A stretch of DNA of 64,000 nucleotides from Nitratireductor indicus C115 (lineage in GTDB: Bacteria; Pseudomonadota; Alphaproteobacteria; Rhizobiales; Rhizobiaceae): positions 1-64,000 of the forward strand of contig NZ_AMSI01000009.1 in the NCBI RefSeq assembly GCF_000300515.1, written 5' to 3'. The translations under genes and the position numbers were made by a program. Positions 1-64,000 of the stretch are shown here, one piece after another. How positions within the stretch are numbered: the first letter of the stretch is position 1; each line of letters opens with the position of its first letter. The notes under the pieces were generated by a model. That model saw nothing but the letters and a program-made list of their open reading frames with translations. It did no database searches and was not told where the DNA came from.

Positions 1-671
1 TTCACCCATTCCAGAGTGATCGGAACCATTGCCAGCGCCGCGTCCAGTTCCTGCCAGAGTTCGGCGTTCGCCAGTTGCTTCTCCGGGCCGCGCTTCCAGC
101 CCTTTTCCTTCCAGCCGTGACGCCAGGTGTTGCAGCCATTGACCACATACCGGCTGTCGCAGAGCAGGCGCACGGGCTCGACAACGCCGCGATCACGAAA
201 CCACTGGAGCGCCATCAGCACCCCGGTCATTTCCATGATGTTGTTCGTGGTGTCGGGATCGCCCCCACAGTCGGCGTGGATCTCGCGGCCGTCGCGATAG
301 ACGGCAAATCCCCACCCACCGGGGCCGGGGTTCGGATCACATGCGCCATCCGCGAAGATCACCAACCCGTCAGATAGGCCGGTTGCGCTGACCGGTGCGG
401 GTCGAGCGCCGCTCTTGCCACCACGCTTGCGCGGTGACCTGCACTTCTTCGAGCCGTCCAGAGCGCCGGCAGCATGATAGGGCAACGCCTTCTGGATCTG
501 CTGCAGAACCGGAAAGCAGGTTGCCCCCTTGGCCGGGAACCTGAAACGTGTCCCGGCAAGACGCTGCGCCATGAAGGCGGCCTGTCTCTCGGTCTTGAAG
601 GCGGCTACGTCCATGCCCTGAGCTCGGAGCCAGTCACGGAGGCGGTGCAGGCCGTCAGGAAACTCATACAT
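1..671 (-). CDS. RNase HI-domain protein with N-terminal extension (partial, C-terminus off window)
   Basis: The frame is open from ATG 671 to the left edge (223 residues visible). Residues about 102-223 are an RNase HI fold: first catalytic Asp in FADGACDPNPGPGGWG (D108), Glu in NNIMEM (E147), Asp in LLCDSRYV (D172). The last catalytic Asp would lie beyond the edge. RNase HI cuts RNA in RNA-DNA hybrids, and phages and plasmids use it for primer removal. The first 100 residues are unrelated to RNase H and end in a Lys/Arg/Pro-rich linker (about 75-95); this may be a small nucleic-acid-binding domain, but I do not recognise it. The start overlaps the upstream gene by 8 bp (GATGTATGAG), so translation is probably coupled. 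It belongs to the mobile element and is not the housekeeping rnhA. Confidence 0.85.
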   Translation of the reverse strand, partial: MYEFPDGLHRLRDWLRAQGMDVAAFKTERQAAFMAQRLAGTRFRFPAKGATCFPVLQQIQKALPYHAAGALDGSKKCRSPRKRGGKSGARPAPVSATGLSDGLVIFADGACDPNPGPGGWGFAVYRDGREIHADCGGDPDTTNNIMEMTGVLMALQWFRDRGVVEPVRLLCDSRYVVNGCNTWRHGWKEKGWKRGPEKQLANAELWQELDAALAMVPITLEWV

Positions 672-1134
672 CGCTCGCCTCCCCGAAATGTCCGGGCAGC
701 GCCTCGTGCAACTCCGTCAGGGCCTGCTTCCTGAATTGCTCCACAATCGGCAGCACAACCTTGTCGGCGCGCGCCTTGATCTCCCGGTCGGCACGCTCGC
801 CAATCTCGAACAGGCGATCACGCAGAGCCAGAAGCTCCTTCTGATCGTTCGAGAACGCCACAACGTCCTCGCGATAACGCCGACCGGAATACGCCTCGCG
901 CCGCGCTCCATGGCGCAACTCGCCTTCGGCCATAAAGGTCTTGGGCATCACCTTGGTAACCCGGAGAACGGGCATCATGGTTTCGGGATCATCACGATCC
1001 CAATTGCTGGTGAAGTCGTAGCCGCAACTAGCAAGGCCGCTGAGGTTCTCGGAAATATCCTTGCTCGGGTCGAAGTGCGCATCATCGAGAACAAGCGCAT
1101 AGCCACCGGCTTCAATGTCTACGAATTTCGTCAT
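664..1134 (-). CDS. Hypothetical element protein, 156 aa
   Basis: I do not recognise the family. The protein is acidic at the N-terminus and has a likely amphipathic helical C-terminal half (about 95-150) rich in Glu, Arg and Leu, without signal peptide or membrane segment. It overlaps the preceding frame by ATGA (1131-1134) and the RNase HI gene by 8 bp, so it sits in a tightly coupled operon between a replication-initiator-like gene and RNase HI. Position suggests a role in element replication or early phage function, but nothing in the sequence proves it. Confidence 0.7.
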   Translation of the reverse strand: MTKFVDIEAGGYALVLDDAHFDPSKDISENLSGLASCGYDFTSNWDRDDPETMMPVLRVTKVMPKTFMAEGELRHGARREAYSGRRYREDVVAFSNDQKELLALRDRLFEIGERADREIKARADKVVLPIVEQFRKQALTELHEALPGHFGEASDV

Positions 1135-1898
1135 GTCGATTCCTTTTCGTCTCGCGCGCGCGGATGAAGAGCTGTGTCGCTTCGCGATGCAGGGATTTCA
1201 TCCCCGCACCCCAGACCGGGAGATGATCTCCCGGACCCTCCACGTGCCGCTGCGCGGCCCGAAGGTCTGCCCATCTCCTGGTCAGAACCGAAGAGGAAAT
1301 CACAGAGCTCTTCGCCTTGAAGATTTTTCAGGGAGGGATTGAGTTTCGGATGCACGGGCGTGCCAGCTGGATGAGCGGCTGTGAATTCGATCTCTCGAAT
1401 GGCTACTCGGATTTCAGCTTCCGCGAGGTCTTGAGCCTCGTGCCTGCCGAGGTCCAATTCGAAGCCGTCAACCTTGAGCTTTGCTCTCCAAAGCTGACGA
1501 TCTTTTTCGAAGAAAACTCTTCCAACGCAGCGATGAATTTCAGCGCCGCCATCACCGTATATACTCTTCCTTATATGGGACAGCGTGGGGGCACCGGACA
1601 TTTGTCCGCTTAACTGGCTCTGGGGCACACCGGACATTTGTCCGCTTAATATCTTTCCGGATTTAGCGGCAAATACGTCCTCTTTGCTCACGTCAAAATC
1701 GACATCAAGCGAGAGGCAAATGACATCGGTGGCGCGCCCTCGTTTTCCCCATTCCGATTGCTTGGATCGCGCGATGACGCCCATGGTCTCCAGAGCGGTT
1801 AGACCACGCCGGACATTCCGATCCGACATGCTGACTTTCTTGGCGAGTTGAGCTTGCGTGATCCTGCACACACCGTCCGAGCGTGGGGGCACCGGCAA
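1131..1898 (-). CDS. Winged-helix replication-initiator-like protein, second module and C-terminal domain (frame-shifted from first)
   Basis: The frame has no ATG at its head: only TTG 1898 or GTG 1892, both inside or next to a palindrome and with no clear ribosome-binding site. Its first 85 residues repeat the winged-helix module of the upstream frame (shared DGVCRITQ, then GKRGRA.DVICL, AAKSGK, SG..GVP, SG..GAPTL). Two palindromes are encoded at 1595-1644. The remainder (about 100-200) is a distinct C-terminal domain. The last 45 residues look low-complexity and could be out of frame, yet the TGA overlaps the next ATG (ATGA). Removing one C from the C5 run near 1886-1890 joins it to the upstream module as one protein of about 380 residues. 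It is either the 3' part of a frameshifted gene, a +1-shifted product, or a separate gene. Confidence 0.55.
   Translation of the reverse strand: MPVPPRSDGVCRITQAQLAKKVSMSDRNVRRGLTALETMGVIARSKQSEWGKRGRATDVICLSLDVDFDVSKEDVFAAKSGKILSGQMSGVPQSQLSGQMSGAPTLSHIRKSIYGDGGAEIHRCVGRVFFEKDRQLWRAKLKVDGFELDLGRHEAQDLAEAEIRVAIREIEFTAAHPAGTPVHPKLNPSLKNLQGEELCDFLFGSDQEMGRPSGRAAARGGSGRSSPGLGCGDEIPASRSDTALHPRARDEKEST
1595..1644. repeat. Iteron pair, type 2 (CGGACA-TT-TGTCCG)
   Basis: Two identical 14-bp palindromes, CGGACATTTGTCCG, lie at 1595-1608 and 1631-1644, 36 bp apart, each embedded in the longer direct repeat GGGGCAC(A)CCGGACA...CGCTTAA. They are encoded in frame as LSGQMSG. Even spacing, palindromic form and position just after a winged-helix coding segment fit initiator-binding iterons. 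Confidence 0.65.
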
Positions 1899-2268
1899 AA
1901 TTGCCGCTTAATTCACCGTGGGGCACACCGGCAGGTTTGCCGCTTATTCCCTTTCCGGATTTAGCGGCAAGAACGGCCTCTCGATCAATGTCGAAATCGA
2001 GATCAAGTGCGAGGCAGATGACATCGACTGCGCGCCCACGCTTCCCCCAGCCGGGTTGTTTCGTCCGATGAACGACGCCAAGCACCTCAAGTGTCGATAT
2101 GCCGGCCCTGACCGTGCGCTCACCCAAGCCTGATTTGGAAGTGAGCTTCTTCTGCGTGATCCTGCACACACCGTCCTCGGTGGACGCTGCCAGCGCCTGG
2201 AGGATTGCTGTGAGCGACTTGTCCTCGATCTTCTGGCGCTTGAACCACTCTCGAGCTGCCTTGCTCAT
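1705..2268 (-). CDS. Winged-helix replication-initiator-like protein, first module
   Basis: The start is ATG 2268 with a strong SD (GGAGGAGGGG) just upstream, overlapping the stop of a 53-aa gene by ATGA. Residues 1-30 are basic (MSKAAREWFKRQK). Residues about 30-100 form an HTH of the GntR/MarR-like winged type: ITQKKLTSKSGLGERTVRAG is the turn and recognition helix. A Gly/Pro-containing stretch encoding two palindromes follows. After GAPTL the frame continues for 60 nonsense-like residues to 1705, because the adjacent 298-bp duplicate is in the +1 frame. Phage and plasmid replication initiators (for example lambda O) have an N-terminal winged helix that binds repeats inside their own gene, which is the arrangement seen here. 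A transcription regulator remains possible. Confidence 0.6.
   Translation of the reverse strand: MSKAAREWFKRQKIEDKSLTAILQALAASTEDGVCRITQKKLTSKSGLGERTVRAGISTLEVLGVVHRTKQPGWGKRGRAVDVICLALDLDFDIDREAVLAAKSGKGISGKPAGVPHGELSGNFAGAPTLGRCVQDHASSTRQESQHVGSECPAWSNRSGDHGRHRAIQAIGMGKTRARHRCHLPLA
1893..1942. repeat. Iteron pair, type 1 (CGGCAA-NN-TTGCCG)
   Basis: Palindromes CGGCAAAATTGCCG (1893-1906) and CGGCAGGTTTGCCG (1929-1942, one imperfect pair) are again 36 bp apart and sit at the equivalent place of the other 298-bp copy. The half-site differs from the downstream pair (GGCAA instead of GGACA), while flanks such as CGCTTA and GGGGCAC are kept. Confidence 0.65.
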
Positions 2269-2426
2269 AGGCCCCTCCTCCGCAAGCGCATGGAAAGGAA
2301 GGCGTTGGCGGCACGAAGCCGCCAAATCTTGCACCAGAGGAAAGGGATCGCGATAAGCAGGCCCGGAATGGTCTGCGGCCCTAAGCGGGAATCTGCGGCC
2401 GGCATCTGGGGAACCGTTCTCGTCAT
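2265..2426 (-). CDS. Small 53-aa protein with one hydrophobic segment
   Basis: This short frame runs from ATG 2426, overlapping the upstream stop by ATGA, to TGA 2265, overlapping the downstream initiator-like start by ATGA. A likely membrane segment (TIPGLLIAIPFLWCKIW, residues about 19-35) is followed by a positively charged tail (MRLRRRGL). Double ATGA coupling is the main support. It could act only to couple translation to the initiator gene. No homologue is recognised, and the equivalent place after the second module (below 3849) is not conserved. Confidence 0.5.
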   Translation of the reverse strand: MTRTVPQMPAADSRLGPQTIPGLLIAIPFLWCKIWRLRAANAFLSMRLRRRGL

Positions 2427-2698
2427 GAGGCACCTCCACGCTTCTGGGCATCGTGGATTTCGTGCCAGATGCGTTTGACCTCCTCGGCCTTCTCCAGCAT
2501 CAGGCGGGCAACGTAGAGGCCTGTATCGGCCTGCCGTGCTGTGAGCACGACACGATCATTGCAGCGATGCTCTTCAAGCAGATTGCGGATGGTCTCCATG
2601 GTGAGGTGAGCCATGTCGACCAGATCGTAGACCGGGCATTCCAAGGGGCTCATGTTCCAGACGGGAACATGGTCGAAATGAGAGTTGTTTGCAGCCAT
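2423..2698 (-). CDS. Hypothetical 91-aa protein, paralogue of 3849-4097 (module A)
   Basis: A small, probably helical cytoplasmic protein. After a 17-residue variable N-terminus it matches the module B protein closely from LECPVYD to the end: shared VDMAHLT, LLEEHR, VLTARQADTGLY and the terminal HDAQKRGG. No domain is recognised. It starts 1 nt after the upstream stop and ends in an ATGA overlap with the 53-aa gene. It closes the duplicated part of the module: DNA similarity to the other copy stops at the ATG overlap. Confidence 0.75.
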   Translation of the reverse strand: MAANNSHFDHVPVWNMSPLECPVYDLVDMAHLTMETIRNLLEEHRCNDRVVLTARQADTGLYVARLMLEKAEEVKRIWHEIHDAQKRGGAS

Positions 2699-2699
2699 G

Positions 2700-3041
2700 T
2701 CACACCCCCTTGCTGCTTGGGAACACCATGTCCCAATTCGGGGTTTTGTAGGCATCGAGGTTTTCCAGAAAGATCGCATGCCGATCCGAGGCAGGCGGGA
2801 AGATGCGGATTGCCCATTTCTCGCCCTGCATCTCCTCTTCGATCCAGTCTGCAAGAGCGTTGGAAAGCTCCTGCGAAAGACGACGGATGCGCTCCATGCG
2901 CATTTCGCCACGTGGGTCTGTACGCGCGGCCGGCGGGGTGCTATCGCTTGTGCTGTTCATTTGCTCACCTGTTGGGATGCTGTTGAACACAGGCTCGGAA
3001 GGTGTGCCAGCACCTCCGGGCCGTTTTTGTTTCTGGGTCAT
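2700..3041 (-). CDS. Hypothetical 113-aa protein (module A), shares N-terminus with 4094-4612
   Basis: Residues 1-40 are Ser/Thr/Pro-rich and disordered-looking and match the module B protein (MT..QK..., then PTGE.MN...DST). Residues 45-113 are unrelated to the other copy, with a helix rich in Arg/Glu and a C-terminal Trp-containing segment. An internal ATG at 2960 follows AGGTGAG at SD distance, and the same SD-ATG pair is present in the paralogue, so a shorter form beginning MNSTSDST is plausible. It overlaps the upstream HTH gene by ATGA. Confidence 0.7.
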   Translation of the reverse strand: MTQKQKRPGGAGTPSEPVFNSIPTGEQMNSTSDSTPPAARTDPRGEMRMERIRRLSQELSNALADWIEEEMQGEKWAIRIFPPASDRHAIFLENLDAYKTPNWDMVFPSSKGV

Positions 3042-3229
3042 GCTGCGTCTTCCTCCATGAAGAAGGCGATCAGCTTGCTGCGGCTGACGACATAGCGCTC
3101 ACCGATTTGCTTCACCATCGGCAGCTTGCCGCCTGCGATCATGTGATAGGTCTGCTGGTAGGAGCGGCCGATAATGTCGGCAATCGCCTGCACGCCCCAG
3201 ACCAAATCGAGTTCCTTCTCTTCGCTCAT
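3038..3229 (-). CDS. AlpA/excisionase-like HTH protein, module A
   Basis: A 63-aa protein starting at ATG 3229, chosen for the SD AAGGAAAC upstream; an in-frame start at 3283 would lie across the first operator. The fold is a MerR/AlpA-like winged helix: VQAIADIIGRSYQQTYHMI as the HTH and GKLPMVKQIGERYVVSRSKL as the wing and second helix. Such proteins act as excisionases or regulators in integrative elements. It is the first gene of the module A minus operon and is divergent from the RHH gene at 3378, with three operator repeats between. Confidence 0.75.
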   Translation of the reverse strand: MSEEKELDLVWGVQAIADIIGRSYQQTYHMIAGGKLPMVKQIGERYVVSRSKLIAFFMEEDAA

Positions 3230-3275
3230 TTTAAGTTTCCTTAAACCACGTTTGTCGTTGTTGCTTGCGTAGAAG

Positions 3276-3353
3276 ATATCCAATGGACATCATCGAATGT
3301 CGTTATATCCATTGGACATTATTGACGCAAGATCGAAAATATCCAAAGGACAT
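3276..3353. promoter_or_regulatory. Three operator repeats ATATCCAwwGGACAT between divergent genes
   Basis: Copies at 3276-3290, 3305-3319 and 3339-3353 read ATATCCAATGGACAT, ATATCCATTGGACAT and ATATCCAAAGGACAT; the core is a TCCA/TGGA inverted repeat. They fill the promoter region shared by the HTH operon (minus) and the RHH gene (plus). RHH proteins of the Arc/Mnt type bind such short tandem palindromes, so autoregulation by the adjacent RHH protein is the natural inference. Confidence 0.75.
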
Positions 3354-3377
3354 CTTAAATGTGGAGAACTTAGAGAG

Positions 3378-3800
3378 ATGGCCGAAAACAGGAGCAAGTC
3401 AGACGGGTTCATGCTCCGTTTCCCAGATGGTTTGCGCGATCGCATCAAAGAGGCCGCTCGGAGGCATGACCGATCAATGAATGCTGAGCTCATCGCTCGG
3501 ATTACGGAGCATGATAATCTCCATCAGTTTTGGATGACCGCTGATTCCGAGATCGCGAAACTTGAGGCGCAAGCATCACAGGCGCAGGAATTGCGAGAAG
3601 AAATTGAGAAGCTACGGGAAAAGGTAGAAGAGCTTCGCGGGCAGGTCGCCTATCAGGAGGGCGTGACAGCCGCCTACCGAGATTCGTTGCTGGTCTTCGC
3701 TCAGCGAATGAAGGGCAGCAAGGAGGATGGCGAAACCCTCTTGAAGGAGATTGCGAAGGAAATCGCTGGGCGCGGTAAGGGGGAAGGCTCTGACGAATGA
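3378..3800 (+). CDS. Arc-type ribbon-helix-helix regulator with coiled coil, module A
   Basis: 140 aa from ATG 3378 (purine-rich GGAGAACTTAGAG upstream); an earlier ATG at 3297 would place the operators in the coding sequence. Residues about 8-45 are the RHH fold: SDGFMLRFPDGLRDRIKEAA then RSMNAELIARI. Residues about 60-100 are a Glu/Lys/Leu-rich coiled coil (EEIEKLREKVEELRGQV), probably for oligomerisation. It probably represses the divergent operon and itself through the three upstream repeats. Its paralogue is at 5464-5916. Confidence 0.8.
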   Translation: MAENRSKSDGFMLRFPDGLRDRIKEAARRHDRSMNAELIARITEHDNLHQFWMTADSEIAKLEAQASQAQELREEIEKLREKVEELRGQVAYQEGVTAAYRDSLLVFAQRMKGSKEDGETLLKEIAKEIAGRGKGEGSDE

Positions 3801-3848
3801 GCGTCCGCAAGCGCACATGGACCAACGGCAAGGGCGAAGAGAAAACGG

Positions 3849-4097
3849 TCATGAGACACCTCCGCGCTTCTGAGCGTCGTGGACCTCGTGCCATATCCGT
3901 TTGACCTCTTCGGCCTTCTCAAGCATCAGGCGAGCAGCGTAGAGGCCCGTGTCGGCCTGCCGTGCGGTGAGGGTGACCATGTCCGAGCCGCGATGCTCTT
4001 CCAGAAGATCGTGGATGATCTGGAGAGTGAGGTGCGCCATGTCGACCACATCGTAGACAGGGCATTCCAGATCGGCATGGGTGGTGTTGGCGCTCAT
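3849..4097 (-). CDS. Hypothetical 82-aa protein, paralogue of 2423-2698 (module B)
   Basis: Overlaps the upstream gene by ATGA at 4094-4097 and is last in the module B minus operon, facing the end of the plus-strand RHH gene with a 48-bp gap. It is closely related over most of its length to the module A protein (ECPVYDVVDMAHLT, LLEEHRG, TARQADTGLYAARL, QKRGG). It has no recognised domain. Conservation of this small protein in both modules argues that it matters to the element. Confidence 0.75.
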   Translation of the reverse strand: MSANTTHADLECPVYDVVDMAHLTLQIIHDLLEEHRGSDMVTLTARQADTGLYAARLMLEKAEEVKRIWHEVHDAQKRGGVS

Positions 4098-4612
4098 GCC
4101 GCTGCCCTCCCGCTATTGCTGGAGCGGAAAGCAACGCCGTGATGACGCGCGACCAAGCTGGCAGCCAGCGCGCTGAAATCAGCGAGGTCATCCGAGAGCC
4201 AGACATTCAGCTTGAGCAGCAGCCATGCGCGATGCTCATCCATCTGGGGATCGACAGGATCGGACGCGGTCGCGATCTTTCGGACCTCATCGAACAGCAC
4301 GTCGAAGAACTCAGCGACCTTGGAAACCACGTCGCCAGCGGGGTTGAGGCTGTCGTCGCTGTTGCGAAACCTCGGCTCATTGCTGATGCCGAGCAGCGCC
4401 TCACGCCCTACGTAAAGCGCATCGGCTACATGGTGGAGGTGCTTTGCAGTCAGGGCCGACAGCTCGGCCTTGCTCAAGGTGACAGTTGCGGCAGCGCCCG
4501 TGGACGTGCTATCGGTCTTCGCGTTCATATTCTCACCTGTTGGGGTAGGGTTAGAACCACGGTCCGGAGAGGTTGCAGCCTCTGCCGGGCCTTTCTTTTG
4601 GGTGCGTGTCAT
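4094..4612 (-). CDS. Hypothetical 172-aa protein (module B)
   Basis: The start ATG 4612 overlaps the KilA-N stop by ATGA. Residues 1-42 match the 113-aa protein of module A; the remainder is different and mostly helical (LSKAELSALTAKHLHHVADALYV and a C-terminal Leu/Ala/Asp-rich region around 110-160). As in module A, AGGTGAG precedes an internal ATG (4528), allowing a shorter form. No family is recognised. The two proteins look like a common N-terminus attached to different bodies, as expected from recombination between related elements. Confidence 0.7.
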   Translation of the reverse strand: MTRTQKKGPAEAATSPDRGSNPTPTGENMNAKTDSTSTGAAATVTLSKAELSALTAKHLHHVADALYVGREALLGISNEPRFRNSDDSLNPAGDVVSKVAEFFDVLFDEVRKIATASDPVDPQMDEHRAWLLLKLNVWLSDDLADFSALAASLVARHHGVAFRSSNSGRAAA

Positions 4613-5109
4613 GCTGCATTCCCCTTGCGAGGCTCGACAGTGATCGTGAAGGCTGCCGGCTCCTGATGTGATCCATCTCCAACGGCGCGCTCGATCTTGG
4701 TGACCTTGTTCGCAAGCATTCGGACAATGCCGTCCGTCCGCTTGATCATCTCGATCAGCTCGGAGGGGAAATCCACCGATGCGGCGCGGCCTTCCATCCG
4801 TTCGCGGACAACCGTGTTGCACCACATATGAAATTCCGGGGAGAGGTACTTCGCGTAGGCCATGGCGATCTGCCAGTGAGCCCATGTCACGCCGTTCCGG
4901 CCACGACCTGCCGAGATAATATCGGATTTTCCGACAATATCGGCTACGTGCTCAACAAAGGCTTGGCTGCCGGGGAGAGCGCGCCATTTCGCAGGCGCCT
5001 TCTGCGGGTCGGAGCCCGACGCCTTCCACATTCCAGTCAGGCTGATCATTTCGCCCTTGAGAGAGATGCGGCTGCCTGCGTAGTCGACCATTTGAACTGC
5101 GGTGTTCAT
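4609..5109 (-). CDS. KilA-N domain protein
   Basis: 166 aa. Residues about 15-105 fit the KilA-N DNA-binding domain of phage proteins: ISLTGMWKASG near the start, GVTWAHWQIAMAYAKYLSPE and FHMWCNTVV as the conserved C-terminal part. After residue 115 there is a short helical tail. KilA-N proteins occur in phage early and antirepressor-type regions, and their exact roles vary. It overlaps the HTH gene upstream and the 172-aa gene downstream, each by ATGA. Module A has no equivalent. Confidence 0.85.
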   Translation of the reverse strand: MNTAVQMVDYAGSRISLKGEMISLTGMWKASGSDPQKAPAKWRALPGSQAFVEHVADIVGKSDIISAGRGRNGVTWAHWQIAMAYAKYLSPEFHMWCNTVVRERMEGRAASVDFPSELIEMIKRTDGIVRMLANKVTKIERAVGDGSHQEPAAFTITVEPRKGNAA

Positions 5110-5339
5110 GCCACCCTCCGATCGCTGGTCGAACGAACCGGCTCCGAGAGCCGTTCAGCGGCCCATTTGTCCAGATCATCAACATGGTAGAGCGGGATGC
5201 GTCCCGAGTAGGTCATCAGCGGACCACCGCCGATGGAAGCGAGCTTGTTTAGAGTGGCGACGGCAATCGGGATGCCGTGTTTCTCCGCGAGATATGCCGG
5301 AACCTCTGACCGGCGAAGACGTGGCTTTTCGTCATTCAT
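5106..5339 (-). CDS. AlpA/excisionase-like HTH protein, module B
   Basis: A 77-aa DNA-binding protein: LRRSEVPAYLAEKHGIPIA forms the HTH, and GGGPLMTYSGRIPLYHVDDL the wing. It is the first gene of the module B minus operon, divergent from the RHH gene, with its promoter covered by the operator at 5355-5396. It has the same place and general fold as the module A gene at 3038-3229, but sequence similarity is low. It could be the excisionase for the adjacent integrase or a regulator. Confidence 0.75.
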   Translation of the reverse strand: MNDEKPRLRRSEVPAYLAEKHGIPIAVATLNKLASIGGGPLMTYSGRIPLYHVDDLDKWAAERLSEPVRSTSDRRVA

Positions 5340-5354
5340 CGTTTGTTAAATCCT

Positions 5355-5444
5355 ATTCCAGTAAGGTTGATGGCATCGGTGCCATCACTGGAATATTCCC
5401 CAGAAGGATGCTTATGTCAATGATGTGGTGGCATTGGTGCCATC
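5355..5444. promoter_or_regulatory. Operator palindromes between divergent HTH and RHH genes, module B
   Basis: GATGGCATCGGTGCCATC at 5370-5387 (7-bp arms, 4-bp centre) is nested within a second inverted repeat, TATTCCAGT at 5355-5363 and ACTGGAATA at 5388-5396. A second core, GGTGGCATTGGTGCCATC, lies at 5427-5444. The sites occupy both promoters. The half-site TGGCA differs from the TCCA half-site of module A, suggesting separate specificity of the two RHH proteins. Confidence 0.75.
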
Positions 5445-5463
5445 TTTTTTGTGCGTGAGTAAA

Positions 5464-5916
5464 ATGGTCAAAAAATCAGCAGCCAAGGATCAGGATAAAT
5501 TCGTCGTTCGTCTGCCAGACGGCATGCGGGATCGGATCAAGGCGAAGGCTGACCGCGCGGGCATGTCTATGAATGAGGCGATCGTCTGGTGTCTGGATCA
5601 ATATTTTCCTGCGCCAACCACCATCGACGAGAAGCTTAATGAGCTGGCCGATATGGTTTCAATCCTGAAGGGTGACAACACCTACGAAGGCGTTGACCGT
5701 CTTGTCGCAGCGGTACAGGACACAATCGGTGACGTTTACAGTGGCGCTCTGAAAACGCCGCCTGAGTTCAATAAATTGGTTTCTGAGCGGTTCGAGCGTT
5801 GGCAGGAAGAGGAACAGGAGAACCTGCGCGAACGGCACGAGAACCCGTTCGATGACGCCAATTGGCCCTCTGAGGAAGATCCGTTCCCTGATCCAGTTGA
5901 CGACGAAAAGAGCTAA
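5464..5916 (+). CDS. Arc-type ribbon-helix-helix regulator, module B
   Basis: 150 aa from ATG 5464 (the earlier in-frame start overlaps the second operator). The RHH domain is at residues about 10-48: DKFVVRLPDGMRDRIKAKAD then MSMNEAIVWCLDQYF. A helical middle and a strongly acidic C-terminus (NPFDDANWPSEEDPFPDPVD) follow. The first strand and helix resemble the module A protein (LPDGMRDRIK versus FPDGLRDRIK). The stop overlaps that of the convergent integrase by 2 bp. It likely controls the divergent operon. Confidence 0.8.
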   Translation: MVKKSAAKDQDKFVVRLPDGMRDRIKAKADRAGMSMNEAIVWCLDQYFPAPTTIDEKLNELADMVSILKGDNTYEGVDRLVAAVQDTIGDVYSGALKTPPEFNKLVSERFERWQEEEQENLRERHENPFDDANWPSEEDPFPDPVDDEKS

Positions 5917-7187
5917 GCCCGCCTCGGCATCTCCAGTACCTTCCCGCTCTCGCCGGTCATCTGGCGATGTACTTCCCCGCAGACCTTGTTCGCAGCCGCC
6001 ACGAGCACGCTGTCGAGCCTATGGATATAGCGGCTCGTGACTGTGCCTGTGGTGTGTCCGAGCAATGCGGCGATGGTGCTCTCGGCAAACCCGATGTCGC
6101 CCGCCACACTGGCATAGCTATGGCGCATGGTGTGAGGCGTCACGCCTTCCAGATCGGCCCGCTCCATGAAGCGCGCCCACGCCCCCGACAGGCCGTTGTA
6201 GTGGCCGTTCTTCCGTAGTGCCGGGAGGACGTAGGGATTGCCAGGCACGCGCAGCGCCTTCCGCAGCACGTCGAATGCTTCCTTGCCGACCGGGCGCACT
6301 GATGGACCGCTCTTGCTGTCCTCCAGCCGAAAGCACTGGCCTTCCTCGTCCACCTCCGACCAGCGCAGCTTTACGATCTCCCCAAGGCGGCAGCCGGTCA
6401 GCACCAGCAGCAACGCTCCTGTCACTGCTTGAGGGGTGTCGTATTCGGCAGTCTCGCCGGTCAGCGCCTTTCCAAGCGCCCTGTACTCGTCAGGCACAAG
6501 ACGGCGGGTCCGTACGCCATCGGCAGGCAGTTTGATGCCCTGAGCGGGATTGCTGGGGATGATGCCCTCATCAACGGCGTAGGTGAGAATGCCGCCGAGA
6601 AAGCCCGTGGTGCGGGCTGCCGTGCCGATGCCGCCCTTGACCTCTACTCGGGCTCCGTTCTTCCCGGATCGATCCTTGCGCGCTGTCTTGCCGGCCGCCA
6701 CGTCACGCATGAACTTCGTCACGTCCGCGCGGGTGAGGTCGATAACGAGCTTGTTGCCGAGGAGTGGCTTGATGTGCCGAGCGATGCGGCCACGATCAAT
6801 CTCGATGGTGGAGGCTTTCTTTGGCCGGTTCGTTCGCCGCCCAAGGATCTGACCTTTCTCCGCCACGCTCATGTACTGGTCGCAGAGCTGCGCCACCGTG
6901 AGCGAATTTCGGCGCGTCCGTCTCTCCAGCAGAGGATCGGCCTTCTTGAGCACCACCCCGCCCATGGTTTCGATTGCCAGCTTGCGGGCTTGGTCCGCAG
7001 TCAATACGCCGTGCTTGCCGATGGTCATCCGCCGCCGCCGACCGTCAACACGATAGTCCACGAAATAGGTTTTCGAGCCGGATGGATGGACGTAGAAGCC
7101 GAAGCCCTTAAGGTCGGAGCACCAGACGGTGTATTGCTTCTCGCGAGGATCGGCATTGTCGACAACAGACTTGGTGAGTTTCGGCAC
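5913..7187 (-). CDS. int: P4-type tyrosine integrase
   Basis: 424 aa, typical length. Residues 1-95 are the DUF4102 arm-type-site-binding domain (FYVHPSGSKTYFVDYR), 97-205 the core-binding domain, and 240-395 the catalytic domain. The catalytic set is visible: R267 (TGCRLGEI), H352 and R355 (HTMRHSYAS), H378 (GHTTG) and Y387 (SRYIHR). Site-specific integration and excision is the expected role. The gene lies next to the junction with truncated comM and points into the element, the usual layout for int beside att. Confidence 0.95.
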   Translation of the reverse strand: MPKLTKSVVDNADPREKQYTVWCSDLKGFGFYVHPSGSKTYFVDYRVDGRRRRMTIGKHGVLTADQARKLAIETMGGVVLKKADPLLERRTRRNSLTVAQLCDQYMSVAEKGQILGRRTNRPKKASTIEIDRGRIARHIKPLLGNKLVIDLTRADVTKFMRDVAAGKTARKDRSGKNGARVEVKGGIGTAARTTGFLGGILTYAVDEGIIPSNPAQGIKLPADGVRTRRLVPDEYRALGKALTGETAEYDTPQAVTGALLLVLTGCRLGEIVKLRWSEVDEEGQCFRLEDSKSGPSVRPVGKEAFDVLRKALRVPGNPYVLPALRKNGHYNGLSGAWARFMERADLEGVTPHTMRHSYASVAGDIGFAESTIAALLGHTTGTVTSRYIHRLDSVLVAAANKVCGEVHRQMTGESGKVLEMPRRA

Positions 7188-7372
7188 GGTGGGCTTCCTT
7201 GGTGAGCGTCAACTCACAGTATGCTCACCACAATGCAGGAAACAAGAGCCACTTGCCGGCATGATGGGAAAAGGTAAGGGAACACGGCAAGCCTTGCATC
7301 GCATGGCATTGGAAAGGATGGGGAAACTCCATCTATAGCGGGATAATGCCATGCTGCCGCCCAAGGAAGGAA
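7188..7372. other. Element-chromosome junction (att region) inside comM
   Basis: Upstream of int the sequence is noncoding until the comM reading frame resumes near 7351-7360 at LPPKEGSHYDLP. Complete ComM proteins have about 60-70 residues before this motif, here replaced by element sequence with an in-frame stop (TAG) shortly before 7351. The repeat core should lie around 7354-7372 and recur off the left edge; its exact limits cannot be seen. Confidence 0.6.
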
Positions 7373-8679
7373 GCCATTATGACTTGCCCATCGCCCTTGG
7401 GCTTATGGCGGCGCTTGGCGCGGTACCGGCTGATGCATTGTCCGAATATGTGGTTCTGGGCGAACTTTCCCTCGACGGAACAGTGGCAGCGGTGAACGGT
7501 GTTCTTCCTGCAGCGATCGGAGCCAACGCCATGGGCAAGGGGTTAATCTGTCCACACGCCTGCGGACCGGAGGCTGCCTGGGCCGGCACCGATATCGACA
7601 TTCTGGCGCCACGCAGCCTGATCGCGCTCGCCAATCACTTCCGGGGTACGCAGGTGATGACGAGACCGGAGCCTTCCATGGGACCGCAAGCGACGAAAGG
7701 ACCCGATCTGGCCGACATAAAGGGGCAGGAGACCGCGCGCCGCGCGCTCGAAGTGGCCGCTGCCGGCGGCCACAACATGCTCATGATCGGCCCGCCCGGC
7801 GCCGGAAAATCGATGCTGGCGCAACGTCTTCCATCCATCTTGCCACCCCTCTCGCCCAAAGAACTGCTGGAGGTGTCCATGATCGCCTCCATCGCGGGTG
7901 AACTCGCGGAAGGCAAGCTCACGGACCGGCGCCCTTTCCGCGCACCGCATCATTCCGCATCCATGGCGGCCATTGTTGGCGGCGGATTGCGGGCGCGGCC
8001 GGGCGAAGCTTCCCTTTCGCATCATGGCGTGCTGTTTCTGGATGAATTGCCCGAGTTCTCGCCGCAGGTGCTCGATTCACTCCGCCAGCCTCTCGAAACA
8101 GCCGAATGCGTGATTGCCCGCGCCAACCACAGGATCAGCTATCCCGCACGCATCCAGCTTATCGCCGCCATGAATCCGTGCCGCTGCGGCATGGCGGGCG
8201 AGCCGGGCCATCGATGCCAGCGTGGGCCACGCTGCCAGGTAGACTACCAAGCGCGCATTTCAGGTCCATTGCTGGATCGGATCGACCTGCGGATCGACGT
8301 TCCTGCTGTCTCCGCAACGGATCTTATCGGTGCATCCTCCGCCCCTGCGGAGACAAGCGCCACGGTCGCCGAGCGCGTCGCGCGCGCACGTGACGTGCAG
8401 CGGCGGCGCTTTTCCGCACTCGGCCTGCCGGACTGGACCACGAATGCGGCCTGTTCCGCCTCCATGATCGAGGAAATCGTAAGCCTGGACGCAGACGGCG
8501 CGCGCCTGATCCGCGAGGCGAGCGAGAAACTCGGGTTTTCGGCGCGCGCCTATCATCGCGTGCTGAAGGTGGCCCGCACGCTTGCAGACCTTGACGGGGC
8601 AGAAGCGGTCAGGCGTATCCATCTTGCCGAGGCCATCTCCTACCGCACGGCCGGTGCACGGCTGCCGCAGGCGGCATGA
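7351..8679 (+). pseudogene. comM: ComM/YifB-family Mg-chelatase-like AAA+ ATPase, 5' end removed by element insertion
   Basis: 442 residues against about 510 in the family. The N-terminal part of the Lon-substrate-like domain is missing. What remains includes the rest of that domain, Walker A GPPGAGKS (residues 147-154), Walker B GVLFLDELPEF (about 226), the MNPCRCG Cys motif and the C-terminal Mg_chelatase_C domain. ComM is a helicase supporting branch migration during natural transformation in other bacteria. An ATG at 7351 could start a shortened product, but there is no convincing SD and the loss is large. comM is a known insertion hotspot in other lineages (for example resistance islands of Acinetobacter). 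Confidence 0.85.
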
Positions 8680-9007
8680 ATTGCCGGGCGCCTGTCCATC
8701 GGGACTATTCCATTGCTGCAGCCATGGTTGGCGCGTGAGGTACAATTCGATGTCGGTCACGCATACGGATCGCTTTGTTCGAACATCTGCCCCGCGACCG
8801 ATGATGCCCTTGTCTTTTCCTCACCGTATCCGCCTTTAAAAACCGGAAATCCCCGGCCTGCCCGGCAGGCGATCAAGGGCGCCCAGAGCAATGAGAGCCC
8901 TACCTTCGGGCAAGTCGGTGTTCGACGCCCTGGAAGCGCTCTTCCCGCCAATGCGAAAGCAGGGTATCGCTGCACGAAAGGTTTGTGATCCTGCTTCGGA
9001 GTGCATC
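8680..9007. other. Intergenic region comM-ddl
   Basis: About 330 bp without a convincing gene. An in-frame extension upstream of ddl (ATG 8891) exists but lacks family similarity. I see no terminator hairpin or repeat. It presumably carries the ddl promoter. Confidence 0.5.
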
Positions 9008-10084
9008 TTGACCAATTCTTCCAGCAGACTGCGGATTGCTGTTCTCTTCGGCGGGCGATCCGCCGAACACGACGTCTCGGTGCTTTCGGCCACGAACGCC
9101 GTGCGAGCGATGGATCCGGAGAAATACGACGTGATTCCGGTGTTCATCACACGTGAAGGTGTTTGGCTTCTCAGCCATTTTGAGGGCGGAGAACTGACGC
9201 AACCCGCATCTGGAACCGAGATTTGCCCGGTGCCGGGCGGCAGGGGCCGGTTGCTCGCGATCCCCCCGGAGGGCGCTCCGTTCGAGCTTCCCGCCATCTC
9301 AGCGCTCTTCCCGGTTCTGCATGGGCTTCCGGGGGAAGACGGGGCGGTTCAGGGGCTGGCGGAAGTGGCCCTCGTACCACTGATCGGCTGCGGCGTTCTG
9401 GGGTCGGCCACAGCGCTCGACAAGGACATTGCCAAGCGCCTGCTTCTCCAGGCCGGTCTTCCCGCCGCCCGTTCCATCACCATTCGTCGGGGAGAGGCGC
9501 CCAAGTTTGCGGCGCTTTCTGGTGAGCTCGGCCTGCCACTCTTCATCAAGCCTGCCCGACAGGGTTCGTCAGTCGGCGTGAGCAAGGTCACAGGTGAAGA
9601 CGACTACCTCGCGGCGCTCGAACTGGGTTTCCGGCATGACGGCAAGCTCCTCGCCGAAGAATTCATCAAAGGCCGCGAGATCGAATGCAGCGTCCTTGAA
9701 GACGCGCAAGGCACGCTTTTCGTTTCACGGCCCGGCGAGATCGTGACCGGCCAAAGCCATGGCTTCTACAGCTATGAAGCGAAATATATCGATGAGGCCG
9801 GCGCCCAGCTGGTGGTGCCTGCCGTGCTGCCCGAAGCGGTGGAGGCGGCTATCCGCGAAACCGCTGGAAAAGCCTTCCAGGCCTTGGGCTGCGACGCGAT
9901 GGCTCGCGTGGACTTCTTCGTCACCGAGGATATGCGCTTTCTCGTCAACGAGCTCAACACCATTCCCGGCTTCACGAATATCAGCATGTATGCGAAGGCG
10001 ATGGCAGCGAGCGGCATCGCCTATCCAGACGTGATCGACCGGCTGATCGCTCATGGCCTGACACGCGCCGACCGCAACGGCTAG
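9008..10084 (+). CDS. ddl: D-alanine--D-alanine ligase
   Basis: Cytoplasmic ATP-grasp enzyme joining two D-Ala for peptidoglycan. Start chosen at TTG 9008 (358 aa, normal length) with GGAG 7 nt upstream; ATG 8891 would add 39 residues unlike the family. Motifs: LRIAVLFGGRSAEHDVSVLS at the N-terminus, FPVLHGLPGEDGAVQG, the ATP-grasp loop KPARQGSSVGVSKV, and the metal/substrate C-terminal part RVDFFVTEDMRFLVNELNTI and PGFTNISMY. The length and insert pattern resemble DdlA rather than the shorter DdlB. It stands alone, outside an mur cluster. Confidence 0.92.
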   Translation: MTNSSSRLRIAVLFGGRSAEHDVSVLSATNAVRAMDPEKYDVIPVFITREGVWLLSHFEGGELTQPASGTEICPVPGGRGRLLAIPPEGAPFELPAISALFPVLHGLPGEDGAVQGLAEVALVPLIGCGVLGSATALDKDIAKRLLLQAGLPAARSITIRRGEAPKFAALSGELGLPLFIKPARQGSSVGVSKVTGEDDYLAALELGFRHDGKLLAEEFIKGREIECSVLEDAQGTLFVSRPGEIVTGQSHGFYSYEAKYIDEAGAQLVVPAVLPEAVEAAIRETAGKAFQALGCDAMARVDFFVTEDMRFLVNELNTIPGFTNISMYAKAMAASGIAYPDVIDRLIAHGLTRADRNG

Positions 10085-10317
10085 AGTATCCGCCGAGAGC
10101 CGGAAGCGATTTTCGGAAAGCACGGTGCATAGTTCAATAACGTGCCGCACTCTTTGAGACCCAAAAGGATGCTCAAAGGGCGTTCGATTTTCACGCTTTC
10201 AGATTTATGCAGACCTAAGCTCCGTTCAGCTGTCTGCAAAATGTCTTTCGGGTAAAGCTGCCCGACCACCGCGTAATCCCCCAGCAGTTTTCGGACGGGT
10301 TCAGCCACCCCTGGCGG
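10085..10317. other. Intergenic region between ddl and BTLCP gene
   Basis: 233 bp between convergent genes. A 75-codon open frame on the minus strand covers most of it but has no SD and no family resemblance; I treat the region as noncoding. No clear hairpin was seen. Confidence 0.45.
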
Positions 10318-11025
10318 TTACTGGCTGACGGCGCCCACGACCGGGTTGTTGTCTTCGCGCAGACTTACCCACATGCCCGTGTGGTTGCTCGCCTGACGCT
10401 TCAGATAGCGATAGCCGGTCTGGTTCCAGAGCTTTACCGTGTCATTCAGATTGTCGAGAACGAAATCTCCACGGTCCGTGCGCACCGTGAGGATTGCGTG
10501 CCCTTCGCCATCGGGCTTACGCACGACAGTGATCAGGAGATTGGCCAGCGATATTCCCTTGCGCATCAGCGCCCGGCGCTTCTCCAGCACGTAGTCCTCG
10601 CAATCGCCTACGCCCGTCGACGGATAGGTCCAGACTTCCTCCTCGCCGTAGATATCGATGTCGTTCATCGGCTTGACAGCCTGATTGACCGACTTGTTGA
10701 CAGAGACCAGCTTGCGCCAGAGCGCCTTGTTCATCTTCTCAGGCCCCGTGTCCCGTGGGCGCAAAGAACATTCCAGCGGATTGGCCTTGCAGAATTCGTA
10801 ATGGCCGATGGGCTGCGACGTGAGCCCGCCAGTGGCCATGCTGTTTCCGGCTTCGGCTTGTGCCAAGCCAATGGCCAGCAGCACGCCAGAAAGCGCGGTC
10901 AGGGCAAAGCCCGACCGGGCGCGAAACGCGCCCCTGCATAAGACGGATAAGATTCCGCGAGATATCGCGGCCACATTCCGCCCGTGGCCTCCAAAGAGGA
11001 AGCCCCCCCGCCAAGCAGCCATCAT
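10318..11025 (-). CDS. Bacterial transglutaminase-like cysteine proteinase (BTLCP) family
   Basis: 235 aa. The N-terminus has a hydrophobic signal-like segment (GFALTALSGVLLAIGLAQAEA, about 39-59), so export to the periplasm is likely. The catalytic triad of the papain-like fold is visible: C142 in GVGDCEDYVLEKR, H176 in GEGHAILTVRT, D191 in VLDNLND. The family is common in alphaproteobacteria and some members work with type I secretion/LapD-like systems, but no such genes are nearby. The real start may be downstream of the first Met, nearer the signal peptide. Confidence 0.85.
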   Translation of the reverse strand: MMAAWRGGFLFGGHGRNVAAISRGILSVLCRGAFRARSGFALTALSGVLLAIGLAQAEAGNSMATGGLTSQPIGHYEFCKANPLECSLRPRDTGPEKMNKALWRKLVSVNKSVNQAVKPMNDIDIYGEEEVWTYPSTGVGDCEDYVLEKRRALMRKGISLANLLITVVRKPDGEGHAILTVRTDRGDFVLDNLNDTVKLWNQTGYRYLKRQASNHTGMWVSLREDNNPVVGAVSQ

Positions 11026-11249
11026 GCCGCTCTCCGCTTCTTTCTATCGTTAATGAAACGTTAAGAAGCAGAACGGTCGACTGTCAATCGATGCAGGGAC
11101 AAAGTTTCAAGGATGGTTACCGCCGAGACGGTGAGGAGCGGTTTTTGCGCGGTGGCTGTTGCGAAAATGCAAATCGCCGTGACCGCAACCAACTTCATGA
11201 GCGACACCGCAGCAGGCGTCGCCCTGTTCCCGGTCAAACCGGCTTTCGC

Positions 11250-12656
11250 TCAAGCCGGTTTGGGACCGTTTCGCCGTGCGGCGGTTGTGGCCTTTCCGCT
11301 CTTGGCGCGCGAACTCGCCGTCTTGCGCGGCCCCCCCTTGCCGGACGTTGCTGCGGCAGGTTTTTTCGGTGCGGCGGCACGCGGCTTGGGAGCCGATGTT
11401 GCGGTCGCCGAAGTCTTTTCGGCCTGTCCCGCCGGATTGCTGCGCATGAAATCGAGGATGCGCGGCGCGATCTCCGAGCGGAACCGCGAGCCATTGAAGA
11501 CCCCGTAATGGCCTACCGCGGGCTGAAGATAGTGATGGCGCATGTCCGCCGGGATGTTCTCGCACAGCCTGTGGGCTGCTTCCGTCTGGCCGACGCCGGA
11601 AATATCGTCGTTCTCGCCCTCTACCGTCAGAAGAGCCACACGACGAATTGCCTTCGGATCGACAAGTTTGCCACGATGCTTCATCTGGCCTTTGGGCAGA
11701 TCGTGGCGGATGAACACCGTTTCGACCGTCTGCAGATAAAACTCGGCGGTCAGATCCATCACCGCCAGATATTCGTCATAGAAGTCACGGTGTTTCTCGG
11801 CGGAATCGCCGTCGTTCTTCACCAGATGCATGAAAAACTCCTTGTGCGCCGTAATATGGCGGTCGAGGTTCATGCTCATGAAGCCGGAAAGCTGCAGAAA
11901 GCCGGGATAGACCATGCGCATGAAACCGGGATTCGGCCATGGCACTGGCATCACGGCATTCTCGCGGAACCAGCCAATGCCTTTTTCTTCCGCCAGCTTG
12001 TTGACGGCAGTGGGGTTCTGGCGCGTGTCGATCGGGCCGCCCATCAGGGTCATGCTGGCAGGCGTGCATTTATCCTTGCGCGCTTCCATCAAAGAGACAG
12101 CCGCCAGCACCGGAACGGAAGGCTGGCAAACGGCCATCACATGCGTATCAGGCCCAAGGTGCTGGAACATTTCGATCAGGTAATCGATGAAATCATCGAG
12201 GTCGAACATGCCCTCGGAAAGCGCGACCGTACGCGCATCGGTCCAGTCGGTGATATAGACATCCGCATAGGGCAGCATGGTTTCCACCGTGCCCCGCAAC
12301 AAGGTTGCATAGTGACCGGACATCGGCGCAACCATAAGGATGGAGGGGCCACGCCGCGCACCTTCCGGCAGATCGCGCTTGAAATGCAGGAGCTGGCAGA
12401 ATGGCTTCTTCCAGACGATCTCCTCATGCACCGCGACGCGCACGCCGTTCACATTGGTTTCGGTGAGGCCGAATGCCGGCTTGGTGTAGCGGCGGGTAGT
12501 ACGCTCGAAAAGTTCTGCGCCCGCAGCGAGTGTGCGACCGAGATAAGTCTGCGCCATGGGGTTTAATGGGTTGCTGTAGAAAAGCCGTACGGCGTCGGCA
12601 TAGGCCCGCGCCGGCTGCAGCGCGGCGTGGTTAAATTCATAAAGCTGATAATACAT
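11250..12656 (-). CDS. phaZ: Intracellular polyhydroxyalkanoate (PHB) depolymerase
   Basis: 468 aa from ATG 12656 (AGGAAC upstream). Alpha/beta-hydrolase of the PhaZ family that degrades stored PHB granules. The nucleophile motif is AVCQPSV with Cys (C177) instead of the usual lipase-box Ser, characteristic of intracellular depolymerases. Also seen: MVAPMSGHYATLLRGTVETM near 110 and HYLQPAVGHYGVFNGSRF near the C-terminus with the likely His. The last 60 residues are an Ala/Lys/Pro-rich, phasin- or histone-like tail (APKKPAAATSGKGG) that may bind granules or DNA. No other pha gene is close. Confidence 0.92.
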   Translation of the reverse strand: MYYQLYEFNHAALQPARAYADAVRLFYSNPLNPMAQTYLGRTLAAGAELFERTTRRYTKPAFGLTETNVNGVRVAVHEEIVWKKPFCQLLHFKRDLPEGARRGPSILMVAPMSGHYATLLRGTVETMLPYADVYITDWTDARTVALSEGMFDLDDFIDYLIEMFQHLGPDTHVMAVCQPSVPVLAAVSLMEARKDKCTPASMTLMGGPIDTRQNPTAVNKLAEEKGIGWFRENAVMPVPWPNPGFMRMVYPGFLQLSGFMSMNLDRHITAHKEFFMHLVKNDGDSAEKHRDFYDEYLAVMDLTAEFYLQTVETVFIRHDLPKGQMKHRGKLVDPKAIRRVALLTVEGENDDISGVGQTEAAHRLCENIPADMRHHYLQPAVGHYGVFNGSRFRSEIAPRILDFMRSNPAGQAEKTSATATSAPKPRAAAPKKPAAATSGKGGPRKTASSRAKSGKATTAARRNGPKPA

Positions 12657-12859
12657 CGCTTGGGTTCCTGGGCGACCTTCGCTCATGCCGCGCCGCTCAG
12701 CGGTTGGGAACGCGCGGCGGCGAAGCCTTGGTCATTTGCTTGACCTCTAGACTACCCCACTTTTGCTGCGTTGCAATAGAAACACGGGCTTTAGGCCTCC
12801 GGCAAAAAGAGGGCCGCTACACAAAATACTGATATAAAAAAGGAAAAAGAGGTTTAGAC

Positions 12860-13408
12860 TTATATTTTGGTGTTGCGTCGCAGCATCAAAAAACGGCTCT
12901 GCGCTGCAACACCAGGTGGAATTTCGGCAAAAAAGCGCTCTTTCAAGGCCTCAGGCGCTTCCTCCAACGGCAGCTCAACGAAGCCATGGCGCGCATAGAA
13001 AGGCCCATTGAACGGCAGCGTGCGAAACGTGCTGAGCGACACTCCTTCCAGGCCCTGCGCCCGGCTTGCCTCCACTACGGCAGCCAGCAACGCCCCGCCC
13101 AGCCCACGCCGGCCGTGCTCCGGAGCGACGGAAAGTTCCAACAGGTGAAGAAAAGAGGATACGGGGCCAGCGATTGCGAAGCCTGCTGGTCCCTCCTGTG
13201 CATGCACGGCCACGAAAATCCGGTTCTGCGACGCGATGGCGTCGAAATCTTCCACCCTTGTCGCGGGCGCTTCCGCAATGTCGGGATATCCATGCACGGC
13301 AAAAAGCTGCGCTGCGCGCTTTTCGACATCCGACAAACGCTCAGCATCGCTGTCGCGATAAGCCCGGATTACATAATCCGGGCCAGGCTCGACCGTGGTT
13401 CTGCCCAT
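12860..13408 (-). CDS. GNAT-family N-acetyltransferase
   Basis: 182 aa, single acetyltransferase domain. The acetyl-CoA-binding motif A is LLELSVAPEHGRRGLGGALL (about 89-108), containing R/Q-x-x-G-x-G/A. FYARHGFVEL (about 138-147) is the C-terminal beta/alpha motif. The substrate is unknown. It lies 33 bp beyond the end of the DUF1330 gene on the same strand and may be cotranscribed with it. Confidence 0.85.
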   Translation of the reverse strand: MGRTTVEPGPDYVIRAYRDSDAERLSDVEKRAAQLFAVHGYPDIAEAPATRVEDFDAIASQNRIFVAVHAQEGPAGFAIAGPVSSFLHLLELSVAPEHGRRGLGGALLAAVVEASRAQGLEGVSLSTFRTLPFNGPFYARHGFVELPLEEAPEALKERFFAEIPPGVAAQSRFLMLRRNTKI

Positions 13409-13440
13409 GCCTATTTCAGGGGTCCCACCCGGCTTCAGGG

Positions 13441-13731
13441 TTATTCCGCACCTTCGACGAGGATCATGTCCGCCTCTGCCACCGTGGTGCGGATCGCCTT
13501 TGCAGCCTGATATTCAGGCGAATTGTAACAATCGCGTGCAGCCTGCAGAGAAGGAAACTCGATCACCACATTGCGCCCGCGCCCGGTGCCTTCAAGCCCG
13601 TCCCATGCACCACCGCGCGCCAGAAAGCGCGCGCCATATCGCTCGAAAGCGAGCTTGGCGGTGGACACATAGTCCTTGTACCGCTCAGGGTCGCGGACAT
13701 CCACATGTGCGATCCAATATCCCTTGGGCAT
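13441..13731 (-). CDS. DUF1330 family protein
   Basis: 96 aa, a small ferredoxin-like (dimeric alpha/beta barrel) protein of unknown function. Family features: MPKGYWIAHVDVRDPERYKDYV at the N-terminus, GGAWDGLEGTGRGRNVVIEF in the middle and the SPEYQAAKAIR segment. It sits 38 bp after pyrF on the same strand. Confidence 0.85.
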   Translation of the reverse strand: MPKGYWIAHVDVRDPERYKDYVSTAKLAFERYGARFLARGGAWDGLEGTGRGRNVVIEFPSLQAARDCYNSPEYQAAKAIRTTVAEADMILVEGAE

Positions 13732-13769
13732 CTTCGGCTCCTCCCTCTCTTAAACCTGTGCTCACGTAT

Positions 13770-14465
13770 TCAGGCGGCCGCCATTTCGTCGAGAATGGCC
13801 TGCGCCGCCGCTTTCGGATCTTCCGCGGCAACGACCGGCCGCGCAACCACCAGATGCGTGCTGCCGGCGCGAATGGCATCGGCCGGCGTCATGATGCGCT
13901 TCTGGTCGCCGCGCTCACTCCCCGCCGGCCGGATGCCCGGAGTGACCACCGCCATGCCGGCGCCCGTGACGGCACTCACTTCTGCAACCTCGGTCGGGGC
14001 GCAAACGATGCCGCCCATGCCCGCATCCCGCGCCTGCGCGGCGCGCTTCAGAACCAGGTCCCGCGCGCTGGCCGCATACCCGGCTTCCTTCAGGTCCGCA
14101 TCGTCCATGGATGTGAGCACGGTGACACCGAGCAGTGTGAGACCCGACCCCCTGGCTGCCTCGACGGCCGCACGCATGGCCTTGGGATAGGCATGGATGG
14201 TCAACATCGACATGCCCATGCGCGCAATGTTCTCCACGCCCTTGGCCACCGTGTTGTCGATATCCAAAAGCTTCATGTCGAGAAAGACCTTCTTGCCGGC
14301 GCCGGTGAGCTCGCGTGCAAAGCCCAACCCGCCGGCAAAGGCAAGCTGGTGGCCGATCTTATAGAACGAAACCGTGTCGCCGAGCGTGGCAACGATGCGG
14401 TCTGCCTCCGTCAGGGTCGGAACATCAAGACCGACGATCAGGCGGTCACGCATGGCTAGGGTCAT
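13770..14465 (-). CDS. pyrF: Orotidine 5'-phosphate decarboxylase
   Basis: 231 aa TIM-barrel enzyme converting OMP to UMP. Signature [15 protein letters not shown] (about 60-74) carries the catalytic Lys and Asp pair; GLDVP at the N-terminus, [17 protein letters not shown] and the late [15 protein letters not shown] phosphate-binding part are present. ATG 14465 is supported by GGAGG 8 nt upstream, inside the end of the preceding reductase gene. It is in a minus-strand run pmtA, FMN reductase, pyrF, DUF1330, GNAT. Confidence 0.95.
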
Positions 14466-14467
14466 CT

Positions 14468-15058
14468 TCAGGCCTCCACCCGGTTGGACAGAAGGCGCGC
14501 ATGCTCGATGACAGCACGGCAGACGCCCTCCATCATTCCGCGCGTACGTTCATCCTTGAAATTGCCTTCCTCGTCGAAGGCATCCTGTGCCCGCGCGACG
14601 GAGCATTGCGGCGTCACGATCTCGGCGCGGCAGTTCATCAGCACCGCCCGCAAATGATATAGCCCGCGAATGCCGGCGAAATTGCCATCGGACGACGAAC
14701 AAAGTCCCACGACCTTGCCCGCCCAGGGACGCACCGGCCTTCCATCGATTTTCGAGATGCGGGACACCCAGTCGACGGTGTTTTTCAGAAGGGGCGGAAT
14801 GGAGGCATTGTATTCCGGGCTGGCGATCAACACGCCATCATGCGCAGCGATGAGACCACCCAGCTTCAATGCGCTTTCGGGAATTCCTTTTTCCTTTTCC
14901 AGATCCTGATCCATGATCGGCAGCGGATAATCTGCCAGGGATATGCGCGTCACCTCGGCCCCCTGCTCTGCAAGCTCCTTGGTGGCAGCGTCGGCGGTGC
15001 GCCCGCTGAAGGCGCCTGTGCGGGTGGACCCGGCAAAGACCAGGATTCTGGGGATCAT
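14468..15058 (-). CDS. NADPH-dependent FMN reductase family protein
   Basis: 196 aa flavodoxin-like protein. The N-terminal phosphate loop is [34 protein letters not shown] is the flavin-ring motif of the FMN_red (ChrR/ArsH-like) family. It probably reduces quinones, azo compounds or metals with NAD(P)H; the substrate is not predictable. Start 15058 chosen for GAGGAG 7 nt upstream (TTG 15064 is the alternative). Its stop is 2 bp from the pyrF start, so the two are coexpressed. Confidence 0.85.
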
Positions 15059-15184
15059 CGGCAAGCTCCTCTGTTTCGAAGAGGGGTATAGGCATTGCCG
15101 ATATCAATCAATGGCCTTGAGGATGCCGCCACAGAGCCTGCCCGGCAACCGGGGATATCAAAACGAAAAGCAAAAAAGGAAAGG

Positions 15185-15790
15185 CTAATGCCTGGCCCTG
15201 CGATAAACCCAGAGCCGCGTCGGCGGAATGTTGCGCAGGATGAAATCGAAATGCTCAACCGTGTAGTTTCCGCGCCCAGGCGGAACCGGAGATTTCGGGC
15301 CGTAGGTGAGCTGAACCACCGGGCGCCCTTCGGGAATGCGCGCTAAGAGGCTTTCCAGATAAGCAACCCGCGCTGGAACCGGAAAATTGAGCAAAGGGAC
15401 ACCAGAGACAACGCTGTCGAAGAGCTTCGGCCCGTCGTCGCCCAGCGTCCCATCGAGATTGAAGGCATCACCCTCGATCACATTGACACCGGGATAGCAC
15501 CTGCGCAGGTGTTTCACGAAATCAGCGGAATATTCGACCGCGTAGAGATTTTCCGGTTTCACGCCATGGGCGAGGATTGCCCGCGTGATGACCCCGGTGC
15601 CCGGCCCGACTTCGAGAACCGGAAGGCCCGACGTCGGGTCAATAATGGAGGCCATTCGCCGTGCGGTTATGCCGGATGTGGGAATGATGGAACCTACGGC
15701 CTTCGGCTGGTCGATCCAGCCCCGGAAGAAGCGCAACTCGTCACCGAAGCGATCCGCGATCGCCTTGCGCATACCCAGACCCTTGCTCAT
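15185..15790 (-). CDS. pmtA: Phospholipid N-methyltransferase (PmtA type)
   Basis: 201 aa from ATG 15790, preceded by GGAGGAAG. SAM-dependent methyltransferase: motif I LPVLEVGPGTGVITRAIL, then LYAVEYSADFVKHL (post I) and a late FDSVVSGVPLLNFP and RNIPPTRLWVYRRA. The N-terminus FFRGWIDQPKAVGSIIPTS is characteristic of the Agrobacterium/Sinorhizobium PmtA group, which methylates phosphatidylethanolamine stepwise to phosphatidylcholine. It is close to dnaJ, as in related genomes. Without a tree, a related lipid or rRNA methyltransferase role cannot be excluded. Confidence 0.8.
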   Translation of the reverse strand: MSKGLGMRKAIADRFGDELRFFRGWIDQPKAVGSIIPTSGITARRMASIIDPTSGLPVLEVGPGTGVITRAILAHGVKPENLYAVEYSADFVKHLRRCYPGVNVIEGDAFNLDGTLGDDGPKLFDSVVSGVPLLNFPVPARVAYLESLLARIPEGRPVVQLTYGPKSPVPPGRGNYTVEHFDFILRNIPPTRLWVYRRARH

Positions 15791-15910
15791 CTTCCCGCTT
15801 CCTCCTTCGCAAAAAACCCGCCGGTTGAGTTCCATGGCGGGCAGGCGCTGTCCGCCACCTTCAGGCTTCGGGACAATCGACTGCAAGCGCGCGTTTCTAG
15901 CACGGTTTGC

Positions 15911-17032
15911 TTACTCGCCGAAGGACTCGAAGAAATCTTTCATACGTGAAAAGAAGCCAGCCGATTGGGGGCTGTTCTCCTTGGATGAAATCTTCTCGAA
16001 CTCCTCGAGAAGCTCTCGCTGCTTGCGCGTCAGGCTCTGCGGCGTTTCCACCGCGACCTGAATATAAAGATCGCCCACCTGCGACTGGCGCAGAACCGGC
16101 ATGCCCTTGCCCTTGAGGCGGAACTGTCGGCCGTTCTGCGTGCCTTCGGGTACCTTCACGCGCGTCTGGGTTCCATCAAGGGTCGCCACCTCGAACGAGC
16201 CGCCAAGAGCAGCCGTCGTCATGGAGATGGGCACCTTGCAATAGAGATCGGCGCCGTCGCGCTGGAAGAATTCGTGCGGCTTCACCGAGAGGAAAATATA
16301 GAGATCGCCGGGCGGACCGCCCCGCAAACCGGCCTCGCCCTCGCCGGCTAGGCGAATACGCGTCCCGTCCTCGATACCGGCGGGAATGTTGACTGAAAGC
16401 GAACGTTCCTCGGCCACCCGGCCCTGGCCGGAACATTTCGTGCAGGGGTCGGAGATGATCTCGCCGCGCCCCTGGCATTGCGGACAGGTGCGCTCGATGG
16501 CGAAGAAGCCCTGAGCCGCCCGCACGCGACCGGCGCCCTGACACATCGGACATGTCGTGGGAGAGGAACCAGGCTTGGCGCCCGAGCCCGAACATTCGTC
16601 GCAAGCGACTGCCGTGGGCACTCGAATCTGGCTCGTCTTGCCAGTGAACGCCTCCTCGAGCGTTATTTCCATGTTGAAGCGGAGGTCAGCACCATGCTGG
16701 CGGCTGCTGCGGCGCTGCCGCCCGCCGCCCATCACGTCGCCGAAAATATCCTCGAAGATATCGGCAAAACCGCCGCCGCCGAAGCCACCCCGTCCGCCCA
16801 TGCCGCCATTCTCGAAAGCTGCATGCCCGAACTGGTCGTAGGCCGCGCGCTTCTGCGGATCGCGCAGCGTCTCATAGGCCTCGTTGATTTCCTTGAACTT
16901 GTGCTCGGCTTCGTCATCGCCAGGATTGCGGTCGGGATGATACCGCATGGCCAGTTTTCGAAACGCGCTTTTAAGTTCTTTCTCATCGGCGGTTCTCGAC
17001 ACGCAGAGCGTCTCGTAAAAATCTGCCTTCAT
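15911..17032 (-). CDS. dnaJ: Chaperone DnaJ (Hsp40)
   Basis: 373 aa from ATG 17032 (MKADFYETL). J domain 1-70 with the HPD loop ([14 protein letters not shown]), Gly/Phe-rich linker around 77-110 ([20 protein letters not shown]), four CxxCxGxG zinc motifs ([32 protein letters not shown]), then the substrate-binding and dimerisation domains. It stimulates DnaK ATPase and holds unfolded clients. In many alphaproteobacteria dnaJ follows dnaK directly; here an acyltransferase gene intervenes, so dnaJ may use its own promoter in 17033-17198, where I could not find a clear RpoH site. Confidence 0.97.
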
Positions 17033-17198
17033 AGAAGAGTCCCGCATGGTCTTATTAAAACGAACACCATCCCCCGATCCGTGTCCGCTATTTAGGTATT
17101 CGCAAGAGCGAATGCCATAGTTCGCGGCAGATTGCCAGCCGTCGCCGCAGTTCAACGCCGCTTTTGCGCAACCACAAGGGCAGTCAATGGCAGCGTTG

Positions 17199-18305
17199 TC
17201 AGGCGGGCGCTGGCTTGACGCGCTTGGGCTTCGCGATTCCCATAGCCTGCAAAAGTCTGCCCGCGACCGCATTTTCAAAGAACCGGAACGAGAATATCGC
17301 GATGAAAACCGTCAGCAGCATCACCATCGCGGTATACGCAAAAAAGATGATGCTGGACGACGAACCGATGAAATGGCTCCAGGCAAAGGAAAAAAACAGG
17401 CTCTCCGTGACCGGATGCCAGAGATAGATGCCGAAAGAGACTGCGGCCGCCGGCCGGAATATGGCGGGATAGGTGTAGCCTTCGGGATCGTTTCGCTCGA
17501 TGACGCCGGCAAGGAAAACCGCAAAGCCGAGAAGGGCGAGCGTCACATAGATGTTCAGCTGCAACACCATCGCCGCACAGGCAAAGAAGATGGCGACCCA
17601 GGCCGGCCCGCGCGAGGTAAGCCGCAGGCGCGAACGCGCCGCAAGCACGGCAAGCAATGCACCCAGCGCGAAATCGGCAAAGGCACGATAGGCGCCCCAG
17701 GTATCGGCCTTGACCCAGCTTTCAAAGGGCATCAGGCCCGTGCGGATCATGGCTTCCAGTGCGGCATAGGACAAAAGAAGCAGGACAATTAAGCCTGTCA
17801 CCCCACCAAAACGATAGGCAAAGATGATGATCGGCAACAACAGATAGGCGAACCATTCCGCCGAGAGCGACCAGGATACGAAGTTGAAGGTGAGATGGTC
17901 GTTCACCCCCCAGGCCTGAATGAGCAGAAGATTGGCTGGCAACGCATCCCAGCGATAGAGCGCAGCCTCGCCGCCGGTGCGCAGAAGACCGAGATGGACG
18001 GCGAGCCCGACGAGAATAAAATAGGAAAGCGTCGCAAGATGCAGCGGATAGAGCCGCGCCAGACGCTTGCAAAGATAAATCACATAACTGCGCGCATCGT
18101 GGACCTGATCGGCATAGCGGCTGAAGATCAGAAAGCCGGATATGATGAAGAACATGTCCAGCAATGGCCGTAATGCTGAAAGTTCATCCTTCACCCATTG
18201 GCTTTCGCCAGGCGCGAAATGCCCGAAATGGTAAAGCATGATGAGTAAAGCGGCGACCAATCGCCAGATTTCAAACAATCGATAACGGATCACGGCCCCC
18301 ACCAC
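17199..18305 (-). CDS. Acyltransferase 3 family integral membrane protein
   Basis: 368 aa, about ten hydrophobic segments. N-terminus [20 protein letters not shown] carries the family's R and [16 protein letters not shown] and [19 protein letters not shown] are further signatures. The family (OafA/ExoZ-like) O-acylates surface sugars. The start is GTG (18305), possibly a few codons later. It lies between dnaK and dnaJ, after the dnaK terminator, with no functional link to chaperones. This looks like an insertion into an ancestral dnaK-dnaJ pair. Confidence 0.85.
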
Positions 18306-18360
18306 TTCCGTTGAATTTCATCAAGCGGACATGTTCGGGGCAGAGACTTAAAAAGCCATG

Positions 18361-18393
18361 AAAAAAGCCCGGATCATCGATCCGGGCTTTTTC
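18361..18393 (-). terminator. Rho-independent terminator after dnaK
   Basis: Perfect 14-bp arms, AAAAAGCCCGGATC (18362-18375) and GATCCGGGCTTTTT (18379-18392), with a 3-nt loop and flanking A/T runs. It lies 22 bp beyond the dnaK stop and separates dnaK from the acyltransferase. The symmetric A/T tracts would allow function in both directions. Confidence 0.9.
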
Positions 18394-18414
18394 AATTGCA
18401 TTTGAAGGAGCCGA

Positions 18415-20328
<1,914 letters not shown>

Positions 20329-20450
20329 GTCTTCTCTCCGCTAAGCAGGCTGTCGGGACCCAATCAGGCGTTCCACGTGACAGCCCCTGTTCACACGAAT
20401 TTGCCGTGGCGAAGCCCATAGCTGGAACACGCCGAACGGCATCGAGGCGT

Positions 20451-20479
20451 ATATAAGAATGGGACTTTTCAGACGCAAG
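20451..20479 (-). promoter_or_regulatory. RpoH (sigma-32)-type promoter of dnaK
   Basis: Read on the minus strand: CTTG (20479-20476), 18 nt, then CTTATAT (20457-20451). This fits the alphaproteobacterial heat-shock consensus (CTTG, 17-18 nt, CYTATNT). The -10 element is about 120 bp before the dnaK ATG, leaving a leader of roughly 115 nt. Confidence 0.75.
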
Positions 20480-20674
20480 GCACGATTGCTCCGGACGGTG
20501 TTTTAAGATGGGACGCGAGGGGCATCAGGGCGATCCGGCAAACATGGGGGAGGGGGTTATGTAGAACGCTTTTTCTCGGACCGAATTTGAATATAACAAC
20601 CCATATTTTTAGTATATTTGCAATTGTATAACAAAATATTCTGCGTCATCTGGAAATTGTGGGGCTGATCATAC
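20480..20674. other. Intergenic region between divergent dnaK and cell-wall-hydrolase gene
   Basis: The part 20560-20660 is markedly AT-rich (runs such as TATTTTTAGTATATTTGC) compared with surrounding coding DNA and probably contains the promoter of the plus-strand hydrolase. No gene is supported here. Confidence 0.5.
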
Positions 20675-21334
20675 GTGGCCGACTGGGCCAAATGCCGCAT
20701 GAGATTTCTATTACTTGTTCCTGGTGGAATCATCCTCACTCTTCTTGCGCATTTTCAATTGGCAAGTGCCATGACAACACGCGCATGGTATCTGAGTCCT
20801 GTTCCCTCGGCGAAATACGAGCCCCAATTCGACTGGATCGACGACACCGGGCGTCGCCTGAGCCATGCGATCTATGATTTCACCGACAACGCAGAGCGCA
20901 TGTGCCTTGCCGCGGCGATCTATTTCGAAGCGCGTAGCGAACCCATAAGCGGCCAGTGGGCCGTTGCGATGGTCATCCTGAACCGGGTGCAGTCGCGGGG
21001 TTATCCGCCATCGGTTTGCGGCGTTGTCTTCCAGAACGCGCGCTGGCGCAACCGCTGCCAGTTCTCCTTCGCCTGTACCGGGATTTCCCTCATTCCAAAG
21101 GAAAAGAAAGCCTGGAAGGTGGCACAGGGCATCGCAAATTCAATTCCGGCTTGTGCTCCGGACTGCGATTCCGATCCTCTTCCGGATGAGAAGGATATAC
21201 TCGCTGTCTCGGGCGCCACGCACTACCATGCGACCTACGTGAAACCGCGCTGGGCGCGGCAGATGAGGAATGTGGGACGCATCGGAAGCCACATCTTCTT
21301 CGAAACGGGCGTGCCCAAACGCAACGGATCGTGA
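20675..21334 (+). CDS. Cell wall hydrolase, SleB family
   Basis: 219 aa from GTG 20675; ATG 20699 ([10 protein letters not shown]) is an equally good start and gives a cleaner signal peptide ([21 protein letters not shown]). The Hydrolase_2/SleB domain covers about 70-200: [20 protein letters not shown] with the catalytic Glu, [15 protein letters not shown], then QFSFACTG and [14 protein letters not shown]. The role is probably peptidoglycan remodelling in the periplasm. Gene stands alone, divergent from dnaK, with a strong hairpin after it. Confidence 0.87.
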
Positions 21335-21395
21335 TTTGAAAAAGGCTCGGGGCCCGCAATTCACCCGCCGATCGCCCGGAAAGCGCACGCTGCCG

Positions 21396-21446
21396 AACGG
21401 TTCAGCGTTTCATGGAAACGCTGAACCGTTTCGTATTTTTATTCTT
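21396..21446 (+). terminator. Terminator-like long hairpin after the cell wall hydrolase
   Basis: Perfect 16-bp arms AACGGTTCAGCGTTTC (21396-21411) and GAAACGCTGAACCGTT (21415-21430), loop ATG, then TCGTATTTTTATTCTT. It also forms the first half of a compound dispersed repeat (see 21449 and 25722). Confidence 0.75.
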
Positions 21447-21448
21447 AG

Positions 21449-21492
21449 GCATTTATGCGGACGTCAGGCGTTTCCGCCTGACCGCGAAATGC
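21449..21492. repeat. Dispersed extragenic palindrome, copy A
   Basis: Imperfect palindrome from GCATTTATGCGGACGTCAGG to CCTGACCGCGAAATGC with a short central TTT. The same framework (CCGCATT.ATGCGG, GTCAGGC, CCGCC.GA, AAATGC) is found at 25761, 37231 and 41382. It ends 1 bp before the pheT stop codon. Confidence 0.7.
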
Positions 21493-21493
21493 T

Positions 21494-23899
21494 CTAGCCG
21501 CGCAACACACCGCCCGTCTGCTTGCCGACATTCTCGACGACCCTGCCGGCGAGCGCTTCGAGTTCCTCGTCGGTCAGCGTCTTGTCGCGAGGCTGGATCG
21601 CCACCTCGATGGCGACGGACTTCTTGTCCTCACCCAGCGAAGCGCCCTCGAAGATATCGAATACACGCACTGCAGTGATCAGCTTCTTGTCGGCCGCCGC
21701 CGCGGCCCGCTCGATGGACACCGCCTCGACGCCCTTGTTGACCACGAAGGCGAAATCGCGCCGCACGAGCTGGAAAGGCGACAGATCAAGACGCGGTTTG
21801 GTGCGCGTGGCCTTGGCCTTCGGCTCGGGAATGGCATCGATGAAAACTTCGAAACCGCAGACCGGACCGTCAGCGTCGAGCGCCTCGAGCGTGCGTGGAT
21901 GGATTTCACCGAAGGTCGCGAGCACGATCTTTGGCCCGAGGCGGACCGTTCCAGATCGGCCCGGGTGATACCATTCAGGGCCACCTGCAACCACCTGCAG
22001 CTTGTCGGCAGGCGCACCCGCCGCCTCAAGAGCCGCAAGCGCATCAGCCTTGGCGTCGAATACATCGACAGCCGGGCTGTTGCCACGCCAGTGACGCCCG
22101 GCCCCTTCCATCTTGGCCGTGCCGCGCCGGATGCCGCCCGCAACACGGCGCTGACCTTCATAGCGGTCGTTCTCATAAATGCCGGAGACCTCGAACAAGG
22201 CCACGTCCGCAAAACCGCGCGCCGCGTTGCGCTGGCCCGCCGCGATCAACCCCGGCAGGAGCGAAGGCCGCATGTCGGACATGGAGGCCGCAATCGGGTT
22301 CGAGAGTTTCAACATCGGATCGCCACCGCCGAAAAGCTTTGCCTGCTTTTCGTCGATGAAGCTCCAGGTCACCGCCTCCATCATGCCGCGTACGGCAAGC
22401 GCGCGACGCGCCGAGCGGGTGCGGTTCTGCAGGGTCGTCAGGATCTGCCCATTGACGGCTCCGTGCGAGGGAAGCGGAGCGGGCGCGATCTCGTTCACGC
22501 CGTGTATGCGCATGACCTCTTCCACAAGGTCGGCCTTGCCGTCGACATCGGGGCGCCAGGAGGGAATAGAGACTTCAAGAACATCCCCCTCGCCTTTTGC
22601 CGCGAATCCGAGACGCTCCAGAATTCCACGGCTTTCGGCACCAGACACTTCGAGGCCGGTCAGGCGTTTCACCTCCGCCACCGGGAAGGAAATGCCGCGC
22701 GGCTCATAGCCCTGGTAGCCGACCACGCGCAGCTCGCTCGGTTCGCCACCGCAAAGGTCGAGAACCAACTGCGTGGCGAGCTCCAGCCCCGGCACCATCA
22801 TCTCGGGGTCGACGCCACGCTCGAAGCGATAGCGTGCATCGGTGATGATGCCGAGATCGCGGCCCGTACGGGCAACGTTCATGGGGTCCCAGAGGGCGGA
22901 TTCAACAAGCACATCCGTGGTGTTCTCGTCGCAGCCCGAATGCTCGCCGCCCATGATGCCGGCAATGGATTCGACACCGTTTCCATCGGCTATGACGCAT
23001 ATTTCCGGCGTCAGCCTGTATTCGCGCTCGTCCAGCGCGAGCACCGTCTCGCCATCACGCGCGCGGCGGATGGTGAGGTCGCCCTTCACCTTTGCGGCGT
23101 CGAATACATGCAGCGGGCGGCCGCGGTCGAAGGTCACATAGTTGGTGATGTCCACCAGCGCGTTGATCGGGCGCAGGCCAATCGCCTTCAGCCGCTGCTG
23201 CATCCATTTCGGCGAAGGGCCGTTCTTCACGCCGCGCACCAGACGCAGGCCGAAGCCTGGGCACAGGTCCGGCGCCTCAATGATCACATCCACCGGACAA
23301 GCGCCCTTGCCGGCAACCGCGGGAATGGCTGCATTCTTCAGCGTGCCCAGACCGGCGGCCGCCAGGTCGCGCGCGATGCCGAAAACGCTCGTGCAGTCGG
23401 GGCGGTTCGGCGTGAGGCCGATCTCGATCACCGGATCGTCGAGCTTTGCCCAAGTCGCGAAGGAAGTACCGACGGGGGCGTCCTTCGGCAAATCGATGAT
23501 GCCATTGTGCTCGTCGGAGATTTCGAGCTCGCGTTCGGAGCACATCATGCCGTGGCTTTCCACGCCACGGATCTTGCCGACGGAGAGCGTCACATCGATG
23601 CCTGGCACATAGGTACCGGGTGCCGCGAAAGCGCCGATCAGGCCGGCCTGCGCATTGGGAGCGCCACAGACGACCTGCACCGGCTTGCCATCGCCCGTAT
23701 CGACCGAAAGCACACGCAGGCGGTCGGCATCGGGGTGCTGCTCGGCCGTCAGGACCCTGGCGATGACGAAGGGCTTCAGCGCCGCCTTGTCGTCCACGTC
23801 CTCGACCTCAAGGCCGATCATGGTGAGCTTCTCGACGATCTGGTCGAGCGTGGCGTCGGTCTCAAGGTGCTCCTTGAGCCAGGAGAGCGTGAATTTCAT
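21494..23899 (-). CDS. pheT: Phenylalanyl-tRNA synthetase beta subunit
   Basis: 801 aa, normal length. N-terminal tRNA-binding EMAP/OB domain (about 40-150), B3/4 editing domain, B5 DNA-binding-like fold, core domain, and C-terminal anticodon-binding FDX-ACB (about 705-800, with [12 protein letters not shown]-like [15 protein letters not shown]). Works as an alpha2beta2 tetramer with PheS to charge tRNA-Phe. Located after pheS with an ASCH-domain gene between them, all on the minus strand with minimal gaps. Confidence 0.97.
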
Positions 23900-23903
23900 G
23901 GCA

Positions 23904-24326
23904 TCATTCCTTCGGGTCTTGCCGTTCCAGGATTTTCACCAGCCGGAACCGCTCGCAAACCAGTTTCATATCGGGGCTGAAGCCGCCATTTCGTTGGAAA
24001 TAGGCCTCATGTCCCTCGCGCCAGCAGGTCAGCGAGAGGTCTCCCTCGCCTTCGGCGCGTGCAAAATCTTCATCCACTTCGCTGAAGGCGCGAATGGTGA
24101 CCTCTACCGTCTCGATTACAGCAGCAGGGCGTCCCGCCCCATCCAGGACGATATCCTGCCGCCCAACCCGCGGCATCGGCTCACCGCCGGCCTCGAAGTC
24201 GCACAAGGCCCCGCAGGTTGCCGTCTTGCGCCCGGCAAGCACCAGCTCCAGCAGTTCATCTGCCAATGCCGGGCTATCACCGAACGCGAAACGGACCGCC
24301 TCGCTGTGGCCTTCGGGCGAAGTCAT
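23904..24326 (-). CDS. ASCH domain protein
   Basis: 140 aa from ATG 24326, whose A is shared with the pheS TGA (TGATG), so reinitiation is likely. ASCH (PUA-like) fold: [29 protein letters not shown] at the N-terminus with the conserved G-K-T/K-x-x segment, later [18 protein letters not shown] proteins bind RNA or nucleotides, and some deaminate N4-acetylcytidine. Being inserted between pheS and pheT is unusual compared with the common direct pheST pair, though it keeps tight coupling. Confidence 0.85.
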
Positions 24327-25411
24327 CAGGCGCTCAATCCGCCAAACAGCGTCGGCAGGTCGAGCGGGCGGAAGCCGTAATGCTCCAGCCAACGCACATC
24401 GGCGTCGAAATAATCACGCAGGTCCGGCATGCCGTATTTCAGCGTCGCGATACGGTCTATCCCCATGCCCCAGGCGAAGCCCTGATATTCATCCGGGTCG
24501 AGACCGCAGGCGCGAAGCACATTCGGATGCACCATGCCGCAGCCAAGGATTTCCATCCAGTCATTGCCCTCGCCGAAGCGAACCTCGCCCGGCTGCGAAC
24601 GGTCGCACTGAATGTCCACCTCCAGGCTCGGTTCGGTGAAGGGAAAGAAGGACGGACGGAAACGCATATTGAGATGCGGCACCTCGAAGAAGGCCTTGCA
24701 GAACTCCTGCAGCACCCACTTCATGTTGGCCACATTGGCCGTCTTGTCGATCACCAGCCCTTCGAGCTGGTGGAACATGGGCGAGTGGGTCGCGTCCGAA
24801 TCCTGCCGGTAGGTCTTGCCGGGGATGACGATGCGGATCGGCGGTTCCTGCTTTTCCATCGTATGAATCTGCACAGGCGAGGTGTGCGTGCGCAGAAGCT
24901 TGCGCTCGCCCTTTTCATCCGGCGGGAAGAAAAATGTATCGTGCATCTCGCGCGCGGGATGCCCTTCGGGGAAATTCAGCGCGGTGAAGTTGTAGTAGTC
25001 GGTCTCGATGTCCGGACCTTCAGCAATGGCGAAACCCATATCCGCGAAAATGGCCGTGATCTCGTCAATCACTTGGCTGATCGGATGAATGCGGCCGCGC
25101 TCGGCAGGCGGGCGGCGAACCGGCAATGTCACGTCCACCTTCTCGCGCTCAAGGCGCGCATCGATGGCCGCATCGCGCAACTCCGTGCGGCGTGCCGTCA
25201 GAGCTTCCGTGATACGGGCCTTCAGGCCATTGATCGCCGGGCCCATGACCTGGCGCTCTTCCGCAGACATGGCGCCGAGGGTCTTCAGCTTCTCGGAAAC
25301 CGAACCCTTTTTGCCGAGGGCCGCGATGCGCACTGCCTCGATCTGCTGTTCATCGACAGCAGCCGCGATCTCCGCGGAGATGGTTTTTTCCAGTTCTTCG
25401 AGTTCGCTCAT
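24326..25411 (-). CDS. pheS: Phenylalanyl-tRNA synthetase alpha subunit
   Basis: 361 aa from ATG 25411 (MSELEELEK); longer upstream in-frame starts are not family-like. N-terminal coiled coil (1-90), then class II catalytic core: motif 2 region [42 protein letters not shown], and motif 3 [20 protein letters not shown]. Catalytic subunit for tRNA-Phe charging. I looked for a Phe-rich leader peptide typical of attenuated pheST in the long upstream region and found none. Confidence 0.97.
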
Positions 25412-25918
25412 CCCTCGTAGCCCCTTTCGGCATTCATATCCTGCCGACGGGTCTCCGCCGGCGCTTCGGACGTCCGCTGAACGGCCGTCTTCAAAAATCG
25501 CATTGCTTTCAACACGCGCCTGCCATCGCTGCCAAGCCCCCGGTATTCGATTGCGGTCAGAAGAGGCCGGCGGCATGGCAGCTTCCGCCTCCTCTTCAAC
25601 ACCCACGAAACCCCTTTCGCCATCTTCATTGATGAACATGTCACGCGAATAAGAGCCCCCGTGGAAGAAGTCTCTTCATCGCCGCCGGCAAAAGAGCCTC
25701 CGTCGTGTCTTCGATCATGCGGTTCATGGAAACGCTGACCAAACCATCCCCTCGTTCTTCCGCTTTCATGCGGACGCCAGGCAAGCCCGCCTGATTGCAA
25801 AATGCCTAAAGCGTGTCGCGATCTTTCAGATTCGCTTCCTGCGCCTTGAGTTCCTGGTCGCACACATGTCTCTATCCCGGAACCGGTTCCCGCGTCCGCG
25901 AGACATGCGTTGATCAAA
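25412..25918. other. Intergenic region pheS-rplT
   Basis: About 570 bp lie between the pheS start and the rplT stop. A frame stays open across it on the minus strand, but its product has no family features. The region contains the dispersed repeat at 25722-25810 and presumably the pheS promoter. Confidence 0.5.
25722..25810. repeat. Dispersed extragenic palindrome, copy B (compound unit)
   Basis: First block GGTTCATGGAAACGCTGACC (25721-25740) resembles the hairpin at 21405-21427; second block, from GCTTTCATGCGGACGCCAGG to GCCTGATTGCAAAATGCC, resembles copy A. The spacing between blocks (about 44 bp) is nearly the same as in copy A (about 46 bp), so the whole two-part unit is what recurs. Confidence 0.65.
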
Positions 25919-25956
25919 AAGAAAAAACCCGCGCCAGCCCTGCCAGCGCGGGTTTC
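25919..25956 (-). terminator. Rho-independent terminator after rplT
   Basis: Arms AACCCGCGC (25926-25934) and GCGCGGGTT (25946-25954). On the minus strand the stem is followed by a run of T (TTTTTTC). It is 36 bp past the rplT stop. Confidence 0.85.
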
Positions 25957-25992
25957 CCGAACTAAACCTTGATGCTTCGGGAAGCGCTGGCC

Positions 25993-26394
25993 TTAGGCGA
26001 CAGCGCTTTCAAAAGCATTCGGCGTCGTGTCCTTGAGATAGACGAGCGCTTCCTTCGCCTTGCCAACGATGGCGGCGAAAGCCTGCGGCTCGTGCACCGC
26101 CATGTCGGCGAGCACCTTGCGGTCGATCTCAATACCGGCCTTGTTCAGACCGTCAATGAGGCGGCCATAGGTCAGGCCGTGCTCGCGCGCGGCGGCGTTG
26201 ATGCGCTGGATCCACAGGGCGCGGAAATTGCGCTTGCGGTTCTTGCGGTCGCGATAAGCATACTGGAGCGACTTCTCGACAGCCTGCTTCGCGATGCGGA
26301 TGGTGTTCTTGCGACGGCCATAGAAACCCTTTGCGGCTTTCATGACCTTCTTGTGCTTGGCGTGGGCGGTAACGCCCCTCTTTACGCGTGCCAT
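25993..26394 (-). CDS. rplT: 50S ribosomal protein L20
   Basis: 133 aa, highly basic. Starts [38 protein letters not shown] and the [20 protein letters not shown] block are classic L20. It binds 23S rRNA early in 50S assembly. Directly follows rpmI (37 bp gap). In enterobacteria L20 represses the infC-rpmI-rplT operon; here infC is separated by a methyltransferase gene. Confidence 0.98.
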
Positions 26395-26431
26395 GACATG
26401 ATCTCCTTAAAACTGTTCCGGGTTCTGCCGA

Positions 26432-26632
26432 TCAGAAGCTGTAGGGCAGGAACTTCTTCACGATCTTCGTATCGGGATCGGAAAGAACCATCGTGCCCCG
26501 CGCATCGCGGATGAACTTCTTGGAACGCTTGATCATGCCGTGGCGCTTGCCTGCGGCACCGACCTTGACCTTGCCGGTGGCGGTAACCTTGAACCGCTTC
26601 TTGGCAGAAGACTTCGTCTTCATCTTGGGCAT
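26432..26632 (-). CDS. rpmI: 50S ribosomal protein L35
   Basis: 66 aa from ATG 26632 ([20 protein letters not shown]), with [18 protein letters not shown] and the C-terminal [18 protein letters not shown] lies just upstream. The longer open frame upstream (to 26749) is not L35-like. Cotranscribed with rplT. Confidence 0.97.
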
Positions 26633-26868
26633 TTTGCTTCTCCGTTCTTCTTGCTCACACCGGTTCGCGGCCGGTTTGCGGTGCAAACTTCGCTTCACCG
26701 GATCCAAAAGGACCGTTTCGATGTCGCGTGCTGTGCGGCGTGAGCTCATTCAGCATTAAGAACCGCCACGGCATGCCCTGCCGGACGGTTCGGGAACGCG
26801 GCCTTATAGCGGCGGTCCGCCGTTTGCGCAACTCCTGTTTTGCAGTGCGCGAAAGCCGATGCGGCCGC

Positions 26869-27525
26869 TCAATACATCCTGAACAGGATCGGCAGCATTG
26901 CATGTTCCTGGAGATATTCGACAAACTCGAAAGCCGGCATCGCCAGGAAGAAGACGAGACCATCCGAGAGCGTGCGATAAAGACGCTTGGGCAGCACAAT
27001 CAGCGTTTCAGGGTCCCGGAACAGGCTGGGTTTGGGGAGAAAGGCCGGAACCCGGGCAGCATAGGCATCGTAGCTGGCACCGAATTCCCCGCGCAGGAAA
27101 AGCGCCTCGCGCCGCATGGTGACGCTCAGAATAAAGACAGTGATCACGGCGCTGGCAAGTGCCATGACCAGGCTTCCGGTCTGAGCGCCAACGCCCGCAG
27201 CACCTACGGACGAAAAGAAATAAAGCGGATTGCGGGTCATCGAATATGGCCCGTCCTGCACAAGCTCGGACGATTTGCGCCCGCCGATATAAAGCGTGCA
27301 CCACAGGCGTCCGAGAATGGCGATACCGATCAGACCCAGCCCGAAAAGCTCGATGGCTTCCTCGACATTGAAGCCGAAGGGCCGGAAATGCTCCCATCCC
27401 GCACGGGTGAAAAGAACAAAGCTGCAAAGGATGATCGCAATGATCCAGAAGCTGGCAATGCGCAGCCTCTGAAACTGCCCGAGAGCAATCTGGTAAATCT
27501 GCATCCGCTGGTAATCCCCACACAC
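26869..27525 (-). CDS. Isoprenylcysteine carboxyl methyltransferase-family membrane protein
   Basis: 218 aa with four or five membrane segments (about 25-43, 60-75, 110-135). The SAM-binding signature of the ICMT/PEMT group is GPYSMTRNPLYFFSS, followed by MRREALFLRGEFGASYDAYAARVPAFLP, with the E...F...Y.AY.... R..... P pattern. It methylates an unknown lipid or isoprenoid. It lies between infC and rpmI on the same strand, an unexpected neighbour. ATG at codon 8 (MQIYQIALG) may be the true start. Confidence 0.8.
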   Translation of the reverse strand: MCGDYQRMQIYQIALGQFQRLRIASFWIIAIILCSFVLFTRAGWEHFRPFGFNVEEAIELFGLGLIGIAILGRLWCTLYIGGRKSSELVQDGPYSMTRNPLYFFSSVGAAGVGAQTGSLVMALASAVITVFILSVTMRREALFLRGEFGASYDAYAARVPAFLPKPSLFRDPETLIVLPKRLYRTLSDGLVFFLAMPAFEFVEYLQEHAMLPILFRMY

Positions 27526-27737
27526 CGTATCGTAAGCCGGTTAGGGCAAGATTAAGGCACATTTTTGAGCCGCGTGAAAAGACGCAGCACAAACCACCCA
27601 TGCGAATCGAGGCCCCGCATGCAAACGGACTACGGGAACCGCCGGAGCGGCATCCGCAGCCTGTTCGCATGCGACCTCGCAATGAGATGCTGGGCGTTAG
27701 CGCGCCGGCCGGCGCGCATATTAAGGCGGCAGCCGCG

Positions 27738-28277
27738 TCAGATGCGCGGCGCCAGAACCATCATCATCTGACGGCCTTCGAGCTTGGGCTCGGCTTCGAC
27801 CTTGGCAATCTCTTCCACTTCCTCGCGCACGCGGTTCAGAAGCTGCATGCCAAGTTCCATATGGGCCATTTCACGGCCACGGAAACGCAGGGTCAGCTTG
27901 ACCTTGTCGCCTTCCTCGAAGAAGCGGCGCACGGCCTTCATCTTCACCTCATAGTCATGGGTGTCGATGTTCGGACGCATCTTGATCTCCTTGATCTCGA
28001 TGGTCTTCTGCTTCTTGCGCGCCTCAGCAGCCTTTTTCTGGCTCTGATATTTCATCTTGCCAAGATCACCGATCTTGCAGACGGGCGGTTCGGAATTGGG
28101 AGCGATTTCAATGAGGTCGAGACCGGCTTCCTCGGCAGCAGCGAGCGCATCCTCAATGGAAACCACGCCGCGATTGTTGCCTTCGTCGTCGATCAGCTGA
28201 ACCTTGGGAACCCGGATGTCACGGTTTGCGCGCGGGCCTTCCTTCACTTGGGCCTGCGCTTTGAACGGTCTGCGAAT
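27738..28277 (-). CDS. infC: Translation initiation factor IF-3, ATT start codon
   Basis: 179 aa if started at ATT 28277 ([20 protein letters not shown]), the position and length expected for IF3. GAGGAG lies 9 nt before ATT. A GTG at 28247 would remove the conserved RRPF N-terminus. N-domain: [15 protein letters not shown] and [16 protein letters not shown]; linker with [16 protein letters not shown]-domain with [18 protein letters not shown] and [12 protein letters not shown]3 monitors start codons, and AUU as its own start gives autoregulation in enterobacteria; the same logic is likely here. Confidence 0.93.
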
Positions 28278-28455
28278 GGTCGTTATCTCCTCGAGTTATT
28301 GAACCATCGAATTTCTTGTAGCCGGCGTTCCGCCAGCCCTTAGAGAGGCGTATGTCGTCTCTGCACGCGAAGTGTCAATAGCATATAAAGGTGAAAGAAT
28401 CACGCCGCCCGTTCTGCATTTGTCGCGAAACGGCCATTTGATGAAGGAGATCGCC

Positions 28456-29241
28456 ATGTCCGGCACGCCGACGAACAGCCAGCCGAACTTCCTGACGGTG
28501 GATGGAACCGACATCGCGTATCGGCACCGGGCAGGCAAGGCGCCCGGCATCGTCTGGCTCGGCGGCTACCGTTCCGACATGCTGGGCACCAAGGCGGAAG
28601 CGCTGGATGACTGGGCAGCAAAGACCGGGCATTCATTTTTGCGCCACGACTATTCGGGGCATGGCGAATCGGGCGGTGCATTCCACGACGGCACGATCTC
28701 GCGTTGGCTTGGTGAGAGTCTGGCGGTTTTCCGCGCCTTCAGCGAAGGGCCGCAGATTCTCGTCGGTTCTTCCATGGGGGCGTGGATCGCACTGCGCATG
28801 GTCCAGGAACTCAACCGCGCCGGAGAAGAAAAACGGCTGGCAGGCCTTCTCCTTCTGGCGCCGGCTCCCGATTTCACCATGGAACTGATCGAACCGGAGC
28901 TGACGGAGGAGCACCGCAAGGCGCTCGCCGAACAGGGTTTCATGGAAGAACCGTCCGAATATTCCGACGAACCATATATCTACACGCGTGCGCTCTTTGA
29001 GGACGGGCTCAACAACCGTGTTCTGACCGGGGTACTCGATACCCATTGCCCCGTGCATATCCTGCAAGGCAAGGCCGATCCGGACGTGCCCTATACCCAT
29101 GCGATGCGGCTGACAGAGCATCTGCCCGCCGACGATGTTACGCTTTCGCTTGTCTCCGATGGAGATCATCGCCTTTCGCGGCCCCAGGACATCGCCCTGA
29201 TCCTGCGCACGCTGGAAGGCCTGATCGAGCGCCACAGATAG
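28456..29241 (+). CDS. Alpha/beta hydrolase (ABHD10-like)
   Basis: 261 aa from ATG 28456, preceded by AAGGAGATCGCC. Catalytic elements: nucleophile elbow VGSSMGAWIAL (Ser about residue 101), KADPDVPYTH with acid residue, and SDGDHRLSRPQD with His near the end; HDYSGHGESGG is the oxyanion-side loop. Family members act on thioesters or acyl esters (mycophenolic-acid acyl-glucuronide esterase type), but the substrate is unknown. It is divergent from infC. Confidence 0.85.
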   Translation: MSGTPTNSQPNFLTVDGTDIAYRHRAGKAPGIVWLGGYRSDMLGTKAEALDDWAAKTGHSFLRHDYSGHGESGGAFHDGTISRWLGESLAVFRAFSEGPQILVGSSMGAWIALRMVQELNRAGEEKRLAGLLLLAPAPDFTMELIEPELTEEHRKALAEQGFMEEPSEYSDEPYIYTRALFEDGLNNRVLTGVLDTHCPVHILQGKADPDVPYTHAMRLTEHLPADDVTLSLVSDGDHRLSRPQDIALILRTLEGLIERHR

Positions 29242-29363
29242 GCTCTTCGAGGTACGGCGAGACGCAAACGCATTACGAAAAATCCGTTCCTTTCCAATGG
29301 GTTCATTGAATCCCTCAGGTTGCATTCTTGAAACCGGGGGTAGCGGTTCCCATTTCGAAATCA

Positions 29364-29384
29364 TGCAACTGCCCGGGAGTTGCA
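29364..29384. promoter_or_regulatory. Palindrome upstream of the DUF2852 gene
   Basis: TGCAACT (29364-29370), centre GCCCGGG, AGTTGCA (29378-29384): perfect 7-bp arms 26 bp before the ATG. The centre is itself nearly symmetrical (CCCGGG). Location suits an operator, though a short hairpin is also possible; I know no regulator for it. Confidence 0.4.
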
Positions 29385-29409
29385 CGCTCAAACAAAGGAA
29401 CGGGTGACC

Positions 29410-29841
29410 ATGACAAACTCTGCTCTTATCCGTCCCGCTTGGACGCCTGCAACGATTGCCCTGATGGTGGTGGGCTTCATGGTGTTTTGGCCGCTCGGCT
29501 TCGCCATGCTTGCCTATATCCTGTGGGGCGACCGCCTCGGGGATTTCAAGCGAGACGTGAACCGAAAGACCGACGACTTCTTTGCCGGCTGCCGCCGTGC
29601 ATCGAACAAGCATGCCTTCACCGGCAACGTGGCCTTCGACGACTGGCGCGACAAGGAGTTGGAGCGCCTTGCCGAGGAACGCCGCAAGCTGGACGAAATG
29701 CGTGACGAGTTCGATACCTATGTCCGCGAGTTGCGCCGCGCCAAGGACCAGGAAGATTTCGATCGCTTCATGAACGAACGCAACAGGGGTCGCAAATCCG
29801 GCCGCGGCAAGTCCGTGCCCGATATTACCGACGAGGCATAA
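29410..29841 (+). CDS. DUF2852 family membrane-anchored protein
   Basis: 143 aa from ATG 29410 (AAAGGAACGGGTGACC before it). One membrane segment (TIALMVVGFMVFWPLGFAML, about 14-35) is followed by a charged cytoplasmic part with a Glu/Arg-rich coiled coil (EERRKLDEMRDEFDTYVREL) and a basic tail. Function unknown. Probably monocistronic: palindrome before, terminator after. Confidence 0.85.
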   Translation: MTNSALIRPAWTPATIALMVVGFMVFWPLGFAMLAYILWGDRLGDFKRDVNRKTDDFFAGCRRASNKHAFTGNVAFDDWRDKELERLAEERRKLDEMRDEFDTYVRELRRAKDQEDFDRFMNERNRGRKSGRGKSVPDITDEA

Positions 29842-29877
29842 CCGCTTCTGCGGCTTCTCAGGCTGCACGACGATCTG

Positions 29878-29910
29878 AACGGCATCTCGATGAGATGCCG
29901 TTTTCTTTTT
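29878..29910 (+). terminator. Rho-independent terminator after the DUF2852 gene
   Basis: Arms AACGGCATCTC (29878-29888) and GAGATGCCGTT (29892-29902) with loop GAT, followed by TTCTTTTT. It lies 36 bp past the stop. Confidence 0.9.
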
Positions 29911-29970
29911 GAAATCACGGCAGGGCGATCCCTGCTCCGCCGGCGTGGCGAATCATCTATCCTTGTTTCC

Positions 29971-30732
29971 ATGGCACTTGGTTTTTTCAAACGGATCGGC
30001 CTCAAGGTCACCGCCCCGCCGGCCGAACGCGTGCATTGCGTCGCCGGGCGCGAATTGCCGTTGCGTATTGTCGAGAACAGCCGCGCCAAGCGCCTTACAT
30101 TGCGTATCGAGCCAGGCGGCAAGGGATTGCGCGTCACCGTGCCGCCAGGGCTCGCGCGCTCGCGCCAGGTGGATGAGTTCCTCGACAGGCATGAAGGCTG
30201 GCTCACCGAGCGGCTGAAAAAACTGCCCGACCGACCGGTCGTGCGGCCCGGCATCAAGATTCCCGTGCGCGGCAAGCCGCATCTCATCGTGCACGAACCC
30301 GAAAAACGCGGCGCTGCCCGTATCGGCGAACGGGATGGCGAGCCTGTCCTCATCGTCTTCGGGGATATCGATCACCTGCCAAAACGGGTTGCGGATTTTC
30401 TCAAGCGCGAAGCCAAGCGCGACATCGAGGCGCTGGTGGCCCGTCATACGGCGACGCTCGGCAAGCGGGCCCGCTCCATCCGCTTTCGGGATACCAAGAG
30501 CCGCTGGGGCTCGTGCACCTCGGACGGGATCCTCTCCTTTTCATGGCGCATCATGATGGCGCCGGCGCCGGTCATCGATTATCTGGTCGCCCATGAGGTC
30601 GCGCATCTGAATGAAATGAACCACAGTGCCCGCTTCTGGAAACTGTGCCGCGAGTTGTGTCCTGAAACAGACCGTTGCAAGGACTGGCTGAAGCGCAACG
30701 GAACTGCCTTGCAGGCAATCGGCTTCGAGTGA
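29971..30732 (+). CDS. YgjP/M48-like metallopeptidase (DUF45)
   Basis: 253 aa from ATG 29971 (MALGFFKRIG). N-terminal beta-rich part (RLTLRIEPGGKGLRVTVPPG), then the DUF45 metalloprotease domain: FRDTKSRWGSCTSDGILSFS and HEVAHLNEMNHSARFW with HExxH at H208-H212 and a third His at 218. Cytoplasmic; homologues of the YgjP/WLM group are SprT-like proteases of uncertain substrate. It is followed by trpF with a 66-bp gap. Confidence 0.85.
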   Translation: MALGFFKRIGLKVTAPPAERVHCVAGRELPLRIVENSRAKRLTLRIEPGGKGLRVTVPPGLARSRQVDEFLDRHEGWLTERLKKLPDRPVVRPGIKIPVRGKPHLIVHEPEKRGAARIGERDGEPVLIVFGDIDHLPKRVADFLKREAKRDIEALVARHTATLGKRARSIRFRDTKSRWGSCTSDGILSFSWRIMMAPAPVIDYLVAHEVAHLNEMNHSARFWKLCRELCPETDRCKDWLKRNGTALQAIGFE

Positions 30733-30798
30733 CCCCGGCACCAGCCGCAGCGGGCATCTCCCTCGACTCCGCCGCTTTTTCGTGCCACTTCCCTGTCC

Positions 30799-31464
30799 AT
30801 GACACTCGACATCAAGATATGCGGTCTGAAGACGCCCGAAGCGGTGGACGCAGCCCTTGCGGGCGGGGCGAGCCATATCGGTTTCATCTTCTTTGAGAAG
30901 AGCCCCCGCAATATAGGCGCTGAAGCCGCAGCCGAGCTGCGTAAACGGGCGCTGGGGAAGGCTCAGGCCGTCGCCGTCAGCGTGGATGCGACGGACGACG
31001 TTCTCGACGCGATCGTCGAAACCATGAAGCCCGACATGCTCCAGCTTCACGGCAAGGAAAGCCCGGAACGCGTGCGCGCCGTCAAGGCGCGATACGGTCT
31101 CTCCGTGATGAAAGCCTTTTCCATTCGCGATGCCGCCGATATTGCCGGCATCGAACCCTATCGCGGCGTCGCGGACCGGTTTCTTTTCGATGCCAAACCG
31201 CCCAAAGGCTCCGAGCTTCCGGGCGGCAACGGCATCGCCTTCGACTGGCGGTTGCTCAGCGGACTTGACGATAAGGTTGATTACATGCTTTCGGGTGGCC
31301 TGAACGCGGCCAATATCGGCGCTGCCCTCAGCGCCGTGTCGCCGCGTGGCATAGATATCTCGTCGGGCGTGGAAAGCGCGCCGGGCGAAAAGAACCCGGA
31401 TCTGATACGCGAATTCTTCAGCGCCGTGCGGGCGGCGCTTGCGAATGATGCGGCTCTGACATGA
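30799..31464 (+). CDS. trpF: Phosphoribosylanthranilate isomerase
   Basis: 221 aa TIM barrel for the third step of tryptophan synthesis. Motifs: [15 protein letters not shown] with the catalytic Cys, [23 protein letters not shown], and [15 protein letters not shown] / [17 protein letters not shown]. First of the cluster trpF-trpB-trpA-accD-folC. The trpB SD (GAGGAG) overlaps the trpF stop, so they are cotranscribed. Confidence 0.96.
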
Positions 31465-31474
31465 GGAGAGCGCT

Positions 31475-32695
<1,221 letters not shown>

Positions 32696-32827
32696 GACGC
32701 GAATTTCTGGCAGGGCGCGGCCCTCGCGCCCCGCAGCTTCGGTGTCGAGCGCTGAAGCCGTTGCAGCAACAGGAATGCAAGACGGCGTGGGGGCGCCGCG
32801 CTGGATGAACGAGGACAAAAGACCATC

Positions 32828-33667
32828 ATGACCACCCGCATCGACCGACGTTTCGCACGCCTGAAGGAAGAAAACCGGCCGGCGCTCGTTACCTATTTCA
32901 TGGGTGGCGACCCCGATTACGACACCGCGCTTTCCATCATGAAGGCGCTGCCGGAAGCCGGCAGCGACGTGATCGAACTCGGCATGCCCTTCTCCGACCC
33001 CATGGCGGACGGGCCAGCTATCCAGGCTGCAGGACTGCGCGCCCTGAAAAGCGGACAGACGCTGCGCAAGACCTTGCAGATGGCGCGCGATTTCCGGACC
33101 GGCGACGACGATACGCCCATCGTCATGATGGGCTATTACAATCCGATCTATGTCTATGGCGTGGAGCGTTTCCTCGTGGACGCGAAGGAAGCGGGCATCG
33201 ACGGTCTCATCATCGTCGACCTGCCGCCGGAGATGGACCAGGAACTGTGCGTGCCGGCGCTGAGGGCCGGGCTGAATTTCATCCGCCTCGCCACCCCCAC
33301 AACCGATGAAGAGCGCCTGCCCACAGTTCTTCAGAATACGTCGGGCTTCGTCTACTATGTGTCGATGACGGGCGTGACCGGGTCGGCGCTGCCCGATACC
33401 AGCCGCGTTTCGGGTGCGGTAAAGCGCATCAAGGAGCATACGGATCTGCCGGTCTGCGTCGGCTTCGGCGTCAAGACCGCGCGTCAGGCCAAGGCCATTG
33501 GCGAGGCCGCCGACGGCGTGGTTGTCGGTACGGCGATCGTGGCGGCGATCGCCCAGTGCTATGATCCGGAGGGAAAGCAGCTCGCCGATCCTGCCGAGGC
33601 GGTCGCCACACTCGTGCGCGGCCTTGCCGACGGCGTCCGCGAAGCGCGCCTTGCTCCTGCCCGATAG
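32828..33667 (+). CDS. trpA: Tryptophan synthase alpha chain
   Basis: 279 aa TIM barrel cleaving indole-glycerol phosphate. [34 protein letters not shown] with the catalytic Glu and Asp, [13 protein letters not shown], and [13 protein letters not shown] then [13 protein letters not shown] are the family blocks. The 132-bp gap after trpB is GC-rich without a clear hairpin. Same operon direction as accD. Confidence 0.98.
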
Positions 33668-33718
33668 ACGCGCCAACCTGCGATACCCGTCTCAGATCAT
33701 GAGAAAGAAGGCACAGCA

Positions 33719-34663
33719 ATGAACTGGATCACCAGCTACGTCCGGCCGAAGATCAACTCGATGCTCGGTCGCCGTGACATGCCGGAGAACCTCTGGATCA
33801 AGGATCCGGATACCGGCGAGATGGTCTTTCACAAGGACTTGGAGGAAAATCTCTGGGTCATCCCGGCTTCCGGCCATCACATGAAGATTTCCGCGCGCGA
33901 GCGGCTGAAATCCTTTTTCGACGATGGCGCCTACGAGTTGCTGGAAAGCCCGAAGGCCGCTATCGATCCGCTGAAATTCCGCGACGAACGCCGCTACACC
34001 GATCGCCTGCGCGATGCGAAGGCCAAGACGGGCATGGAAGATGCCGTGCTCAGCGGCGTCGGCAAGGTCGAGGGGCTGGAGCTTCTTGCCACCGTACAGG
34101 ACTTCGCCTTCATGGGCGGTTCGCTGGGCATGGCTGCCGGAGAGGCGATCATCCGCGGCTTCGAGACCGCGCTGGAACGTCGCCTGCCGCTGGTGCTGTT
34201 CGCCGCCTCGGGCGGGGCGCGCATGCAGGAAGGCATATTGTCTCTCATGCAGCTGCCGCGCACCACTGTTGCGCTCGACCGCCTCAAGGAGGCGGGCCTG
34301 CCCTATATTGTCGTGCTCACCAATCCGACCACGGGCGGCGTGACCGCTTCCTACGCCATGCTGGGCGATGTGCACATCGCAGAGCCGGGTGCGCTGATCG
34401 GTTTTGCCGGGCCTCGCGTGATCGAGCAGACCATTCGCGAAAAGCTTCCGGAAGGCTTCCAGCGCGCGGAGTATCTCAAGGAGCACGGCATGGTCGACAT
34501 GGTCGTGTCGCGTCTTGAGATGCGCGAGACCATCGCGCGATTGCTCAAGATCCTGCTGAAGGAAAAGGTGGCTGAAACGCCCGTTGCCCTGGAACCCGCC
34601 GAAGACGTGTTGTCTGCCGATGCGAATGATGAAACCGTCACGGTTGAGAAGCCGGAGGCGTGA
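33719..34663 (+). CDS. accD: Acetyl-CoA carboxylase carboxyltransferase beta subunit
   Basis: 314 aa; transfers carboxyl from biotin to acetyl-CoA as alpha2beta2 with AccA. Core: [68 protein letters not shown]. In E. coli the N-terminus has a CxxC..CxxC zinc ribbon; here the aligned segment ([20 protein letters not shown]) has no Cys at all. An acidic C-terminal tail follows residue 285. The SD AAGGC precedes ATG. accD-folC pairing is common in proteobacteria. Confidence 0.97.
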
Positions 34664-34716
34664 CCGGGCAGGCAGGGTGCCAGCAATGCCTTTCCGCCTC
34701 ATGAGGTGATACGGAA

Positions 34717-36063
34717 ATGACCACTGTTTCCGCGGCCGAGCGAGAGATCGAGCGCCTTTTGTCGCTGCACCCGAAAGGGTTCGACCTGTCGCTCGACCGC
34801 ATCAGGCGCCTGCTCGACCGGTTGGGCAATCCCGAGCGGCGGATGCCGCCCGTCATTCACATTGCCGGAACGAACGGCAAGGGTTCGGCAACCGCTTTCG
34901 CCCGCGCGGCGCTGGAAGCTTCCGGCCGGATCGTGCACGTCCACACGTCGCCTCACCTCGTACGCTGGCACGAGCGGTACCGTATCGGCGAGGATGGCGG
35001 CGGAAAGCTGGTGGAAGATGCGGTTCTCGCTGACGCGGTGGCACGCGTCGCAAAGGCCAATGGCGGCGAGCCGATCACCGTTTTTGAAATCCTGACGGCT
35101 GTCACCTTCGTGCTTTTCTCTGAAGATCCCGCCGACGCGGCGATCATCGAGGTGGGGCTCGGCGGCCGCTACGACGCCACCAATGTCATCGAGAAGCCGG
35201 CTGTGAGCCTGATCATGCCGATCTCGCTCGACCACGAGGCCTATCTCGGCGACCGGGTGGAGCTGATCGCCGCGGAAAAGGCGGGCATCATCAAGCGCGG
35301 CTGCCCGGCGGTGGTGGGGCAACAGCCCTTCGACGCGGCCCGCGAGGTTCTGGCCGACACGGCGGAACGGCTTGCGTGCCCGCTTTCGATCTATGGCGAG
35401 GATTTTCTCGCCTTCGAGGAAAATGGCCGCATGGTCTATCAGGACCATGATTGCCTTTTCGACCTGCCGCTGCCACGGCTTGCCGGCCGGCATCAGATCG
35501 CCAATGCGGCCGCAGCACTGGCGGCAGTGAAAGCGGCGGGCTTTCCCGTGAGCCTGCGCACTGCTGAAGCCGCCATGGAACGCGTCTCATGGCCGGGGCG
35601 CATGCAACGCCTGGCTCCAGGGCCGCTTGCCGAGCTTGCGCCGAAGGGGGCCGAGATATGGATCGACGGCGGCCACAATCCAGGTGCGGGAGAAGCCATC
35701 GCCGAAGCACTGGCCGCTGAAGAGGATCGCTCGCCGCGACCGCTTTTCCTGATTGCCGGCATGATCAATACGAAGGACCAGCGCGGCTACTTTCGCGCCT
35801 TCGAGGGCATGGCGCGGCATGTCTATACTGTGCCGGTGGACTCCAGCGATGCGGGCGTCCCCAATGCCGAGCTTGCCGCCCGCGCCATGGAGGCCGGCCT
35901 TTCGGCCGAACCCGTGCATTCAGTCGCCAATGCGCTGATGCTCCTTCGCGATACGCTCGACCGTGGTCGCGACGGCACAGAGCCGCCGCCTCGCATCCTT
36001 ATCTGCGGTTCGCTTTACCTGATCGGTTCGGTTCTGGCCGAGAACAACACCCCGCCCGTTTGA
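34717..36063 (+). CDS. folC: Bifunctional folylpolyglutamate synthase/dihydrofolate synthase
   Basis: 448 aa Mur-ligase-like enzyme adding glutamate to dihydropteroate and folates. P-loop HIAGTNGKGSATAFAR (about 48-63), VHTSPHLVRWHERYRI, EVGLGGRYDATNVIE, SLDHEAYLGDRVELIA, and C-terminal WIDGGHNPGAGEAIAEAL. GAGGTGA precedes the ATG. Last gene of the trp-acc-fol run; it converges with glk 67 bp away. Confidence 0.96.
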   Translation: MTTVSAAEREIERLLSLHPKGFDLSLDRIRRLLDRLGNPERRMPPVIHIAGTNGKGSATAFARAALEASGRIVHVHTSPHLVRWHERYRIGEDGGGKLVEDAVLADAVARVAKANGGEPITVFEILTAVTFVLFSEDPADAAIIEVGLGGRYDATNVIEKPAVSLIMPISLDHEAYLGDRVELIAAEKAGIIKRGCPAVVGQQPFDAAREVLADTAERLACPLSIYGEDFLAFEENGRMVYQDHDCLFDLPLPRLAGRHQIANAAAALAAVKAAGFPVSLRTAEAAMERVSWPGRMQRLAPGPLAELAPKGAEIWIDGGHNPGAGEAIAEALAAEEDRSPRPLFLIAGMINTKDQRGYFRAFEGMARHVYTVPVDSSDAGVPNAELAARAMEAGLSAEPVHSVANALMLLRDTLDRGRDGTEPPPRILICGSLYLIGSVLAENNTPPV

Positions 36064-36130
36064 AGGTCTGCCTGAGACAGGCTTCATGGCACAGGCCTTG
36101 CGCGCTGTTGCCGCCCGATCGCAAATGCCG

Positions 36131-37159
36131 TCAGCCTCGCCGCCAGCGACGACCCTGGGTTTCCACGCCAAATCGAACGGGTGTGCGTGCGAAGGCGGCG
36201 AGCCCGCTCAAGGCCGCCATCGGGTGCGTGATGACATAGGTCGGGATATCGCGCATCAGGGCTTCGTGAGGAGCCTTGTCCTCGAAAGCTGCACGGAACT
36301 TGCCGTTCTTCAGCGTCGGCACGATCTTCTGGGCGATGCCACCCGTCAGATAGACGCCGCCACGGCTCATGAAGATGAGCGCCATATCACCCGCGAGCCG
36401 ACCAAGATAAGTCACGAAAAGATCGAGCGTTTCGACCGCAACAGGATCGACGCCCGAAAGCCCCGCCCCTGTGATCTCGGCGGGCGTTTCGTAGCTTGCG
36501 TCCTTGCCATCCGCCCGGGCTATTGCGCGGTAGAGGTTGACGAGGCCGCGACCGCACAGGATTTGCTCCGCGGAAACACGGCCCTCGATGCGCTCGATAT
36601 GCGGAAAGATTTCCAGGTCGCGCTCGGTGCGAGGGCCAAGATCGACGTGGCCGCCTTCACCGGGAACGGGAAACCAGGTGTGTTGCGCATGGACGAGGCC
36701 AGCCATGCCAAGACCTGTTCCGGGGCCGAGCACCACACGGCTGCCGGTGGCTTCAGTCCTGCCGGGGCAAACCATTTCCAGATGCTCGTCGCCAAGCGCA
36801 ACCGAGGCCAGCGCCTGAGCCTCGAAGTCGTTGATGACGACGATGTCGGAAATGCCCATCGTTTCCATCATCTGGCGCGGTCGGACGACCCAGCCGCAAT
36901 TCGTCAGGTCTATCTCATCGCCATCCACCGGACCGGCAACCGCCAGCACGGCCGAGCGCGGAAGGATGGAGGTACGGTCCAGAATGGCCGACTGGATCGC
37001 TTCATCGATCGTTTCGTAATCAGCCGTCTGGACGACGGGAAACGTCTTCGGTTCGGCGTTGGAATCCAGAAGGATCGCAAAGCGGGCATTGGTGCCGCCG
37101 ATATCGCCGATCAGAACCGGGAATCTGAGTGCTGCGTCGTTTTCGTTTCTGAAATGCAT
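36131..37159 (-). CDS. glk: Glucokinase
   Basis: 342 aa from ATG 37159 ([11 protein letters not shown]); upstream in-frame starts run into repeat C. ROK-independent Glk family: [20 protein letters not shown] phosphate-1 motif, [30 protein letters not shown] with catalytic Asp, and [14 protein letters not shown], then [15 protein letters not shown]. Phosphorylates glucose with ATP in the cytosol for the Entner-Doudoroff and pentose routes, consistent with an organism whose PTS is regulatory only. Confidence 0.95.
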
Positions 37160-37230
37160 GGCGATGGTCAAATCCCGTCCCGGCTCCTCCGGCGCCCGAT
37201 CCACCCAGCCAGGCGCGCAATCCCTTTGCC

Positions 37231-37288
37231 TTTCCGCATCGATGCGGATGTCAGGCAAAACCGCCCGACTGCAAACGCTCCTAGCGGC
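37231..37288. repeat. Dispersed extragenic palindrome, copy C
   Basis: From CTTTCCGCATCGATGCGGAT through GTCAGGCAAAACCGCCCGAC to TGCAAACGCTCCTAGCGG; matches the second half of copies A and B. Located before glk. Confidence 0.65.
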
Positions 37289-37375
37289 TTAAATCGATTG
37301 AAGCGCCGTGGCAAGCGACCGCGCCGCAAAACGCGGCGCGCAGCCGCGTTTTTTCGCCCTGTGAAGACGTGAGGG

Positions 37376-38419
37376 TTATTGCAAGGCTGGCCGTTCGCTC
37401 GGACGCGGCACCTGATTGGCCGGCATGGATGACAATATGCTGGCCGGATCTTCTGCTTGATACCCCAGAACGGGAAGAGGCGCGGAAGCGGCCTGCGATG
37501 CCCCTCCCTCACCCGTCATCGTGACGGCCATCTCGGAGGCAGGCGCCGCAGCGCTCAAAACGGAACGGCAGGCAGAAGGCAGGGCGGCCATGGTCATGAC
37601 ATCGCGCGCCTTCGGTTTGGCCGGTCCCTTGGCCGGGCGCCAGGGCTCATCGGTGAACCACCAGTCAAGCGATTTGTCGCAACCGTCTCCCGGCGGCGGG
37701 GCGGCCTGCGCCTTGCAACCAGTGGAGCCGGCGGGGCAGGCTATGCGCAGATGGAAGTGATAATAATGCCCCCAGAAGGGACGCACCTTGCGCAGCCAGC
37801 TCCGATCACCACGTACCGTATCGCACAGTTTCTTCTTGATCCCGGGGTGAACGAGAATGCGTTCCACCTGCGGATAGCTTGCCGCCCGACGCAGAACGGC
37901 CTCATGCGCCGGCGTCCATTTACGGTCGTCCACATAAAGCGAATCGCCCTTGAGCATGGACACCGCACTGACATTCTCCCGCTCCGAATTGGTGAAGCGG
38001 CGCGAAGGCATGGGGGTAAACCAGATATCGGCGTCCAGGCCGATCTGGTGGGACGCGTGGCCCGTCAGCATGGGACCGCCACGCGGTTGGGAAATATCAC
38101 CCACAAGAAGGCCGTTCCAGCCGTCCTGTGCAGCCTCGCGAGACAGGCGTTCGAGCGTGGCGATCAGCTGCGGATGCCCCCAGCGACGGTTGCGCGAAAG
38201 GCGCATCGCCTGCCAGTGGGGGCCATCCTTGGCTATCGCCATGCCGCCGGAAAAACATCCCTTGGAATAGAACCCGAAAGATTGGGGCGCCGTGGCTGCC
38301 GGCAATTTCTGGGCACCGAAAAGCTCCTTGGCCAATGGCTCGGCGCCGGCCGGTGCCGCATAGGCGGTCAGGCCGACCAAAGCCGCTGCAACAAGCTTCA
38401 ACAGGCTTGGGAATCGCAT
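37376..38419 (-). CDS. mepA: Penicillin-insensitive murein endopeptidase
   Basis: 347 aa from ATG 38419. Signal peptide FPSLLKLVAAALVGLTAYAAPAGA, so periplasmic. The LAS-type zinc site is visible: TGHASHQIGLDADIWFT and, later, WGHYYHFHLRIACP; MepA cuts D-Ala-meso-DAP crosslinks. KGCFSGG and GDGCDKSLDWWF supply conserved Cys. The C-terminal 60 residues beyond the domain are Ala/Ser/Pro-rich and unlike E. coli MepA. Upstream in-frame codons to 38629 are not used. Confidence 0.93.
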   Translation of the reverse strand: MRFPSLLKLVAAALVGLTAYAAPAGAEPLAKELFGAQKLPAATAPQSFGFYSKGCFSGGMAIAKDGPHWQAMRLSRNRRWGHPQLIATLERLSREAAQDGWNGLLVGDISQPRGGPMLTGHASHQIGLDADIWFTPMPSRRFTNSERENVSAVSMLKGDSLYVDDRKWTPAHEAVLRRAASYPQVERILVHPGIKKKLCDTVRGDRSWLRKVRPFWGHYYHFHLRIACPAGSTGCKAQAAPPPGDGCDKSLDWWFTDEPWRPAKGPAKPKARDVMTMAALPSACRSVLSAAAPASEMAVTMTGEGGASQAASAPLPVLGYQAEDPASILSSMPANQVPRPSERPALQ

Positions 38420-38501
38420 CTCTTCCTCGTTGTGAACCCGCCCTTCCAAGCGTGCATCATAACACAGACAGCGATTCGCCGCTGCCCACCGGCGGCACGC
38501 T

Positions 38502-39389
38502 TCAGGAATTTTCAGCGCGCCAGTTTCCCTCCGCCCACATGGCGTCCAGGGCTGCTCGATAGTCGGGATGGCGCATGCGATAGCCGGTCGCCTTGAGACG
38601 CGCATTGGAAGCCCGCTTGCATTCGCCATAAAAGGACAGCGCCATGGGACCGAGCCCTGCTTCCTCGAACGGCGTTTCAGGCGGCGGCTCGATGCCCATC
38701 AGGCGAGCGGCATATGTCACCACGTCGGGTGCCGGCGAAGGCGCATCGTCGGTGACATTGAATATACCGCGTTCAAACCGGCGCGCCAGATGCGCGGTTG
38801 CGCCGGCAATGTCGTCGGCATGGATGCGATTGAAAACCTGGCCCGGCTTGACGATGCGCTGGGCTTTTCCTGCGGCGAGATTTGCGAAGGCGTTGCGGCC
38901 TGGGCCGTAAATGCCCGACAGGCGCAGGACCGCAACGGGCAGACCTGTCTCTTCACCCAGGCGCAGCCATTCCTCTTCCACCTCGAGGCGCTTTCTGGAC
39001 CGCTCGGAAACGGGATTGCAGGAGCTGGTCTCATCCACCCAACCGCCCGCATGATCGCCATAAACGCCGATCGTGGAGAGATAGCAAATCCACTTCAACG
39101 CCGGCATGGCGCCCTTGATGGTTTCGCGCGCGACATTGAGGACCGGGTCCCCGTTCTGTTCCGGCGCGATGCTCACCACGAGATGCGTGGTGTGGGAAAG
39201 CGCTTCCGCCGCGCTTTGCGAGAGGTTCGAACCATCGAAGACAAATGGTGTGATCCCGGCGGCTTCAAGCACACCGAATTTCGCCTTGTCGCGCGTCGTA
39301 CCGCCTACAAAATCGGTGACCTCGGCCAGCTCCCTGGCGATGGCACGTCCAGAATATCCCGCGCCGAATATGAAAAATGTCTTGGTCAT
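38502..39389 (-). CDS. NAD(P)-dependent epimerase/SDR-family protein
   Basis: 295 aa from ATG 39389, which shares bases with the queG TAA (TAATG). Rossmann motif FIFGAGYSGRAIARELAE (G-x-G-x-x-G), YLSTIGVYGDHAGGWVDE and LRLSGIYGPGRNAFA follow the extended SDR pattern (YeeZ-like), although the usual YxxxK is not evident. Substrate unknown. Cotranscribed with queG and the GST gene. Confidence 0.85.
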   Translation of the reverse strand: MTKTFFIFGAGYSGRAIARELAEVTDFVGGTTRDKAKFGVLEAAGITPFVFDGSNLSQSAAEALSHTTHLVVSIAPEQNGDPVLNVARETIKGAMPALKWICYLSTIGVYGDHAGGWVDETSSCNPVSERSRKRLEVEEEWLRLGEETGLPVAVLRLSGIYGPGRNAFANLAAGKAQRIVKPGQVFNRIHADDIAGATAHLARRFERGIFNVTDDAPSPAPDVVTYAARLMGIEPPPETPFEEAGLGPMALSFYGECKRASNARLKATGYRMRHPDYRAALDAMWAEGNWRAENS

Positions 39390-40516
39390 TATTGTTTTCT
39401 CCACTCAGCCCGCACCGCCAAATCCTCTTCCGATGCATACAAACGCTCTGCGAGCCTGGCAAATTCTTGCGGGGCGAGAAGTTGCTCCAGTGCCCAGACC
39501 GCAGCGCCGCGCACCAACGGCGAAGGATCCGAAGCCAGTTCCTCGCAACGGGCGGCGAGCCCGTCGTCACGGGAATTTCCAGCGGCAATCAACACATTGC
39601 GGATGAAGCGGTCGCGCCCGATGCGTTTGACGGGTGAGCCGGAGAAAAGCGTCCGGAAAGCCGGATCGTCGAGCAGCAGCAGATCGGCCAGCGCCGGTTC
39701 GTTCAGATCGTCACGCGCCTTGAGTTTGGCTTCGGCCGCCGTGACGGCGAACTTGTTCCATGGACAAACGGCCAGGCAATCGTCGCAGCCGTAAATCCGG
39801 TTTCCCATGCGGGCTCGAAAAGCGCGGGGAATAGGGCCCTTGTGCTCAATAGTGAGATAGGAAATGCAGCGCCGCGCATCGAGCTGATACGGCGCGGGGA
39901 AAGCATCGGTCGGGCAAATGTCGAGGCAGGCGCGGCAGGAGCCGCAGTGATCGCGCTCCGGCTCGTCAGCTGCAAGCCGCGCCGTGGTGAAGATCGAGCC
40001 CAGGAAAAGCCAGGAGCCGAAATCACGACTTACCAGATTGGTGTGCTTGCCCTGCCAACCAAGCCCCGCTTCCCTGGCGAGAGGCTTTTCCATCACGGGC
40101 GCGGTGTCGACGAAGACCTTCACGTCCTCCCTGGTGCGTGCAGCGAGTTTGCCGGCAAGCTGCTTCAGCTTGCCCTTGACCACATCATGGTAGTCTCGGT
40201 TGCGCGCATAGACGGAGATCGATGCCTTGTCCGGCTTGTCCAGAAGAGCGAGCGGATTTTCGTCGGGGCCGTAATTCATGCCCAGCATGATGACGGAACG
40301 GACCTCCGGCCACAGATCGCGCGGATGCGCCCGGCGGTCTGCGGTATCCTCCATCCATAGCATGGTGCCGTGGCGGCCTTCGTCCAGAAAGTGGCGCAAC
40401 TCTACCGCGCGCGAAGGCGCTTCCTCCGCAGAGGCTATCGCCACGGCATCGAAGCCCACCGCACGAGCCTCCTTTTCGATGAAGGCGCGAAGCCGGTCGG
40501 CCTCAGCGCCGGACAT
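39389..40516 (-). CDS. queG: Epoxyqueuosine reductase
   Basis: 375 aa cobalamin and 4Fe-4S enzyme that makes queuosine in tRNA wobble positions. The two clusters are [20 protein letters not shown] and [35 protein letters not shown] is the active-site region with catalytic Asp upstream ([15 protein letters not shown]). C-terminal HEAT-like helices ([20 protein letters not shown]). 1-nt overlap (TGATG) with the upstream GST gene. Confidence 0.95.
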
Positions 40517-41208
40517 CAGAAATCCAGATCCGCATAGTGCGAAACAGGCGTGAGCCCACGCACGCGGTCGGCCAGTATGGGACGGAAGGACGGGCGTGAT
40601 TTCATACGGCTGTACCAGTCGCGGGCCGCCGGGAAATCATGCCACTCGACCTCGCCCAGATAATCGAGAACCGACAGGGCGCCAGCCGCAGCAAGGTCGG
40701 CATAGGATAGTCGTTTGCCGGCAAGCCAGTCGCGCGTCCCCGCGAGCCAGTTTGTGTATTTCATGTGCTGACGCACATTGGCGCGGGCGGCGCGAATGGC
40801 GGCAGAATCCGGCGATCCGCCCCCTTCGGCCCCCGCCATATGCGGTTTCAGGGCGCGCTCGCGCACCAGATGGCGCGTCACATCGGCATCGGCCTTGACC
40901 AGATACCAATCGATAAGCCGGCGAATTTCGGCTCGCTGGATGGGGTCTTCCGCCATCAGGCGCTTTTCACGCTTCAGCGCACCGCGGGTCTCGTCCAGAT
41001 ATTCGGAAATGACGGTTGCGCCGACCACGGGCTGGTCGCCCTCGGCCAGAAGCACGGGGATGGTTCCAGCCGGATTGAGCGCCAGGAACTCCTCGCGGCG
41101 CGCCCAGGGGCGCTCCTCGATCAGGACAAGTTCCTCGCCATATTCGCCAAAGGCGAGGCGCACGAAACGACAGGAGGCGTAGAGGGGGTGGTGAAACAAC
41201 GTCAGCAT
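40516..41208 (-). CDS. Glutathione S-transferase family protein
   Basis: 230 aa from ATG 41208. Thioredoxin-like N-domain [20 protein letters not shown], cis-Pro loop [20 protein letters not shown] with ISEYLDE for glutathione binding, and an all-helical C-domain ([20 protein letters not shown]). Catalytic residue is probably Ser/Cys near position 12-13. The role with queG and the SDR protein is unclear, but overlap of stops and starts shows one transcript. Confidence 0.87.
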
Positions 41209-41381
41209 GCAGCGACTTCTAACGCAAAGCTCTGGCCATTTCATGGCCGTGGCGGTAATTCTCGAACCGACTGATTCCGGGAGTTCTTCTCCAGCTATAG
41301 GTGGAGACTGTCGGCCTGACAAGCGACCCACTGGAGCGCCCCGCGTCCATTCGGACGCACAAGGAACGCTCTATCTTATTG

Positions 41382-41439
41382 TTTCTCCGCATTCATGCGG
41401 TCGTCAGATGTGACCGCCCAACCGTAAAATACCGTAGCG
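41382..41439. repeat. Dispersed extragenic palindrome, copy D
   Basis: TTTCTCCGCATTCATGCGGT, then CGTCAGATGTGACCGCCCAA and CCGTAAAATACCGTAGCG. Fits the same framework as copies A-C with more changes. It lies just before uppP. Confidence 0.6.
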
Positions 41440-41459
41440 AGCCATAGCCAGGAGTGAAC

Positions 41460-42266
41460 GTGACCGATCAAACCATCGTTGGAGCGCTTCTGCTCGGAAT
41501 TCTGGAAGGGCTCACCGAGTTCATTCCCGTTTCCTCCACCGGCCATATCCTGCTTGCTGGCCATTTTCTCGGGTTCAAATCCACCGGCAAAGCCTTCGAG
41601 GTGCTGATCCAGCTCGGCGCTATCCTCGCCATTCTCAGCGTTTATGCAGGCCGCCTCTGGCAGATGCTGATCGACCTGCCGCGCGACCGCGCGACGCAGC
41701 GCTTCGTACTCGGCATCCTGCTCGCCTTCCTGCCTGCCATGGTGATCGGCGTATTTGCCTACAAGATCATCAAGACCGTGTTCTTCGAGACACCGCTTCT
41801 GATCTGCGTGATGCTGATCCTCGGCGGCTTTGTGCTCCTGTGGGTAGACCGCTGGGCAACCAAGCCCCGCTACACCGATATAACGAAATTCCCCATGTCG
41901 ATGTACTTCACCATCGGCCTGATACAGTGCCTGTCGATGATTCCGGGCACTTCGCGTTCCGGTTCCACTATCGTGGGCGGCCTGCTTCTGGGGGCCGACA
42001 AGCGCTCGGCGGCGGAATTCTCCTTCTTTCTGGCCATGCCCACCATGACGGGCGCCTTTGCCTACGATCTCTACAAGAATTACGACGTGCTCTCGGCCGC
42101 CGACGTGAAAATCATAGCCATCGGTTTCATCGCCGCGTTCATTGCCGCCCTGATCGTCGTGCGCTGGCTGCTCGGCTATGTCTCGAAGCATGGCTATTCG
42201 CTGTTCGGCTGGTGGCGCCTGATTGTCGGCGGTGTGGGGCTTGCCGCCCTTCTCATGTGGGGCTGA
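41460..42266 (+). CDS. uppP: Undecaprenyl-diphosphatase
   Basis: 268 aa, eight membrane segments. Start GTG 41460 chosen because GGAG lies 6 nt before it and the length is standard; GTG 41454 would overlap that SD. Motifs [20 protein letters not shown] and [15 protein letters not shown] form the active site that dephosphorylates undecaprenyl-PP for reuse in peptidoglycan and LPS synthesis; overexpression gives bacitracin resistance (hence the alias bacA). Confidence 0.96.
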
Positions 42267-42293
42267 CGCCTGCCGCCTGGCCAGATCGAAAAC

Positions 42294-42320
42294 AAAAACC
42301 CGGCGCGAGGCCGGGTTTTT
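42294..42320. terminator. Bidirectional terminator between uppP and trxA
   Basis: Arms AAAAACCCGGC (42294-42304) and GCCGGGTTTTT (42310-42320), 5-nt loop. Lies 27 bp after uppP and 31 bp after the convergent trxA stop; runs of A and T on both sides serve both directions. Confidence 0.9.
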
Positions 42321-42351
42321 CATCTTAACGGGAATGGTCTTCCAAGAACCG

Positions 42352-42675
42352 TCAGGCGACCGCACCGCTGATCCAGGCCGAAAGCGCAGTCTTGGGGGCT
42401 GCACCGACCTTCATGTCGGCCACTTCACCGCCCTTGAACATGATCAGCGTGGGAATCGAGCGCACGCCGAACTGAGCGGCGATCTCCGGATTCTCATCGA
42501 TGTTGAGCTTGGCGATCTTCACCTTGCCCTGCATCTCAGAGGAAATTTCCTCAAGCGCCGGCGCGATCATCTTGCAGGGACCGCACCACTCGGCCCAGAA
42601 GTCGACGACCACGGGCTCGGAAGCCTGCAGCACATCCGACTGGAAGTTGTTCTTGTCCGCTTTCACGGTGGCCAT
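42352..42675 (-). CDS. trxA: Thioredoxin 1
   Basis: 107 aa from ATG 42675. Active site [13 protein letters not shown] (WCGPC), then [12 protein letters not shown] with cis-Pro. General disulfide reductant of the cytoplasm. Follows addA by 76 bp on the same strand; addB-addA-trxA is a conserved alphaproteobacterial order. Confidence 0.98.
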
Positions 42676-42751
42676 GGAAATTCTCCTCATCGGCAAAAAG
42701 AAGTCACACCACATGTGGTGGTCGCGCGGTCGCGCGTCAAGCTCCCTTGTG

Positions 42752-45700
42752 TCACGAGGCGGTGAGTCGGGCAAGGGAGAGGGCAAGCTCTTCTTCCGGC
42801 ACCGGCAGAAGAAGGGGCACTTCGGTGAACAGCAACGCGGCGCGCACTGCTCGGCCGGGATAAAGCGGCTTCAAAAGCTCCGCGTAAAGCGCCAGCTGGG
42901 CCAGATAGGCCCGGGGCGCGCGCGACAGCGTCTCAGGCGCGGGACGATTGGTCTTGTAATCGACGATCAGAACAGAATCCTGCGTCACGGCGAGACGATC
43001 GATCTTGCCGGCGACGGAGCGCCTTGCATCCCCCAATTCCAGTTCGCCCGACACCGAAACCTCCGCGCGCGAACCGGCGGTGAAAAGCGGCGCGAAGCGC
43101 TCATCCGCGAGAATCGATTCGACCGAGCGCCATGCGCTTTCGCGCTCAGCCTCATTCCAGTTTGCGCCGGCGCGCGCGAGATAACGCCGCGCAGCCATTT
43201 CATGGGTCTCCGGCGGGCAATCGGGCAACATTTGCAACAGGCGGTGGACGGCAAGGCCACGCTGGATGGCAAAGCCGGGCTTCTGCGCCCCGTCGAGTAC
43301 GGGAGAGCGCGGCGAGACGACAGCCTCATAGTCCGTCTCGATCAGCGCGCCGGCGCGCGAGGGCGAAAGAGGCCGCGGCAGATTGACCTGCTCGGGTGGC
43401 AGTTCATGCAACGCCTGGGGCAATGGAACGGTTTTCGCCTCGACCAACGGCGCGGATGGCTGCTCCACCTGAGGCGGCGCATCCGAGACGCGATATCGGT
43501 AGACGGGCGCGCATTGTTGCGGAACCACGCGTTCCTCCACATGGGAGGAACCGGCAAAGGCCTGGCGCGCGATGTTCTGCCATGTCAGCCCTTGTGGCTC
43601 GCGTGGGCCATGATAGCCGCAGACGATCAAACGGTCCTCCGCACGCGTCATGCCCACATAGAGGAGGCGGCGATATTCTTCCTCGGCCTTCAAGCGCGCT
43701 TCAGCCTCGAAGCCGGCGGCGACCGAGTTCGAGACATCCTTTCCCGCGCGCCACAGAAAGCCCTTGCCCTGCCAATGGGTTTCTGAAGGTCGGCCCGAAG
43801 GTTGAAAAGGCATGAGCTTGGGCAGGTGCTGCGCGGAGAAGGGTGCGCTGCCCGGATCGACAAGAAACACAACCGGCGCCTCAAGCCCCTTGGAGGCGTG
43901 AACCGTCATGATGCGCAGTTCATCGCGCGTCTGGTCCATCTCGCGTTTGATCTCGGGCGCCTGCCCGTCGAGCGCGGACAGAAGCGCCTCAAGCCCGTTC
44001 AGGCCGGCGCGTTCGCCAGCCAGCGCAAAGGACAGGAATTCATCCAGAATGTCATTTGCCTCATGGCCGAGACGCGCCACAAACAGGGCCCGCGCACCCT
44101 CACGGCGGTTGTTGCGGTCGCAATTGCCCGACAGAAGGCCCGCATAGAATTCGAAAGCCGGTTTGAAAGCCGCCTCGTTCTGCCAGCGCTGCAGGGTTTC
44201 CACCATGGCAGCGACAGCGGGATCGCCCAGCGCCTGGGCGCGCATGGCATCGAAAAGCGGCGTGGCCGCGCCCCGCTTCCAGGCAAGCCGGAAGAGACGT
44301 TCCTCGTCCATTCCGAAAAGCGGGCTCTTCAGGACCGCGGCTAGCGACAGATCATCGTGCGGCTGAAGGAGAAAGCGCCCGAGCGCGATCAGGTCCTGCA
44401 CGGCGATATGGGCTGTGAGGCGCAACCGGTCAGCACCCGCCACATCGATGTGGCGGTTCTTCAGGCTGCGCGACAGCGCATGCACGAAACGGTCGCGCTT
44501 GCGCACGAGAACGAGAACATCGCCTGCCGTCAGCCGTTTGCCCGTCCCTTCGATGATCTCGCCATCGCGAATCCAGCCCTCCACCGTTTCGGCTATGGTT
44601 TCGGCAAGGCGCACGGCGGGAGCGGAGGCATGGTCGATTGCTTCAGTCCAGTCGTCCGGTTCCTCCACAACCTCGGGCGCGATGGGCGACCATACCTCCA
44701 CATAGCCCGGTGCATTCTGGCGGATCGCCTTGTGCTCTATCGGCTCGGGATCGCGCGTGAGGCCCTGGCGCACTTCCTCGCGGGAGAACACCAGATCAGC
44801 GGCGGACAACACATCTTCCGTCGAGCGGAAGGAACGCGTCAGGCGAACCTTCTCGAACCGCCGCTCGGCAGCTCGGACCTTCTCGCGGAAAGCGCGCCCG
44901 CTCTCGTCGAAAGCGGCGGGCTCGGCGCCCTGGAAAGAGTAGATCGACTGCTTTTCGTCACCCACGGCAAAGATGGTGCGGGCGATGCCGGTGCGTGCGC
45001 CATCGCCGGCAAAGAACTCCTCGGCAAGCAACCGCACGATCTGCCATTGCTCCGGACTCGTGTCCTGTGCCTCGTCGATGAGAATGTGATCGATGCCTTT
45101 GTCGAGCTTGTATTGCACCCATGGTCCGGCATCGGCGCGCGCCAGAAGCCGGATGGTGCGCATGATGAGATCATTGAAATCCAGAAAACCTCGGGCGCGC
45201 TTAAGCCGTTCGTAGCGCGCAATCATGCCATCGGCGATGGTGAGTGCCGCGCGGGTTGCTTCCAGCATGCGGAAGAGCGCCAGACGGTCGACCGCTGCCT
45301 TGATCAGTCCGGCGGCTTCCGCATAACGCTCCACGATACCGGGCACCGCATTGCGCAGCGCGGCCTTGAAGGTGCTTTCGCCATAAATGCCGCCATCAGC
45401 CTTGAGGAAGCCTTCCGCGAGATGCCCGAGGCGGCGGACGGGATCGGTTTCCTCAAAAGCCCGCGTGGCGCCGGGAACGATGCTTTTCAGAACGGTCTTT
45501 GCATCGGCGGCCTCGGCTTCGGCCACAAAGGCGCGGAAAGCACCCGCGTCGAAACCCGGCAGGGGCCAGATTGAAGCAGCAATGCTTTCGGCGGTCACAC
45601 CTTCGATAAAGCCAAACTGCTCGAAAAGCGCCGAATAATCCTCCTCGTCCTGTCCGATCTGGTCGATCAGAGTGCGCAGACCGTCGCGGCGTGCAACGAT

Positions 45701-46300
45701 TTCTCCAAGCAGATCCTGCAAGCCGCTCTCGCCGCCGCGCTCCAGAACAGAAGCGAAGGCTTCCGCAAGCGCACTGCCATCGACCATGGCTCCGGTCAAA
45801 AGATCACGGCGCGCCTCGGCGAGCAGCGCCTCTTCCATCTGCGAATCCAGAAGCTCGAAATGGCCGGCGATATTCGCTTCCAGCGGGAACTGGTGCAGGA
45901 TCGCCTCGCAGAAGGCGTGGATGGTCTGAATCTTGAGGCCGCCCGGCGTTTCCAGGGCCCGCGCAAAAAGCCGGCGGGCGCGCGCGCGCTTTTCGGCATC
46001 GGGCCTGCTGCCTTCGAGATCAGCGATGGCAGTCGAGAGCTCATCGTCCGGCAACAGGCTCCACTTCGCCAGATCGCGAAAAACCCGGTTCGCCATGTTG
46101 GCGGCAGCGGCGCGCGTATAGGTCAGACACAGGATCTTCGAAGGATCCGCGCCTTTCAGGAGCAGGCGGATCACGCGCTGGGCGAGCACATGGGTCTTGC
46201 CGGAACCGGCATTGGCCGACACCCATGCCGAATTGGCGGGGTCGGCGGCGCGGGTCTGTGCCTCGCGCGTGTCAGGCGGGATGACGAAAGGCTTCTTCAT
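42752..46300 (-). CDS. addA: AddA helicase-nuclease subunit (double-strand break repair)
   Basis: 1182 aa from ATG 46300, overlapping addB by ATGA. UvrD/SF1 helicase: Walker [17 protein letters not shown] (about 28-43), [19 protein letters not shown] (motif II), [20 protein letters not shown] (III), [20 protein letters not shown] (V), [11 protein letters not shown] (VI). C-terminal RecB-like nuclease with [15 protein letters not shown]. With AddB it resects DNA ends for RecA, as RecBCD does in enterics. Confidence 0.96.
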
Positions 46301-49300
46301 TCGCCATCTCCCTCCTCGCCGGCTTCGCCGCCTGCCGACCATTCGAGCACACGCGCCAGATGATCATAGTCACCGTCCATATCGCCTTCACGGAAGGGAA
46401 GCACGCGCGAGCGATAACCGATATCGGCGCGGTGATAATGCGCCAGAAGCTGGGCGAGCCGTTCCCACGCTTCGGCTGCAAGGCCGGGGGCGGACTTCTC
46501 GCTGCCCTTCATCTTCAGGATCGATTCCTGCAAAACCTTGCCATTGGCCTTCAACCGCACATATGCCAGCTCGCCGGGCTCTGCGGGACCGAGATCGGCA
46601 AAGGCACCACGCTGAAGCAAGGCCGCTTCCAGCGCCAGTTGCGGGGAAAGCAGCGTATGGGCCTGCCGGCGGGAAGGGGAGGCGCCTGTCTTGTAGTCCA
46701 GCACATCGGCACTGCCGTCGTCGCGGATATCGATACGGTCGGCGCGGCCACGCAGCGTCAGGCCAAGACCTGCCACTTCTGTCTCCGATGCTCGGATTTC
46801 CGCATGACGCGCCGCGATGCCCTCGCTGCGGTCGCGCTCCCATTCGATGACGGATGCCGCCGTGCGCTCGAAACGCGGCCACCACACCGCCGCAACATCC
46901 ATCGGGAGGGCTGCCTCCGCGAAACGCCGGCGGCCAGCCGCCAGAAGCTGCTCCAATGCCTCCGGTCCGGCGGGATCAGCGCATTCGCGAATGAAGTCCT
47001 GAAGGATGTCATGGAAGAGATTGCCGCGTTCGGCGGCACCCGGATCACGGATCAGCGGATCAAGCGCCGAGAGCTCCAATATGCGTCGTGCATAGACCGC
47101 ATAGGGATCGCGCCGCAGCGTCTCGATCTCGGTGACAGAGAAACGCAAGGGGCGCGCTTCCAGCGGCGGTGCGGGCTCGGGACGCGGCGCGAAATCCTCG
47201 TCGGGCCGATCGTCCAGCTGCCGCGCCCAACCGATGAGCTGGCGACCGCGCGCGCGCATGGCCTCTGTCGCCTCTTCACCTGCAAAGGCCGCGATGCGCT
47301 GCAACCAGCGCGAGGCGACGGCGGGTGCATCGCCAGAACGGGCAGAGCGCGTCAGCACCACTTTCGGTGCGCCCATCGCCATCATGAAATCATGCGCCGC
47401 CTGTCCGATACGGCGCTCCGGCGGCTCCAGCGAAAGCTCCGCCTTCATCAGGCGCGACATGAAGCGGTCTGAGGAGGGAATGGACGGCCATGTGCCTTCG
47501 TTCATACCGCCAAGCACCATGGTGTCGACACCCAGAAGACGCGCTTCCAGCGTGCCCCAGATGGAGACGCGGCGGTCGGCCCCCATGGCCGGCTTGACCG
47601 AGGATGTGGCGATCAGCGCCGCAAAGACGGATGGCCATTCGGACGGAGAAAAGGACAGCGAAGAGGCCGAGCCCGTAACGCCACGCAGGAACGCAGCCAT
47701 CGCTTCGCCGCGCTCGCCTTCATAATAGGCCGACAGACTGCCGTCTTCCGAACGCGCCAGCGCTTCCAGCACCTCCACCGTGCGGCGCGCCATATCGGAC
47801 ACGGTCACATCCCGCAGCGCACGGATTTCAGCAAGTGGCATCAACGCATCGGCGAGTGCCGCCAGAACATCCCGCGCTTCGGCGAGCGCTGCATCGTTGA
47901 CGCGAGGAAGCCAAAAGGGCTTGCGCGCCTCTTCCTCCAGCTTCCGCCAGCGCTCCTCGAAGAGATTGCCCAATGTGCATATGTCGGGCCGGCCCGTGCC
48001 GCCGCGCAGCGCTACCAGCTCGACGGTCTCGGCGGCGCGGCGCACCTTGGCGCGCTTCATGCCAAGCCGCAGCAGCGGATGCTTGAGAAAGGCCACAAGC
48101 ATGACCGGCTCGCCCGGACGGAACATCGCTTCCAGCAGAAAGCGCGCCAGCGTCGCAGGCGGTGTGTCGGCGAGCGGCGTTCCACCGGAATCGTCGGCCT
48201 CGATGCCAAAGCGCCGCAACTCCACCGCAACACGCCGGGCCAAGCCCCTGTCCGGTGTGACCAGAGCCGCTGTCGCATGGTCTTCTGCAAGCGCAAGACG
48301 CAGCGCGACCGCAATGGAAAGTGCTTCCTCGCGCTCGTTTGCCGTCTCGACCAGTGTGAGACCGGCAAGCGCTCCGCCTTCATTCGCGTCCTGTGCCAGC
48401 GGGCGGTTTTCCATCCACGCATCTGTGGTTTCTGCGGGACGCAGCGCCTCACTGACCAGCGAGCGGCGGGCGGCGAGCTCCGGCGAAGGGGTCGCCAGTT
48501 CCTCCACTTCGTCGCGCTCGATACCGATTGCAGCCAGGAGCTTCTTGAGACCGGCCTGCGGATGGCCATAGGCGGAAGGTTCCTCCGCCGCACCGACGCC
48601 CTCCCAGCCGCGCGCATCCAGCCGCTTGTCGAGCCCTGGCAGCACGACAGCGCCCATTTCCAATGTCGCGATGGTGGCGAGAAGCCGCGCCGTAGCGGGG
48701 ATGGAGCCGGTGGACCCGGCCGCGATGACCGGACCAGGATGGGTTCGCGCACGCAGACGCGCCGCCTCCGCCGCCAACATGGCGTTGCGATGGGCGGCCG
48801 GGTTGGAGCGATCCACATCCTGCAGGAGATCAGGCCAATGCGCGGTCACGATCTGCAGGAATTGCAGCGTCACCTGCCACCAATGCGCCAGAGCGTCCGG
48901 CGCGAGGCTCGACAGTTTCGTCCAGTCGGCCTCCTCGGTTTCGATCTCATCCATCAGGGCGGCGAGATCGCGGGCAAGCCAGATGGAATCCGACGCCGAA
49001 GCCGGCACCACGACGCCTTCCTCGAAAAGCGCTGCAACGTAGGAGGGAAGCCGCGCCTTCCAGGCCTGTACCAGAGGCGCAAGCAGGAGAATCCTGTCGA
49101 GCGCCTCGATGGGGGGAGCGAGATCAAACGCGGCGGGCGATTCGATATCGAAAAGCGCGGCCTCCTCATCGAACTCGCCCAAGGGGCGGATGACCGGCAA
49201 TATCACCGAACGTCCCGCAAGCTTTTCCATCAGGACGCCGCGGAGCGCACGTGCAGCGCGGCGGGTCGGCAGATAAATCGTGACGTCGGCAAGCGCCAGC

Positions 49301-49425
49301 GGGTCGCCCTTGTAGCGGAAGCCCGACACAAGGCGTCCATCGAGAAGCGCTTCGGCAAGCGTGGGCAGGAAATCCACGCCCGGCGGAATGGAGTAAACGC
49401 GCGGCTCCTGCCTAGCCGGCTTCAT
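46297..49425 (-). CDS. addB: AddB nuclease-helicase-like subunit
   Basis: 1042 aa from ATG 49425 (MKPARQEPRVYSIPPG); ATG 49473 is an alternative and adds 16 residues that read through a repeat. Inactivated-helicase-like N-half (no good Walker A, as in alphaproteobacterial AddB), FPSIPSSDRF-like WPSIPSSDRFMSRLMK and a C-terminal PD-(D/E)XK nuclease with LRGRADRIDI and ADVLDYKTGASPSRR. It overlaps the nucleotidyltransferase gene by 14 bp and addA by 4 bp. Confidence 0.93.
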   Translation of the reverse strand: MKPARQEPRVYSIPPGVDFLPTLAEALLDGRLVSGFRYKGDPLALADVTIYLPTRRAARALRGVLMEKLAGRSVILPVIRPLGEFDEEAALFDIESPAAFDLAPPIEALDRILLLAPLVQAWKARLPSYVAALFEEGVVVPASASDSIWLARDLAALMDEIETEEADWTKLSSLAPDALAHWWQVTLQFLQIVTAHWPDLLQDVDRSNPAAHRNAMLAAEAARLRARTHPGPVIAAGSTGSIPATARLLATIATLEMGAVVLPGLDKRLDARGWEGVGAAEEPSAYGHPQAGLKKLLAAIGIERDEVEELATPSPELAARRSLVSEALRPAETTDAWMENRPLAQDANEGGALAGLTLVETANEREEALSIAVALRLALAEDHATAALVTPDRGLARRVAVELRRFGIEADDSGGTPLADTPPATLARFLLEAMFRPGEPVMLVAFLKHPLLRLGMKRAKVRRAAETVELVALRGGTGRPDICTLGNLFEERWRKLEEEARKPFWLPRVNDAALAEARDVLAALADALMPLAEIRALRDVTVSDMARRTVEVLEALARSEDGSLSAYYEGERGEAMAAFLRGVTGSASSLSFSPSEWPSVFAALIATSSVKPAMGADRRVSIWGTLEARLLGVDTMVLGGMNEGTWPSIPSSDRFMSRLMKAELSLEPPERRIGQAAHDFMMAMGAPKVVLTRSARSGDAPAVASRWLQRIAAFAGEEATEAMRARGRQLIGWARQLDDRPDEDFAPRPEPAPPLEARPLRFSVTEIETLRRDPYAVYARRILELSALDPLIRDPGAAERGNLFHDILQDFIRECADPAGPEALEQLLAAGRRRFAEAALPMDVAAVWWPRFERTAASVIEWERDRSEGIAARHAEIRASETEVAGLGLTLRGRADRIDIRDDGSADVLDYKTGASPSRRQAHTLLSPQLALEAALLQRGAFADLGPAEPGELAYVRLKANGKVLQESILKMKGSEKSAPGLAAEAWERLAQLLAHYHRADIGYRSRVLPFREGDMDGDYDHLARVLEWSAGGEAGEEGDGE

Positions 49426-50197
49426 CTTGCCCACGTCGTCCTGCGACGCCTGTTTCACGTCGTTGCGCGACATGTTTTTCTCGCCGTTGCGCGACGACCA
49501 CCTCAGCCGGTGCAATGGCATCCGGTGTGCCGACGGTAATCCAGTCGCCGCCCATCTTCATGCCGAAGAGCCTGCCCTTGGAGGCGGCGGCATCGAAATA
49601 CGCATTCAGGGATTGCGGCCCGGACCCGGCGCCGGCAAAAATACGCGGGTCGAGAATGATCGCGCCAGCGTAGATAACTCCCGTGTCGCCCATTTTGGCG
49701 CGCGTCAGCCTTCCATCCGCATCCATGAGGAAGTCGACCGAGCCGGAATGGCCTGTCGCCTGTTCGAAATCCGCAACCATGAGAAGAATATCCATGGTCT
49801 CACCGTCCCAGGCAAGGGCGAGCCGCTCGAGATTGGGCGTTCCGCGATCGAGCCAGAACGTATCAGCGTTGACGATGAAGAACGGCGCTGCTCCCAGCTT
49901 CGGCAATGCCTTTATGACGCCACCCGCCGAATCCATCAGTCCGTCGCGCTCGTCGGAAATCACGATATGCGGCTTTTGCCGGCTTTTCAGATGTGCTTCC
50001 ATCTGGTCGGCAAGGTAATGCACGTTGACGATGGCGGTGCCGACGCCGGCCTTTTCGAGTGTGTCGAGCGCCCAGTCGATCAGCGTCCTGCCGGCGACCC
50101 GCACCAGCGGCTTTGGCAGCGTCTCGGTAATGGGGCGCATGCGCTTGCCCAGACCGGCTGCAAGCACCATCGCCTTTTGCGGCATGGAGGTGCTCAT
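49412..50197 (-). CDS. Nucleotidyltransferase, MurU-like (N-acetylmuramate-1-P uridylyltransferase)
   Basis: 261 aa. GT-A nucleotidyltransferase: MVLAAGLGKRMRPITETLPK with the nucleotide loop, NVHYLADQMEAHLKS, DSAGGVIKALPKLG, FFIVNADTFWLD and WITVGTPDAIAPA. Its partner, a TsaE-kinase fusion, overlaps by ATGA, matching the AmgK-MurU pair that recycles MurNAc to UDP-MurNAc and bypasses fosfomycin. The last 25 residues are encoded by degenerate 24-bp repeats (VAQRREK, VAQRRET, VAGRRG) that also overlap the addB start. GDP-mannose or UDP-glucose specificity cannot be excluded. Confidence 0.82.
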   Translation of the reverse strand: MSTSMPQKAMVLAAGLGKRMRPITETLPKPLVRVAGRTLIDWALDTLEKAGVGTAIVNVHYLADQMEAHLKSRQKPHIVISDERDGLMDSAGGVIKALPKLGAAPFFIVNADTFWLDRGTPNLERLALAWDGETMDILLMVADFEQATGHSGSVDFLMDADGRLTRAKMGDTGVIYAGAIILDPRIFAGAGSGPQSLNAYFDAAASKGRLFGMKMGGDWITVGTPDAIAPAEVVVAQRREKHVAQRRETGVAGRRGQDEAG

Positions 50198-51699
50198 GCT
50201 TCATCTTCCTTCAGGAAGCCGGCTTCTTCATAGAGCGCCTTCAGTTCGCCAAGCACGGGATGCCGCATGGCACGGCGCAGATAAGCGCGGATGCGCGGCA
50301 GATGGCGGATATAGAACGGCTTGTGATCGCGCTGTTCCAGCCGCACGAATGTGCCCAGAAGCTTGGAATTGCGTTGCGCGGCGCAAATGGCATAGGCCTC
50401 GTCGAAAGCCGCACGGTCGAATGCTCCTTGCGCGGCACGCGCTGCGCAATAGGCCTTGATAACCGCCTGCTCCAGTTCCTCGGGCATGGTGACACGCGCG
50501 TCGAGCGCCAGAGAGGCGACATCATACGCCGCCGGGCCACGCACGGCGTCCTGCAGGTCGATCAGGCCCAACCGGTCAAACCCCTCGCGCTCCTCGCGCC
50601 ATATGATGTTCGGCGAATGAAAATCGCGCAGAACCAGATTGTGCTCCGCCGTGTCCAGCCGATCGAACAAGGTCTCCCAGCAACCGACATAGGCTGCGCG
50701 CTCTTCAACACTTGCCGCGCGACCGCTCATGAACGGCATATACCAGTCCGTGAGCAGGCTGACTTCGATGCCCAACGCCTCGTGATCATAGGGTGGGAGA
50801 CGATGGGTCAGCCCTTCGGCGACCGGAAGCTCGGCAGGCCAGTCCAAACGATGAAGCTCGGCCAAAAGGCGAGCGGCCTCCACATATCGTTCAGCAACCG
50901 GGGCACCCTCATCCAGAAACGTCACATCGCCCAGATGCTCGGCAAGCAGCAATCCGTGCGGGAGGTCCTGTGCGTAGATATCGTAGGCAGCGAAACCACG
51001 CCCGCGAATAGCCTTCGCCATGGCGACCGATGCCGCCACCGACTGGCCGAGATGGGCGATGCGGCTATAGGGCCGGCCACAGGCGAGCAGGGGCTCGTCA
51101 CGGCGCTCGGGCGCATTCATCAGGATGCGGCGCTCGCCGAGACTGGTCGTGATGGTCTCATAGGCGCGCAGGGAGGCATCGCCCAGGAGAAAGGCGCGCC
51201 GTGCGTCGAGCTCTCCGGCGCGGTTCAGGAAATCACGGATCAGAAAGCTGCGCTCCAGCCGGACCATGGCTTCCTCCGGCCCGGTCACGACGACCAGCCG
51301 GCCTTCGCCCTGTTCATGCAATCCGATGCGGATCGCCCCGGACAGCATGTCGCCGGCGCGCTCGGGCCATTCCACCAGGGCGATACCGCCCGACGCAGCT
51401 TCCGCGAGACCCAGTTCCTCCAGTTCGTCGGGCGAACCCAGACGATAGAGGTCGAAATGATGCACCGGGATGCGGGCGTCATAGCTTTGCACGAGTGTAA
51501 AGGTCGGGCTCGGCACGTCGAGCTGCGGGTCGCCGGCCAAAGCCCGGATCACGGAGCGGGCGAGCGTCGTCTTGCCCGCCCCCAGATCGCCCTTCAACGC
51601 GACAATGTCACCGGCCTTCAGCGCCACGGCGATATCCTCGCCGAAAAGCACGGTTGCCTCCTCATCCGGCAGGAAGCGTTCCAGAACACGCACACCCAT
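50194..51699 (-). CDS. TsaE fused to aminoglycoside-phosphotransferase-like kinase (AmgK-like)
   Basis: 501 aa in two parts. Residues 1-150 are TsaE, the ATPase for tRNA t6A: VALKGDLGAGKTTLARSVIRAL (Walker A), SPTFTLVQSYD, VHHFDLYRL and LVEWPERA. Residues about 165-495 are a kinase of the choline/APH fold: LGDASLRAYETITT for ATP, NLVLRDFHSPNIIWREE as the catalytic HRD-like loop and LGLIDLQDAVRGPAAYDVAS as the metal-binding motif. The kinase resembles N-acetylmuramate kinase AmgK. It joins tRNA modification to a cell-wall-recycling gene; such fusion is seen in related Rhizobiales. Confidence 0.88.
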   Translation of the reverse strand: MGVRVLERFLPDEEATVLFGEDIAVALKAGDIVALKGDLGAGKTTLARSVIRALAGDPQLDVPSPTFTLVQSYDARIPVHHFDLYRLGSPDELEELGLAEAASGGIALVEWPERAGDMLSGAIRIGLHEQGEGRLVVVTGPEEAMVRLERSFLIRDFLNRAGELDARRAFLLGDASLRAYETITTSLGERRILMNAPERRDEPLLACGRPYSRIAHLGQSVAASVAMAKAIRGRGFAAYDIYAQDLPHGLLLAEHLGDVTFLDEGAPVAERYVEAARLLAELHRLDWPAELPVAEGLTHRLPPYDHEALGIEVSLLTDWYMPFMSGRAASVEERAAYVGCWETLFDRLDTAEHNLVLRDFHSPNIIWREEREGFDRLGLIDLQDAVRGPAAYDVASLALDARVTMPEELEQAVIKAYCAARAAQGAFDRAAFDEAYAICAAQRNSKLLGTFVRLEQRDHKPFYIRHLPRIRAYLRRAMRHPVLGELKALYEEAGFLKEDEA

Positions 51700-51708
51700 T
51701 GGGACGGG

Positions 51709-54231
51709 TTACTCCGCGGCAGCGCGCGCCTGTTTTGGCGCGGAGGGGAACCGGCATGTCACCGTGGTGCCGCGCCCTTCGCCCGTATCAATATGCACCG
51801 AGCCGCCATGCAGCTCGACAAAGCTCTTCACGATGGAAAGACCAAGACCTGCCCCACGGCGGCGACCGCCATTCACCCGCGGCTCGAAGCGCTTGAAGAT
51901 CGTTTCCAGAACATCCGGCGCCATGCCCGGTCCGTCGTCGTGAACGCGGAACTCGACTGCATCGTCCTGCCACCGGGCGGAAAGGCGGATCGTGCTGCCT
52001 TCCGGTGCATAGTTGGCGGCATTGGAAAGCAGGTTGAACAGCACCTGGCGCACGCGGTTCTCGTCGGCATGGAAGATCAGCGCGGTATCTTCCATCTCGA
52101 TATCGAGCGCGATCTCATGCTCGCGCAGGCGCTCGGCAACGAGGCTCGCCGCCGTTTCGACCGTTTCGCCGACACGCACTTCGCCGATTTCCAGCTCCAT
52201 GATGCCGGCATCGACCGTGGCGAGGTCGAGGATATCGTTCACCACCGTCAGGAGAACCGAAGACGACGAGCCGATATGTTCGACATATTCGCTCTGGCGC
52301 TGGGTGAGGGGACCCGTTTCCGGCAATCCGAGAAGCTCGGTGAAGCCGATGATATTGGTCAGGGGCGAGCGCAGTTCATAGGAAACATGCTGGACGAAAT
52401 CGTTCTTCAGCTTGTCTGCCTTCTGGAGCGCGTCATTTTTTTCCTTCAGCGCGCGTTCCACGTTCACGCTGTCGGTCATGTCCACGAAGGTGATCATCAC
52501 CTGTCCGTTGGGCAGATGAATGGTGGCATGGCTCAACACCGTGCCATTGATAAGCTCGGCCTGGCCATGCTCATTGCGACGCTCATCGTCGAAACCGGTC
52601 ACGGAGGCGACGAAGCTGCTCCAGGGATTGTCGCGGACAAGCGTTTCGCAGACCGTGCGGATATCGGCGATATGCGCTCCGGGGGTAACCAGCAGATCCG
52701 GCAGGTTCCAGAGTTTCTGGAAGGCAGGGTTGGAAAGCTTCAGCCGCCCGTCGGAGCCGAACACAGCAACGCCTTCGGCCAGATTGTCGAGTGTCTCGCC
52801 CTGCACGCGCATGGCCGCATTGTATCGGCTTTCGAGATCGAATTTCTCGGTCAGGTTCTCGAAAACCCAGGTCACGCCGCCTTTCGGCTGCGGATTGGCG
52901 ATGACACGGATCGTGCGCCCATCGGGCAGGTGCCACCAATGCTCCTGCGGCTTCACACTGCGATATGCGGAGAGGAGCCCTTCCTTCCAGCGGCGCCATT
53001 CAGGCTGTTCGGCAAGCGTTCCGTCGCTGCGCAGCCGATCGAGCACAAGAGCGTTTTCCGGCGCGCTTTCCAGGAAGGGCGTATCGAGGTTCCAAAGCTT
53101 CTGGAAAGACTGGTTGAAGAAACGCAGCTTCTGGTTTTCGTCGAAGATCGCCACAGCCGTTGTCAGCTGGTCCAGCGTGTCGGAGTGGCTGCGCACCGTA
53201 CTTTCATATTCGCGGCGGATAGTCTCCATCTCGCTGATGTCGGAGGCGATACCCGCGGAGCCGCTGGCCCCCGCAAAATCGGTTACATTGAAAACCCGCC
53301 GCTCGCCGCGAACGACGGCTGTAACGGATTGACGGAAGACATCGCCTGAATCGCGATGGCGATTGGCGATCTCCTCACGCGCGGCGGCGGGCAGGAATTC
53401 CATGCCCTCGCGCCGCACCGTTTCAATGTCGGAACCGTCCACCGCACCGACGAATGCCCGGTTGGCCCAGCTCAGGCGGCCCGCCCTGTCGCGCAGCCAG
53501 AAAGGCATGTCCAGCGTATCGAGGAGACCGCGAAGGCTGTCGCGCTCAGCCTGGAAATCCTGCTGCTCCACCTTCAGCTGCGCGCGCTCCTGCTGGGCGG
53601 CGGAAAGGGAGATGAAGCGCACTGCCGTATATTGCGCCGCTTTGCGGCCTTGCGCTTCGAGAAGCGTGCCGGAGCGTGTCTCGACCGGGAAATCGAAAGT
53701 CTCACCCGTCTTGCGCAGGGCTTCCACGGCGCGGTCCATGGTGGAGGCGGAACGGGGCGTCATCCAGCGGCCAAACGCCAGGAAGGCGGAACGTTCTTCC
53801 GGGGCACCGCTACCGACAGGCAGATCGCCCACGATGCTCGGACTTTCCTCGCCCCCGCTCCAGACAACGGTGCGCTGGTCCTTCAGATTCAGGAGCGCCT
53901 CCGAGCGACCAAGCGCGCTGCTCAGCTCGGCCAGCCGCGCCCGCAATTCAAGATTTTCGGCGGCAATCCGCGCACGCTGGCGGATGAGCCAGATCGCCGA
54001 AACGAAAGCTGCGCCAAGAACGCCGGCAAAGATGGAAAACTGGAGCACGTCGAGCGTGCTGACGGGTTGCGAACCGACCATCGGGGCAGCCGACTGCGCT
54101 GCCGCGGCGACAGGTGTCACCGCAGTTGTCGCCAGCGCCCAAAGCCACGTCGTCCCTCGTATGACGCCTGCTCCGCGCTGTCGGCCACATGGGCCTCTAG
54201 ATCCGCTGTTCAGCGGGTCTAGCCCCGGCAT
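51709..54231 (-). CDS. divL: DivL-type PAS sensor kinase with Tyr in the H-box
   Basis: 840 aa from ATG 54231 (AAGGA 7 nt upstream). Signal-like segment 27-48 and membrane segment about 60-85, then a coiled coil, several PAS domains (about 230-330, 350-460, 475-585) and a kinase core. At the phospho-acceptor site the sequence is HVSYELRSPLTNIIG, so Tyr (Y618 by this start) replaces the usual His. This is the hallmark of DivL, which in Caulobacter works with DivK and CckA to control CtrA. ATP-binding motifs are intact: NLLSNAANYAPEG, DDGPGMAPDVLETIF, GAGLGLSIVKSFVE. Gene lies beside tsaE. Confidence 0.88.
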   Translation of the reverse strand: MPGLDPLNSGSRGPCGRQRGAGVIRGTTWLWALATTAVTPVAAAAQSAAPMVGSQPVSTLDVLQFSIFAGVLGAAFVSAIWLIRQRARIAAENLELRARLAELSSALGRSEALLNLKDQRTVVWSGGEESPSIVGDLPVGSGAPEERSAFLAFGRWMTPRSASTMDRAVEALRKTGETFDFPVETRSGTLLEAQGRKAAQYTAVRFISLSAAQQERAQLKVEQQDFQAERDSLRGLLDTLDMPFWLRDRAGRLSWANRAFVGAVDGSDIETVRREGMEFLPAAAREEIANRHRDSGDVFRQSVTAVVRGERRVFNVTDFAGASGSAGIASDISEMETIRREYESTVRSHSDTLDQLTTAVAIFDENQKLRFFNQSFQKLWNLDTPFLESAPENALVLDRLRSDGTLAEQPEWRRWKEGLLSAYRSVKPQEHWWHLPDGRTIRVIANPQPKGGVTWVFENLTEKFDLESRYNAAMRVQGETLDNLAEGVAVFGSDGRLKLSNPAFQKLWNLPDLLVTPGAHIADIRTVCETLVRDNPWSSFVASVTGFDDERRNEHGQAELINGTVLSHATIHLPNGQVMITFVDMTDSVNVERALKEKNDALQKADKLKNDFVQHVSYELRSPLTNIIGFTELLGLPETGPLTQRQSEYVEHIGSSSSVLLTVVNDILDLATVDAGIMELEIGEVRVGETVETAASLVAERLREHEIALDIEMEDTALIFHADENRVRQVLFNLLSNAANYAPEGSTIRLSARWQDDAVEFRVHDDGPGMAPDVLETIFKRFEPRVNGGRRRGAGLGLSIVKSFVELHGGSVHIDTGEGRGTTVTCRFPSAPKQARAAAE

Positions 54232-54369
54232 GTCCTGTTCCTTCTCCGCCGCATGATTTCTCAAGACCGCCCCTTTGAATCGCCAGGCTCGCAGCCCGCA
54301 GGGTCAGCGCCTTGCGAATCACTGCAATGTACCGCGTGTCCGAATCGTCGTGAAGAAGGACGCGCGACA

Positions 54370-54403
54370 AAAATAAAGCCGGACCAAAAGTCAATGGTCC
54401 GGC
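54370..54403 (-). terminator. Rho-independent terminator after ahcY
   Basis: Arms GCCGGACCA (54378-54386) and TGGTCCGGC (54395-54403), 8-nt loop; on the minus strand the stem is followed by TTTATTTTT. It is 31 bp after the ahcY stop. Confidence 0.88.
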
Positions 54404-54433
54404 CTCAATATATTGTGTCTTGGTTAATAAATT

Positions 54434-55834
54434 CTAATACCGGTAGTGTTCCGGTTTAAACGGACCTTGCGGCGTGACGCCGATATAGGAAGCCTGTTCA
54501 TCCGAAAGCGCGGTGAGCTTCGCACCAAGCTTGTCGAGATGCAGCCGCGCGACCTTTTCATCGAGGTGTTTCGGCAGGACATAGACTTCGTTGTCATACT
54601 TCTCGCCGCGCACGAAAAGCTCGATCTGCGCCAGCACCTGGTTGGTGAAGGAAGCCGACATGACGAAGCTCGGGTGACCCGTCGCGTTGCCAAGGTTGAG
54701 AAGACGGCCTTCGGACAGAAGAATCATTCTCTTCTCATCCGCAAAGGTGATCATGTCCACCTGCGGCTTGATGTTGGTCCATTTGAGATTGCGCAGCGAT
54801 GCCACCTGAATCTCATTGTCGAAGTGACCGATATTGCCGACGATCACCATGTCCTTCATCTTGCGCATGTGATCAAGGGTGATGACGTCCTTGTTGCCGG
54901 TCGTCGTGATGACGATGTCGGCGGTCGGCGCGGCATCGTCCAGCGTGACGACCTCGAACCCGTCCATCGCCGCCTGCAGGGCACAGATCGGATCCACCTC
55001 AGTAACTTTCACACGCGCACCGGCGCCGGCCAGCGACTGGGCCGAACCCTTGCCGACATCGCCGTAGCCGCAGACCACGGCGACCTTGCCGGCCATCATC
55101 ACGTCCGTGGCGCGGCGGATGCCGTCGACCAGCGATTCCTTGCAACCATATTTGTTGTCGAATTTCGACTTGGTGACGGAATCATTGACGTTGATCGCAG
55201 GGAAGGGGAGCAGGCCCTTCTTCTGAAGCTGGTAAAGCCGGTTCACACCTGTCGTCGTTTCCTCGGTCACGCCGCGGATCGCCTCACGCTGGCGCGTGAA
55301 AAAGCCCGGTGTCGCCGCCATGCGCTTCTTGATCTGGGCGAAAAGAATTTCCTCTTCCTCGCTGCCAGGGTTCGAAAGCACGTCCTCACCCGCTTCGGCG
55401 CGCGCACCGATCAGAATATACATGGTGGCGTCGCCGCCATCGTCGAGGATCATGTTGGAGGGCTCGCCATCAGCCCATTGGAAAATCTGGTCGGTGTAGG
55501 TCCAGTACTCTTCTAGCGTCTCGCCCTTTACGGCGAAGACCGGGGTGCCCGTCGCAGCGATGGCGGACGCGGCGTGATCCTGGGTGGAGAAGATATTGCA
55601 AGAGGCCCAGCGCACATCGGCGCCCAACGCTTTCAGCGTCTCGATCAGGACCGCAGTCTGGATCGTCATGTGCAGCGAGCCGGAGATACGAGCGCCTTTC
55701 AGCGGCTTTTCCCTGCCGAACTCCTCGCGGCAGGCCATCAGGCCCGGCATCTCGGTTTCGGCAATGTCGATTTCCTTGCGACCCCAGTCAGCCAGCTTGA
55801 TGTCGGCGACCACGTAATCCTTGTCAGCGCTCAT
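54434..55834 (-). CDS. ahcY: Adenosylhomocysteinase
   Basis: 466 aa, NAD-dependent, cleaves S-adenosylhomocysteine to homocysteine and adenosine. [20 protein letters not shown] start block, [39 protein letters not shown] with catalytic Lys and Asp, [20 protein letters not shown] for NAD, and C-terminal PEHYRY. Has the roughly 40-residue insert typical of the proteobacterial enzyme. Upstream: a palindrome and hairpin in the 143-bp gap to HPr. Confidence 0.98.
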
Positions 55835-55935
55835 GGGCGTAAACTCCGATTTTCCTGAAATCCGGCAGGACCGGCCGAAAGCCGGTCAGCACAATGCGCT
55901 CTGCCTACCAGATCGCAGAGCAGCCCACAATGCAT

Positions 55936-55951
55936 ATAAAGAAATCTTTAT
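55936..55951. promoter_or_regulatory. ATAAAGA-AA-TCTTTAT palindrome upstream of ahcY
   Basis: A 16-bp palindrome with 7-bp arms about 100 bp before the ahcY start; a GC-rich hairpin GACCGGC..GCCGGTC lies between it and the gene. From memory, AT-rich palindromes of this kind have been proposed as sites for ArsR-family SAH/SAM-responsive regulators before ahcY and met genes in alphaproteobacteria. I do not see a SAM or SAH riboswitch fold. Confidence 0.45.
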
Positions 55952-55977
55952 TCGTGCATGTCCGAGAGGAAGTTCTC

Positions 55978-56298
55978 TCAGCATTCCTCGCCGAAGCGCG
56001 CGGCGATCAATTCCTCAAGGGCGGCGAGCACCGCTTCCGCCTGGGGCCCGCTTGCATGAACGCGGATGGAACATCCGGGGCTCGCTGCAAGCATCATCAG
56101 GCCCATGATCGAAGTGCCGCCAACAGAGATACCGTCCTTCTCGACTTCCACCTCGGCCTCGTGCGCCTCAACCGTCTGGACGAACTTCGCCGAAGCACGG
56201 GCATGAAGGCCGCGCTGATTGACGATCAGAAAATCGCGGCTGAAGACCACCGCCGAGGCGCTTCTTAATTCGGTCTTCTGCGCGGAAATCTCATTCAT
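55978..56298 (-). CDS. ptsH: HPr phosphocarrier protein (regulatory PTS)
   Basis: 106 aa. Phospho-His in NQRGLHARASAKFV (H32) and the HprK-target Ser in GGTSIMGLMMLAAS (S63). The N-terminus is longer than E. coli HPr (about 15 extra residues). It overlaps the IIA gene by ATGA. With no sugar permease nearby, this is the incomplete PTS of alphaproteobacteria that signals carbon and nitrogen state. Confidence 0.94.
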   Translation of the reverse strand: MNEISAQKTELRSASAVVFSRDFLIVNQRGLHARASAKFVQTVEAHEAEVEVEKDGISVGGTSIMGLMMLAASPGCSIRVHASGPQAEAVLAALEELIAARFGEEC

Positions 56299-56702
56299 TT
56301 GGCGGACAGGACCTGACTTGCGACATTGATGTATTTACGGCCGGCGTCCTGTGCATCCTTCAATGCCTGCTCCATGTCGTCGCTGGCACGTGCAGAGGAA
56401 AGCTTGATCAGCATCGGCAGATTCATGCCGGCAATAACTTCGATGCGCCCCGCATCCATGACGGAGATGGCCAGATTGGACGGCGTGCCACCAAACATGT
56501 CGGTGAGAATGATAACGCCAGAACCTGTATCGGCACGCGCAACGGCATCGACGATATCGCGCCGGCGCTGCTCCATATCGTCTTCCGCGCCGATCGAGAC
56601 CGTTTCCATGTTCTCCTGATGGCCAACAACGTGTTCGACCGCATGTCGGAATTCTTCGGCCAGCTGACCATGCGTGACGAGAACGAGCCCGATCATCGGC
56701 AC
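56295..56702 (-). CDS. PTS mannose-family IIA component
   Basis: 135 aa. Phospho-His in VLVTHGQLAEEFRHA (about H11); IILTDMFGGTPSNLAISV is the family signature. No IIB/IIC/IID partner is present, so it is probably a regulatory acceptor of phosphate from HPr. ATG 56696 (MIGLVLVTHG) is a slightly shorter alternative start. Confidence 0.92.
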   Translation of the reverse strand: MPMIGLVLVTHGQLAEEFRHAVEHVVGHQENMETVSIGAEDDMEQRRRDIVDAVARADTGSGVIILTDMFGGTPSNLAISVMDAGRIEVIAGMNLPMLIKLSSARASDDMEQALKDAQDAGRKYINVASQVLSAK

Positions 56703-56971
56703 ATCATCCAGCCGATGAACCTGGTTTCGACAACTGCGCTCGAGGCTGTCACAATTTCACTCCATCCGATTGGCTCGCGTGCGGGCCGATTATCAGGTCA
56801 TTTATTGTCCAGGCCCGGCTTTGCAAGCGTCTCCGCACGATACGCCATCGACCCGAATTGGTTCTTCGGGCCGAAAAGCCTTGCCCATGACTGCCTCACG
56901 ACAAGAGCGCTATCTTGTCAACGCCCGAGCCGTTGACAAGTCCAAACTGCGGCGATTCGCCTAAAATGTGT

Positions 56972-57430
56972 TCAGTGAGAGGCTTCTTCCGCACGAAAAG
57001 GCGGCAAATGAAGCCGGGCCGCCACTGCATGAACGGCATGACGCGCCTGACGCCGCGGAAGAGAAACCAGGGGCAGCGTCACCCCTTCGACTGCAGCCAT
57101 GGCATCTTCGGCGACACGTGGCGCTTCGTTTTCCGGTACCAGCCGAATCACCAGATCGATGAGGGTGGCCGGCAGGAACGGGATTGGTGCAGGGCCATGG
57201 CCGCGCGCTTCCACAAGGCCGGCGATGGGGCGCGGAGCATGGGCAATCAAACGATCGTTGAGCACGGCGAGCATGACCTGATCATCCGACACAAGCCGCG
57301 CAAAGATGCCGCGGGCATTGGCGGCGGCGATCAACTCGAGGGCCAGCATGGTCTTTCCGCTGCCCGAGGGGCCCTCGATCAGAAGGCCGCGATCCCCCAC
57401 CACGAGAGCGGTTGCGTGGCGGTTCCGCAT
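56972..57430 (-). CDS. hprK: HPr kinase/phosphorylase, short alphaproteobacterial form
   Basis: 152 aa, against about 310 in Firmicutes: only the catalytic C-domain is kept. Walker A LIEGPSGSGKTMLALELI (about 17-34), LVSDDQVMLAV with the catalytic Asp, and EARGHGPAPIPFLP corresponding to the HprK signature loop. It phosphorylates the HPr Ser using ATP. It sits 4 bp from chvG, and 269 bp separate it from the IIA gene. Confidence 0.92.
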   Translation of the reverse strand: MRNRHATALVVGDRGLLIEGPSGSGKTMLALELIAAANARGIFARLVSDDQVMLAVLNDRLIAHAPRPIAGLVEARGHGPAPIPFLPATLIDLVIRLVPENEAPRVAEDAMAAVEGVTLPLVSLPRRQARHAVHAVAARLHLPPFRAEEASH

Positions 57431-57434
57431 TGGT

Positions 57435-59216
57435 TCAACCTTCCGCAGGGAGCGCGACGATGAAACGCGCGCCCTTTATATCGCCGGGCTTGGTGCCCGT
57501 GATGTTTTCTGCTGTCAAAGTGCCGCCATGTGCCTCGACAATCTGGCGGCTGATCGACAGGCCGAGACCGGAATTCTGGCCGAAAGCCTCGCCGGCGGGA
57601 CGGTCCGTATAAAAACGCTCGAAGATGCGGTCGATATTCTCCGCGCGGATGCCCGGCCCGTTGTCTTCCACCGTGACGATGACGCGACCGCTTGCGCGCG
57701 ACAGGTTCACCGCAATGTGCCCGGTCTTCTCCGGAACGAACGAGCGCGCATTCTCGATGAGATTGGTGATCACCTGACCGAGCCGCAGATCATGCCCGAC
57801 GATGACATAGCCGCGATTGCCGCCCGCGGTCTTCTGGACATTGAAGGTGATCTCGACCGGTTTCTTGCGCGAGGCCCCCGCCTCCCGCGTGGCACTGACA
57901 AGATCGCCCGCGAATTTTTCCAGGTCGATGCGTTCAGAATCCTCGCGCGAAAGCTCGGCATCGAGACGCGACGCGTCGGAAATGTCGCTGATCAGGCGGT
58001 CCAGGCGGCGCACATCGTGCTGAATGATCTCCAGCAGCCTGTCACGCGACCGCTGATCCTTGGCCAGCGGCAGCGTCTCGACAGCGCTGCCGAGTGAGGT
58101 CAGCGGGTTTTTCAACTCATGCGCCACATCGGCGGCGAAGCTTTCGATGGCGTCGATACGCGCATAAAGCGCATTCGTCATGTCGCGCAGCGCCGCCGAC
58201 AGATTGCCGATTTCATCCTGGCGGTGCGAGAAATCGGGTATCTCCTCGCGGCTGCGGGCCCCGCGCCGCACACGCACGGCGGCTGCCGCAAGACGGCGCA
58301 ACGGGTTGGCGATGGTCGAAGCCAGAAGCAGCGAGAGACTTGCCGTGACAAGAGCCGCCACCGCAAAGACGCGAAGGATCGCCTTGCGCTCGGCGGCGAC
58401 GATCTTGTCGATATCGCCACCCTGCGTGGAAAGCTGAAGCACGCCCAATACCGCACGGAAACGCTGGACGGGAACCGCGACGGAAACGATCTGTTCGCCC
58501 TGCTCGCTGATCCGCACAACCTTTGCGGTGGTGCCTGTCAGGGCCGACATCACTTCCGGATAGGCAACGCCGTTGCCGCCCGGCTGTTCGCGATAAACCG
58601 GCAGGTCGCGCCTGCGGAAAAACTGACGCACCCACTGCCAGCCCCGCTCGAAGACATTTTCCTCGCTCTGGTCCACCGGGGGCAGATCGTAACGCAGGAC
58701 CTGGCCGAGATATTGGGAATCGAGCAGCAGGTTGCCATCCGGGTCGTAGATACGTGCGCGGGTGCGGGTCTGCGGGATCAAACGCCTCAGAAGCGGGGCG
58801 ACCCGTTCCGGGTTGATCGGGAATTCCAGGCTTTCAAGCTGATCGGAACGCGGCGGCAGGCTCTGGCCCGCCTGAAGCTCCAGCAGCTTGTCGGGATCGA
58901 CAAGGATCGAATCCGTTTCCACCTCGGCGGAGCTCGCGATTGCGCCCGCGATGATTTCGCCCTGCGTGGTCAGGCTTTCCACGCGCGCGCTGATCAACTC
59001 CTCGCGGAACTCGTTCAGATAAAGAACGCCGACAACCAGAACGCCAAGACCGGCAAGGTTGAGAAACAGGATGCGTCGGGTGAGGCTCGAAAAGACATAG
59101 TGGCCGAAAAGACGGCGCAACGGCACGGCAAGGCGACCGAGGAACGCCTGCCCCGCCGGGCGCGCGGACCGCTGGGGCCGCGCCGCCATCTTTTCCGTTT
59201 CTGAGTTCATCGCCAC
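57435..59216 (-). CDS. chvG: Sensor histidine kinase ChvG/ExoS/BvrS
   Basis: 593 aa membrane kinase. Two membrane segments (about 49-67 and 281-300) flank a 210-residue periplasmic sensor domain; HAMP follows (TIANPLRRLAAAAVRVRRGA). H-box VAHELKNPLTSLGSA with H367; N-box NLIENARSFVPEK; G boxes DNGPGIRAENIDRIFERFY and GLGLSISRQIVEAHGG. Controls envelope, acid response and symbiosis or virulence in relatives. Pairs with chvI 39 bp upstream. Confidence 0.95.
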   Translation of the reverse strand: MAMNSETEKMAARPQRSARPAGQAFLGRLAVPLRRLFGHYVFSSLTRRILFLNLAGLGVLVVGVLYLNEFREELISARVESLTTQGEIIAGAIASSAEVETDSILVDPDKLLELQAGQSLPPRSDQLESLEFPINPERVAPLLRRLIPQTRTRARIYDPDGNLLLDSQYLGQVLRYDLPPVDQSEENVFERGWQWVRQFFRRRDLPVYREQPGGNGVAYPEVMSALTGTTAKVVRISEQGEQIVSVAVPVQRFRAVLGVLQLSTQGGDIDKIVAAERKAILRVFAVAALVTASLSLLLASTIANPLRRLAAAAVRVRRGARSREEIPDFSHRQDEIGNLSAALRDMTNALYARIDAIESFAADVAHELKNPLTSLGSAVETLPLAKDQRSRDRLLEIIQHDVRRLDRLISDISDASRLDAELSREDSERIDLEKFAGDLVSATREAGASRKKPVEITFNVQKTAGGNRGYVIVGHDLRLGQVITNLIENARSFVPEKTGHIAVNLSRASGRVIVTVEDNGPGIRAENIDRIFERFYTDRPAGEAFGQNSGLGLSISRQIVEAHGGTLTAENITGTKPGDIKGARFIVALPAEG

Positions 59217-59255
59217 TGTCTTGCTTCGCCCGCCTGCCGCACCGGCCCGGCGGCA

Positions 59256-59957
59256 TCAGATCTCGCGGAAGCGATAGCCAACGCCGTAGAGCGTTTCAAT
59301 CATGTCGAAGTCCGTATCGACCGCTTTGAACTTCTTGCGCAGGCGCTTGATATGGCTATCGATGGTGCGATCGTCCACATAGACCTGCTCGTCATAGGCA
59401 GAATCCATCAATGCATCGCGGCTCTTGACCACGCCGGGGCGCTGCGCCAGCGAGTGCAGAATGAGAAACTCGGTAACCGTGAGCGTGACCGGCTGTCCCT
59501 TCCAGGTGCAGGTGTGACGCTCCTGGTCCATGACCAGCTGACCGCGCTCGAGCGATTGCGACTGCTTGCCCGGCACCTTGGCACCCGGCTCCCGCGTGCT
59601 GGCGCGGCGCAGCACGGCACGCACGCGTTCAACGAGAAGGCGTTGCGAGAACGGTTTGCGCACGAAATCGTCAGCGCCCATCTTGAGACCGAAAAGCTCG
59701 TCGATCTCATCGTCCTTGGAAGTGAGGAAGATGACGGGAATATCGCTCTTCTGCCGCAGCCGGCGCAGAAGCTCCATGCCGTCCATGCGAGGCATCTTGA
59801 TGTCGAGGATAGCAAGGTTGGGCGGCCTGGCGCCAAGCCCCTCCAGCGCGGAAGCACCGTCGGTATAGGTCTCGACCCGATATCCCTCGGCTTCCAGTGC
59901 TATCGAGACGGAAGTCAGAATGTTGCGGTCGTCATCGACAAGCGCGATCGTTGCCAT
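59256..59957 (-). CDS. chvI: Response regulator ChvI/BvrR
   Basis: 233 aa from ATG 59957 (GGGAG 9 nt upstream); further upstream ATGs are less likely. Receiver domain with acidic D9/D10, phospho-Asp D52 in [13 protein letters not shown], Lys in [11 protein letters not shown]. OmpR-type winged helix at the C-terminus ([41 protein letters not shown]). Activated by ChvG; controls envelope, acid response and exopolysaccharide in relatives. Divergent from pckA. Confidence 0.96.
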
Positions 59958-60140
59958 GTCTAGCGGCTCCCTCATGGGCAATATCGTCCCTCTTTGCATC
60001 AGGTGGGCGTGCAGATGCAGGACAAATTAGGTACAAAATGTGGCACAGAACGCGATCCATGTCACACCGTGCCAGCACTGTCGCGTTTAGGTTGCCGATC
60101 AAACATCGCGTTTCCCCAGATTTCACGTCAGAATTTAAAC

Positions 60141-60169
60141 GATTTAAACGATTTTAAAATCTTTAAATC
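60141..60169. promoter_or_regulatory. AT-rich palindromes in the chvI-pckA intergenic region
   Basis: GATTTTAAAATC (60150-60161) is a perfect palindrome nested between GATTTAAA (60141-60148) and TTTAAATC (60162-60169); another TTTAAAC lies just upstream. The whole 59958-60258 region is noncoding. It contrasts sharply with the GC-rich surroundings and probably includes the promoters of both divergent genes. Confidence 0.5.
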
Positions 60170-60258
60170 GATTAATGGTTTGAATTCTCAGACCTTTTTA
60201 TGCTTTCAGCTCTGACCGCCTGCGAAGACGGGCATCTCAGGGAAATTTGGTGGTCAGG

Positions 60259-61869
60259 ATGAACGAAACCGGCATGCGAAATCCGGATTGCGGGATCGAG
60301 AGCATTGGTCTGAAAACGACGGGCCTCGTCCATTACAATCTGCAGTCAGCCGCCCTGTCTGAAGAGGCGATCCGCCGCGGCGAAGCAAAGCTTTCCGCCC
60401 ATGGTGCGCTTGTCGCGCGCACCGGACAGCACACCGGCCGTTCGGCCAAGGACAAGTTCGTCGTGCGCGACACCAACACCGAAGACGTGGTGTGGTGGGA
60501 CAACAACAAGCCGATGTCGCCAGAGCATTTCGATGTGCTCCACGCCGATTTCCTCAAGCATGCCGCAGACCGCGATCTTTTCGTGCAGGACCTGGTCGGT
60601 GGCGCCGACGCCGAAAACTGCCTGCCGGTGCGCGTCGTTACAGAATATGCCTGGCATTCCCAGTTCATCCGCAACCTTCTGCTGCGCCCTGAGACTGCCG
60701 ATCTGGCGTCGTTCCTGCCGCAGATGACGATCATCGATCTGCCGTCCTTCCGCGCCGATCCGCAGCGCCATGGCTGCCGCACGGAAACGGTGATCGCGGT
60801 CGATCTCACGCGCAACATCGTTCTGATCGGCGGCACTTCCTACGCTGGCGAGATGAAGAAATCCGTGTTCACGGCGCTGAACTACATTCTGCCTGCCAAG
60901 GGCGTGATGCCGATGCACTGCTCGGCGAATTTCGGCCCCGACGGCGATGCCGCCGTGTTCTTCGGCCTTTCGGGCACGGGCAAGACCACCCTTTCGGCGG
61001 ACCCGGCACGCACGCTCATCGGCGACGACGAGCACGGCTGGGGCGAGACCGGGCTCTTCAACTTCGAAGGCGGCTGCTATGCCAAGACGATTCGCCTTTC
61101 GGAAGAAGCCGAGCCTGAAATCTTCTCGACCACGCGCCGCTTTGGTACGGTTCTGGAAAATGTCGTGCTCGATGAGCATGGCCATCCGGATTTCGACGAT
61201 GGCAGCCTGACTGAGAACACACGCTGCGCCTACCCGCTGCATTTCATTCCCAATGCCAGCGAAACCGGGCAAAGCGGCCATCCCAAGAACATCATCATGC
61301 TGACGGCCGATGCCTTCGGCGTGCTGCCGCCCATTGCCAAGCTGACGCCGGCGCAGGCGATGTATCACTTCCTTTCCGGCTATACCGCCAAGGTGGCCGG
61401 TACCGAAAAGGGCGTGACCGAGCCGGAGGCAACCTTCTCCACCTGTTTCGGCGCTCCGTTCATGCCGCGCCACCCTTCCGAATATGGCAATCTCCTGCGT
61501 GACCTGATCGCGCGCCACGGCGTTGATTGCTGGCTCGTCAACACCGGCTGGACGGGCGGCGCCTACGGCACGGGCAACCGCATGCCGATCAAGGTGACGC
61601 GCGGGCTGCTCAATGCGGCACTGAGGGGCGAACTCAATGAGGTCGAGTTCCGCACCGATCCGCATTTCGGTTTTGCTGTTCCGGTTGCGGTTCCGGGCAT
61701 CGATTCGAGCCTGCTCGACCCGCGCTCGACCTGGGCTGACAAGGCTGCCTATGACGCACAGGCCCGTCGCCTGGTCGGCATGTTCATCGACAATTTCGAG
61801 AAGTTCGAAACCCATGTCGATGCATCCGTTCGCGATGCTGCTCCTCGCACTGCGGAAGCAGCCGAGTAG
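60259..61869 (+). CDS. pckA: Phosphoenolpyruvate carboxykinase (ATP)
   Basis: 536 aa from ATG 60259 ([10 protein letters not shown]); TTG 60247 is possible. Converts oxaloacetate and ATP to PEP for gluconeogenesis. Motifs: [36 protein letters not shown], the kinase loop [15 protein letters not shown], and [20 protein letters not shown] with the metal-binding Asp residues. In Agrobacterium pckA adjoins chvGI and is acid-induced through it; the palindromes upstream would be the place to look. Confidence 0.98.
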
Positions 61870-61930
61870 GAAGCCGATAAACAGACGATTGGGGCGACTT
61901 GCATCGTACCGCGTCTATGCGCATTTTCAG

Positions 61931-61956
61931 GGCCCGGCAGCAATGCCGGGCCTTTT
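61931..61956 (+). terminator. Rho-independent terminator after pckA
   Basis: Arms GGCCCGGCA (61931-61939) and TGCCGGGCC (61944-61952), loop GCAA, then TTTT. It lies 61 bp past the stop and only 28 bp before the arfB start. Confidence 0.9.
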
Positions 61957-61983
61957 CATTGAGCGGATGACGAAAGAACGGTT

Positions 61984-62418
61984 TTGGCCGAGGGCGATCT
62001 TCATATTCGAAACGGCGTGGTCGTTCATGCGGATGAGCTGCAAGAGCAGTTCATCCGCGCCTCGGGTCCCGGCGGCCAGAACGTCAATAAGGTGGCGACC
62101 GCGGTGCAGTTGCGCTTCAACGCCGCGCTGGCGCGCGGTTTGCCCGAACGGGTGCGCGAACAAGCGCTGAAGCTGGCCGGAAGCCGCGCGACGAAGGACG
62201 GAGAGATCGTCATCGAGGCAGGCCGTTTCCGCACACAGGAACAGAACCGCGCGGATGCCCGCGACCGTCTGGCGGAACTCCTGACGCGCGCCTCAGAACC
62301 GCCACCCAAACCACGCAAGAAAACCAGGCCGACGCGTTCTTCGATCGAACGGCGCCTCAAGGCGAAGGCCGGGCGCTCGACCGTCAAGAAGATGCGCGGC
62401 AAGGTCGATTCGGACTGA
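61984..62418 (+). CDS. arfB: Alternative ribosome-rescue factor (peptidyl-tRNA hydrolase ArfB/YaeJ)
   Basis: 144 aa; start TTG 61984 because no ATG precedes the domain. GGQ motif in RASGPGGQNVNKVATAVQLRF; basic C-terminal tail (PRKKTRPTRSSIERRLKAKAG) that enters the mRNA channel of stalled ribosomes. Releases peptides from non-stop complexes without tmRNA. A rare start and the terminator immediately upstream suggest low expression. Confidence 0.93.
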   Translation: MAEGDLHIRNGVVVHADELQEQFIRASGPGGQNVNKVATAVQLRFNAALARGLPERVREQALKLAGSRATKDGEIVIEAGRFRTQEQNRADARDRLAELLTRASEPPPKPRKKTRPTRSSIERRLKAKAGRSTVKKMRGKVDSD

Positions 62419-62538
62419 CTTGCGCCATAGCCGCTTGCTTCCCTGGATGGGAATGTATCCACGCGGAACTGTTTTACAGTTGAAATCATCGTGGGTTACA
62501 CGTCAAATGACGCGGATTTTAAAACTGGAGATGTTTCG

Positions 62539-62994
62539 ATGGGTATTTTCGATTTTGTCAAATCGGTCGGTAAGAAGCTTGGTGTCGTCGATGATGAGAC
62601 ACCACCGGAGGCGGAGAACCTGAAGAAGGAGCTCGATTCCCACAAGCTCGGCACTGACAAGGTCGATGTGGTGGTGGACGGCGACAAGGTCATCCTGAAA
62701 GGTGAAGTGGCCGATCAGTCCGCATTCGAAAAAGCAGTCATTGCAGTGGGCAATACACTCGGCGTTTCCAAAGTCGAGGCGGGCGAGCTGAAAGTCGCGG
62801 AGACCGACGCCAAGGACCCCGTGTTCTACACGGTCAAGAAGGGCGACAATCTCTGGAAGATCGCCGAAGCTCATTACGGCAAAGGCAAGGGCGCCAAGCA
62901 CACCGTGATCTTCGAGGCCAACAAGCCGATGCTGACGCATCCGGACAAGATTTATCCCGGCCAGGTGCTGCGCATTCCCGAGCTCGACGCGTAA
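62539..62994 (+). CDS. kbp: BON-LysM protein, Kbp/YgaU-like
   Basis: 151 aa from ATG 62539 (MGIFDFVKSVGKKLG). BON domain about 38-95 (VDVVVDGDKVILKGEVADQS), LysM domain about 103-149 (FYTVKKGDNLWKIAEAHYGK, FEANKPMLTHPDKIYPGQVL). No signal peptide, as in E. coli Kbp, a cytoplasmic potassium-binding protein; the C-terminus is nearly the same as Kbp. Role in this organism is inferred. Confidence 0.88.
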   Translation: MGIFDFVKSVGKKLGVVDDETPPEAENLKKELDSHKLGTDKVDVVVDGDKVILKGEVADQSAFEKAVIAVGNTLGVSKVEAGELKVAETDAKDPVFYTVKKGDNLWKIAEAHYGKGKGAKHTVIFEANKPMLTHPDKIYPGQVLRIPELDA

Positions 62995-63096
62995 CGAAGG
63001 CGCAGACCTTCGAAGTGACAAACGGCGGCTTTCGGGTCGCCGTTTTCGTTTCCGCCGCTATATGCTGCGGCAAAGAAGCTTCATGGAATCTGCCAA

Positions 63097-63714
63097 ATGC
63101 CGAGCTTGAGCGAGGGCGTTCGTTATCTGCCGGGCTTTCTGGACCGCACCGCACAGGAAGCGCTGGTCGAGGAAATTCGCGCCATCGTGCGCGAAGCGCC
63201 ACTCTTTGTGCCCGCCATGCCGCGCACCGGCAAGGAAATGAGCGTACGCATGACCAATTGCGGTACGCTTGGCTGGGTGACTGACAAGGAGAACGGCTAT
63301 CGCTATCAATCCCGACACCCTGCAACGGGAAATGCCTGGCCACCAATCCCCGACCGGCTGCTCGATCTCTGGGAACAGGTTGCAGGCAGCGCGCTTCAGC
63401 CGGAAGCGTGTCTCGTCAACTTCTACTCCGAAAATGCAAAGATGGGTCTGCATCAGGACCGCGACGAGCAGGAATTTTCCGCTCCCGTGGTTTCGATCTC
63501 ACTGGGCGACACCTGTCTTTTCCGGGTCGGCGGGACAACAAGGAGCGCGCGTACGGCATCCGTGAAACTGCAAAGCGGCGATGTGGTGGTGCTGGGCGGA
63601 GCTGGACGGCTCGCCTTTCACGGCGTGGACCGCATCTATCCCGGCACTTCGACACTTCTGAAGAATCCCGGACGCATCAACCTTACGCTGCGACGAGTAA
63701 CGAAGCCTGTCTGA
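63097..63714 (+). CDS. alkB: Alpha-ketoglutarate-dependent dioxygenase AlkB
   Basis: 205 aa. Fe(II) ligands H119 and D121 (LHQDRDE) and H175 (LAFHGVDRI); 2-oxoglutarate Arg in PGRINLTLRRV (R193, R199). Removes methyl groups from 1-methyladenine and 3-methylcytosine in DNA and RNA. Gene stands alone; no ada box nearby. Confidence 0.94.
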   Translation: MPSLSEGVRYLPGFLDRTAQEALVEEIRAIVREAPLFVPAMPRTGKEMSVRMTNCGTLGWVTDKENGYRYQSRHPATGNAWPPIPDRLLDLWEQVAGSALQPEACLVNFYSENAKMGLHQDRDEQEFSAPVVSISLGDTCLFRVGGTTRSARTASVKLQSGDVVVLGGAGRLAFHGVDRIYPGTSTLLKNPGRINLTLRRVTKPV

Positions 63715-63719
63715 GCGTT

Positions 63720-64000
63720 CTATAACTTGCGCAGCGCCACTTCCCGGGTGAGGTGATCGGCGCCCTTCCGCAAAATCAGATCGGCACGGGGCCGCGTCGG
63801 CAGGATGTTGTTGCGCAGGTTTATCAGGTTCGTGTTCGCCCACAATCCCTCGGCAATGGCCAGTGCTTCATCCGGCGCCAGTGCGGCATAGCGGTGGAAG
63901 AAGGATTCGGGATTCTGGAAGGCCGTTTCACGCAGCCGCATGAAGCGATCAACGTACCATTTATGGATCATCTCTTCGTCGGCATCGATATAGATCGAGA
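63720..64000 (-). CDS. coaA: Pantothenate kinase type I, C-terminal part (cut by right edge)
   Basis: 93 residues visible to the window end; the frame is open upstream ([20 protein letters not shown]). [19 protein letters not shown] and [26 protein letters not shown] are the CoaA C-terminal signatures. Phosphorylates pantothenate, the first step of CoA synthesis. ATP-binding N-terminal half is outside the window. Converges with alkB (5 bp gap). Confidence 0.9.

What the first reader, a model, noticed from the sequence alone, without database searches (positions are those of the whole stretch)
1580..2268. Initiator-like gene with a tandem winged-helix duplication, each copy carrying its own palindromic iterons
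Two 298-bp copies each encode a winged helix followed by two 14-bp palindromes 36 bp apart. The palindrome half-sites differ between copies (GGCAA against GGACA) while flanks are kept. This resembles lambda O, where origin repeats lie inside the initiator gene, but here protein module and site seem to have been duplicated together and diverged as pairs. If so, each HTH should prefer the sites beside it: a natural example of initiator-origin co-diversification, perhaps creating a new incompatibility type. The sequence shows the repeats and frames; origin function is inference.
Basis: partly seen in the sequence, partly recalled or inferred. Interest (0 to 1): 0.85.

Follow-up and report, generated by a model that had tools for sequence, protein, structure and literature searches.

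The report
Phage replication gene with doubled self-target

Summary
The repeat is real.

The gene is a lambda-O-type initiator of an integrated phage or satellite island. Palindrome arrays just after this winged helix are common in the family: 58 of 100 non-redundant loci at p<=0.01, against 2 of 98 upstream controls. Across relatives the recognition helix predicts the half-site: 77% correct pairing (permuted sites 50%), and 45 of 54 pairs in later-fetched loci; other parts of the domain predict it weakly or not at all. For the window's own pair the prediction is right but modest. So each helix probably does match the sites beside it.

I do not favour in-place duplication. The copies diverged as coding sequence, A is now truncated and out of frame, and the island holds a second diverged set of early genes. 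Recombination that joined two diverged initiator cassettes fits better. Binding and origin activity are untested.

The parts
1705..2268 (-). Reading frame B: whole winged helix, B sites, then 61 codons past the last B site to the stop
   Evidence: SD-like GGAGG before ATG 2268. The ORF listing gives an in-frame upstream ATG at 2451; 2268 is chosen from homologues
1984..2268 (-). Winged helix of copy B (95 aa); recognition helix = residues 50-62
   Evidence: AlphaFold2 model, mean pLDDT 87.7; PHROG 678 E 2.5e-6
1929..1942 (.). B palindrome 1 (CGGCAAACCTGCCG on the minus strand)
1893..1906 (.). B palindrome 2 (CGGCAATTTTGCCG on the minus strand)
2153..2176 (-). 24-bp block, identical to 1855-1878 (codes for DGVCRITQ)
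   Evidence: identical run not significant on its own (codon shuffle p 0.068)
1855..1878 (-). 24-bp block at the start of copy A; the junction of the two cassettes lies just upstream of it
1131..1898 (-). Reading frame A: partial winged helix, A sites, C-terminal region
   Evidence: no stop inside
1675..1878 (-). Partial winged helix of copy A (alignable from B residue 32), without the first helices
   Evidence: PHROG 678 E 6.5e-6
1631..1644 (.). A palindrome 1 (CGGACAAATGTCCG on the minus strand)
1595..1608 (.). A palindrome 2 (CGGACAAATGTCCG on the minus strand)
1281..1562 (-). C-terminal region shared with the Consotaella salsifontis gene
5913..7187 (-). Tyrosine integrase of the island
   Evidence: Pfam Phage_integrase E 2.9e-16 and Arm-DNA-bind_3 E 6e-14

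Best explanation
This is a lambda-O-type replication initiator gene of an integrated phage or satellite island. In such genes a winged helix reads palindromes written into the same gene just after it, so reader and sites form one cassette. Here two diverged cassettes have been joined. Cassette B (whole winged helix, GGCAA sites) stands in front of the rest of a related cassette A (no first helices, GGACA sites) and the C-terminal region, in another frame. I think recombination between two related initiators made it, as a scar or intermediate of a specificity swap. B protein probably binds B sites as dimers; A sites are the target of an A-type helix that this locus probably no longer makes as a whole domain. 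Shown: anatomy, frames, family-wide arrays, helix-site co-variation. Inferred: binding, origin function, the recombination history.
For: Anatomy and frames. O-like family: PHROG 678 for both copies, fold match to 'Putative replication protein O' of a phage at rank 2, E 4.5e-7; a relative of the same family (L007, own genome) matches 319 phage records, with names such as replication initiation protein and DNA replication protein O. Family rule: 58 of 100 loci with arrays at p<=0.01 versus 2 of 98 upstream controls, one of which is copy A's upstream stretch, i.e. the B sites; 8 of 17 versus 1 of 15 in later loci. Co-variation. Recombination: A lacks helices modelled in B; dN 0.31-0.33, dS 0.79-0.87, codon-position differences 36/15/43 in 99 codons, p 1e-3, so most divergence arose while both were coding; the island has second, diverged copies of three early genes: X 83% over 222 bp, Y 71% over 113 bp, an Arc-like gene 28% at protein level.
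Against: No binding or origin data. The nearest full relative (L003/L031) did not pass the automated palindrome test (not among the 67 listed); its 36-bp repeat shows. The C-terminal region has no Pfam match and no helicase-loader partner was seen; the contig ends at base 1. The 24-bp block is not significantly long (p 0.068). A and B are equally like L003 (28 and 27 of 67), so neither is shown to be the newcomer. The effect sizes are small (r 0.11-0.18). Frame A has no stop, so decay is not shown.
Confidence: 0.6

Rival explanations
1. One reading: one winged-helix-plus-sites unit was duplicated in place and both copies then diverged as matched, working pairs.
For: Same spacing (36) and kept flanks in both copies; helix and site differ together in the direction that relatives predict.
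Against: Copy A lacks the first helices and lies in another frame, yet its divergence from B is coding-like, which is hard to reach after an out-of-frame, truncated duplication. No second locus with two site-bearing cassettes among the hits (L034 and L042 have two winged helices, but significant sites only after one in L034 and after none in L042).
Confidence: 0.12
2. Two-key initiator: both cassettes are used, for example because ribosomes change frame at the junction, giving one protein with two specificities and the common C-terminal region.
For: Both frames are open through the junction and frame A stays open to the C-terminal region. Six of 67 loci, the window included, have a short rest of the winged-helix frame and more than 100 open codons in another frame after the sites.
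Against: Copy A still lacks the first helices of the fold. Frame change is not tested. The direction of the change is not the same in the six loci.
Confidence: 0.1
3. The protein is a transcriptional autoregulator and the palindromes are operators, not origin sites.
For: The fold is a general winged helix; PDB neighbours include MarR, Fur and CRP-like regulators.
Against: In 61 of 67 loci the winged-helix frame runs past the last site, so the arrays lie inside the gene, after the domain, not at a promoter; repeats 21-25 bp apart recall the annotated lambda iterons (spacings 20, 24, 23); the PHROG hits are replication initiators.
Confidence: 0.1
4. The arrangement is an assembly or sequencing artefact (collapsed or misjoined copies of two elements).
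For: Draft genome of 73 contigs; the contig begins at window base 1.
Against: The two units are only 68% identical, too different to be confused in assembly; the unit occurs once in the genome.
Confidence: 0.05

Closest known systems
Bacteriophage lambda O and ori-lambda
   Same: Winged-helix-type initiator with four iterons annotated inside the O gene (NC_001416); O binds each iteron as a dimer and ori lies in the middle of O (passages of PMC6022878 and PMC7466680).
   Different: One cassette, one frame. Lambda O itself did not reach the threshold of my family model, so the relation is by layout, fold and PHROG, not by direct sequence match. [quoted passage not shown] I saw the title only.
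PHROG 678, 'replication initiation O-like'
   Same: Both copies match (E 2.5e-6, 6.5e-6).
   Different: Match covers the winged helix only, not the C-terminal region.
Consotaella salsifontis element, L031:5512-6375 (NZ_FUXL01000010; IMG/VR copy L032)
   Same: Same N-terminal and C-terminal parts; two repeats 36 bp apart after the winged helix; related Arc-like, AlpA-like and Y genes.
   Different: Single cassette, one open frame; half-site CGGAA instead of CGGCAA or CGGACA.
Pseudomonas phage MD8 gp56 (PMC8508860, passages)
   Same: O-like gene with repeats inside the gene.
   Different: No duplicated cassette is mentioned in the passages that I saw.

Membership tests
lambda-O-type replication initiators | N-terminal winged-helix DNA-binding domain of the O-like kind | tested here: met
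   PHROG 678 E 2.5e-6 (B), 6.5e-6 (A); model pLDDT 87.7; BFVD rank 2 is a phage replication protein O. Whole domain in B only
lambda-O-type replication initiators | Array of palindromic iterons inside the gene, after the DNA-binding domain | tested here: met
   only two sites per cassette, 36 bp apart, while most arrays in the family have 21-25 bp steps and lambda has four iterons
lambda-O-type replication initiators | AT-rich unwinding region next to the iterons | tested here: inconclusive
   AT content peaks at 0.62 in 1501-1540, about 60-90 bp past the A sites; no test of unwinding
lambda-O-type replication initiators | C-terminal domain that recruits a helicase loader (P) or helicase | tested here: inconclusive
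   C-terminal region has no Pfam match at E 0.05; relatives found only in Consotaella
lambda-O-type replication initiators | Partner gene for helicase loading beside it | tested here: inconclusive
   None recognised in 1-7187, but the contig ends at base 1
lambda-O-type replication initiators | Binding of the protein to its sites and origin activity | not testable with these tools
   needs gel shift and a replication assay

The most novel reading that the evidence does not exclude
In O-type initiators the winged helix and the palindromes written behind it travel as one cassette, and a few positions of the recognition helix (50, 51, 54, 55 in my numbering) set the half-site. With Arg at 51 and 54 the site starts CGG; Glu at 50 goes with CGGCA and Asp with CGGAA; Arg at 55 as well goes with CGGACA. 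The origin type of many prophages could then be read from sequence, and this locus is a natural specificity swap caught half-way, with both cassettes still side by side.
Probability: 0.4. Interest if true: 0.75.

Novelty: new variant of a known kind. Interest (0 to 1): 0.58.

Why it matters
How an initiator and its origin can change together is an old question for lambdoid phages and plasmids: a change in either alone should stop replication. If reader and sites sit in one gene as a cassette, recombination can replace both at once, and this locus looks like such an event. The family-wide helix-site pairing makes the idea directly testable with natural proteins, gives a way to predict which co-resident elements share an origin type, and offers a large natural data set on winged-helix DNA recognition.

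Tried and rejected
Searches that led nowhere: copy B as query in phages, plasmids and viral contigs, alignment A2 in genome contigs and viral contigs, L010 helix in plasmids and phages, L009 in viral contigs; L010 in viral contigs gave only its own IMG/VR copy. No solved structure matched B by sequence. PDB fold hits are general winged helices, none at Foldseek E<=0.001; I take no family from them.

Context that could not be closed: the contig starts at window base 1. DNA from the integrase side found no clear second attachment copy in the genome (best other hit E 0.02), so insertion into the comM-like gene at 7351-8679 (label by eye) is not shown. Two small contigs with portal-like hits (C33, C34) could not be linked to the island.

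Considered and dropped: a programmed frame change as the general rule (the frame relation differs among the six loci with a frame change); the 24-bp block as proof of a crossover (p 0.068); the wide pattern AGCGG-N8-CCGGTG as site-specific (15 matches in the genome against 12 for the reversed control).

Limits of the statistics: hits above E 1e-6, near-duplicates and regions under 250 nt were dropped before the counts (149 hits to 100 loci). The co-variation tests use the 67 loci with arrays at p<=0.05. Some automatic half-sites are doubtful (for example L065, L013, L144, L147). L003 was not in these tests. The four-position set and the residue-55 table (0 of 33 with Arg versus 8 of 34 without have CGGCA or CGGAA, p 0.005) were chosen after seeing the data; only the later-fetched loci are a fresh test, and 4 of those 11 are 60-70% identical to an earlier locus. 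Helix 1 alone also gave 58-68% pairing (67%, not significant).

Full report
What is there. The feature lies on the minus strand. Reading from 2268 downwards, cassette B codes for a winged helix (MSKAAREW... to about 1984) and then holds two palindromes at 1929-1942 and 1893-1906. After a short junction a second, related unit follows: a partial winged helix from 1878, two palindromes at 1631-1644 and 1595-1608, and a C-terminal region. The units match at 201 of 294 positions at an offset of 298. Because 298 is not a multiple of three, the units lie in different frames: B is open to 1705, A from 1898 to 1131. The B start at 2268 has GGAGG before it; the first A-frame starts have nothing comparable.

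Is it more than chance? The A pattern occurs twice in 64 kb (expected 0.19) and the B pattern twice (expected 0.34). Each array beats all 200 shuffles of its region. In both pairs of sites the flanks AGCGG...CCGGTG are kept and the inner bases differ in step.

What the protein is. Both copies hit PHROG 678, 'replication initiation O-like'; Pfam gives only sub-threshold helix-turn-helix matches. The model of B (95 aa, 25 rows, mean pLDDT 87.7) has helices 3-11, 17-29, 39-46 and 50-62 and a two-strand wing. The best viral fold matches include 'Putative replication protein O' of a phage at rank 2 (E 4.5e-7, TM 0.82). Copy A begins where B residue 32 would be, so it lacks the first two of these helices. 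The C-terminal region has no Pfam match. A search with it found 1 of 385 class genomes, the window's own, and one relative in genome contigs, Consotaella salsifontis, with an IMG/VR copy.

The family rule. I built a winged-helix model from relatives, removed near-duplicates and looked for repeated palindromes in 350 nt after the domain. 58 of 100 loci pass p<=0.01 and 67 pass 0.05; equal stretches upstream pass in 2 and 7 of 98. One of the two control passes is copy A's upstream stretch, which is cassette B. Later loci gave 8 of 17 (controls 1 of 15). Steps between sites are mostly 21-25 bp; the window and the Consotaella gene have 36. In 61 of 67 loci the winged-helix frame runs past the last site. 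Lambda has the same layout, with four iterons annotated inside O, and the literature describes dimers of O on iterons in the middle of the gene (passages of PMC6022878, PMC7466680 and PMC8508860).

Does the helix match the sites beside it? Over 67 loci, half-site similarity follows recognition-helix identity (r 0.18, 0 of 5000 permutations). For pairs under 45% total identity the helix still counts (r 0.14, 0 of 5000) while the rest of the domain does not (r 0.01, 1721 of 5000); under 35% the figures are 3 and 3042 of 5000. Without the window's two copies the result holds. A sliding window of 11 columns peaks on the recognition helix (z 4.8 and 4.5); overlapping windows fall to 2.3-3.2 and all others are below 1.9. 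Random non-site words from the same regions give r 0.009, sd 0.025, maximum 0.086 in 200 draws, against 0.135. The three best single columns are 50, 78 and 55; A and B differ at 50 (Asp, Glu) and 55 (Arg, Ala), and are the same at 78. They differ at other helix columns too.

Prediction. With close relatives left out, the helix assigns two sites to two helices correctly in 1625 of 2111 pairs (77%); permuted sites give 50%, sd 6, maximum 65.5% in 200 runs. Other segments gave 47-68%. For the window's own pair all five helix settings favour the observed pairing, but by only 0.3 to 1.0 standard deviations of the score. In 11 loci fetched afterwards the helix was right in 45 of 54 pairs (11 of 2000 permutations as good) and the four positions 50, 51, 54, 55 in 48 of 54 (3 of 2000); three control segments were not significant. 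Independent matches to the window: L014 (ERTVRD) has AGCGGCAA like B (ERTVRA); L059 (TRTIRR), L062 (KTIQR) and L189 (ERSVRR) have CGGACA like A (DRNVRR).

A simple rule, with its limits. Of 139 non-redundant helices, 18 fit [DE]Rx[VAITL]R. A mechanical count of CGGC and CGGA palindromes gave Glu with C in 8, Glu with A in 1 (L189, which has Arg at 55), Asp with A in 3, Asp with C in none, and 6 undecided (p 0.018). Among the undecided, the repeated sites called earlier are CGGAA in L010 and L221 (both Asp) and CGGCAA in copy B (Glu), while L134, L215 and L227 show no array. L221 and L198 come from one genome and have similar C-terminal parts but different helices and sites (CGGAA and CGGCA).

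How the locus arose. Between A and B dN is 0.31-0.33 and dS 0.79-0.87, and differences fall 36/15/43 on codon positions (p 1e-3): most of the divergence arose in coding genes. Copy A as it stands cannot code for the whole domain. The island carries second, diverged copies of three early genes in the same order: an Arc-like gene (28% protein identity), Y (71% over 113 bp) and X (83% over 222 bp). The small gene at 5106-5339, which I first took for a second AlpA-like copy in a note, matches nothing in that test. A composite of two related elements explains both the doubled early genes and the two initiator cassettes. Which cassette is the newcomer is open: both are equally like the Consotaella gene (27 and 28 of 67).

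Novelty. Origins inside O genes and type-specific O proteins are known. In nine searches of the open-access library I saw no listing on a recognition rule across O-type initiators or on two diverged cassettes in one gene; subscription papers are mostly missing from that library. I call it a new variant of a known kind.

Noticed in passing
window 2423-2698 and 3849-4097; 2700-3041 and 4094-4615; 3378-3800 and 5425-5916: Three pairs of diverged early genes (X, Y, Arc-like) in the same order: the island looks like a composite of two related elements.
   Followed up: partly
L007 (G000:C17:92132-92521): A second O-like gene in the same genome whose winged-helix frame ends 77 codons past its sites while another frame stays open for 200 codons; five further loci of 67 (window B, L114, L086, L062, L017) show a similar frame change after the iterons.
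   Followed up: partly
L198 and L221 (both genome G029): Two O-like genes of one genome with similar C-terminal parts but Glu versus Asp helices and CGGCA versus CGGAA sites.
   Followed up: partly
L031 (Consotaella salsifontis) 2691-11264; L032 (IMG/VR contig of 17,479 bases): Small element with integrase, Arc-like, AlpA-like, O-like genes and, by eye, portal, protease and capsid genes; perhaps a capsid-forming satellite (labels of the packaging genes are mine).
   Followed up: no
L142 (Microbacterium phage ValentiniPuff, gene 90): An annotated winged-helix-only gene of 87 aa with two CGGC-type palindromes in the 350 nt after the domain, as its Glu helix would predict; no significant repeated array there.
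   Followed up: partly
L034, L042: Two adjacent winged-helix genes of the family on one strand; L034 has significant sites after one of them only, L042 after neither.
   Followed up: partly
L124 region after the winged helix: Nine site copies in steps that alternate between 22 and 23 bp.
   Followed up: no
window 7351-8679: Gene that looks by eye like the comM/yifB ATPase directly beside the integrase; possible insertion site of the island, not shown (one search found no second attachment copy).
   Followed up: partly
window 3-671: RNase H gene (Pfam E 1.3e-24) beside the initiator, cut by the contig start.
   Followed up: no
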